Of a stretch of 41,774 nt of DNA, positions 1-41,774 are shown piece by piece. The position numbers were made by a program, and so were the translations under genes. The stretch's first letter is position 1. Each line of letters opens with the position of its first letter. The notes under the pieces are model-generated. The model searched no databases. It saw nothing but the letters and a program-made list of their open reading frames with translations, and had not been told where the DNA came from. The DNA is from Opitutales bacterium. GTDB lineage: Bacteria; Verrucomicrobiota; Verrucomicrobiia; Opitutales; Oceanipulchritudinaceae. The stretch is from the NCBI GenBank assembly GCA_020831485.1, contig JAFIGG010000031.1, forward strand, positions 1 to 41,774, read 5' to 3'.

Positions 1-2
1 TT

Positions 3-4390
<4,388 letters not shown>

Positions 4391-4549
4391 GGTACGGAGT
4401 CTCGCTGACGAATGCGGCCCTTTCAACCGGTGCGAAGGTCTGCCAGTAAGAAGTTGTTCCAGGACTTTTGTGCCTGTCCGCAAACGGAGGTGAATGTTGG
4501 CTCGAATCTGGTTTTAACCGGATAGGTTGGCGCTTCCAGCACCTCCAGC

Positions 4550-5686
4550 TCATCTATTCAAAATTATCCAGAACAAACTGCCCCCTTCCGGGCGGTTTCT
4601 GACATTGATGCTGCCGCCATGGCGTTCGACCGCCAGTTTGCAGAATGTCAGGCCCAGTCCACTGGAGTTTTTCGCCTGGGTATTCTCGGCTTGGCCGAAC
4701 TTTTCAAAAATACGCTCCTGAAATTTTTCGGGAATCCCAGGTCCGTTGTCTGCAACATCAATTCGGACCTGGCCGTTTTCGCCGCTCACCGCGATATCAA
4801 TTCTGCCGCCCTTTTTGGGGCTGAATTTACAGGCGTTGCCTAGCAGATTGGTGAGGACCCTGCTCAGGAGGTTTGAATCTGCTTTGATTTCAAGTGGAGT
4901 TTCCGGCAGATTGCAGATGCACTGTTTTTCGCGGAGGAAGGGAGCCATCTCTTCCACGGCCTGGTTGACCAGGTTCTTGAGGTCGCAGGTTTCCCTCCTT
5001 ATAGGCATCTCGTTAGCCTCCAGACGGCTTACGTCGAGCAAGTTGTCGATCATTGACTTTAGGATTACAGTGGATTCCCGGGCACCCTTGATAAGCCCCA
5101 AATCGTCTTCATGCAGTCGATCTTTTGCCATTCTTTTGAGCAGGTCGATGTATCCCATGATTACCATCAAGGGTGAGCGCATGTCGTGTACTATCATGTG
5201 AGTGAGCTCGTCCCGGAATGTCTCCAGTTGTTTCAGCTGACTGTAGCTATCCTGAAGCTTGTCGTAGAGTTTTTTTTCGCGGATGGCATTATTGACCCTC
5301 AAGAGAGTATCTGGAATGTCTATAGGCTTAACCAGAAAATCATTGGCTCCAGCTTTGATCCCCATCAGTCGCTCTTTGCGCTCGGAAAGCGCGGTAACCA
5401 TGATGACGGGAATGTGTCTCAAGGCCGCATCCGATTTCATTTGAAGGCAGACCTCAAAGCCGTCGAGTTTTGGCATCATCACGTCGAGCAATACGACATC
5501 GGGCAGGTCCTTGCGGATGTGCTGCAGGGCAGCTTCTCCATCGTTGGCTTCATCCACGGTGTGACCATGGGCCTCGAGCGAGTCGCGGAGGAGCGTTCGG
5601 TTTTTCTCTTCATCGTCGACAACCAGGACTCTTCCGAATTGAGGTTGGGTGAATCGACTGTTGGAGGAGGGTGTGTGTGGATTCAT
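4550..5686 (-). CDS. Receiver-histidine kinase (REC-HisKA-HATPase)
   Basis: A 378-residue soluble signalling protein. Residues about 18-135 form a receiver domain with the phospho-accepting Asp68 in VVLLDVMMP and Lys120. A linker leads to the dimerisation helix with His167 (VHDMRSP). The ATP-binding domain follows, with an N box (LLGNACKFSP), a G1 box (DNGPGIP) and a G2 box (SGLGLTFC). The protein lacks membrane segments and any DNA-binding output, so it acts as an intermediate in a phosphorelay. I placed the start at the ATG at 5686, 28 bp after the preceding receiver gene. The upstream in-frame ATG at 5755 would overlap that gene and add 23 unremarkable residues. It is the last of three signalling genes reading leftward. 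Confidence 0.9.
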   Translation of the reverse strand: MNPHTPSSNSRFTQPQFGRVLVVDDEEKNRTLLRDSLEAHGHTVDEANDGEAALQHIRKDLPDVVLLDVMMPKLDGFEVCLQMKSDAALRHIPVIMVTALSERKERLMGIKAGANDFLVKPIDIPDTLLRVNNAIREKKLYDKLQDSYSQLKQLETFRDELTHMIVHDMRSPLMVIMGYIDLLKRMAKDRLHEDDLGLIKGARESTVILKSMIDNLLDVSRLEANEMPIRRETCDLKNLVNQAVEEMAPFLREKQCICNLPETPLEIKADSNLLSRVLTNLLGNACKFSPKKGGRIDIAVSGENGQVRIDVADNGPGIPEKFQERIFEKFGQAENTQAKNSSGLGLTFCKLAVERHGGSINVRNRPEGGSLFWIILNR

Positions 5687-5714
5687 AGATTGCTTTGTTT
5701 GGATGCGGAGAGTG

Positions 5715-6095
5715 CTAACCAGCCGGACGGAGAAACCCGGAAATGGTGGAGGCAAAGGTCCGAGTGTCTATTGGCTTGGTCAGGTAATCCCGGCAGCCGG
5801 CGGCCAGGGCTCTTTCCCGGTCGCCTTTCATCGCATGTGCAGTGAGTGCGACAATTGGGGTGTCGAATCCGGGGATTTCGAGCAACTTGCGGGTGGCTGT
5901 AATGCCATCCATGCCCGGCAGGCCGATGTCCATTATGATAAGGTCGGGTTTGTGATCCATCATGGAAAACGCAGCTTCGGCATCTTCTGCCACGTGCACC
6001 CTGAATCCGGCATGCTCCAGAAGGTCGCAAGCCAACTCCCGGTTTGCAGGGTTGTCTTCAACAACGAGAATGGTTTCCTGTCTTTGGTATTTCAT
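5715..6095 (-). CDS. Stand-alone receiver domain (CheY-like)
   Basis: A 126-residue single-domain response regulator. It has the acidic pair in VVEDN near residue 13, the phosphorylation site Asp56 in IIMDIGLPGMDG, the switch Thr in ALTAHA and the conserved Lys in YLTKPID. No output domain follows, so it probably shuttles phosphate between the two neighbouring kinases or binds a protein target. Its ATG overlaps the stop of the upstream hybrid kinase (ATGA at 6092-6095), indicating translational coupling and a common transcript. The family call is secure; its partner is inferred from gene order. Confidence 0.93.
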   Translation of the reverse strand: MKYQRQETILVVEDNPANRELACDLLEHAGFRVHVAEDAEAAFSMMDHKPDLIIMDIGLPGMDGITATRKLLEIPGFDTPIVALTAHAMKGDRERALAAGCRDYLTKPIDTRTFASTISGFLRPAG

Positions 6096-8569
6096 GACGC
6101 ATTTCCACGATTGCAGCTTCGGCTGCCTGAATCTACCAAACGGTCGAGTTCAGTGAGGAACTGCTCGAGACCGTTCTTTTGTGAGATTCCCTGAACTTGC
6201 ATGCGCAGGGTGCGTTGTTCATCGGCCGTCAGGTCCTTGCTGGTGTAAATAAGTATTGGAATCTCCCGGGTGTCTGGATCAATGCGCAACTGCTTCACCA
6301 CTTCGAAACCGTTGACCTCCGGCATCAATAGATCCAGCGTGATCAAATCGGGTTTTTTGCTCCGGGCCAGCTGGATGGCTTCAGGACCTCTGTAGGATTT
6401 AAGGACATTGAAATCACGTTCTTTCAACGTGGTGCTTATCAGCTCAACCGTAGCCGGATCATCGTCCACCACGAGGACTGACTTGATCGAATGTGGTGCA
6501 CTCTTCGCTGCTTTGTTGAGGGCAGCTATCAAACTGTTGGAGTTGACCGGTTTGGCGAAGCATTCCAGAGCTCCAAGGCTGAAAGCCAGATCTTCATCAT
6601 TGGTGACGGATATAATGATGACTGGTATATCCGCTGTTCGCGGATCCGCTTTGAGCTTTGCCAGAACTTCCCATCCGGTCTGGTCCGGGAGTAGGATGTC
6701 CAGTGTGATGGCTTTGGGGCGACGATCAGCTGCCATTTCAATGGTCTGCTGTCCATTGCGAGCATGGATGACTGCATACCCAGCATTGTTTAGGTGATGG
6801 CTTATAAGGTCTTTGGCTTGCGTGTTGTCTTCTGCAACTAGTACCAGGGGCTGGTTGTCTACTTCTGTCGAAGGCTTGTTCTTTGTCTTTTCTTGTTGTA
6901 CTAGCGGGAGGATAAATCTAAAGAGGCTGCCTTTGCCCTCAATACCCTCGCTCTCCGCCCAGATGGTTCCGCCGTGTAGTTCAACTAGCCGTCGGGTAAG
7001 CGCCAGTCCGAGTCCGGTGCCTTCCTGCTTGCGGGCATAACCAGCGTCCAGCTGTTCGAATTCCTTGAACAGGCGGTGATAGTCTTTCGGCGAAATACCG
7101 ATCCCGTTGTCCTCAACCGATACCTCAAGAAGGGGGCCGGAATCGATGGATGGCTGCGCCGTAAACCTTGCTTTTTCAGATTCTGGAACCTGTCGGGCCG
7201 TCACTTTGACGCAACCTCCATCGGGAGTAAATTTAATCGCATTGCTTAACAGATTGTAGAGGATCTGCTTGAACTTGGAGGTATCGAGCCATGCTTCAGG
7301 AATACTAGGTTCAACGTCGGCCGTAACGGATATGTTCTTCCGGGATGCCAGACTGCCTACAATAGAAAGGGCCCCCTGGACAGTTGTTTTCACATTGGTT
7401 GTAGACGGTTCGAACTTCATGCGGTCAGCTTCGATTTTCGAAAGGTCCAGGATGTCATTTATAAGCTCCAGAAGGTGACGGCCGCTGCCCGTTATGTTGT
7501 CGATGTATTTGTGCTGTTTGGAATTAAGCGAACCAAAGGTTTCATCGGCAAGGATTTCTGAGAAGCCAATGACAGAATTGAGGGGGGTCCGTAATTCATG
7601 GCTCATGTTGGCCAGAAACTGACTCTTCGTTCGGCTCGCCGCTTCAGCTTCCTGGCGCGCTTTGATAAGGTCCTCTTCAGTGCGTTTGCGCCTGTCGTGC
7701 GAACGGTTGAGGCGAATGGCGCTGAACCAGACGACCGCGGTGAGGATGAGCATATTGGCTATCGTCACAATGTTGGTGCCGGTTTCATCGTCCATCCATC
7801 CGTTGTGTGTGCCCCAGATGCGGATGCCGCTTAGTAAGGGAGGAACTGTCAGGATTACGACGAGCAGACGGCGGAGCATCACGCTTCCGGGAGCTTCTCC
7901 TGTAAGGGTCGTCATAAAGGAGGCATGTGGCCGGGCGCAAAGCAGTCCGACGCTAACGATGCAAAAGCTGCCAGCGGTGGACATTGCCATGGGGATGAAT
8001 CTCCCAAAGCCATAGAGAGCTTGGGTTGAATAGGCGTAACCGAGCAGTGCGAGCCAGGCCAGCAGGAACACAGCCAGAGTAAAAAATGGGCCAACAGTTC
8101 GCAAAGCCGATCTTCGTGACTCTGCAAGGAGGGCGGCGATACCGAGGAGAAGGAATGCCAGCGCTGTATTTGGTGCCATGCGGTTAGGCAGGCTGCCTTC
8201 GACGCCGTTTAGCCGTTCAGGAAAGAGCCATTGGTCCACCTTTGGCTCGAAGGCTAAAGCATAATCCAGAAGACGCAGGCTTGCTATTGCGATTAAGGTG
8301 TAGGCCAGGAAGTGAAGCGTCCGTATCGAGTTCGATTTCAAATCGCGGTCTTCTGGCGCTTGCAGCATCAGCCACAGGATAGCTCCGAGGATTAAAAAAC
8401 CGAGCGCGGTTACGGGATTCATTACCAGTGCCTTCGGTAAACTGGCATCCAGTGCCCAGCCAAGCCAGACCAGCAGTGCTACCAGTAAGGACCACACCAC
8501 TGAAATCCTGGCAATGGTCCTTAGCCAGGAGGAGGTTGAAGGTTCGGTCCGTTGTTGGGGAGGATTCAA
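6092..8569 (-). CDS. Membrane hybrid histidine kinase with two receiver domains
   Basis: An 825-residue sensor kinase. The first 285 residues contain about eight hydrophobic segments (roughly 20-40, 52-70, 83-103, 133-149, 161-180, 197-211, 233-250, 266-285) with no sizeable periplasmic loop, so the signal may be membrane-borne. The HisKA helix carries His324 in NMSHELRTP. The ATPase domain has LLSNAIKFTP, DNGIGI and GTGLGLAL. Two receivers follow, with Asp624 (ITLDILLP) and Asp746 (ITLDLLMP). No HPt domain is present. The start is uncertain: the frame opens with TTG at 8569, directly after an in-frame stop, no Shine-Dalgarno sequence is visible, and the next Met is at residue 50, inside the membrane region. 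It is the first gene of the phosphorelay cassette. Confidence 0.92.
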   Translation of the reverse strand: MNPPQQRTEPSTSSWLRTIARISVVWSLLVALLVWLGWALDASLPKALVMNPVTALGFLILGAILWLMLQAPEDRDLKSNSIRTLHFLAYTLIAIASLRLLDYALAFEPKVDQWLFPERLNGVEGSLPNRMAPNTALAFLLLGIAALLAESRRSALRTVGPFFTLAVFLLAWLALLGYAYSTQALYGFGRFIPMAMSTAGSFCIVSVGLLCARPHASFMTTLTGEAPGSVMLRRLLVVILTVPPLLSGIRIWGTHNGWMDDETGTNIVTIANMLILTAVVWFSAIRLNRSHDRRKRTEEDLIKARQEAEAASRTKSQFLANMSHELRTPLNSVIGFSEILADETFGSLNSKQHKYIDNITGSGRHLLELINDILDLSKIEADRMKFEPSTTNVKTTVQGALSIVGSLASRKNISVTADVEPSIPEAWLDTSKFKQILYNLLSNAIKFTPDGGCVKVTARQVPESEKARFTAQPSIDSGPLLEVSVEDNGIGISPKDYHRLFKEFEQLDAGYARKQEGTGLGLALTRRLVELHGGTIWAESEGIEGKGSLFRFILPLVQQEKTKNKPSTEVDNQPLVLVAEDNTQAKDLISHHLNNAGYAVIHARNGQQTIEMAADRRPKAITLDILLPDQTGWEVLAKLKADPRTADIPVIIISVTNDEDLAFSLGALECFAKPVNSNSLIAALNKAAKSAPHSIKSVLVVDDDPATVELISTTLKERDFNVLKSYRGPEAIQLARSKKPDLITLDLLMPEVNGFEVVKQLRIDPDTREIPILIYTSKDLTADEQRTLRMQVQGISQKNGLEQFLTELDRLVDSGSRSCNRGNAS

Positions 8570-8742
8570 GGTGAGTCAATCAGCTATATTTTGGTGATAC
8601 TTGCCCTACATCTCACTTAAAAAACTATCCCATTTATGTATGAATCGAAAGTAAAATCGTGAAAAACCTCTTTGGCCACGACAAATATTAGGCACAGGTT
8701 TCACGCTATCCGGGTTACAGGAGGATATCGGTTGGGCAGAAT

Positions 8743-8819
8743 TGGTCGGGCTGAGAGGATTCGAACCTCCGACCCCTTGCACCCCATGCAAGTGCGCTAC
8801 CAGACTGCGCTACAGCCCG
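8743..8819 (-). tRNA. tRNA-Pro (anticodon GGG)
   Basis: On the minus strand a complete cloverleaf can be folded. The acceptor stem pairs CGGGCTG with CAGCCCG over seven base pairs. The anticodon stem CTTGC/GCAAG encloses the loop ATGGGGT, giving anticodon GGG for proline codon CCC. The T arm contains GGTTCGAATCC. The discriminator base is A and CCA is encoded. The gene stands alone between the hybrid kinase and the sigma factor. Confidence 0.95.
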
Positions 8820-8883
8820 CCCGAAAGGGCAAAATGAATCGGCGAAAGCGTGGCTTAGGTCAAGGTAAAATCAGCGCTTCGAA

Positions 8884-8915
8884 TAAAAAGCCTGATCAGG
8901 CTGCGGTCAGGCTTT
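8884..8915 (-). terminator. Intrinsic terminator overlapping the sigma-factor stop codon
   Basis: Reading the minus strand, AAAGCCTGA and TCAGGCTTT form a nine-base-pair stem around an 11-base loop, followed by further T residues. The last codons and the TGA stop of the ECF sigma-factor gene lie inside the loop and stem, so the 3' end of the coding region doubles as the terminator. Confidence 0.75.
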
Positions 8916-9513
8916 CCGGCAGCAGTTGATCCGGCAGGTTTTGCAGGAGCATTTTGCGTGCGCGGGCGATGCGGCTCTTGATGGTGCCGACGGGCAGTTG
9001 CAACTGCTTCGAGATGGCGTCGTAGCTCATTTCGCGGTAGATGCGCAGCTGCAGGACTTCGCGGTAGATGTCGGGCAGGTTGGGCAGGGCATCCTGAATG
9101 GTCCGGCTCAGCTCCCGCAGGCAAGTTTCATCCTGAGGCTGGTTGCGCGGGCACTCGAGGCAGGTTTCCCAGGTGTGTTCGGCGCTTTCCTGGAGTGGCT
9201 GTTGCATGGAAATGTTCAGCTTGCGACCCCGGCGCATGGTGAACCAGAAGCGGTTGCGGGCCAGGTTGGTGACAATTTGGAACAGCCAGGTTGAGAAAGC
9301 TGCGTCGCCGCGGAAGGAAGAAAGGTTCTGGTAGACCCGTGAAAAGGCGTCCTGAGTGACCTCTTCGGCGTCCTGCACGTTGTCGAGCAGTTGATAGGCG
9401 CGGGCGAACGCTTTGCTCCAGTGGCGTTGAACCAGCTCGTTGAATGCAGCTGTATCCTGCTTGAGGATGCGTTCGATCAATTGACTGTCTGGATCTGCTT
9501 TGCGTTCTTTCAT
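8896..9513 (-). CDS. ECF-type RNA polymerase sigma factor
   Basis: A 205-residue sigma-70 family protein of the extracytoplasmic-function type. Region 2 spans about residues 22-95 (DAEEVTQDAFSRVYQNL, then FSTWLFQIVTNLARN). Region 4 spans about 140-190 with the helix-turn-helix segment MSYDAISKQLQLPVGTIKSR. The linker carries Cys118, Cys121 and Cys131, which is unusual and could bind metal or sense redox, although this is only a suggestion. The ATG at 9513 has no clear Shine-Dalgarno sequence. No anti-sigma factor or zinc-finger partner gene lies next to it; the upstream gene on the same strand is a glycosyltransferase 42 bp away. Its targets cannot be told from this window. Confidence 0.93.
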   Translation of the reverse strand: MKERKADPDSQLIERILKQDTAAFNELVQRHWSKAFARAYQLLDNVQDAEEVTQDAFSRVYQNLSSFRGDAAFSTWLFQIVTNLARNRFWFTMRRGRKLNISMQQPLQESAEHTWETCLECPRNQPQDETCLRELSRTIQDALPNLPDIYREVLQLRIYREMSYDAISKQLQLPVGTIKSRIARARKMLLQNLPDQLLPESLTAA

Positions 9514-9555
9514 ACTAGGGATTACGCAAAACGGATCCGGTTTGGATGCACTTTC

Positions 9556-10380
9556 TCAGGAAAAATTTCGGAACTGCTTGGCGGGGCCCCGGCGATACCA
9601 GAATCCACAGCGGTCACGGCGCCGCAGAGATCCCGGCCAGGCGCAGCGTAGAACCTGCAGAACCGTTTGCCCGAAAGTGAATTGGTCCGCCTTGCGGGCA
9701 GAAGTCAGAATCGGGGTCTTTTGCAGAATATGGAACTGTTTGCGTTCTTTTCGCGCCAGCCGTTTCAGCTTTCTGGAAAAGCCAATTTCCTCACTGGCAT
9801 AAACCCGCTCATCAAAGCCTCCGGTCGATTCAAAGGCCGGACGCGAACAATAGATATAGGCTCCCGCTGCCCAGCGCAGGGACCTCGACAGACTGTTCCA
9901 GCTTGCGAGTCCTGCACGGATATAAAGTGGAATGGAATCCCGGTCGAAGGCCACGCGGGCTCCACCGCCGAGAGACTTGCCTGATTGGATGTCGCTGAGT
10001 GTTGCCGTCAACAACTCCGGTGAAAGCACTGAGTCGGCATCGATGAATATGAACCATTCGCCCCGTGCCGCCTTGGCCGCCGCATTGCGCGCCCGGGCAA
10101 TCTGATTGTGCGTTTCAAAGACCACTCTTGCCCCCTGCGCGCTGGCAATATCCGCCGTGGCGTCGCTGGAATTGTTGTCGCAGACAACAACCTCGAAATC
10201 GGTGCGCCCGATCGCCGCGAATGCTTCCTGCACGGAAGTCAACATTCGCGGCAATTCCGCAGCTTCGTTGAAAGCCGGAACAAGCACACTGATAAAAGGG
10301 GACTGGGAATTGGTGTCAGGCACTACAATTTTAGTGTCAGGCATTTGGGAATCTTCGTCAACTGGTGCCAGGCACTTCAT
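9556..10380 (-). CDS. Family 2 glycosyltransferase
   Basis: A 274-residue GT-A fold glycosyltransferase. The fold starts at about residue 28 with PFISVLVPAFNEA, followed by the nucleotide-binding DNNSSD and the metal-binding Asp-x-Asp in FIFIDADS. The C-terminal part (GGFDERVYASEEIGFSRKL) is typical of GT2 acceptor regions. No membrane segment is evident. The first 24 residues do not belong to the fold: they are encoded by three copies of the GTGCCTGGCAC repeat (KCLAPV, MPDTKIV, VVPDTN). The start is therefore doubtful; ATG at 10380 gives the longest product and ATG at 10344, itself within a repeat copy, is an alternative. Neither has a convincing ribosome site. The sugar donor and acceptor are unknown. 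Confidence 0.88.
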   Translation of the reverse strand: MKCLAPVDEDSQMPDTKIVVPDTNSQSPFISVLVPAFNEAAELPRMLTSVQEAFAAIGRTDFEVVVCDNNSSDATADIASAQGARVVFETHNQIARARNAAAKAARGEWFIFIDADSVLSPELLTATLSDIQSGKSLGGGARVAFDRDSIPLYIRAGLASWNSLSRSLRWAAGAYIYCSRPAFESTGGFDERVYASEEIGFSRKLKRLARKERKQFHILQKTPILTSARKADQFTFGQTVLQVLRCAWPGSLRRRDRCGFWYRRGPAKQFRNFS

Positions 10381-10398
10381 TTTTTGGTGCCAGGCACC
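10311..10398. repeat. Cluster of four GTGCCTGGCAC near-palindromes
   Basis: Four copies of one short element lie in 88 bases: about 10311-10325, 10333-10344, 10363-10376 and 10386-10398. On the minus strand they read as variants of RTGCCTGRCACYA; two have A in place of the second G of GGCAC. Three lie in the first 24 codons of the glycosyltransferase, and one lies between that gene and the upstream transporter. Confidence 0.85.
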
Positions 10399-10411
10399 TC
10401 TTTTTTAAATC

Positions 10412-11296
10412 TTAGGCTGTTAGGACCAGGGCAATCGCGATGCACAGCAGAACGGCGCCGACCAGACGCCGGAGCATAATGCGGCGGCCAGCCTGACCTT
10501 CGAGGTTGGCAAAGAGGCTGCCCGCGACCCAGACCAGTAAAACGCTCCAGAGGCCGCGTGAACTGTAGAGAATGTTGACCGCTGTCGCACGGCCATGGAA
10601 GGCAATCGCCAGGGCCATGCCCACGGCCTGAATCCCGATCAGAGCGGTGCTGATCAGTCCCCATTTCCAGGCTTCCACAGGCGTGTCGCGCAGGCGGCCG
10701 CGGAAGAAGGGGATCAAAGTCAGGGAACTCAGGACCAAACTGTAATTCATGATCACCAGAAAGGTGCCCGGGTGGAAACCCTCCGTACCCTGTTGCACCA
10801 TGACATCCGTCCAGCCGAAGAATGCCGCGCTGATTACGGACAGAACGAGGGCCCGGTAGGTTGAGACCCGGTTGGCAAAGTTGGATGCACTCAGCAGGAA
10901 AATCGCAATGGCGGTGAGAATGGCCCCGAGCCACCAATCCACCGGCACCGGTCCGGCACCCATGGCAACGGTGAATAGGGCCACAAAAACCACCTTTGTG
11001 CCCATCACTGGTGCCTGGACGGAAACATCGCCGTAGCGAATGGCGAGAAATGTGAAGACCTGTCCGAGGAAAAAGCCGAAGCCTGCCAGCAGAGGCCAGT
11101 GGATTCCGCTCCAGCTCTGCGGCCATTCCGCGCTGATGTAAAAAACATGAAAGCACAGGGCCAACATGACATTCGACAGAAAGATATAACGCGCGACGCC
11201 GAAGCCCGCATTCAGCGCCCGTTTCGAAATCAGGGCACCGACCGCATACAGGAAGCCACTTATGAGCGGCAGGACATAATAAATAGGCAGGTTCAT
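10412..11296 (-). CDS. DMT/EamA-family transporter
   Basis: A 294-residue polytopic inner-membrane protein with about ten hydrophobic segments arranged as two halves, the layout of the drug/metabolite transporter (EamA) family. The first half contains LLAGFGFFLGQVFTFLAIRY and the second half GLISTALIGIQAVGMALAIA, comparable positions in the internal repeat. Members move small metabolites; some have no known substrate. The ATG at 11296 is immediately preceded by AGGA with almost no spacer, which is unusually tight for a ribosome site. The gene is divergent from the lipoprotein gene. The downstream glycosyltransferase begins about 30 bp past the stop, separated by a repeat copy, so the two may be cotranscribed. 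Confidence 0.85.
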   Translation of the reverse strand: MNLPIYYVLPLISGFLYAVGALISKRALNAGFGVARYIFLSNVMLALCFHVFYISAEWPQSWSGIHWPLLAGFGFFLGQVFTFLAIRYGDVSVQAPVMGTKVVFVALFTVAMGAGPVPVDWWLGAILTAIAIFLLSASNFANRVSTYRALVLSVISAAFFGWTDVMVQQGTEGFHPGTFLVIMNYSLVLSSLTLIPFFRGRLRDTPVEAWKWGLISTALIGIQAVGMALAIAFHGRATAVNILYSSRGLWSVLLVWVAGSLFANLEGQAGRRIMLRRLVGAVLLCIAIALVLTA

Positions 11297-11424
11297 TCCT
11301 TAAGCCCATGAAAGTGGACTGCTTCCCGTCCGCCGCAAGCGTCGTTGCCGATTATTTCTTTCTAACACGCGCTTTCCCATAAACTTATGAATGGTTTCGG
11401 TCGGGGCTGAATCCAGCGCACAGT

Positions 11425-11437
11425 GGTGCCTGGCACT
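11425..11437 (+). repeat. GTGCCTGGCAC repeat, intergenic copy
   Basis: A single copy, GGTGCCTGGCACT, lies in the 171-bp divergent intergenic region between the DMT transporter and the lipoprotein gene, about 30 bases before the lipoprotein start. It matches the cluster at 10311-10398. Confidence 0.8.
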
Positions 11438-11467
11438 AAGGCCGCAGCTTAAAATCAGGTTTCGCTT

Positions 11468-12067
11468 ATGAAAAAATGTATTCTCATCTCCTTTCTGCCG
11501 ATTATGGCTTTGTTTTTCGCGGCTTGTAGCCCCGCCGATCCCACCGCGTCCCGAGAGTTGTCGCCGGAGCAAAAAGTCTTCTGGGATTCGGTCAGCGAGC
11601 TGTGCGGCAACGCTTATGAAGGGATTCTGGCGGACGCGACGCCCTTTTATGACTCCTTCCGCGTAGACCGGATTCGGATCCATGTGCGCTCCTGCAGCGA
11701 TGACTTGATTCACATTTCCCTGCATCTGGATGACGATCATTCCCGCAATCTGTTGCTGTCCAAGGCCGATGGAACCCTCCGCCTCAAGCACGACCACCGC
11801 AACCGCGACGGCACTGAGGAGGCGATCACCCAGTATGGTGGCGACGCTCCGCAACCGGGACTCGAACACCGTCAGATTTTCATGGCCGATGCCCACACCG
11901 CCGCCATTTTACCTCACCGCCACGACAATTTCTGGTATATCCACATTATGGATGAGAACACTCTATCCTACGGCAATTATTGGCCTGAAGCAGGAAACTC
12001 CATTCGCATGGAATTTGACCTGGCCAATCCCATCGACCCACCCCCGGCTCCATGGGGATACGAATAA
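11468..12067 (+). CDS. Lipoprotein of unknown function
   Basis: A 199-residue predicted lipoprotein. The N-terminus MKKCILISFLPIMALFFAAC has a basic start, a hydrophobic core and a lipobox ending in FAAC, so Cys20 would be lipidated and the mature protein anchored to a membrane. The rest is hydrophilic and I recognise no domain; it is rich in His and Asp (DDDHSRNLLLSK, DHRNRDG) and in aromatic residues near the C-terminus (DNFWYIHIMDENTLSYGNYW). The short C-terminal tail is proline-rich. A TAAAAT sequence about 12 bases before the ATG may be a -10 element. No neighbouring gene suggests a role, and the next feature downstream is tRNA-Lys. Confidence 0.82.
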   Translation: MKKCILISFLPIMALFFAACSPADPTASRELSPEQKVFWDSVSELCGNAYEGILADATPFYDSFRVDRIRIHVRSCSDDLIHISLHLDDDHSRNLLLSKADGTLRLKHDHRNRDGTEEAITQYGGDAPQPGLEHRQIFMADAHTAAILPHRHDNFWYIHIMDENTLSYGNYWPEAGNSIRMEFDLANPIDPPPAPWGYE

Positions 12068-12161
12068 GGCCGGAAACGGATCTATTGAAACCCACTTTTT
12101 CCTTGCACCCTGTCTACGAGGGTACATCTTGTGTGGCTTCTCATTTTGAGAATTCCTCCGT

Positions 12162-12237
12162 GGGTGGTTAGCTCAGTTGGTAGAGCAGGAGACTTTTAAT
12201 CTCTTGGTCCGGGGTTCGAGTCCCCGACCACCTACCA
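12162..12237 (+). tRNA. tRNA-Lys (anticodon UUU)
   Basis: A complete cloverleaf. The acceptor strands GGGTGGT and ACCACCT pair with one G-T wobble. The D arm is AGCTCAGTTGGTAGAGC. The anticodon stem GGAGA/TCTCT encloses the loop CTTTTAA with anticodon TTT. The T arm contains GGGGTTCGAGTCCCC. The discriminator is A and CCA is encoded at 12235-12237. Confidence 0.96.
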
Positions 12238-12272
12238 GGCTTCGTTCCGAGCACAGCGAGGCAACGAAGCCT
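12237..12272 (+). terminator. Hairpin directly after tRNA-Lys
   Basis: AGGCTTCGTT at 12237-12246 is the exact inverse of AACGAAGCCT at 12263-12272, a ten-base-pair stem beginning at the last base of the tRNA. There is no T-run after it, so it may be a processing signal or a factor-dependent stop rather than a classical terminator. The loop holds GAGCACAGCGA, which recurs at 12286-12296. Confidence 0.5.
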
Positions 12273-12296
12273 GTCACGGCGTATGGAGCACAGCGA
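12249..12296 (+). repeat. Direct repeat GAGCACAGCGA (two copies)
   Basis: The 11-mer GAGCACAGCGA occurs at 12249-12259 and again at 12286-12296, both between tRNA-Lys and the agmatine deiminase start at 12364. The first copy sits in the loop of the hairpin that follows the tRNA. Confidence 0.6.
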
Positions 12297-12363
12297 CAGA
12301 TTTCAAATAGCTCTGCCATCTGGAGCTTGCTTCCGGAATGCACCTTGTATTCGGTCAATCTGC

Positions 12364-13341
12364 ATGACGACGGATATTGAGTGGACTTTGCCTGGTGAAT
12401 GGGTGCGGCAGGAGACGGTTTGGTTTTCCTGGCCGGTTTCGAGCCATATCTGGCCGGGCAAGCAGGCGGCGATTGAGCGGAAGTTCGTCGAGATTGTTGC
12501 TGCGGCCAGTCGCTTTCAGCTCGTTTCCATCAATGCCGCCGCTGAGGCCCATGAGCGGGTGGCGAAAGCGTTGACGGCTGCGGGTGTTGCGGAGTCGGCT
12601 TATCGCCTGTTCCCTCATGCCACGAACGATGTCTGGTGCCGGGATCACGGGCCAATTTTTATGCGGTCGCGCAAAACGGGTGAAGTGCGGATCGAAGACT
12701 GGCTGTTCAATGCTTGGGGTGGCAAGTTTGAGCCCTGGAATCTGGACAATGAGATCCCCGGTTTGATTGCGCGGTCGCTCGGTATGGCCAAAGAGAGCTT
12801 CCCCCTGATTCTGGAGGGCGGGGCCATCGAATCCAACGGTGAGGGCGTTCTATTGACGACCCCGGATGTGATCCTGAACCCGAACCGTGGGTGGAATTGC
12901 GATCGGAAAGCCGCTGAGCGGATACTCTGCGACGGCCTTGGAGTACAGGAGGTGGTTTGGGTTGAACACAGTTTGCCGAACGACGACACGGACGGGCACA
13001 TAGACAACGTCACCCGTTTTTTTGGACCCTCTGCGGTGTTGACGGTTGTGGATCCGGAATTGCCGGGCTTGCAGGAAAACTTCGAGGCCTTGAAGCAGCG
13101 CTTCGATTCAGTGATCGCGCTGCCGCGTCCCGAAACTGATGGTCCGCCGAAGAGCCACGCTAATTTTCTGATTCTGAATGGAGGCGTTTTGCTGCCTGTT
13201 TTTGGCGGCAAGACCGATGCCGAGGCGGTTTCTATTCTGCGGGACTGTTTCCCCGGGCGGGAAATCGTGCCTGTCGACTGTAATCTGCTGCTTGAGGAGG
13301 GTGGGGCTGTGCATTGTTTGTCGATGCAGCAACCGGTTTAA
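12364..13341 (+). CDS. aguA: Agmatine deiminase / peptidyl-arginine deiminase family
   Basis: A 325-residue guanidino-group hydrolase of the pentein fold. The usual reaction is agmatine to N-carbamoylputrescine plus ammonia, in polyamine synthesis or arginine breakdown. Recognisable segments are WCRDHGPIF, NAWGGKF, LEGGAIESNGEG, DGHIDNVTRFFGP, and the C-terminal nucleophile Cys318 in GGAVHCLSMQQP. The start is the ATG at 12364; an upstream frame to 12283 only reads through the tRNA trailer. The length is a little shorter than many AguA proteins (around 340-370). The usual partner, carbamoylputrescine amidase, is not adjacent, so a different guanidino substrate is possible. The gene is convergent with the BtuF-like gene, with one base between the stops. 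Confidence 0.88.
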   Translation: MTTDIEWTLPGEWVRQETVWFSWPVSSHIWPGKQAAIERKFVEIVAAASRFQLVSINAAAEAHERVAKALTAAGVAESAYRLFPHATNDVWCRDHGPIFMRSRKTGEVRIEDWLFNAWGGKFEPWNLDNEIPGLIARSLGMAKESFPLILEGGAIESNGEGVLLTTPDVILNPNRGWNCDRKAAERILCDGLGVQEVVWVEHSLPNDDTDGHIDNVTRFFGPSAVLTVVDPELPGLQENFEALKQRFDSVIALPRPETDGPPKSHANFLILNGGVLLPVFGGKTDAEAVSILRDCFPGREIVPVDCNLLLEEGGAVHCLSMQQPV

Positions 13342-13342
13342 T

Positions 13343-14338
13343 TCACCAGATTGCCGAGGCAAACTCTTCCAAGGCGTCAAAGGTCCGCGGGCCGGGAATA
13401 TTCAGGTAATCGCCGGCGACAGGGAGGACCCGGTGGTTTTGCACCGCCTGCAGTTTGTTCCAGACAGGATGGTTGCGGAGGTCGCGGATTTGCTGTTGCT
13501 GACGTTCACGCCCTTCCGGCGAATCAGAGCGTTTGATCAGGATCACGTCCGGATTCATTTCCAGCAGGGCTTCCATTTGCAACTGACCCCAGGAGGCACC
13601 AATGCCAGCTACTGGATTGCGGGCATGGCTCATGCGGATCAGGTCGTCGATGTAGGTGTCCTGCCCCGCAGCCCAGCCCGGTTGCAGGTCGTCCTCAAGG
13701 TTGAGTAGAAAAACCACGCTGCGTGGTTCGTTGACCTGATACGGCTGCAGTCGTTCGGTGACGGCGGCCTCGCGCTCGCGCAGCGATTGAATGAGCCGGT
13801 TGGCATGGCCCGGAACGCCGGTTACACGACCAATGTCGGATATGGCCTGGTAAATGTCCGCAACCGTTTCGTAGCGCATTGCAACTGCGATCGTGCGAGG
13901 CGCATTGTGCAGCTGTTGGTAGGTCTCCAGAGGCGTCAGGTGGGAACCGAGAATCAGATCGGGGCGGTACTCCAGAATCATTTCCCGGTTTGGCGTATCC
14001 ATATCACCAATCTGCGCCCCGGCATCACGCAGAGCTTTCGCCTGTTCCGGATAATTGCACCAGCGCGTCACCGCATACAAGTGATCGCCCATGCCCATGG
14101 CGAACAACGTTTCGGTCACACTCGGGGCCAGCGAAATAAAATACCGTGGCTGCCGATTGAACTCTACCCTCCTTTCATAATGGTCGGTGTAACTGAGCGG
14201 ATAAGTGCCCTCGGGTGCCGTCTGGGCGTGCCAGGGATGCTCGCGGCTCTCGCGTTCAGGGCGAGGGATGAGGGTCAGGATAATCAGGCCGAGGATGACT
14301 CCGATCAGGTAAACCAAAACTTTCTGGTAGGTGGACAT
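13343..14338 (-). CDS. BtuF-like ABC substrate-binding protein (cobalamin or siderophore type)
   Basis: A 331-residue periplasmic-binding-protein family member (class III, helical-backbone type). It shows the family signature SLAPSVTETLFAMGMGDHLYA, written here in two parts: SLAPSVTETLFA near residue 70, then WCNYPEQAKA, and later GSHLTPLETYQ. The C-terminal lobe has LEMNPDVILIKR and HPVWNKLQAVQNHRV. The N-terminus (MSTYQKVLVYLIGVILGLII) is one membrane helix with no obvious signal-peptidase site, so the protein may stay anchored to the inner membrane. The start is the ATG at 14338; a TTG at 14368, with AAGGA about ten bases upstream, is an alternative. It is divergent from a TonB-dependent receptor, which suggests joint uptake of B12 or an iron chelate. 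No permease or ATPase gene is adjacent. Confidence 0.85.
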   Translation of the reverse strand: MSTYQKVLVYLIGVILGLIILTLIPRPERESREHPWHAQTAPEGTYPLSYTDHYERRVEFNRQPRYFISLAPSVTETLFAMGMGDHLYAVTRWCNYPEQAKALRDAGAQIGDMDTPNREMILEYRPDLILGSHLTPLETYQQLHNAPRTIAVAMRYETVADIYQAISDIGRVTGVPGHANRLIQSLREREAAVTERLQPYQVNEPRSVVFLLNLEDDLQPGWAAGQDTYIDDLIRMSHARNPVAGIGASWGQLQMEALLEMNPDVILIKRSDSPEGRERQQQQIRDLRNHPVWNKLQAVQNHRVLPVAGDYLNIPGPRTFDALEEFASAIW

Positions 14339-14357
14339 GTGCTTATATTGTTTCTTG

Positions 14358-14375
14358 ATGGCAATCAATTGCCAT
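14358..14375. promoter_or_regulatory. 18-bp operator-like palindrome between BtuF-like and receptor genes
   Basis: ATGGCAATCAATTGCCAT is an inverted repeat with two perfect eight-base arms and a two-base centre. It lies in the 82-bp intergenic space between the divergent binding-protein and receptor genes, where one repressor dimer could control both. The space is too short for a cobalamin riboswitch. The regulator is unknown; a metal-responsive dimer is a guess. Confidence 0.5.
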
Positions 14376-14420
14376 TAATCCTTGCAAAGTGTCAGTGAAC
14401 CGCATCCTTTCGGCTGCGCA

Positions 14421-16403
14421 ATGAAAACTTTGCTCACAACTAAAAGCCTGTGCTTTGCCGCAGTTCTGTCCATCCCGCAATGGATTTCCGCTGAGGAGTC
14501 GCCTTCGCAGGTCTTTCCTCTCGAACCTTTCACCGTGACGGCCTACCACTATCCGGCCCTGTCAGTCGATACGCCGTCGGTGATACGCCGCATTGATCAG
14601 GGAGACATCCGCAATGGCGGCACTTTTTCGGTCGGAGAACTGCTTAACCGCCAACCCGGTATTCAGACCCAGAACCTGACAGGCAACGAGTTTCAGGGCG
14701 GACTGGCTTGGCGCGGATTCAGCGCCGGCGGCAACCAGCGAACCCTGGTACTGGTCGATGGACTGCCATGGAATCGTCCGGACATGGCGGCGATCAATTG
14801 GGGCATGCTGCCGCCGTCGCAGATCGAACAGGTGGAAGTTATTCGTGGTGCGCAATCGGTACTCTATGGAAACACCGCTGTCGCCGGCGTGATCAAAATT
14901 CAAAGCCGTCAGCCCCTGAACCCGGTGCTCTCGGGACGACTTGGCGTTGGCAGTTACAACAGCTACTTTGGTGACTTGTTTGCTGCGGATAGACTGGGCG
15001 AGGGGGCCGTCCGCTTGCAGTACACCCACTACCAGACAGACGGATACCGGGAGAACAGCAGTGCGCAGCTGGACAATTTTGGCTTGAGCATGGAGTGGCC
15101 GGTCCTCGACGGCTGGGTGCTCGATTTCAAGCTCAACCGATCGCAAACGGATTACGAGCTGCCGGACGGGATCTGGTCGGTCGACTTCCCGGAAGACCCA
15201 CGCATTTCCACCAACCCTGGCCAGTATGCGCACGAACGTTTCTGGCAGACTACGCTACGTGTGCGTGAGCAAAGCGAAGATGGCCTCGGCTGGGAAATTT
15301 CCAGCGGTTATCGTCACTCGAATGGCGATTGGAGCACCTGGGGTGTCCCATCCGAGAATGTGCTGCAAACCTTTCGCCAGCAAGTGCGTCACTCGCAGAG
15401 GCTTGGTGTGACCACACTGCTACTGGGCCTGGATGCGCAATGGGACGACCTCGAGCTTGACCAGCTCTCGCCTGCGGATCCCAGCCATGTGACCGGACGG
15501 GGCAACGTCGAACGCAGCACCTTGGCTGGCTATGGCCACGCCGATATAGAACTTTCTCCGACGCTACGGCTGTCGACAGGGTTGCGGGCGAAGACAGCAA
15601 AATTGCAGGGACGTTTTCAGAGCGGAGATTCAGCCGACCCGACTCAACCCTTGCAGACCGAATTTGACGACAGCAACCGCAGTGAGCAGCTCGCGGGAGT
15701 TCTGGGCTTAAACTGGAAACCCAGCGAGACCCTTCGGTTCTGGCTGCGTGGAGACAGACTCTACCGTCTGCCTGCATTCGACGAGGTCGCTACCTATCAG
15801 GGCTTCCTGCTCGATGTGCCCTTCAATGACCAACTGAAAGCTGAACGCGGTTGGAATTACGAAGCTGGAACCAGTATGGGTCAGGGCAACTGGTTGTTGG
15901 AAGCTTCGGTTTTTGAGACCCTGCTCGACAATGAAATATATTTCGATCCCACGGTGTTCCTGAATCAAAACCTTTCCGAGTCGAGCACGCGCAGGGGACT
16001 GGAAACCTTCCTGACCTATACCTATGGCAGTGGCCGGATTTCCGGAGGCGCCACCTGGCTGCATTCGCGACTCGGCAATTCATCCCAGCGCCTTCCGCTG
16101 GTGCCAGGCACCACTTATCAGGTCGAAATTGAGCAGCGGCTAGGTGATCAGTGGATCCTGCGTGTGGATGCCAATTATGTCGGCAAACGCCACGAGGGCG
16201 ACGACTTTGACAATGCAATCCCGGTGATGCCCTCGCATTTTGTTTGGAACGTTCACCTTGGCTGGCAACCCTTTGATGGTCATCGCTTTGCCCTTCACCT
16301 TCTGAATGCCGGCGACGAGCAGTATGCAACCATTCGTTATTACGGAATGTGGTATCCTGAGCCCGGACGCAATGTGCGCGCCTCCTGGCAGTGGGAGTTT
16401 TGA
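14421..16403 (+). CDS. TonB-dependent outer-membrane receptor (BtuB-like)
   Basis: A 660-residue outer-membrane receptor. The ATG at 14421 opens a signal peptide (MKTLLTTKSLCFAAVLSIPQ, cut near WISA). Next comes FPLEPFTVTAYHYP at the start of the plug. The plug domain runs about residues 45-165, with FSVGELLNRQPGIQTQNL, QRTLVLVDGLPWNRPDMAAI and IEQVEVIRGAQSVLYGNTAV. The remaining residues alternate polar and aromatic as beta-barrel strands, ending in the terminal Phe typical of outer-membrane proteins (SWQWEF). The small size and the divergent BtuF-like gene favour B12 or a compact siderophore rather than a polysaccharide. A copy of the GTGCCTGGCAC repeat lies inside the barrel region at 16100-16112 (read as VPGTT). 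The plug start is typical; the substrate is inferred. Confidence 0.92.
   Translation: MKTLLTTKSLCFAAVLSIPQWISAEESPSQVFPLEPFTVTAYHYPALSVDTPSVIRRIDQGDIRNGGTFSVGELLNRQPGIQTQNLTGNEFQGGLAWRGFSAGGNQRTLVLVDGLPWNRPDMAAINWGMLPPSQIEQVEVIRGAQSVLYGNTAVAGVIKIQSRQPLNPVLSGRLGVGSYNSYFGDLFAADRLGEGAVRLQYTHYQTDGYRENSSAQLDNFGLSMEWPVLDGWVLDFKLNRSQTDYELPDGIWSVDFPEDPRISTNPGQYAHERFWQTTLRVREQSEDGLGWEISSGYRHSNGDWSTWGVPSENVLQTFRQQVRHSQRLGVTTLLLGLDAQWDDLELDQLSPADPSHVTGRGNVERSTLAGYGHADIELSPTLRLSTGLRAKTAKLQGRFQSGDSADPTQPLQTEFDDSNRSEQLAGVLGLNWKPSETLRFWLRGDRLYRLPAFDEVATYQGFLLDVPFNDQLKAERGWNYEAGTSMGQGNWLLEASVFETLLDNEIYFDPTVFLNQNLSESSTRRGLETFLTYTYGSGRISGGATWLHSRLGNSSQRLPLVPGTTYQVEIEQRLGDQWILRVDANYVGKRHEGDDFDNAIPVMPSHFVWNVHLGWQPFDGHRFALHLLNAGDEQYATIRYYGMWYPEPGRNVRASWQWEF
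16100..16112 (+). repeat. GTGCCTGGCAC repeat inside the receptor gene
   Basis: GGTGCCAGGCACC lies in frame in the receptor coding region, giving the residues LVPGTTYQ in a predicted barrel loop or strand. It is the same element as at 10386-10398. One isolated copy in a gene could be chance, but the family as a whole is over-represented in this window. Confidence 0.6.
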
Positions 16404-16489
16404 GGCTGTGAGCGTTACTGGAGCCTGAGGCTTTCAAATTTCTTTGTTCTTGAGTTGGGTAATGGGCTTTGACAGTTTTTGCTCTCTCA

Positions 16490-17506
16490 ATGGTCAACGC
16501 ATCGTTTTTTCAGCTGCCACGTGCCACCCAGTATGCAGCCTGGGCGCTGTTGGCGCTGGCAGGTGTCATGATCTGGGATCAGTCCCATTGGTGGCAGTTG
16601 CGGGATGAATACGCCTTTGGCTACATTGTTCCGCTGTTTGTTGCATACGTGCTGTACGAGCGCTGGCCGCGCATAGCCGCGACTTTGTTGCCAACGGGCA
16701 ATGCCAATGAGGGGGATGCGGTGAGTGGACCAGCGCAAGCACCTGACTGGCTGCAGTGGTTGGCCGCTGCCATTGCCGTTTGCATGCTCGTTGGCGGTGC
16801 CTTCCTGTTCCTGCTGGGAGGAGTCTACCGCGCATTTGAGGGACCCAATTTAATAACCTCCAACTTTTTGGCCTTTGGCTTTGCCAACATGCTGATGGCA
16901 GGTGCCTACCTTTATTCCGACGAACGTGCGGACGGGTACCCAGTAGCCTGGCGCCGGCGCTTGTTACTCACTTCGCTGTTCCTGTTTCCTGCCATCATCT
17001 GGATGCTGTCCGTTCCCCTTTTCTCCGCGGTTCACCTGCGGATCAGCACTTTTTTGATGAACCAGGTGGCGGTGGTTGTATTTCACACTTTTGACGTGCT
17101 TGGTTTTGCCATTATCCGCGAGGGCAGCGTATTGCAACTTCCGGCAGGCGATGTCGGAGTCGAAGATGCCTGTTCGGGTATTCGCTCGCTGACTGCCTGT
17201 TTGTTTGCCGGTTCCTTTCTTGGTGCCGTGTATTTTGAGCAGTTGTGGAAGAAGGTCTTCATGGTAGCTACGGCCATGTTGTTTGCCTTCATCAATAACA
17301 TTTTCCGCAGCCTGTTCCTCACCGGCTGGGCCTATGCCAAAGGCCCCGATGCGCTCAATAGCCATGTTTACCTGTTTGGCATGGACCTTGGCAATATCCA
17401 CGACTTTACCGGCTGGGTTGTCCTCGGCTTCACCGTGATCGGACTGCTGCTCTGTATTCAGTTGTTCTCGATCCGATTCGAATACGAGGACCCCGATACT
17501 GCATAA
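16490..17506 (+). CDS. Exosortase / archaeosortase family transpeptidase
   Basis: A 338-residue polytopic membrane protein with about eight hydrophobic segments. The exosortase catalytic triad is visible: Cys228 in EDACSGIRSL, Arg273 in NNIFRSLF, and His304 in IHDFTGW. Such enzymes cleave C-terminal sorting tags (PEP-CTERM-like) at the inner membrane and pass the protein to extracellular matrix or polysaccharide. No tagged substrate and no exopolysaccharide operon is seen in the window, so this is an orphan enzyme whose targets lie elsewhere. The start is the ATG at 16490; a TTG at 16469 would add seven residues. No clear ribosome site precedes either. The glycogen-synthase gene follows 20 bp later, so read-through transcription is possible. 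Confidence 0.9.
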   Translation: MVNASFFQLPRATQYAAWALLALAGVMIWDQSHWWQLRDEYAFGYIVPLFVAYVLYERWPRIAATLLPTGNANEGDAVSGPAQAPDWLQWLAAAIAVCMLVGGAFLFLLGGVYRAFEGPNLITSNFLAFGFANMLMAGAYLYSDERADGYPVAWRRRLLLTSLFLFPAIIWMLSVPLFSAVHLRISTFLMNQVAVVVFHTFDVLGFAIIREGSVLQLPAGDVGVEDACSGIRSLTACLFAGSFLGAVYFEQLWKKVFMVATAMLFAFINNIFRSLFLTGWAYAKGPDALNSHVYLFGMDLGNIHDFTGWVVLGFTVIGLLLCIQLFSIRFEYEDPDTA

Positions 17507-17526
17507 CTCCAAACCAAGGATCATAC

Positions 17527-18729
17527 ATGAAATCCCTTCTCCTGACCAACGAATACCCCCCTTACACCTACGGCGGTGCCGGCGTTCATGTTGAGTATCT
17601 GAGCCGGGAGCTGGCGCGTTTAATGCCGGTGGAAGTACGTTGTTTTGGGGATCAGGATGTTCCCTCGGATTCCCTGGCTGTTGCCGGGTTTCAGTCGGCA
17701 CTGGCTGATGCTAACAGCCCCAGGCACTTGCGCGGAATATTCGATGCCATCCAGCGCTGCCTCCAGTTCAACGCCCGCAACATCGATGCAAATGTGGTCC
17801 ACTGCCATACCTGGTACACCCACATGGGGGGCATCATGGCAAAGCTGAATTACGGAATTCCGCTTGTTGTTACAGTGCACTCGCTGGAACCGCTGCGCCC
17901 CTGGAAACGGGAACAGCTGGGCGGTGGATACGATTTTTCCTGCTGGGTCGAGCGCACAGCGCTGGAAATGGCAGATGCCGTTATTGCCGTGTCCTCAGGT
18001 ACCCGGGCCGATGTGCTGCAGCACTTCAATGTTCCGGAGGAGCGAATACACATCATCTATAATGGCATAGATCCGGACGAATACCGCAAGGTCGACGCCA
18101 CCCCGGCGCTCGAGCGCTTTGGCATCGACCGCTCAAAACCCTATGTGCTGTTTGTCGGCCGCATTACTCGTCAGAAAGGAATCGTGCACCTCGTTGAGGC
18201 CGCCCGCCACATGGACCCATCCTACCAGGTTGTATTGTGTGCCGGAGCTCCGGACACACCTGAAATCGCTGCCGAAATGAAGGCCGCTTTTACCGCAGTT
18301 TCTGCGGAACGAGATGGCCTGTATTGGATTGACGAGAAAGTCGACAAGACATCCATCATCCAGCTCTACTCTGGAGCAGAGGCCTTTTGCTGTCCATCTA
18401 TTTACGAGCCTTTTGGCATCATAAACCTGGAAGCTATGGCCTGCGAAACACCGGTCGTCGGAACTGCGGTCGGTGGAATTCCCGAAGTGGTTCAGGACGG
18501 CAAAACCGGATATCTGGTGCCTTTGGAACAGCAGGTGGAATCCCCTTTCAATCCTTTGAATCCGGCGCAGTTTGCCCAGGATTTTGCTGCCGCGGTGAAC
18601 CGCATTATGGCCGATCCAAAACAGCGCAAAGCCTTTGCTAAGGCCGGTCGCGAGCGCGCCATTGAGCAATTCAGCTGGTCATCCATCGCTCGCCAGACCG
18701 CCGACCTTTACCGAACCCTCATTCAATGA
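17527..18729 (+). CDS. glgM: GT4 glucosyltransferase, GlgM/GlgA-like (maltose-1-phosphate synthase)
   Basis: A 400-residue GT-B glycosyltransferase of the actinobacterial-type glycogen-synthase group. The N-terminal domain opens with LLTNEYPPYTYGGAGVHVEY, the glycine-rich acceptor-side loop. The C-terminal domain carries FVGRITRQKGI and the donor-binding PSIYEPFGIINLEAMACETP with its conserved Glu residues. Members use ADP-glucose to make alpha-maltose-1-phosphate (GlgM) or extend alpha-1,4-glucan. The next gene is a maltosyltransferase GlgE whose ATG overlaps this stop (ATGA, 18726-18729), so the GlgM role is favoured. A good AAGGA ribosome site lies six to seven bases before the ATG. Which of the two activities dominates cannot be told from sequence alone. 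Confidence 0.85.
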   Translation: MKSLLLTNEYPPYTYGGAGVHVEYLSRELARLMPVEVRCFGDQDVPSDSLAVAGFQSALADANSPRHLRGIFDAIQRCLQFNARNIDANVVHCHTWYTHMGGIMAKLNYGIPLVVTVHSLEPLRPWKREQLGGGYDFSCWVERTALEMADAVIAVSSGTRADVLQHFNVPEERIHIIYNGIDPDEYRKVDATPALERFGIDRSKPYVLFVGRITRQKGIVHLVEAARHMDPSYQVVLCAGAPDTPEIAAEMKAAFTAVSAERDGLYWIDEKVDKTSIIQLYSGAEAFCCPSIYEPFGIINLEAMACETPVVGTAVGGIPEVVQDGKTGYLVPLEQQVESPFNPLNPAQFAQDFAAAVNRIMADPKQRKAFAKAGRERAIEQFSWSSIARQTADLYRTLIQ

Positions 18730-20699
18730 AATTCAAAATACCTTTTGCAGGCCGGCACCGCGTGGTGATCGACCGTTTATTGCCGTCTGTGGACGGAGGC
18801 CAATTCCCCTTTAAGCGCGTGCTTGGAGATCAGATTCGGTTCGAAGCCCATCTGATAGCCGACGGGCACGATAAAATCCGGGCTCATTTTTGCTATCGCC
18901 GCCGCGGCCAGAAGTCTTGGACAGAGCTGCCCATGCGTGATGAGGGCAATGATGTCTTCGCGGTGGATTGGACGCCGGAAGATATTGGCGTCTACGAATA
19001 CGACGTCGCGGCCTGGTGCGACGGCTTTGACAACTGGCATGCTGGTTTTGTCAAAAAAGCCGCCAATCAGGACCCGCAGATTGGCGTCGAAGTGCAGATT
19101 GGCGCCGACCTTCTGAAGGCCGCAGCCAAACGCTGCAAAGGGGATGCGTCCAAAGAACTGCGCTCCTGGGTGAACCATCTCGAGAAGGACTCGGTTTCGC
19201 TTAGCGAAAAATCCGGACTCTTGCACGACACCTATGTTTACGATAGGGTGCACGCCCAACCGGACCGCTCCCTGGAGACGCGCGTGGACAAGCCTGCCTT
19301 GCTGATAGTTGAGCGCGAACTGGCGGTTTTTAGCTCCTGGTATGAGTATTTCCCTCGCTCCTGCAGCGACGATGGTGAAACTCATGGGACTTTCAAGGAT
19401 GCGGAAAAGCGTCTGCCAGAAATCGCCAAGATGGGATTTAATATAGTCTATTTTCCACCAATTCATCCGATCGGTGAGAAGAATCGAAAGGGCCGCAATA
19501 ACGCCCTGGAAACTGTCGACGGCGATGTTGGCAGCCCTTGGGCAATCGGTTCGGCGGAAGGGGGACACAAGGCCATCCACTCCGAGCTGGGCAGTGTAGA
19601 GGACTTTCAGCACTTCATGGAAAGTGCCGCTAAACAGGGGCTTGAAGTGGCCATGGATATCGCCTTTCAATGCGCTCCGGACCATCCCTACGTGAAGGAA
19701 CACCCGCAGTGGTTCAAGTGGCGTCCGGATGGCACGGTCCAATATGCGGAGAATCCGCCCAAGAAATATCAGGATATCCTGCCGTTCGATTTCGAGACGG
19801 AGGACTGGGAAGCTCTGTGGTTCGAATTGAAATCGGTTTTTGAATACTGGATTGACAAGGGTGTGCGCATATTCCGGGTCGACAATCCGCACACAAAGGC
19901 CATGGAATTCTGGCGCTGGTGCCTTCTGGAGCTAAAAACCCAGTACCCGGATACGATTTATCTGGCGGAAGCCTTTACGCGGCCAAAGCGCAAATACCGT
20001 CTGGCCAAGGCTGGTTTCACGCAGGGGTATACCTATTTCACCTGGCGCAATCATGCCGCCGAGATGCGAAGCTATCTGGAGGAGCTGACCCAGTCCGAGG
20101 TTAAAGACTTCTTCTGGCCCAATTTCTGGCCCAACACTCCGGATATTTTGCACGAAGACCTGCAGAAGGGAACCCGTGCCACTTTTATCGGCCGCTACGC
20201 ACTGGCAGCAACTTTGTCATCCAATATTGGCATCTACGGTCCAGCCTACGAGGTCATGGATCACGAGCCCTTCCCGGGCAAAGAGGAATACAACAACAAT
20301 GAGAAGTACCAGCTGAAAGTCTGGGACTGGGAAGCTCCGGGTAATATTCGCTCGGAAATCAGCCGCATTAACAGGATCCGTAATCAAAACCGGGCCTTAC
20401 AGCGTACCAATAACCTGATTTTTGCCGATACGGATAACGAGCATCTGCTCGCTTACATCAAACAGGATTTTGACCGCAGCAATCAGATCCTTGTGGTTGT
20501 CAACATGGACTGGCGCTGGACACAGATGGGGCACGTGACCTTGCCTCTGAATGTTCTGGGTTTGGCAGAAAATCAGCCTTTCCGCATTCGCGACCTCTTC
20601 GATCCGCGCGAGACGGTCTACGAATGGAAAAAAGCCCGTAATTTCGTCAAGCTCGATCCGTCCCGTAGTCCAGCACACATATTCCGAATTGAACGATGA
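18726..20699 (+). CDS. glgE: Alpha-1,4-glucan:maltose-1-phosphate maltosyltransferase
   Basis: A 657-residue GH13-fold enzyme that transfers maltose from alpha-maltose-1-phosphate to the non-reducing end of alpha-glucan in the cytoplasm. The N-terminal domain starts with RVVIDRLLPSVDGGQFPFKR, a family hallmark, followed by a beta-sandwich. The catalytic barrel has IVYFPPIHPIGEKNRKG, the nucleophile Asp386 in FRVDNPHTKAMEFW, and the general acid Glu415 in IYLAEAFTRPK. Length agrees with the family (about 660-700). It overlaps glgM upstream and rsmG downstream by ATGA, so all three are translationally coupled. The other GlgE-pathway genes (treS, pep2/mak, glgB) are not in the window. Identification is very secure. 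Confidence 0.95.
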   Translation: MKFKIPFAGRHRVVIDRLLPSVDGGQFPFKRVLGDQIRFEAHLIADGHDKIRAHFCYRRRGQKSWTELPMRDEGNDVFAVDWTPEDIGVYEYDVAAWCDGFDNWHAGFVKKAANQDPQIGVEVQIGADLLKAAAKRCKGDASKELRSWVNHLEKDSVSLSEKSGLLHDTYVYDRVHAQPDRSLETRVDKPALLIVERELAVFSSWYEYFPRSCSDDGETHGTFKDAEKRLPEIAKMGFNIVYFPPIHPIGEKNRKGRNNALETVDGDVGSPWAIGSAEGGHKAIHSELGSVEDFQHFMESAAKQGLEVAMDIAFQCAPDHPYVKEHPQWFKWRPDGTVQYAENPPKKYQDILPFDFETEDWEALWFELKSVFEYWIDKGVRIFRVDNPHTKAMEFWRWCLLELKTQYPDTIYLAEAFTRPKRKYRLAKAGFTQGYTYFTWRNHAAEMRSYLEELTQSEVKDFFWPNFWPNTPDILHEDLQKGTRATFIGRYALAATLSSNIGIYGPAYEVMDHEPFPGKEEYNNNEKYQLKVWDWEAPGNIRSEISRINRIRNQNRALQRTNNLIFADTDNEHLLAYIKQDFDRSNQILVVVNMDWRWTQMGHVTLPLNVLGLAENQPFRIRDLFDPRETVYEWKKARNFVKLDPSRSPAHIFRIER

Positions 20700-21379
20700 G
20701 TGCCGACCCAAAACAAGAACTGCGGGTTTGGTTCCCTGAAATCAGCGAAGAGCAGTGGGAGCGGCTGGATGCCTTCTGTGCCTATTTCCGTGAGTGGAAT
20801 GAACGCATGAATCTCGTTTCCCGAAAGGATATTGATCAGTTTGAGCGACACCACCTCGCGCATGCTCTGGCTTTGACTAAGTTCTATAAGTTTCGCGACC
20901 GCTGCCGGGTCCTCGATGTGGGTTCAGGTGGTGGTTTGCCGGGCCTGCCCCTGGCAATTTGTTTTCCCCGGGTGCAGTTTTACCTCTGCGACTCAATTCA
21001 GAAAAAGATGAAGGCCGTTGCAGACATGATTGAGCGGCTCGGCCTGAAAAATGCAGAAGCCGTTTGCAAACGTGCAGAGACACTGGAGTCCAAATGGGAT
21101 TATGTTACCGGCCGGGCAGTCACCGCTTTACCGCGATTCATCGGTTGGACACGAAAGAATATTCGTGGCGGAGGTCCCGAGGACTTTCCTCATGGAATTC
21201 TCTACTGGAAAGGTTCGCTGTACAAGGAAGAACTCGAGAGTTTAAAGCTGGAGCCGCACCGGGTTATGGATATTCACGACGAAATTGCCGATTCCTATTT
21301 TGAAGAGAAGTATATCATTCATCTGAATACGCACGCGCTGCAGCGCTTGCCGAGTTCTGCTGTTGAACCGATCGGTTGA
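20696..21379 (+). CDS. rsmG: 16S rRNA (guanine527-N7)-methyltransferase RsmG
   Basis: A 227-residue class I SAM-dependent methyltransferase that modifies G527 of 16S rRNA. The N-terminal helix region has FCAYFREWNERMNLVSRKD. The SAM loop is VLDVGSGGGLPGLPLAI, and CDSIQKKMKAV and VTGRAVTALPRF follow, all typical of RsmG. The ATG overlaps the glgE stop by four bases (20696-20699). Linking a ribosome-modification gene to alpha-glucan synthesis is unusual; in many bacteria rsmG sits with mnmG or parAB near the origin, which are absent here. Nothing suggests a loss of function. Confidence 0.93.
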   Translation: MSADPKQELRVWFPEISEEQWERLDAFCAYFREWNERMNLVSRKDIDQFERHHLAHALALTKFYKFRDRCRVLDVGSGGGLPGLPLAICFPRVQFYLCDSIQKKMKAVADMIERLGLKNAEAVCKRAETLESKWDYVTGRAVTALPRFIGWTRKNIRGGGPEDFPHGILYWKGSLYKEELESLKLEPHRVMDIHDEIADSYFEEKYIIHLNTHALQRLPSSAVEPIG

Positions 21380-21390
21380 TTTTTTGATCA

Positions 21391-23082
21391 ATGTCCCGCT
21401 CATTGGCCACCGCAGTCTATTTTGTTCTCACTGCATTTTTTGTGGCTTTTTTGGCCTGGCCGATTTGGCAGGTCTTAAAGGGTGGTTTTTGGGATGCAGA
21501 TGGATTTACCCTGCAGTATATTTTCGAGGTTTTCCGCAATCCGATCTACCTCGAAGGCTTACGCAATGCATTCGGGATAGCATTTTTCTCAACCCTGCTG
21601 TCGGTGCTGATTGCCTTGCCCCTGGCCTTTGTTGTCGATCGTTTTGTCTTCTTTGGCCGCAAATGGCTGATGGCTTTGATCCTTCTGCCGATTATGCTGC
21701 CGCCATTTGTCGGTGCAATTGGGGTGAAACAGATTTTTGGCCAGTATGGAGCCTTCAATAGCGTACTGCAGACTGTGGGGATCCTTGGGTCCGAGCAAAG
21801 TATAGACTGGCTGGGGCGCGGACAATTCTGGGGTGTGGTCGTCGTTACGGCTTTGAGCCTGTACCCGATTCTCTACCTCAATGCGATCGCATCCCTGGCA
21901 AATATCGATCCGGCGATGGAGGAGTCCGCCGAAAATCTGGGTGCGCGCGGTTGGAAAAGGTTTTTTAAAATCACCTTGCCCCTGATGCGCCCGGGATTGT
22001 TCGCCGGATGCACCATCGTGTTTATCTGGTCCTTTACCGAACTGGGGGTGCCCTTGATTTTTGATTATTCGCGGGTCACTTCAGTGCAGATTTTTTATGG
22101 GCTGAAGGATATTGGCGGCAATCCGTTCCCATATGCGCTGGTGACCGTGATGCTTCTGTTCTCGGTGCTGTTCTACGCAGTCGGCAAGGGCCTGTTCGGT
22201 CGACACACCTTCTCGATGCTCGCCAAGGCCAATCACGCACGGGAGCAGCGACCCCTCAGTGGGCTAGGGCAGAGTTTCTGTTTTATATTGTGTGCTGGAG
22301 TAACTCTGCTCGCACTGTTGCCACACCTTGGGGTAATTCTGATCGCGTTTGCCGGCGACTGGTATCAGAGCGTGCTGCCGAACACCTGGACCTTGCGTAA
22401 TTTTGAACTGGCGCTGGGTCACAATCTGACGGTCAGCTCCATTCGCAACAGCTTGATTTATGCCTCATCGGCAACGGCCTTGAATGTATTGATTGGCGTT
22501 TGTATCGCTTTTATCGTGGTGCGCACCCGATTGCCCGGTCGCAATGTGCTGGATACGGTGGCAATGCTTCCTCTCGCTGTTCCAGGTTTGGTGATCGCTT
22601 TCGGTTACCTGGCCATGAGTCAGGAGGGGCGCTTTTTCAGCTTCATCAATGCCGTTGAGAATCCGACAACCCTGCTGATCATTGCTTATGCCGTGCGCAA
22701 GCTTCCCTTTGTCGTAAGGTCGGCGGTTGCCGGTTTGCAAACCAGCAGTGTGGCCTATGAAGAAGCCGCTCAAAATTTGGGTGCCCGGCCGGCCAAAGTC
22801 ATCTGGAAAATAACCCTGCCGCTGATCTTTGCAAATCTGCTGGCCGGCGCTTTGCTGGCCTTTTCTCAGTCGATGCTGGAGGTCTCGGATTCGCTGATTC
22901 TGGCTCAGAAGGCGGAGTATTATCCGATAACCAAAGCCATTTACGAGCTGATGCTCTTCCTCGGCGACGGCCGCTTTATTGCAAGTGCCCTCGGTGTCTG
23001 GGCGATGGCTTTTCTCGCCGTCACGATCATCGGAGCGAGCGCTTTGCTCGGCAAGAAGCTGGGCGCCATTTTCAGGGTTTAA
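21391..23082 (+). CDS. Fused-domain ABC permease, iron(III)/FbpB type
   Basis: A 563-residue inner-membrane protein with about 12 hydrophobic segments and two copies of the permease EAA loop: EESAENLGARGWKRFFKITL near residue 180 and EEAAQNLGARPAKVIWKITL near residue 455. This duplicated layout is typical of the FbpB/SfuB ferric-iron permeases and relatives that move thiamine or organophosphonates. Neither a binding protein nor an ATPase gene is adjacent, so its partners must be encoded elsewhere. It starts 11 bp after rsmG and may continue that transcript. Its stop overlaps the stop of the convergent GH35 gene by 11 bases. The substrate is a family-level inference. Confidence 0.86.
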   Translation: MSRSLATAVYFVLTAFFVAFLAWPIWQVLKGGFWDADGFTLQYIFEVFRNPIYLEGLRNAFGIAFFSTLLSVLIALPLAFVVDRFVFFGRKWLMALILLPIMLPPFVGAIGVKQIFGQYGAFNSVLQTVGILGSEQSIDWLGRGQFWGVVVVTALSLYPILYLNAIASLANIDPAMEESAENLGARGWKRFFKITLPLMRPGLFAGCTIVFIWSFTELGVPLIFDYSRVTSVQIFYGLKDIGGNPFPYALVTVMLLFSVLFYAVGKGLFGRHTFSMLAKANHAREQRPLSGLGQSFCFILCAGVTLLALLPHLGVILIAFAGDWYQSVLPNTWTLRNFELALGHNLTVSSIRNSLIYASSATALNVLIGVCIAFIVVRTRLPGRNVLDTVAMLPLAVPGLVIAFGYLAMSQEGRFFSFINAVENPTTLLIIAYAVRKLPFVVRSAVAGLQTSSVAYEEAAQNLGARPAKVIWKITLPLIFANLLAGALLAFSQSMLEVSDSLILAQKAEYYPITKAIYELMLFLGDGRFIASALGVWAMAFLAVTIIGASALLGKKLGAIFRV

Positions 23083-25471
23083 GGGACAGCTCGTATTCCA
23101 CTTTCGCGCTGATGGAGTGAATTCCGACTGACTCACCTCGGGCATCCATCTGCGGCCATCTGTCGGCCGGTATGTAAATGGGTGCATCTTTGCGCAAGGG
23201 AAGGATTTTCAGAGTGATGCCTTTCTCCAGTAGGTCAGGGTCGAAGCGGCTCAGCCCGATTTCCCAAACGCGGCCAAAGTAAAAGTCGTCGTCGATCAGT
23301 ACATCGGCCAGATAGGCGCGGGCCACATCGCCTGTGTAGTGGATTTGCAGAAACACTTCGCGCACTTCAGAATGATCCAGAATGCTTTGTGCCGAAGGGA
23401 TTCGCAAATGCCAGATCGCTGCGCTGTCGAAGTCGGCGTCGTCCGGTGCGAGTGGAACCCCTTGCGTATCGCGGCGCACAGGAGCCGCAGGAGACTGAGC
23501 TTGCTGAAGCTGCTGCCATTCCAAATCGATCCTTTGGATAGTTGGAGGGCTGGGGACCAAGCGGGTGAATGCGCCCTCGGGGCTTGCGGAAGCCTGCAGC
23601 TGTGCTTTCGGAGTCGGATAGACCGCGCAGGAGAGAAGGGAGGGATCGGTGGATTGCAACCGAAGGGTGTCCCCGTCGAAGATCAGTCCAGCTTCGGAAA
23701 GGAATAGATGCTCTTCACCCCAAATGGAGGCCTTCCATACTTGCCGCGCCTGGTTCGGATTGAGCAGCAGAATCTTTGCCTGTTTGTTGTTCTTTCCCTT
23801 AATCCTGACGACGCTGGGGGCGCTCGAATGCAGACCGCTTTGGAGGTCCAGTAGGGCTTGGTCAGGGTCTGCAAGGGTGCTCGAATCAAATCCAAACTCC
23901 GCTTCGATGCCCGCGATCTCCGCAAAAACGAAGGTCTCGCCGATGCGGCAAACTGGTTGAGCGGTTGCGTAGATCAGGCGGACACCCTCGATGTCCCAGT
24001 TGAAGGGCCAGATGAAGTAGCATTGCTCCGGAATGTTCAGCGGCTTTTGCGGAATCATGAGCGGTTCCGTCTGGCCATTCAGAGTTATCTCAAATTGGAC
24101 GCCTTCGCGCTTCGGAAGCGATTCGATGCGCTGGTAATTGTTAACAAATACAAATCCCTGTTTGCCATCCGACCTTACGCTCCAGCGCAAGGTCTCGCTG
24201 TCGTCAAGGCTTGCGGGTTGCGACTCGGGCAGTGCTGGCGGAAGGCTTGCCAGTTGGTCACCAAAATCCGCTAGAAACAGGTGTTGCATGCGCAGTGTGT
24301 GATAGCTTTCATTGCGCTGGCCATAGGCCCTGAGTGGGGCTTGGAAATCGTAGTTTTTGACCGGCATCTCATTGGGGTAGCCGGTTGCACGCGATTCCTG
24401 GAGAGTAGTCCGTTTTCCAGCCGGATTCATGCCGCCGTGGTACATGTAATACCCTTGCAGGTTGCTGCCGCTGCCGAGTTTGCAAAGGGCCAGAGCGGCG
24501 ATGTCATCAGCTGCAATCGCTGCCCGCCTCCGGTAGCTTACTTGCATGCCGCCGCCGACTTCACAGGTTCCGTAGGGATAGCGTTCAAGCGAGGCCAGGC
24601 TGATTTGACCTTCTGCTGAACTGGCGCCGCCGTTCTGGTGCACCGAGCTGACATCGACGCCGATATTGGTGTCGTCGCGTTCAGCGCTGAAAATATAGTT
24701 TCTGCGGCATTCGCGAGCCCAGCTGTCGGATTGCTCGCTCCAGAACGCATCCGCGTAGCCGCCGAACACCGGGATGACTTCGTCCTGCGGGATACGGGCA
24801 TTCATCCAGCCGGTCATGGTATAGAGTGGGACATCAATACCCGCTTCTATGGCGAGCTTCTTCAATGTGACAATGTGCGACGGGTTATCGGTCAATTCGT
24901 TGTCGAGCTGGGTGCCGATGATAGGGCCACCTTGTTTCCATAAAAGACCGTCCAGTTGCGCCGCGATTTCCGTGTAGAATTTCCGGACCTGACTGAGGTA
25001 GGGCTCGGAGTCACGACGCACATTCTGCGCACCGCATTTTTCCAGCAGCCAATCCGGGTAACCGCCATTGCGCACTTCGCCATGCGCCCAGGGCCCAATG
25101 CGCGGCCAGGCATACAGACCGTGCTTTCCGCAGAGTTCTATGAAGGCCCTCAAGTCGTAGTTGCCGGACCATTCCCATTCATTCTCGATCTCTTCGTGGT
25201 GAATCCAGAAAACATAGGTGGCAACGACATTGACTCCGCCCGCCTTCATCTTGAGCAAGGCCTCTTCCCAGTGGATGTGTGGGTAACGGGTAAAATGGAA
25301 CTCTCCCATGATTGGAAACCAGGGGGCTCCGCCCAGAGTGAGGCAGCGGCTGTTTGCCTGGATTTCGACTCCTTGCGGATTGATTCCGCCAACTTTCAGA
25401 TGTCCCGTCTGGAGAGACAGATTTGGAGAACGCAGGTCAATTTTGGGAATTGGATCAGGGGGTAGTGGCAT
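23072..25471 (-). CDS. GH35-like beta-galactosidase
   Basis: A 799-residue glycoside hydrolase with a family-35-like barrel. GEFHFTRYPHIHWEEALLKM, near residue 56, is the family entry motif, followed by GGVNVVATYVFWIHHEE and GPWAHGEVRNGGYPDWL. The presumed acid/base is Glu192 in GTQLDNELTD, and the presumed nucleophile is Glu304 in GTCEVGGGMQVSY. The C-terminal half looks like beta-sandwich domains. No signal peptide is present, so it probably acts in the cytoplasm on an imported galactoside. I used the ATG at 25471; a TTG at 25507 would add 12 residues. It stands alone, convergent with the ABC permease. The nucleophile assignment and substrate are inferences; the family call is good. Confidence 0.8.
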   Translation of the reverse strand: MPLPPDPIPKIDLRSPNLSLQTGHLKVGGINPQGVEIQANSRCLTLGGAPWFPIMGEFHFTRYPHIHWEEALLKMKAGGVNVVATYVFWIHHEEIENEWEWSGNYDLRAFIELCGKHGLYAWPRIGPWAHGEVRNGGYPDWLLEKCGAQNVRRDSEPYLSQVRKFYTEIAAQLDGLLWKQGGPIIGTQLDNELTDNPSHIVTLKKLAIEAGIDVPLYTMTGWMNARIPQDEVIPVFGGYADAFWSEQSDSWARECRRNYIFSAERDDTNIGVDVSSVHQNGGASSAEGQISLASLERYPYGTCEVGGGMQVSYRRRAAIAADDIAALALCKLGSGSNLQGYYMYHGGMNPAGKRTTLQESRATGYPNEMPVKNYDFQAPLRAYGQRNESYHTLRMQHLFLADFGDQLASLPPALPESQPASLDDSETLRWSVRSDGKQGFVFVNNYQRIESLPKREGVQFEITLNGQTEPLMIPQKPLNIPEQCYFIWPFNWDIEGVRLIYATAQPVCRIGETFVFAEIAGIEAEFGFDSSTLADPDQALLDLQSGLHSSAPSVVRIKGKNNKQAKILLLNPNQARQVWKASIWGEEHLFLSEAGLIFDGDTLRLQSTDPSLLSCAVYPTPKAQLQASASPEGAFTRLVPSPPTIQRIDLEWQQLQQAQSPAAPVRRDTQGVPLAPDDADFDSAAIWHLRIPSAQSILDHSEVREVFLQIHYTGDVARAYLADVLIDDDFYFGRVWEIGLSRFDPDLLEKGITLKILPLRKDAPIYIPADRWPQMDARGESVGIHSISAKVEYELSLKP

Positions 25472-25641
25472 TGTCGGCAGGTAAGATTGTGTTGCTCGGA
25501 GGCTCAATGGATTGATCGAACCACTAGTGTAGCTGATTCTCGACCCGTGGGGAATAGACGATTAACGGGAAAAGCTGGATGATTTTATGAAAAGGGACTG
25601 GGGAATGACTGAATGCGCCCATCCGCCACCCACTGTGACAG

Positions 25642-25669
25642 TTGACTGGCATATGAGACCCTCTAATCG
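25642..25669 (+). promoter_or_regulatory. Weak candidate promoter for the TonB gene
   Basis: TTGACT at 25642-25647 and TAATCG at 25664-25669 are separated by 16 bases. The -35 is good and the -10 poor. It lies in the 263-bp divergent space between the GH35 and TonB genes, which otherwise shows only an AAGGA ribosome site before the TonB start. Confidence 0.25.
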
Positions 25670-25734
25670 AATCAATTCCGCTCGACTTTTTGCAGGATTG
25701 TTGTTACTTTTAATCAAAAATCAAAAGGAAAGCT

Positions 25735-26400
25735 ATGGCTAAAAAAATGCCAGATCCGCGTCAAATACCCCAGCTGAGGCGTGAGTTCCCGGTCTCCATA
25801 GGGACTGGATTGATATTTGCTGCTTTTGTTCTCCTGGCCTTGCCTATCAGTCAGCTGATTGACAGCTTTTGGGATCCGGGCTTGCACCGGGTTGAAATGG
25901 CTGAATTGCGGCCGCCGCCCTTAGTCGAGGAGGTGCCTCCAGCTCCTGAGGAGGATGTTTCAGAGGATATCAAGGAAATCGAAACCCCTCGTCAGCCGCC
26001 GACGCTTGAGCAGATCGCGATGTCATTGCACACCGACCTCAGTGGTTTTGGCCGCTCGGATTTTACAATCCCGGTTTGGAGCATGGGGTCTCAGTTGGAT
26101 GAAATCATCTTCGAGTTGGCCGACCTGACCCGTCAACCGCGTCCTATTTCGCAGGTGGCTCCGGTTTATCCGGTCGAACTGCAGAGGGCGCGAGTAGGAG
26201 GCACAGTGGTTTTGAAGTTTGTTGTCTCAAGCGATGGGACGACGAGCCGGATCTCAGTGGAGAGCTCGGATCATCCAGGCTTTGAACAACCCGCGATTAC
26301 CGCTGTGCGTCGTTGGCGTTTCCATCCGGGAGAGCGCGATGGCAAACCTGTGTCCTGCTGGGTGCGGATTCCTATCCCCTTTTCAGTGGGCGGGCGATGA
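25735..26400 (+). CDS. TonB-family energy transducer
   Basis: A 221-residue periplasm-spanning protein. Residues about 20-42 form one membrane helix (GTGLIFAAFVLLALPI). A proline- and acid-rich spacer follows (RPPPLVEEVPPAPEEDVSED). The C-terminal TonB fold starts near residue 140 with APVYPVELQRARVGGTVVLK and contains AITAVRRWRFHPGERDGKPV, the most conserved segment of the family. It would pass proton-motive energy to outer-membrane receptors. No exbB or exbD gene is adjacent. A strong ribosome site (AAAAGGAAAGC) precedes the ATG, unlike many neighbours. Its 3' end overlaps the end of the convergent AraC gene by 29 bases. Confidence 0.93.
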   Translation: MAKKMPDPRQIPQLRREFPVSIGTGLIFAAFVLLALPISQLIDSFWDPGLHRVEMAELRPPPLVEEVPPAPEEDVSEDIKEIETPRQPPTLEQIAMSLHTDLSGFGRSDFTIPVWSMGSQLDEIIFELADLTRQPRPISQVAPVYPVELQRARVGGTVVLKFVVSSDGTTSRISVESSDHPGFEQPAITAVRRWRFHPGERDGKPVSCWVRIPIPFSVGGR

Positions 26401-27259
26401 GGCGTCTGACCGCTGGAACCCGTTCAATTGGCTGACCACGGCGGAAGCTGCTGGGTGTCTGTCCGCAGCTGGCTTTGAAGAACTTCGAAAAATGAGCTGC
26501 ATCGTGGAAACCGAGTCGCTCGGCTATCTCGTGATCTCTTCGCTCCGGATTCTGTAGCAACTGGCAGGCCTGCTCCACCAGAAAGGCCTGGCGGTAGCGG
26601 TTGGGTGAAATTCCTGCCAGTTTCTGGAAGCGTTTGCGAAAGGCATCCACCGAACAGCCCAGTTGGCGCGCAATTGCCTGCTGCCCGGTGTAGGGCAGCT
26701 CCTGGAGCAGTGCGCAGGCTTGTTGGTGCCAGGCACTCTCGCTATCGTCGATTCTGGGCTGATCTGCAGAAAGAAGGTCTGACAACAGGGTTTGCATGCT
26801 GCAGACCGTTGCCAGCGAATCCATGGATGACAGCCGGATTTCCGGCTTGGAAGGCAGAATATTGGCCATGCGCTGTGCCCAATGCCCAATGGGTTGGGCT
26901 CTCAGCACTGGACGATTGAGCGATACAACGCCGGAGTTCAACCAATGCTTGAACACAGGTCCGTCAAAAAGCAGGTAAACCTCAGACCAGCCCGATGCGT
27001 TGGTTGGGCCGTAACGGTGAGGTTCATCCGGGAAGAGCAGGAGTACGCTTCCAGATCCCACTTTCTGACGGTTTGCCGACTGTGCTTCGAAAAAGCCTTC
27101 TCCAGCCATAATATACACGAGCCCGAAGTGGGGCAGTGTTCTAAAGGTGTTCAAACCGTAGCTCGTTTTGAGGTGGCCACGCCTAAATACAGAGCCTAAA
27201 GGGCAGTCGCCGAAGTTGCGATGGACGACTTCATCGCGAAAGCTTTCCTGCCCGATCAT
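26372..27259 (-). CDS. AraC-family transcriptional regulator
   Basis: A 295-residue regulator. The N-terminal half resembles the AraC cupin-type sensor (FGLVYIMAGEGFFEAQSANR, then VLLLFPDEPHRYGP), which usually binds a sugar or related ligand. The C-terminal 100 residues hold two helix-turn-helix motifs: GQQAIARQLGCSVDAFRKRF and HEIAERLGFHDAAHFSKFFK, followed by CGQTPSSFRR. It is divergent from the SDR-led catabolic operon, with only 72 bp between the starts, so it most likely regulates that operon. It appears to have its own promoter with almost no leader. The residues SAWHQQ between the domains are encoded by a copy of the GTGCCTGGCAC repeat. Its 3' end overlaps the TonB gene by 29 bases. 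Confidence 0.92.
   Translation of the reverse strand: MIGQESFRDEVVHRNFGDCPLGSVFRRGHLKTSYGLNTFRTLPHFGLVYIMAGEGFFEAQSANRQKVGSGSVLLLFPDEPHRYGPTNASGWSEVYLLFDGPVFKHWLNSGVVSLNRPVLRAQPIGHWAQRMANILPSKPEIRLSSMDSLATVCSMQTLLSDLLSADQPRIDDSESAWHQQACALLQELPYTGQQAIARQLGCSVDAFRKRFQKLAGISPNRYRQAFLVEQACQLLQNPERRDHEIAERLGFHDAAHFSKFFKASCGQTPSSFRRGQPIERVPAVRRLIARPLKRG
26725..26737 (+). repeat. GTGCCTGGCAC repeat inside the AraC gene
   Basis: GGTGCCAGGCACT lies in the interdomain linker of the AraC regulator and encodes AWHQ on the minus strand. It is the same element as the cluster at 10311-10398, read in a different frame from other in-gene copies. Confidence 0.65.
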
Positions 27260-27266
27260 ATTCCGA

Positions 27267-27296
27267 AATATACAAGACCTTTCTCCGTTCCGTCAA
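27267..27296 (-). promoter_or_regulatory. Promoter of the AraC gene, near-leaderless
   Basis: On the minus strand TTGACG (27291-27296) and TATATT (27267-27272) are 18 bases apart; each matches the sigma-70 consensus at five of six positions. Only seven bases separate the -10 from the ATG, so transcription should start at or next to the start codon. Confidence 0.65.
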
Positions 27297-27316
27297 TCGC
27301 CTTTAGCGATGCTGTT

Positions 27317-27325
27317 TGCTATAAT
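27317..27325 (+). promoter_or_regulatory. Extended -10 promoter of the catabolic operon
   Basis: TGCTATAAT is a perfect extended -10 element. It ends six bases before the ATG at 27332, placing the expected transcription start at the start codon. No good -35 is present 16-18 bases upstream, which fits an extended -10 promoter or one needing an activator such as the adjacent AraC protein. Confidence 0.65.
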
Positions 27326-27331
27326 CAGGTC

Positions 27332-28126
27332 ATGTTATCGAATCGTTCGGTCTTAGTTACGGGTGCGGCAGGTACTTCTGGCGTAGGATTTGGTGTGGTG
27401 CAGGCGGTGATTGAGGCTGGAGGCCGGCCGATCATAAATGGCCGTAGCGCGGATCGACTGGCCGAGGCTAAGGAGCGGTTTCCATCGGCCGAGACGGTGC
27501 AGGGCGATATTTCGGACGCCGCTCAGGTGGATCGGATATTTGCGGAGGCCGTTGAAAAGGTGGGCCAGGTTGACTTTCTGGTGAACAACGCCGGCATTGG
27601 CCTGCATAAGGCTCCTCATCTCTGCGAGGAGGCGGATTTCGATCGCTTGATCGGAGTGGATTTTCGCGGCGCCTGGTTGATGGCCAGGGCTTGGCTGCGG
27701 CATGTGCTGGGTGATCGGGAGCGGGTCGAAGGCGCGGCGGCGATGGTTAATATATCCTCCATTCACGGTCAGAAAACCATGCCGGGCTACGGGCTCTATG
27801 CGGCGGCCAAGGGTGGTGTGGATGCGCTCACGCGCTCGCTGGCTGTGCATTACGGGCGGCAGGGAATTCGTGTGAACGGCGTTGCGCCGGGTTATGTGCA
27901 TTCCGAACAGAATTACGATTTGATCCGCAATTGGACGGACAACCCCGAAGGCTGGGTCGACGACCTTATTCGCAATCACCAGGCTGTTCCCGAACTGATC
28001 GAACCTATTGATGTCGGCCGCGTGGTCGTTTTCCTCTTGTCCGACAGCGCGCGGGCGATGACCGGACAAACCCTAACTGTGGATGGCGGCAGCACCACGC
28101 TGCTGTATCCCATGAATTTTGTATGA
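27332..28126 (+). CDS. Short-chain dehydrogenase/reductase (SDR)
   Basis: A 264-residue Rossmann-fold NAD(P)-dependent oxidoreductase. The cofactor loop is VLVTGAAGTSGVGFG near residue 6, then NNAGIG. The catalytic residues are Ser in NISSIHG and Tyr/Lys in YGLYAAAKGG, with RVNGVAPGYV after them and DGGSTTLLYPMNFV at the C-terminus. It probably oxidises a hydroxyl of a sugar or sugar acid. The ATG at 27332 is chosen because an extended -10 lies six bases upstream; the longer frame to 27221 would cover the promoter. It is the first gene of the operon, and its stop overlaps the next ATG (28123-28126). The substrate is unknown. Confidence 0.92.
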   Translation: MLSNRSVLVTGAAGTSGVGFGVVQAVIEAGGRPIINGRSADRLAEAKERFPSAETVQGDISDAAQVDRIFAEAVEKVGQVDFLVNNAGIGLHKAPHLCEEADFDRLIGVDFRGAWLMARAWLRHVLGDRERVEGAAAMVNISSIHGQKTMPGYGLYAAAKGGVDALTRSLAVHYGRQGIRVNGVAPGYVHSEQNYDLIRNWTDNPEGWVDDLIRNHQAVPELIEPIDVGRVVVFLLSDSARAMTGQTLTVDGGSTTLLYPMNFV

Positions 28127-29268
28127 AGGCACAGGAAACACGCATTTGCCGCTTTCGTTTGACCGAGGTTGTTGTTCCTGCGCGGGCGAACGCAGTCAAC
28201 CATCCGGACTTGGATCGACCCCTGCACAAGCTGGCGGTCGCCGGACAGGCTGGCTGGAGCATGCAGTTCGATGCCCTGCCGAAGCTCCTGATTGAAATGG
28301 AATTGGACAATGGAGTGATCGGCTTTGGCGAGTGTTACCGCGGTCATTCCTGGGCAACCGTTGAGGCGGTGGCCAAACGTTTGCTGGGGAGCACACTGGC
28401 GGCTATTCCGCTGCAGCAGGTACCCATTGCCCGCTGCCGGGAACACGATGGCCTTGAACTGGCGGTTTGGGATGCGTATGCAAAAACCCACGACCTACGG
28501 CTTTGCGATTTGCTCGGCGGTCCGCTGCGGGACCGGGTGAAGGTGGGAGCCTGGACGGGACATCGCAAGGTGGAAGAGATTCCTGCGATGGCTGCCGAAT
28601 TCGCACGCCAGGGCTTCGATTGTTGGAAGTTCAAGTGCGACTTGGAGGACGACGTGGTTGGCTGGTGTCAGGCAGTGAAGTCCGGCGCTCCCGGGATGTC
28701 TGTCATCCTCGATCCGAATGAACGCTGGGAGCAGAGTCACGAAGCGGCGCGACGTCTGCGTGCCTTGGCCGAAGTAGGAAACCTGCTTTGCCTGGAAGAC
28801 CCGTTACCGCGCTGGATGTTGGCGGAATACCGGGCCTTGCGCCACCTCGGTCTGGGCGCGGTCGCCCTGCACGTATCATTGCCCTATGTGGAACACGGGC
28901 AGCGGGTCCACGACGCTATTCTGGCACTACAGCAGGGGGCCGTCGATGCCTTCAACTTCAATGGCGGCATGGCCGAGTTCGCCCAGCTTGCGGCGATTGC
29001 CCAAGCCGCAAACCTGCCTTGCTGGCACGGGAGTGAGGTGGACCTCGGTATTCTGGAAGCCATGTATGTGCATCAAGCCGCCGCCGCGGCCACCTGCACC
29101 TGGCCCAGCGATATCTTTGGCCGCCTGGTCAGGGAGCATGACCTGCTAAAAGCATCCCTGGCCATCGAAGCTCCTTACGTGCGCCTGCCGGAGGGTCCCG
29201 GCCTGGGCGTCGAATTGGATGCCGCGGCCATTCAACATTATCAAACCCAACTGAAGATTATTGAATGA
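28123..29268 (+). CDS. Enolase-superfamily (mandelate racemase/muconate lactonizing-like) enzyme
   Basis: A 381-residue two-domain protein of the enolase superfamily. The N-terminal capping domain contains LLIEMELDNGVIGFGECY. The barrel has the KxK pair Lys169/Lys171 in CWKFKCD, and metal ligands Asp197 (VILDPNERW) and Glu225 (LCLEDPLPRW). The position where a third acidic ligand is normal reads ALHVSLPYVE, with His250 nearby and no acid in the expected place. The C-terminal segment is CWHGSEVDLGI with His302. Members abstract a proton next to a carboxylate, and many dehydrate sugar acids. It overlaps the SDR and the following fusion gene by ATGA, so a common pathway is likely. The reaction cannot be assigned. 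Confidence 0.88.
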   Translation: MKAQETRICRFRLTEVVVPARANAVNHPDLDRPLHKLAVAGQAGWSMQFDALPKLLIEMELDNGVIGFGECYRGHSWATVEAVAKRLLGSTLAAIPLQQVPIARCREHDGLELAVWDAYAKTHDLRLCDLLGGPLRDRVKVGAWTGHRKVEEIPAMAAEFARQGFDCWKFKCDLEDDVVGWCQAVKSGAPGMSVILDPNERWEQSHEAARRLRALAEVGNLLCLEDPLPRWMLAEYRALRHLGLGAVALHVSLPYVEHGQRVHDAILALQQGAVDAFNFNGGMAEFAQLAAIAQAANLPCWHGSEVDLGILEAMYVHQAAAAATCTWPSDIFGRLVREHDLLKASLAIEAPYVRLPEGPGLGVELDAAAIQHYQTQLKIIE

Positions 29269-30146
29269 AGAATCCATTTCCAACTACAGACTCCGATCGT
29301 CATGCAATTTGGCAGATGCTGGTTGAGCGGGATATTGCAGCCTTTGTTGCCCAGGATTGGAACGCCGTGGCCGATGATTTTGTCGAAGCTGGATTTATGG
29401 GTCTGGATGCTGGACGCCGCGCCAATCCTGACAGCTGGAGCATCGCCTTTCCCTCGCTGGTAGAATACCGGGCGGAATGGCTGAAACAGGCGGGACTGTT
29501 TGCCGAAAGCCATGCCGAGGCGGATCCGGTTGCAGCCATTCATCGGCTGACGACCCTGCGCGACATCGAGATTCAGGGGGATTGCGCCGTGGCGCACAAG
29601 AAATTTGATGGCGTCGTTGCCTTGAAGGATGGGGGCAAGGACCGCTTGCTCTGGCAGACACTCTACCATTGCCGGAAGGTTGACGGACGCTGGCGCATCA
29701 GCGGCTTTACCGGCTATCTGCCGAACCCGATGGGCGCCGCTGAATCCACGGTCGACAAGGGCCATCCCAAGCGTTTACCGGCGGGTGCGTCTCAGCACAG
29801 CACGGCCGGACCCTATTCGCCGGTGCTCGAAATTGAGCCGGCGAAGTTGGTCGTTATCAGTGGCCAGGCCGCCCTGGATCAGGAAGGCAAGGTGGTCGGG
29901 GAGACCATTGAAGAGCAGACAAAGCTGACTCTGGAAAACTGTTTCAAGCAATTGGCGACGGCGGGTTGCGGTCCGGCTGACGTTTTTAAGGTGAATATCT
30001 ACATGACAGACCTTGATGAGTGGCCGCGGCTGAATGCCGTTTATAAGGCGATGATGCCTGAGCCTCAGCCTGTGCGGACCGCAGTCCAGACAGGTTTGCT
30101 GTTCACGCTGAAGGTTGAAATCGAAATGTGGGCGGTAAGGCGATGA
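29265..30146 (+). CDS. NTF2-like domain fused to a RidA-family domain
   Basis: A 293-residue fusion. Residues about 10-150 resemble the SnoaL/NTF2-like fold (WNAVADDFVEAGFMGLDAG near the start, WQTLYHCRKVDGRWRISGF at the end). Residues about 180-293 are a RidA/YjgF domain: GPYSPVLEI, LVVISGQAALDQEGKVV, NCFKQLATAGCGPADVFKVN, and Arg271 in PVRTAVQT, the residue that binds the carboxylate of imine intermediates in RidA, with the acidic VEIEMWA strand. RidA proteins hydrolyse reactive enamines/imines. A fusion with an NTF2-like domain is unusual; that domain could add a binding pocket or fix the oligomer. Both ends overlap neighbouring genes by ATGA, so it belongs to the operon. Confidence 0.85.
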   Translation: MKNPFPTTDSDRHAIWQMLVERDIAAFVAQDWNAVADDFVEAGFMGLDAGRRANPDSWSIAFPSLVEYRAEWLKQAGLFAESHAEADPVAAIHRLTTLRDIEIQGDCAVAHKKFDGVVALKDGGKDRLLWQTLYHCRKVDGRWRISGFTGYLPNPMGAAESTVDKGHPKRLPAGASQHSTAGPYSPVLEIEPAKLVVISGQAALDQEGKVVGETIEEQTKLTLENCFKQLATAGCGPADVFKVNIYMTDLDEWPRLNAVYKAMMPEPQPVRTAVQTGLLFTLKVEIEMWAVRR

Positions 30147-30901
30147 TCTGGGATCGGCTGACAACGGAAGCTCTGGCGAAGGTTGACCGCAACTGTGTGG
30201 TGATCCTGCCTTTGGCCGCGACCGAACAGCATGGACCGCACCTGCCTTTGGCGACGGACCGCTTGATCGCGGAAGGTATTTGCCGGGAGGTGAATAAGCG
30301 TTGGGACGACCGAACACTGATTTTGCCTTGTCCGCCCATTGGCTATTCCGCCCATCACCGCAGCTTTTCCGGAACCCTGTCTGTTTCCCACAGTGAATTG
30401 ATGGGCTATGCCCGCGGAATGCTCGATTGTGTGTTCGCAGATGGATTTACGAACCTGCTCATTCTCAACGCCCATGGCGGCAATATCGCTCTGGGGGGTG
30501 TTCTGCAGGAATCGCTCGGTGAAGCGTATCCGCAGGCACAGACTGTATTTGGCTCCTGGTGGCAACTGGCGGCCAAAGGACTTCTCTCCATCACGGAGAG
30601 CGGGCCCGGGGGTGTTGGTCATGCCTGTGAATTCGAAACCTCGCTGATGCTGCAGTTGCATCCCGAGCTGGTTCGGAAAGAAAAGATAGTGCCTGGCACC
30701 AATGTCGCGACCTATCCTTGGGCCGAAAGTGACATGCTGAGGGGCGGTCAGGCGCGCTTACAGCGCTCGATGTCCCAGATGACCCGCAACGGCGTGTATG
30801 GGGATCCCACTGCAGCCTCCGCGGAAAAGGGTGCCCGTATTCTGAATGCGGTGATGGACGCCCTCGAACCGATTCTCAAAGACCTTTATTCAAAAAAATG
30901 A
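30143..30901 (+). CDS. Creatininase-family amidohydrolase
   Basis: A 252-residue metal-dependent hydrolase of the creatininase/ArfB family. The metal-site signature is ATEQHGPHLPLATD near residues 25-38, with Glu, His and Asp ligands, followed by NAHGGN and CEFETSLM carrying further ligands. The family cleaves cyclic amides (creatinine, formamidopyrimidine) and, in inositol pathways, ring ketones. I took the ATG at 30143, which overlaps the stop of the RidA fusion; a GTG at 30128 would add five residues. A GTGCCTGGCAC repeat copy at 30688-30700 encodes IVPGTN within the gene. The stop overlaps the next start. In this context it may open a lactone or lactam ring, which is inference. Confidence 0.9.
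   Translation: MIWDRLTTEALAKVDRNCVVILPLAATEQHGPHLPLATDRLIAEGICREVNKRWDDRTLILPCPPIGYSAHHRSFSGTLSVSHSELMGYARGMLDCVFADGFTNLLILNAHGGNIALGGVLQESLGEAYPQAQTVFGSWWQLAAKGLLSITESGPGGVGHACEFETSLMLQLHPELVRKEKIVPGTNVATYPWAESDMLRGGQARLQRSMSQMTRNGVYGDPTAASAEKGARILNAVMDALEPILKDLYSKK
30688..30700 (+). repeat. GTGCCTGGCAC repeat inside the creatininase-family gene
   Basis: AGTGCCTGGCACC lies in frame and encodes VPGT between KEKI and NVATYPW. It matches the copies at 10311-10398, 11425, 16100 and 26725. Confidence 0.65.
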
Positions 30902-31593
30902 AAATGGATTGGAAAGACGATCGTGAACTTTTTGCGCGGATGCGCAGTGAACTCTTCAGCGCCGTAGTTGGCGATGTAATGGATATCCTGGGCTACAAGC
31001 GTCAGTTCCTTCCACCGCAGGTGCAACCGCTGCGCGAGGACATGGTGGTTGTGGGCCGGGCGATGCCGGTTTTGGAAATGGATGACGAAGGAGGGGAGGG
31101 CCCTGGCCGTCAATCTGAAGTCCTGAACCGACCCTTTGGGTATATGCTGCGGGCACTCGATGAATTGAAGCCGGACGAAGTGTACATTTGCAGCGGCTCC
31201 TCTCCAAGGTATGCGCTTTGGGGTGAGCTGATGAGCCTAGCCGCCCGCAATCAGGGTGCGACCGGAGCGGTCGTCAATGGCTATTCACGCGATACACGCG
31301 GAATCCTTGAGCAAAACTTCCCCTGTTTTTCCTGGGGGCGCTATGCCCAGGACCAGCGCCCACGCGGCAAGGTGGTGGACTTTCGCTGCGGGATACGCTT
31401 TGGCGAAGTCGACGTGGCTCCAGGAGACATCGTTTTCGGCGATCTGGACGGCGTTTGCATCATCCCTAAAGCCATCGAAGGCGAAGTCATTCGCGAGTCC
31501 CTGACAAAGGTCAGCGGCGAACGGCGGGTTTACGAAGCAATTAAAAATGGCATGAAAGCCGAAACCGCCTGGGATACCTTCGGAATCATGTAA
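30898..31593 (+). CDS. RraA-family protein (putative aldolase/decarboxylase)
   Basis: A 231-residue protein of the RraA / HMG-aldolase-like family. It starts with the region VVGDVMDILGY, has GATGAVVNGYSRDTRGI, where the Arg-Asp pair forms the metal and substrate site, and ends with GDIVFGDLDGVCIIP, all typical of the family. True RraA inhibits RNase E, but catabolic-cluster members are metal-dependent aldolases or decarboxylases acting on keto acids such as 4-carboxy-4-hydroxy-2-oxoadipate. The operon position between a creatininase-family hydrolase and a transporter supports the aldolase role. The ATG overlaps the previous stop (30898-30901). The exact keto acid is unknown. Confidence 0.88.
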   Translation: MKMDWKDDRELFARMRSELFSAVVGDVMDILGYKRQFLPPQVQPLREDMVVVGRAMPVLEMDDEGGEGPGRQSEVLNRPFGYMLRALDELKPDEVYICSGSSPRYALWGELMSLAARNQGATGAVVNGYSRDTRGILEQNFPCFSWGRYAQDQRPRGKVVDFRCGIRFGEVDVAPGDIVFGDLDGVCIIPKAIEGEVIRESLTKVSGERRVYEAIKNGMKAETAWDTFGIM

Positions 31594-31611
31594 GGCTACC
31601 CTATAAACACT

Positions 31612-33666
31612 ATGTCCGTTCTCGCATTTGCCAATCTGCATTCCATTGATCTCGCAATCATAATTGTCCTGGTCGGGGTGGTTGCTGGATTCACACTCTA
31701 CACCCGCAGCTATACTCGAAGCGTTGCGGACTATTTGTCGGCCAACCGCTGTGCGGGGCGTTATATTCTGACGGTCGCCACGGGGATTGCGGGCATTGGG
31801 GCGATTTCAATCGTTGCGATGTGGGAGCAGTATTATCAGGCCGGATTCACCGCCCAATACTGGATACAGATGCTGGCCCCGATCGGCTTGCTCATGGCTT
31901 TGTCGGGCTGGATCATCTATCGCTATCGGGAAACCCGGGTGATGACCCTGGCGCAGTTTCTGGAGAAACGTTATAGTCGGCGTTTCAGGGTTTTTTCCGG
32001 TTTGTTGTGCTGGATCAGTGGTGTCCTGAATTATGGTATCTTTCCGGCTGTGACCGCCCGGTTTGTGATCTACTTTCTCGGCCTTCCCGTTCACCTCTGG
32101 ACAGTGCCCGGCATAGGGCTTGAGTTGAACCTGACCTTGGGTGCGGTTATGGCCGTAATGCTGGGGCTGGCAATTTTCATCACCTTGAATGGGGGTCACA
32201 TTGCCGGTATGGTGACGGACTTTATTCAGGGTTCGCTCAGCAATATTGTGTTTCTGATGCTGTTGGGTGTGATGCTCTACCTGTTCCCCTGGAGTCTGAT
32301 TGTCGAGACCCTGATGCAGGCGCCCCCAGGTGAATCGAAGCTCAATCCCTTCGACAGTGGTTCTTTGCCCGATTTCAATCCGGCCCTGTTTCTGATCCTA
32401 CTATTTCTGGCTGTCTACAATTACATGGTCTGGCAGGGAACCCAGGCTTACAATTGCTCGGCTATCAATCCGCATGAGGCGAAAATGGCGAGTATTCTGG
32501 CCCAGGTTCGTACTGGGGTCACGCTGATGTTGATCCCCCTGGCGGCGGTCAGTGCTTACGTAATGATGAATGCGCCCGTCCATGAAGCGGCAACCATGGC
32601 GGCCAATGCCCAGATTGCAGCGATTGGGGATGCGCAGATTGAAGCGCAGATGACGACGACCATCGCTCTCGCACAAATATTGCCAGTTGGCATGATGGGC
32701 CTGCTGGCGGCGGTAATGATCATGGCGGCGGTCAGCACCGACAGTACCTATTTGCACTCCTGGGGAAGTATCTTCGTGCAGGACGTCTATTCGCCGATTC
32801 GGCAGTTGCGCGGACGCGAACACCGGATCAGTCAGCGGAAGCACCTGCGGCTTTTGAAAACTTCAGTGGTTGGGGTGGCCGTGTTTGCCTGGGTGTTCAG
32901 CATGATTTTTCCTCTCAAAGAATTCATCCTGATGTATTTTCAGGCGACGGGGGCAATCTTCACCGGAGGGGCCGGAGCAGTTCTGATCGGAGGGCTCTAC
33001 TGGAAACGGGGAACGGCTGCCGGGGCCTGGGCGGCAATGATCGTTGGCAGCGTGCTGGCCGTGGGCGGCGTGTTGATAATTAATATTATCTGGCCCGTGC
33101 TCACTCCCTGGCTACAGGCTTCATTTGTGGACAACCATTGGATTCAGGCACTACCCGAGCGCTTCTGGCTCAACGGTGTGCAAATGTCTTTCCTGGCATC
33201 CATATCCGCTTGTCTGGCTTATGTGATAGGCTCTTATGCCTCAAAGGATCCACAAATCAATATGGACCGCATGCTGAACCGGGGACAATACCAGGCCGTC
33301 GCAGCTGAGGGTGCCGATCACAGCGCCCCGCCGGCGGTGGGTTGGAGAGCCATTGGCTTCAATGGTGAGTTTACCCGTGGCGACAAGTGGATCTACTGCA
33401 TTAACGTGGCCTGGGTTTCGTTCTTTTTCTTTTCTTTCGTTACCATAACTGTCTGGCAGCTATTTTACCGGTGGCCCGACAGCTGGTGGGGGAACTGGTG
33501 GCTGTTCAATGTGGTCTTTATCGGAGTAACCGGCGCGGCGACGACGGTCTGGTTTCTGATCGGCGGTACGCGTGATCTGGTTGCCCTTTTCCGGAGGCTT
33601 GGAGCCATCCAGCGCGATGCCACTGATGACGGAACCGTCGAAGAAGACGAGCACTATGGCAATTGA
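31612..33666 (+). CDS. Sodium:solute symporter (SSS family)
   Basis: A 684-residue inner-membrane transporter with about 14 hydrophobic segments. Family marks include SVADYLSANRCAGRYILTVA near the start, WEQYYQAGF, ITLNGGHIAGMVTDFIQG, VSTDSTYLHSWGSIFVQDVY (the sodium-site helix) and YFQATGAIFTGGAGAVLIGG. SSS proteins couple sodium influx to uptake of sugars, sugar acids, amino acids or sialic acids. The C-terminal tail beyond residue 560 contains two further membrane segments. It lies 18 bp after the RraA gene in the operon and is the only transporter there, so it should import the pathway's substrate. Its last codons overlap the start of the AGE remnant by 11 bases. Confidence 0.93.
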   Translation: MSVLAFANLHSIDLAIIIVLVGVVAGFTLYTRSYTRSVADYLSANRCAGRYILTVATGIAGIGAISIVAMWEQYYQAGFTAQYWIQMLAPIGLLMALSGWIIYRYRETRVMTLAQFLEKRYSRRFRVFSGLLCWISGVLNYGIFPAVTARFVIYFLGLPVHLWTVPGIGLELNLTLGAVMAVMLGLAIFITLNGGHIAGMVTDFIQGSLSNIVFLMLLGVMLYLFPWSLIVETLMQAPPGESKLNPFDSGSLPDFNPALFLILLFLAVYNYMVWQGTQAYNCSAINPHEAKMASILAQVRTGVTLMLIPLAAVSAYVMMNAPVHEAATMAANAQIAAIGDAQIEAQMTTTIALAQILPVGMMGLLAAVMIMAAVSTDSTYLHSWGSIFVQDVYSPIRQLRGREHRISQRKHLRLLKTSVVGVAVFAWVFSMIFPLKEFILMYFQATGAIFTGGAGAVLIGGLYWKRGTAAGAWAAMIVGSVLAVGGVLIINIIWPVLTPWLQASFVDNHWIQALPERFWLNGVQMSFLASISACLAYVIGSYASKDPQINMDRMLNRGQYQAVAAEGADHSAPPAVGWRAIGFNGEFTRGDKWIYCINVAWVSFFFFSFVTITVWQLFYRWPDSWWGNWWLFNVVFIGVTGAATTVWFLIGGTRDLVALFRRLGAIQRDATDDGTVEEDEHYGN

Positions 33667-33897
33667 TGTTGGTAAACTTGCGATTCAATACCGTGACGAG
33701 TTGCTGAATGAGGTGATCCCGTTCTGGGTCCAGTATTCGCCGGATAGAGAGTTCGGCGGCTACTTCAGTTGTCTGGATGCCGCGGTCAGGTCTCACTCAA
33801 TCTTAAAGGCGGAAAGTGGAAGGGCTGCTTCCATACGCCCCGTGGCCTGTTTCAGTGCTGGAAAACTTTGGAGGCAATCGCACAGTCCACTAGTTGA
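33656..33897 (+). pseudogene. AGE-family epimerase remnant with internal deletion
   Basis: The ATG at 33656 starts a normal N-terminus of an N-acylglucosamine 2-epimerase ([20 protein letters not shown], then YFSCLD), but this stops matching at about base 33778. From there, in another frame, bases 33781-33897 read [20 protein letters not shown] and [13 protein letters not shown], ending at TGA, which is the C-terminus of the same family. A protein of about 400 residues has thus lost its middle 320 or so residues (around 1 kb) and shifted frame at the join. Both ends of the family have an LD-R-G-like turn at this point, so recombination between short similar sequences could explain the loss. 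The product should be inactive. It is the last gene of the operon. Confidence 0.8.
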
Positions 33898-34360
33898 GGT
33901 CGCCGAGATACAGTGAAGGAGGATTGCAGCCCTCCGGCTTGAAATACTGCTTGAGGCTTTCTGGGTAAAAGCGAATTAAGTGCAGATTCTCCAGATCTAG
34001 CCAGCTGACCCCCACCTGATAATTGTCGGTTTCGCAACCAGGAGATGCCGTTTCCGGATTTTTGACGGAGCAGAGGAAAACATGTTCCAATTGGTGGAAT
34101 GCGGCGTGGCGCTTGGAAAAATTGTGGTTTTTGCCGATGTATTCGCGTATGTAGAGCAGGCGCTCGACTTCCACTTCCAAGCCGACCTCTTCAAGGCACT
34201 CGCGGCGAACGGCTTCTTCCAGAGTTTCGCCGTGATTTTGACCGCCTCCGGGAAGAATGTAGAATACGCCGCGGCGGTCCCGCATTTTTGTCGCGAGGAG
34301 TTTGCCGTCACATATTATGACCGCCCGGGCGGCGGTGCGAATTGATCTGTTGTGCGCCAT
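33890..34360 (-). CDS. Nudix hydrolase
   Basis: A 156-residue Nudix-fold pyrophosphohydrolase. The Nudix box is complete: [18 protein letters not shown] followed by LEEVGLEV, with the catalytic Glu pair in EEVG. Such enzymes cleave nucleoside diphosphates linked to another group, such as ADP-sugars, (d)NTPs or NAD. The ATG at 34360 is preferred; a TTG at 34387 would add nine residues. Its 3' end overlaps the epimerase remnant by eight bases (convergent). Together with the ferredoxin and miaA genes upstream it could form a minus-strand operon. The substrate is not predictable. Confidence 0.9.
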
Positions 34361-34431
34361 TGAAGGAATGACGGCACGATAGGCCAATGGCTGGCTTCAA
34401 CACAAGCCCGAAGGCAGGGCAGGGATAGTCG

Positions 34432-34686
34432 TCAGGCGTCGATTATAATGTCTTCAGCCGGGTGGCTGCAGCAAAGCAGTTCGTTGCCGGCCTCGGGCAC
34501 CCCGGTGTGGCCTCGTGGGTATTCGACAGAACCTTTTAGAATCGGCTGTTGGCAGGCCGTGCAGTTGCCTTGGCGACAGCCAAAGTTCAGATCGAGGCCT
34601 TTGGCTTCGGCAAGCTCCAGGAGGCTGTCGTAACGGTCATCCCAGTCGACAATTACCTGGCTTTTTTTAAATTCAACAGATGGCAT
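34432..34686 (-). CDS. Small 2Fe-2S ferredoxin
   Basis: An 84-residue plant-type [2Fe-2S] ferredoxin. The cluster ligands are Cys37, Cys42 and Cys45 (CRQGNCTAC) and Cys72 or Cys73 near the C-terminus (ELLCCSHP). The two adjacent cysteines leave the fourth ligand ambiguous. It would carry electrons to an oxygenase or reductase in the cytoplasm, but no such partner gene is near. It starts 28 bp after miaA on the same strand and is followed by the Nudix gene after 71 bp. Confidence 0.9.
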   Translation of the reverse strand: MPSVEFKKSQVIVDWDDRYDSLLELAEAKGLDLNFGCRQGNCTACQQPILKGSVEYPRGHTGVPEAGNELLCCSHPAEDIIIDA

Positions 34687-34714
34687 AGTGATTAAGTGTA
34701 GCTCACTTTGTCTT

Positions 34715-35662
34715 TTATTTCCAGTGATTCCTTGCTGGATCGTGGGATTTTAAGCGATTTAAGGCTTCTTGTACATGGATCTCGTCTGGATTCCATTTAA
34801 AATCGATGGGAATCTGTTTGCGAAACCAGATGCGCTGCTTGCGCACCAGTTGGCGGGTGTGAAGGCTTATTTCGACTTCCAGAGTCTGCTGGTCGAACTC
34901 ACCGTCAAGGAATTGCAGTGTTTCCCGGTATCCGATGGAGTTGCGTCCACTTGGGTTCCGCTCCAGCCCGGCGTCGCGCAGGCGGCGGACTTCTTCAATC
35001 AGGCCATTGGCGAGCATTTGCTGAGTGCGCTGGGCAATGCGTGCTTTTAGCTCTGTGGTTTCCCGATCAAGCAGAATTACGCAGCGGGAAATGTCGGCGT
35101 AAGGATCCGGTTGCCGATCGAAAGCGTTTTCAAGTTCCTGAAGAGTTTGCCCGCTGGCCATGCAGCGCATAAGGGCTTTTTCGACCCGACGCGGGTTTTT
35201 GATGTCGAGGTTGCCAGTCCCTGCGGGGTTTCGTTTCCGGAGGGTTTGTAACAATCCCTCTAAACCCGCTTTTTGATAAAGTGCATGAACTTCCCGGGTG
35301 ATGGATTCAGGCACGTTCACTTGGTCGGTAACCGGTTCAAAAAAAGATTTCAGATAAAACCCACTGCCTCCGCTGATGATAAGGCCGGATTCTGCGTGAG
35401 TTTCGACGCAATGGCGGGCGTATTCCAGGTATTGTGCGATGTCGTAGCGCTCGCTGGGGTCGACGAGGTCGATTCCGTAGTGGGTCACCCGTTCACGTTC
35501 TTCTGCTGTGGGTTTGGCTGTGCCGATATTCATTCCGCGGTAAAAACACAGGGAATCACAGCTCAGGATGGGGCGCTCCAGTCGCTCGGCGAGTTCCAGT
35601 GAGAGAGCTGTCTTGCCGACCGCGGTGGGGCCGACAACGAATATTAAGGACGGTAATTTCAT
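34715..35662 (-). CDS. miaA: tRNA dimethylallyltransferase MiaA
   Basis: A 315-residue P-loop transferase that adds a dimethylallyl group to A37 of tRNAs reading codons that start with U. The ATP loop is VVGPTAVGKTALS, followed by SCDSLCFYRGMNIGTAKP, with HYGIDLVDPSERYDIAQY and SGGSGFYLKSFF as further family marks. The segment is usually DSxQVYRGMDIGTAKP; here a Cys replaces the Gln. The C-terminal half has NSIGYRE and the basic RKQRIWFRKQ tail. The ATG at 35662 matches the usual N-terminus; the longer frame to 35716 adds 18 residues unlike MiaA. It is divergent from a GT4 gene, with 80 bp between. Confidence 0.95.
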   Translation of the reverse strand: MKLPSLIFVVGPTAVGKTALSLELAERLERPILSCDSLCFYRGMNIGTAKPTAEERERVTHYGIDLVDPSERYDIAQYLEYARHCVETHAESGLIISGGSGFYLKSFFEPVTDQVNVPESITREVHALYQKAGLEGLLQTLRKRNPAGTGNLDIKNPRRVEKALMRCMASGQTLQELENAFDRQPDPYADISRCVILLDRETTELKARIAQRTQQMLANGLIEEVRRLRDAGLERNPSGRNSIGYRETLQFLDGEFDQQTLEVEISLHTRQLVRKQRIWFRKQIPIDFKWNPDEIHVQEALNRLKSHDPARNHWK

Positions 35663-35742
35663 ACACAGAGCCCAAAAGTTCGCAAAAGTGTAACATAAAT
35701 GCAACACCACGGACACCTTGGGGGCTTATCATTCGATTCATT

Positions 35743-36888
35743 ATGAAAATCGCACTGGTCACAGAAACCTATCCCCCCGAAATCAATGGGGTTGCCATGA
35801 CACTGGGCCAGTTAACCCGTGGCTGGGCCGACAGGGGTTATCAGGTTGAGGTCGTGACGCCTGCCCGTAAGGACCGTAATTGGCAGGAGAATTTGGACAT
35901 TTCGTTGGTAGAGGTGCCGGGGCTGCCGATACCTCGCTACTCCGAATTGCGCTTCGGCTTGCCATGCGTTTTTCGATTGCAGCGGCTCTGGCAGGATTTG
36001 CGTCCGGAGTGGGTACATATAGCCACCGAAGGGCCGCTCGGCTGGAGTGCCTTTCAAGTCGCCCGGGATCTGGATATTCCGGTGGTTTCCAGTTACCACA
36101 CACACTTTGATCAGTATGGCAGCCACTATGGATACGGAGTCATCCAAATGGCTGTTCTTGGCTGGATGCGCAGCCTGCACAATCAGGCTGCGCTCACATT
36201 TGTACCTGCGGAAGCTTTACTCACGGAATTGAGCGCCAAAGGATTTAAGGGCCTGCGCTTGATGGGGCGCGGAGTCGATACTCAGCGCTTTTCGCCTCAA
36301 CGCAGAGATCCGGAGTTGCGGCGTACCTGGGGTGCCGCTGAAACCGCTCCGGTAGCCCTGTATGTAGGGCGGGTAGCACCAGAGAAAAACCTGCGGTTGG
36401 TGTTCGATTCCTTCGAGCGCATGTTGGCGGTGCGTTCGGATGCAAAACTGGTGGTTGTCGGAGATGGACCGGAGCTGGAAAAATGGCAGCGAATGTATCC
36501 GAATGTGCACTTCTGCGGACGCCGAACCGGCGTAAATCTTGCGCGCTACTATGCCAGTGCGGATTGTTTTCTCTTTAGCAGTCAATCGGAAACTTTCGGC
36601 AACGTGGTGACAGAGGCTATGGCCAGTAGGCTATTGGTCTTTGCTTATGATTACGCTGCAGCGGGCAAGTATATACGCCACGCTGAAAATGGGTTGCTGG
36701 CTCCATTTGGAGACACTCAAAGCTATCTTCGCAACATTGAGCTATGGGCTCAGCGATACGATGCCTGGCCCAAGCTGCGCAAGGCCGCACGCGAAACCAC
36801 GCTATCTATTTCCTGGGATGTCGTTGTCGACAGCTACCTGGATGCCGTCAACCAGAGCCTGCACTATCAACCGACTTCTGTATCATGA
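35743..36888 (+). CDS. GT4 glycosyltransferase (MgtA/SqdX-like)
   Basis: A 381-residue GT-B glycosyltransferase. It opens with MKIALVTETYPPEINGVAMT, the typical start of mannosyl- and sulfoquinovosyl-diacylglycerol-type transferases. The donor domain has LYVGRVAPEKNL, VVVGDGPELEKWQ and FLFSSQSETFGNVVTEAMAS with the paired Glu residues. No signal or membrane helix is seen; membrane association through a basic patch is usual for the group. The ATG of the LpxH-like phosphoesterase overlaps its stop (36885-36888), suggesting a joint role in a glycolipid or lipid-A-like product. TATCAT ten bases before the ATG may be a -10 element. Confidence 0.88.
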   Translation: MKIALVTETYPPEINGVAMTLGQLTRGWADRGYQVEVVTPARKDRNWQENLDISLVEVPGLPIPRYSELRFGLPCVFRLQRLWQDLRPEWVHIATEGPLGWSAFQVARDLDIPVVSSYHTHFDQYGSHYGYGVIQMAVLGWMRSLHNQAALTFVPAEALLTELSAKGFKGLRLMGRGVDTQRFSPQRRDPELRRTWGAAETAPVALYVGRVAPEKNLRLVFDSFERMLAVRSDAKLVVVGDGPELEKWQRMYPNVHFCGRRTGVNLARYYASADCFLFSSQSETFGNVVTEAMASRLLVFAYDYAAAGKYIRHAENGLLAPFGDTQSYLRNIELWAQRYDAWPKLRKAARETTLSISWDVVVDSYLDAVNQSLHYQPTSVS

Positions 36889-37688
36889 AAAAAGACAAAC
36901 CACTGATGAAGTTCCGCACCGTATTCCTGTCCGATGTGCACCTGGGTGCGCCGGATTGTCAGATCGATAAGGTAAATGACTTCCTGTGGCATATACAGTG
37001 TGAAAAGTTGGTTTTGAACGGCGATATCATCGATGGCTGGTCGCTTGGTCGAAAAGGCGGTTGGAAATCCGAGCACACCCAATTCGTTCGCCGGGTTCTC
37101 AAAATGGTGGACAAATTCAAGACGGAAGTTCACTACCTGAGGGGCAATCACGACGACATCCTGGATCGATTCCTTCCGCTTGAGTTCGCCGGCTTGAAGG
37201 TTTCTGACCATCACATTCATGAATCGGAAAACGGTCGTTATCTCGTGGTGCACGGGGACGTGTTTGACGCCATTACCCAGAACTCAAAGTTCATTGCTAT
37301 TGCCGGTGATATCGGTTATCAGTCGCTGCTTCGCTTTAATCGACTTTACAATAGATACCGGCGTTGGCGGGGTAAGGAATACTTTTCGCTCAGCAAGGCA
37401 ATCAAGGCCCGCACCAAAACCGTTGTTAACTACATCAGCCGCTTTGAACAGCAGGTCGAAATCTTTGCCCGCCGCTACGGCTGCACTGGTTTCATCTGCG
37501 GTCATATCCACACGCCTGCAGATAAGATGATCGGTCCGGTCCATTACTTGAACTCGGGCGATTGGGTCGAGTCCAACACAGCGCTTGTCGAGCACCTCGA
37601 TGGGCGTTTCGAAATCCTGGAATACGATGTTTTTCGTTCCCGCCTGGAAAGCTTGAGAACGGTATCGATGGATCCGATACCTGCCTAA
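36885..37688 (+). CDS. LpxH-like calcineurin-type metallophosphoesterase
   Basis: A 267-residue phosphoesterase of the UDP-2,3-diacylglucosamine diphosphatase family. Metal-binding motifs appear in order: SDVHLGA near residue 17, NGDIIDGW, LRGNHDD, VHGDVFD and CGHIHTP. The protein is longer than classical LpxH (about 240) and belongs to the broader family, whose members may act on other pyrophosphate-linked lipids. It overlaps the GT4 gene by ATGA, so a shared glycolipid pathway is inferred. The ATG at 36885 is chosen over a longer frame to 36744 that runs inside the GT4 gene. A symmetrical hairpin at 37701-37738 follows the stop. Confidence 0.88.
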   Translation: MKKDKPLMKFRTVFLSDVHLGAPDCQIDKVNDFLWHIQCEKLVLNGDIIDGWSLGRKGGWKSEHTQFVRRVLKMVDKFKTEVHYLRGNHDDILDRFLPLEFAGLKVSDHHIHESENGRYLVVHGDVFDAITQNSKFIAIAGDIGYQSLLRFNRLYNRYRRWRGKEYFSLSKAIKARTKTVVNYISRFEQQVEIFARRYGCTGFICGHIHTPADKMIGPVHYLNSGDWVESNTALVEHLDGRFEILEYDVFRSRLESLRTVSMDPIPA

Positions 37689-37700
37689 GTTGTGCGATCA

Positions 37701-37738
37701 CTAGCAGAATGTCAGGGCAAAGCCCGACAGACTGCTAG
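37701..37738. terminator. Hairpin between convergent LpxH-like and pyk genes
   Basis: CTAGCAG at 37701 pairs with CTGCTAG ending at 37738, and an inner stem TGTC/GACA with GGGC/GCCC closes on AAA. It fills the 52-bp convergent gap and could end transcription from both sides, but no T-run follows on either strand. Confidence 0.45.
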
Positions 37739-37740
37739 GC

Positions 37741-39165
37741 TCAATCGATTCGGCGGAACTGGATGGTGTCAATGATCTTGCCTCCTGCAAGCACGTTGGA
37801 AACCACCACGATCGGCTGACCAGAGTGCGCCCAATTTCTTTCCACGAGCATTTCCATGGCTTTGAGAATGGTTGCTTCTGGGTCCTCTTCAAAATTAATC
37901 ATAAAAGGTTCCACTCCCCAGTAGATCAGCAGTTGCTGGAAAACCCGTTCCACATCCGTGAAGGCATAGATAGGCGACCGCAGTGGACGCAAAGCACTCA
38001 ATGTGCGTGCGAGAAAGCCACTGCGGGTGAAAACAACCAAGGCGCAGTCTTTAAGCTCTTCGCTGAGAATCAAAGCTGAGCGCAACATCAGGGATTTGGG
38101 TGTGCGCAGCTCTATTGTCTTGTTGAAGGGCTGCTCATTCTGGCCCTCAGTTGCTTTGATCACCCGTTTGAGAACATTCACACATTCACTGGGATACTTG
38201 CCGACAGTAGTCTCTCCTGAAAGCATAACGCAGTCAGCCTGTTCCATTACCGCATTTGAAATGTCAGTGATTTCCGCCCGAGTGGGCACGGGATTGGTGA
38301 TCATGGACTCAAGCATGTGCGTCGCGACGATGACCGGCTTGCCCATTTGCAGGCAGGTGCGGACCGCGCGGCGTTGAACAACTGGCAGGTTCTCGTACGG
38401 TATCTCAATACCGAGGTCGCCCCGTGCAACCATAAGGCCATCGCTGATACGTACAATGTCGTCGAGGTTCCGAATCGCGGTTTGGTCTTCAATCTTGGCG
38501 ATGATTCCCGCTTGTGATCCTTGTTCCGTAATAAAACGGCGGAGGATATTGAGGTCGTTGCCTTCACGGACGAAACTCAGGGCGAAGAAATCAATACCGG
38601 CTTGGACTCCGTAGGTCACGTCGGCTCGGTCTTTGTCGGTGAGGGCAGGCAGATTAATGCGCACACCCGGGAGATTGATGTGGCGGCGGCTGCCAAGCTC
38701 GCCGCCGATCCGAACATTGCAGCGAATGCGGTCCTCCATCATTTTTTCTACCCGCATGCGCATCAAACCGCTGTCCACCAAAATCGTGTCCCCGACTTTT
38801 ACATCCTTTATCATGCCTGGGTAATTTACCCGGACTCCTTTTATTTCTCCGTATTCGGGTTCCTTGCCCGCTTCGATGAAAAAGTCGAAGAGTTCGTCCC
38901 GCTTGAGTTCGAACGAGCGTTCCAACGGGCCCGTGCGAATCTCGGGCCCCTTGATGTCCATCATCAGAGCGATTTTGCGGCCGACAATCTCCTCAGCCTT
39001 GCGAACATTCGCTATGGCTTCACCCGTCCACTTATGGTCGGCGTGTGCCATATTGAAACGGCATATGTCCACGCCTTGATTAAGCAACTTGGTTAGCACC
39101 TCGACCGATTGAGTCGCAGGGCCGATCGTGAAAATGATTTTCGTATGTCTGTACGGATCGCGCAT
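37741..39165 (-). CDS. pyk: Pyruvate kinase
   Basis: A 474-residue glycolytic enzyme that transfers phosphate from phosphoenolpyruvate to ADP. It has the N-terminal TKIIFTIGPATQS, CRFNMAHADH, the substrate/metal segment MMDIKGPEIRTG, IIAKIEDQTAI with the catalytic Lys, MVARGDLGIEIPYE and MLSGETTVGKYPSE. The family length is about 470-500. The segment CRFNMAHADH has Met-Ala where most enzymes have Phe-Ser or Leu-Ser. The C-terminal effector domain is present. The ATG at 39165 fits the family; the longer frame to 39204 adds 13 unrelated residues. It is preceded on the same strand by the dehydrogenase gene after 73 bp that include a T-rich stretch. Confidence 0.95.
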   Translation of the reverse strand: MRDPYRHTKIIFTIGPATQSVEVLTKLLNQGVDICRFNMAHADHKWTGEAIANVRKAEEIVGRKIALMMDIKGPEIRTGPLERSFELKRDELFDFFIEAGKEPEYGEIKGVRVNYPGMIKDVKVGDTILVDSGLMRMRVEKMMEDRIRCNVRIGGELGSRRHINLPGVRINLPALTDKDRADVTYGVQAGIDFFALSFVREGNDLNILRRFITEQGSQAGIIAKIEDQTAIRNLDDIVRISDGLMVARGDLGIEIPYENLPVVQRRAVRTCLQMGKPVIVATHMLESMITNPVPTRAEITDISNAVMEQADCVMLSGETTVGKYPSECVNVLKRVIKATEGQNEQPFNKTIELRTPKSLMLRSALILSEELKDCALVVFTRSGFLARTLSALRPLRSPIYAFTDVERVFQQLLIYWGVEPFMINFEEDPEATILKAMEMLVERNWAHSGQPIVVVSNVLAGGKIIDTIQFRRID

Positions 39166-39238
39166 AGCGGGTCCATACAGTAGAAACCGTCTGAAGGCCG
39201 GCAAACTTTTTATTAAAAGAAAAAAACGGGCTACGGCA

Positions 39239-40129
39239 TTATTTTGCGCTGCGTCCTTTGAAGGTCAGCTCGGCGATGCCGGACTTGTCCAGATCGCCCA
39301 AGCCTAGATCGACGAGTTTCTTGTATTGGCCGACCGTGGCGTCATTCAGGGGGAGCTTCAGACGGGCGGAGCGGCCGAGTGCGGCTGCTATGCTGCTGTC
39401 TTTGGCGGCGTGGGCCGCCGAGAAATAGCAGTCGTGGTCACGCTTCTGCATATCTTCGCCGTCTGTTTCCAGCACCCGACTGTTGGCGCCTGTCTGGGAA
39501 AATACCTGACGCAGAACATCCAAATCAATGCCGAGGGCATCGCCGAGGCCGAGGCCTTCGGCCAATGCGGCTGTGTTGATGTTCATCACCATGTTGACCA
39601 GGGCCTTGACGGACGCGGCCTGTCCGGCGGGTCCAATATAGGTCATCGTGCTGCTGAGTTCTGAGAGCAGTTTCTGCACCCGTGAGTAGCTGCGTTTTTC
39701 TCCGCCGACCATCAAATAGAGGCTGCCGCTGCGGGCTTGAGGGATGCTCGATGCCATGCAGGCCTCAATACTGGCGGCTTTGCGGGCTTTGCAGAGTTTC
39801 TCAACCTCAACATGGGTTTTCGGCGAGACAGTTGCGCAGTTGATAAAGATTTTGCCGCGTGTCTTGCCGGACAGAAGGTTGTCCTTACGGGTCTTAAAGA
39901 TGCTACGCATGGCCTTATCATCGGTAACAACCGTAATAATGATGTCTGCCATGCCGGCCAAATCTGACAGGCTGGTCGGTGCCGCGCAGCCCAGCTCTTC
40001 AGCCAGTGCTTCAGCGTTTGGGCGGTGGCTATCCGCAACAGCGACCACTGGGTGTCCGAGTTCATGAAGGCGACGGGCCATGTTTGCGCCCATGCGGCCT
40101 ACGCCAACAAATGCTATTTTTCGTGCCAT
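39239..40129 (-). CDS. NAD(P)-dependent beta-hydroxyacid dehydrogenase (GarR/HIBADH type)
   Basis: A 296-residue Rossmann-fold oxidoreductase of the 3-hydroxyisobutyrate / tartronate-semialdehyde family. The cofactor loop GVGRMGANMARRL is at the N-terminus. The substrate loop is MASSIPQARSGSLYLMVGG near residues 125-143. The catalytic Lys175 lies in VKALVNMVMN after GPAGQAAS. It reduces or oxidises a short hydroxy acid; the exact one (2-hydroxy-3-oxopropionate, hydroxyisobutyrate or succinic semialdehyde) cannot be told. It sits between the metallo-beta-lactamase fusion gene (47 bp upstream) and pyk on one strand, which would fit a role in central or glyoxylate-linked carbon flow. The ATG at 40129 is supported by the position of the Rossmann loop. 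Confidence 0.9.
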   Translation of the reverse strand: MARKIAFVGVGRMGANMARRLHELGHPVVAVADSHRPNAEALAEELGCAAPTSLSDLAGMADIIITVVTDDKAMRSIFKTRKDNLLSGKTRGKIFINCATVSPKTHVEVEKLCKARKAASIEACMASSIPQARSGSLYLMVGGEKRSYSRVQKLLSELSSTMTYIGPAGQAASVKALVNMVMNINTAALAEGLGLGDALGIDLDVLRQVFSQTGANSRVLETDGEDMQKRDHDCYFSAAHAAKDSSIAAALGRSARLKLPLNDATVGQYKKLVDLGLGDLDKSGIAELTFKGRSAK

Positions 40130-40176
40130 AAGAGAGTGTGCTGAGGTTTGTAAGTGGTTTTAACTACATTAAAGTC

Positions 40177-40992
40177 CTATGAAGCATAGTAAGGGTTGTG
40201 GCGGGACTCTTCGCCAACGCTGCTCATGGGGCCGTGGCCGGGGCAGACAATGGTATCTTCGGGCAGACTGAATATTTTCTCCCGGTTCACGGCCAGCGCA
40301 TCCTTCCAGGCAGACGGCGCGCCTCCCATTGATCCCGAAAATATTGCATCGCCGACAATGGCCACTGGTTTGGCGAGCCCAGTGATAGCGAAAGTTACCC
40401 CGTCTTTGGAGTGCCCGGGCGTGTGCCGGGCCTCGATTTTCAGTGATCCGGCCTGGAACCTTTTGCCGTCGCTGAAGCCTTTGCAGTTTTCAACTTGCAT
40501 GGATTCGTGGACCCAGGTTGTGACGTTGGGGAACCTTAGCTGTAGCTTTGGCAGGTCATAAATATGGTCCGGATGTGTGTGGGTCAGAAGAATGTTCTGA
40601 ACCTTCAATCCGAGGCCTTCAACCAGTTCAATCATAGGATCTGCATTGCCCCCGGAATCGAACAGCACAGCATCTTTGCTCTCCGGATCCCAGGCAACAT
40701 AGGCGTTAACCGTCATGTCGTCGAATGGGGTGTTGAACTGGTCCAGGCCTACGAGGTCAACCGGATTGGGTTTCCACGCCTTTTTTCCGGCGGCCACCAG
40801 GGCGTCGGCATTGAGATTCAAGACCGGAGCCACAGCCCGTGCGGTGGCTTCGTCGAATGCTCCATTCAGCGCCTTTTTCCAGTCCGCTGTGGAGATGCCG
40901 GCTTTGGAGGCGACCGCCTCATCGCTCAAACCCAGTCCGCGTTGGGCTTTGCCAATAATGTCTTCGTAGAAATCTTCGAGTGGAACTTCCAT
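40177..40992 (-). CDS. HTH domain fused to metallo-beta-lactamase-fold hydrolase
   Basis: A 271-residue protein. Residues about 10-65 look like an XRE-type helix-turn-helix (GLSDEAVASKAGISTADWKK, then ATARAVAPVLNLNADAL). Residues about 80-270 form a glyoxalase-II-like metallo-beta-lactamase domain with the metal motif THTHPDHI, then HTPGHSKDG, VGDAIFSGSMGG and CPGHGPMS. Metal ligands therefore appear complete. A DNA-binding-like domain on such a hydrolase is uncommon; it may serve as a protein or substrate contact rather than bind DNA. The upstream spacer (40993-41109) is shared with the divergent HNH gene. Thioester or lactone hydrolysis is the family-level guess. Confidence 0.82.
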   Translation of the reverse strand: MEVPLEDFYEDIIGKAQRGLGLSDEAVASKAGISTADWKKALNGAFDEATARAVAPVLNLNADALVAAGKKAWKPNPVDLVGLDQFNTPFDDMTVNAYVAWDPESKDAVLFDSGGNADPMIELVEGLGLKVQNILLTHTHPDHIYDLPKLQLRFPNVTTWVHESMQVENCKGFSDGKRFQAGSLKIEARHTPGHSKDGVTFAITGLAKPVAIVGDAIFSGSMGGAPSAWKDALAVNREKIFSLPEDTIVCPGHGPMSSVGEESRHNPYYAS

Positions 40993-41069
40993 ACTGAGAA
41001 ATAGTGCCTTAAAAGCCGATTCGATGCAACGATTCAGCTCGATTTTTCAATTTGTATGCTAAAGCCAGT

Positions 41070-41100
41070 TTGACAGAGTGGCCCAGACCCGCACTATGAT
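41070..41100 (+). promoter_or_regulatory. Candidate sigma-70 promoter of the HNH gene
   Basis: TTGACA (41070-41075) is a perfect -35 and TATGAT (41095-41100) matches the -10 at five of six positions; the 19-base spacer is slightly long. The ATG follows nine bases after the -10, so the transcript would have almost no leader. Confidence 0.5.
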
Positions 41101-41109
41101 GGATTCCGT

Positions 41110-41751
41110 ATGAGCGCGCCCACAGCGATTCGAAGCCGGTCCAAGGACACCAAGGAAGAAGGTGACTCCAGACGCAGGGTATTAATCCTGAATCGAAACT
41201 GGCAGCCGGTTAACATTGTTGGTGTCCGCCGCGCCTTCAGCCTGCTGTGGCAGGACCGCGCGCGGGTGATTGATACGCGGGACGGTAGCTTTGCACCGAT
41301 TCAGGCGGCTGACTGGGTCGCCTTGTCGCAAACCGAGGAAGATCGGGTTGGCTGGGAGTTCGTTCGGACGGTTCGCCATCGAATCCTTTTGCCCAAGGTC
41401 ATGCTCCTGAACGAGTATGACCGCCTGCCGGTGACGGAAGTGAAGTTCAACCGCGAGAACATTTTTATCCGCGACAATTACACCTGTCAGTACACCGGTC
41501 GCCGCTGCAAGGCTTCGGACCTGACTCTGGATCATGTCATTCCCCGCGAGCGGGGAGGGCGGACGAGCTGGGAGAATCTCGTCACCTGCACGCGGGAAAT
41601 CAATTCGTTGAAAGCCAATCGCCTGCCGCATGAAGCGGGCCTGCAATTGATTCGTCGTCCGCAACGCCCCAAATGGCGGCCCTTTGCGGCAATCGCCGCC
41701 AGTGGCAACGTCGAGCGGGACTGGACTCATTTCCTGCCACAGGCGAAGTAA
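41110..41751 (+). CDS. HNH endonuclease-like protein
   Basis: A 213-residue protein with a C-terminal HNH fold. After an N-terminal region starting VLILNRNWQPVNIVGVRRAF, the nuclease part reads NYTCQYTG, LTLDHVIPRERGG, TSWENLVTCTREINSLKANR. The catalytic His in LDHV and the Asn in WEN are present. The structural zinc cysteines are incomplete: the usual CxxC pairs read CQYT and CTRE. The group is widespread and stand-alone, with unknown biological targets, possibly DNA repair or phage defence. Nothing in the context points to a restriction system. It is divergent from the metallo-beta-lactamase fusion gene. The coding region ends 23 bases before the window does. Confidence 0.88.
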   Translation: MSAPTAIRSRSKDTKEEGDSRRRVLILNRNWQPVNIVGVRRAFSLLWQDRARVIDTRDGSFAPIQAADWVALSQTEEDRVGWEFVRTVRHRILLPKVMLLNEYDRLPVTEVKFNRENIFIRDNYTCQYTGRRCKASDLTLDHVIPRERGGRTSWENLVTCTREINSLKANRLPHEAGLQLIRRPQRPKWRPFAAIAASGNVERDWTHFLPQAK

Positions 41752-41774
41752 GATTTATTCGCCCAGTAGCGGGG

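Follow-up and report, generated by a model that had tools for sequence, protein, structure and literature searches.

In all probability, an operon with a symporter gene in the window, the stretch of 41,774 bases that was analysed as a whole, ends in a pseudogene of the N-acyl-D-glucosamine 2-epimerase (AGE) family, the interior of which was lost by a single internal deletion. The head and the tail of the gene are both present, the middle is missing, and the reading frame changes between the two parts. We infer that the loss was a single event, that it took the slippage route, and that it is recent.

The head (33656..33778, forward strand) begins with an ATG at 33656 and comprises 41 codons, being colinear with AGE proteins through Asp41, whose codon ends at 33778; it matches positions 3-37 of the 384-position NCBIfam profile NF052547 (E 1.9e-12, 46.9 bits). 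The tail (33781..33897, forward strand) comprises 38 codons at 33781-33894 and a stop codon at 33895-33897, and matches positions 352-384 of the same profile (E 1.4e-14, 53.9 bits). Two bases (33779..33780, forward strand) are left between the aligned parts, and hence the tail is out of frame with the head. The original prediction, which spoke of some 40 N-terminal and some 35 C-terminal residues of an AGE-family epimerase joined out of frame, thus agrees with what is found, and the profile search it proposed yields AGE similarity on either side of the join.

Both pieces are also recovered in a scan of the whole genome with NF052547, at 33674-33784 (E 3.8e-11) and 33781-33879 (E 5.2e-13) of contig C93 of G000. 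We also built a custom HMM with 29 intact AGE genes from the same order; an unfiltered search of every one of the window's 1,113 six-frame segments returned significant matches to the head (8e-10) and the tail (5.6e-09) only, with the next segment at 0.34. The fragments are short and had no match in Pfam, so that NCBIfam and the custom HMM were needed. Compared with the NF052547 AGE proteins of the renin-binding-protein type (Anabaena 2gz6, Nostoc 6f04, pig 1fp3), the remnant matches both ends of the family, whereas it is devoid of profile positions 38-351 of 384 and its two pieces are in different frames. The tail matches the C-terminus of the cyanobacterial AGE in 2gz6 and 6f04; its 13-residue motif is family-like, retaining GKWKGCFH with the active-site Trp and the equivalent of His373.

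The head is matched best by the intact AGE gene on contig C95 of G096, a genome of the same order (locus L108; 63% identity over 30 aa), and this gene also ranks first or second for the tail (56-60% identity); it is full-length and is not adjoined by a symporter of the window's type, whereas the window copy is a remnant. When subfamily HMMs were applied, the head scored 35.3 bits with the WKG-type model vs 14.8 bits with the KDPFHLPR-type one, and the tail 31.8 vs 3.3 bits. As the two parts favour one and the same subfamily of intact AGE genes, the WKG type, we count these scores in favour of their origin from one gene.

The remnant is placed between a sodium:solute symporter gene (31612..33666, forward strand; PF00474, E 4.4e-20) and a convergent NUDIX hydrolase gene (33890..34387, reverse strand; PF00293, E 9.1e-17). 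As read from the sequence, the AGE gene shares its first 11 nt with the end of the symporter gene and, at its own 3' end, 8 nt with the 3' end of the NUDIX gene; therefore, both natural ends of the AGE gene are still in place, and a clean internal deletion is the simplest account. Elsewhere in the window, a GlgE-type maltosyltransferase gene (18726-20699) directly follows a gene that, by eye, is glycosyltransferase-like (17527-18729).

In the 29 intact relatives, the points equivalent to the two sides of the join are separated by 942-963 nt, which corresponds to approximately 0.94-0.96 kb missing here, close to the loss of about 1 kb originally predicted; the net deficit is ~940 nt, or ~315 codons (codons 42 to ~355). 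For nAGE10, the Nostoc enzyme of structure 6f04, Arg58 and Glu309 have been proposed as catalytic by comparison with a related epimerase, Glu243 is close to the reacting carbon, and Trp368 and His373 line the active site (PMC6333288). In the alignment to nAGE10, the positions of Arg58, Glu243 and Glu309 fall in the deleted part, and those of Trp368 and His373 in the tail. Since the catalytic Arg and Glu are gone along with most of the barrel, the 86-residue product of the frame opened by the head is not an epimerase; judged by what its sequence retains, the remnant cannot act as one. Membership of NF052547 was also tested by asking for a full gene in one frame, of ~390 codons and including the two catalytic residues (Arg and Glu), which is not what the remnant offers. 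Both fragments score under the curated cut-off of that model (600 bits), as do intact relatives of the same order (404.9 and 364.2 bits).

It had further been predicted that both break sites encode a similar LD-R-G turn. In intact relatives such turns are indeed encoded at both sites, in the form L-(D/H/G)-R-x-G-x. At the DNA level, the two break sites of the 29 intact relatives form a modest repeat, being 43-76% identical over 21 nt with a longest identical run of 3-9 nt, and at the median this likeness exceeds that of about 98% of the other in-frame windows. At the join itself, a local repeat search revealed no surviving direct repeat. A shared run of 3-9 nt suits a deletion at short homology and speaks against an assembly collapse. 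The likely course of events would be as follows: an AGE gene once closed the symporter-containing operon; its interior (~0.94-0.96 kb, codons 42 to ~355) would have been lost in a single internal deletion, most likely by slippage or end-joining between the two sites encoding the L-D-R-x-G turn; and an exchange one base out of register would have shifted the tail to another frame. The join is one base shorter than an in-register exchange would have left it; alternatively, the deletion could be in frame and the one-base shift an error of sequencing or of the consensus.

The join rests on one consensus sequence, and the window is the complete 41,774-base contig C93 of a draft genome (3.86 Mb). 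The gene might thus be intact in the organism, its ends having been joined by the assembler or by a chimeric read, as the original prediction also allowed when it named an assembly artefact at a repeat-like sequence. The draft state of the genome, with its 142 contigs, and the resemblance between the two break sites favour such an artefact; however, the exact stretch common to both sites is at most 3-9 nt in the 29 intact relatives, while the overlaps normally required by assemblers are well above that length, and the NF052547 scan of the whole genome finds the missing middle on no other contig of the assembly. We regard an artefact as quite improbable and prefer a real loss.

The proposed search for a second AGE gene in the genome yielded two further members of the superfamily, both of subfamilies other than that of the remnant. 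The one on contig C132 scores best with the D-mannose isomerase model, at 87.9 bits, which is under the cut-off of that model. The one on contig C14 (L128 1-1062) is of the KDPFHLPR type and 58% identical to a gene of G056. It is cut off at the first base of its contig, and its match to the profile starts at position 40, exactly the point at which the window head ends; no other contig carries the head that it lacks. These facts would fit a gene split by a rearrangement or misjoin, with the head in the window belonging to the truncated C14 gene and the tail to a second AGE gene. The window head, however, scores 20 bits better with the WKG-type model than with the KDPFHLPR-type model of C14, whereas true KD-type heads score higher with the KD model in 11 of 11 cases, and nothing in the rest of the assembly repeats the first 200 bases of C14. 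We therefore hold such a split to be very unlikely and treat the agreement between the start of the C14 gene and the end of the window head as a coincidence. The subfamily scores likewise speak against the headless C14 gene as the source of the missing part. Hardly any credence can be given to the reading in which the frame of the head, open to 33913 (86 residues), encodes a functional small protein: the frame is open, but what follows residue 41 is the tail in the wrong frame, running over the 3' end of the NUDIX gene, and the head by itself makes up only part of an alpha/alpha barrel. An internal deletion in a single AGE gene remains our preferred reading.

As for the age of this deletion, all 17 columns that are invariant among the 29 relatives are kept in the remnant (8 of 8 in the head and 9 of 9 in the tail), and hence the loss looks recent. 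If the remnant drifted freely, a rough upper bound on the time since the loss is ~0.08 neutral substitutions per site, a figure that presumes ~2.25 nonsynonymous sites per codon. No intact copy at the same site was found in close relatives.

Upstream of the symporter, five close-set genes (27221..31593, forward strand; Pfam) encode an SDR protein, an MR/enolase-superfamily protein, a Rid-domain protein, a creatininase-like protein and an RraA-like protein, and we read them as the front of the same operon as the symporter and the AGE gene. The Rid-domain protein has an additional N-terminal part, and a gene for an AraC regulator is divergent to the cluster. The same five genes recur in three other genomes (G188, G096 and G076), being clustered in loci L106 and L107 and reordered in L109, and in none of the three is an AGE gene found beside them. 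When 373 genomes from the order and 388 from the phylum were searched, in samples that overlap, strong matches to the enolase-superfamily gene beyond its own genome were confined to these three genomes, so that the cluster appears to be rare among the sampled genomes.

An intact orthologue after the symporter in relatives, which the original prediction had suggested looking for, did not turn up: apart from the remnant of the window itself, there is no AGE gene in the flanks of 69 related symporter loci drawn from the order and phylum samples and from public genomes, some of these loci having been fetched twice and some having short flanks. In named public genomes, the closest symporters belong mostly to Coraliomargarita, Puniceicoccaceae and Opitutia bacteria, so that the window most likely comes from a verrucomicrobial member of that order. 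In G188, which carries the closest symporter (76%), a separate fragment of ~61 residues (L061 3536-3856) resembles the C-terminal end of that symporter (69%) and looks like the remains of a second symporter copy. Among related symporters of G063 (L025 and L069), one copy has an in-frame TAG and another gives two overlapping partial matches. Decay of such symporters may be common.

The original prediction had proposed the recent loss of one pathway step. The loss does look recent, given the 17 of 17 retained columns. A required pathway step may or may not have gone with it, as no relative examined keeps an intact AGE gene after the symporter. In two relatives, AGE genes of the remnant's subfamily adjoin N-acetylneuraminate-lyase-like (NanA-like) genes. 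A sialic acid (nan) catabolic operon was considered for the window and rejected, with no nan gene among the neighbours examined and NanE absent: a search of the genome did not find NanE, and of its three DHDPS-family genes none is above the NanA cut-offs. Some BNR_2 sialidase-like matches are located elsewhere in the genome. With no NanA-like neighbour, no NanE and no DHDPS-family gene passing the NanA cut-offs, the lost step need not have been a required one, and the AGE gene may have entered the operon late and been dispensable there.

In its kind, the remnant is a probably recent pseudogene of a known family (GlcNAc/ManNAc 2-epimerase), a case of ordinary gene decay and not something new. 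As in ordinary internal-deletion pseudogenes, both ends of the gene are kept, the middle is gone and the frame is broken, and nothing sets the window case apart from them. As an instance of an internal deletion at two sites that encode similar turns, it is small but clear. The annotation is corrected accordingly, in that the operon encodes no working AGE at this place, and therefore predictions of its pathway should not count one. A further reading, which we consider conceivable though rather unlikely, is that only in this lineage did the AGE gene join the unusual creatininase/RraA/enolase-superfamily sugar-acid operon, from which it was later removed because the pathway had come to do without epimerization of the GlcNAc/ManNAc type; if so, the AGE remnant would be left over from the remodelling of a catabolic operon.
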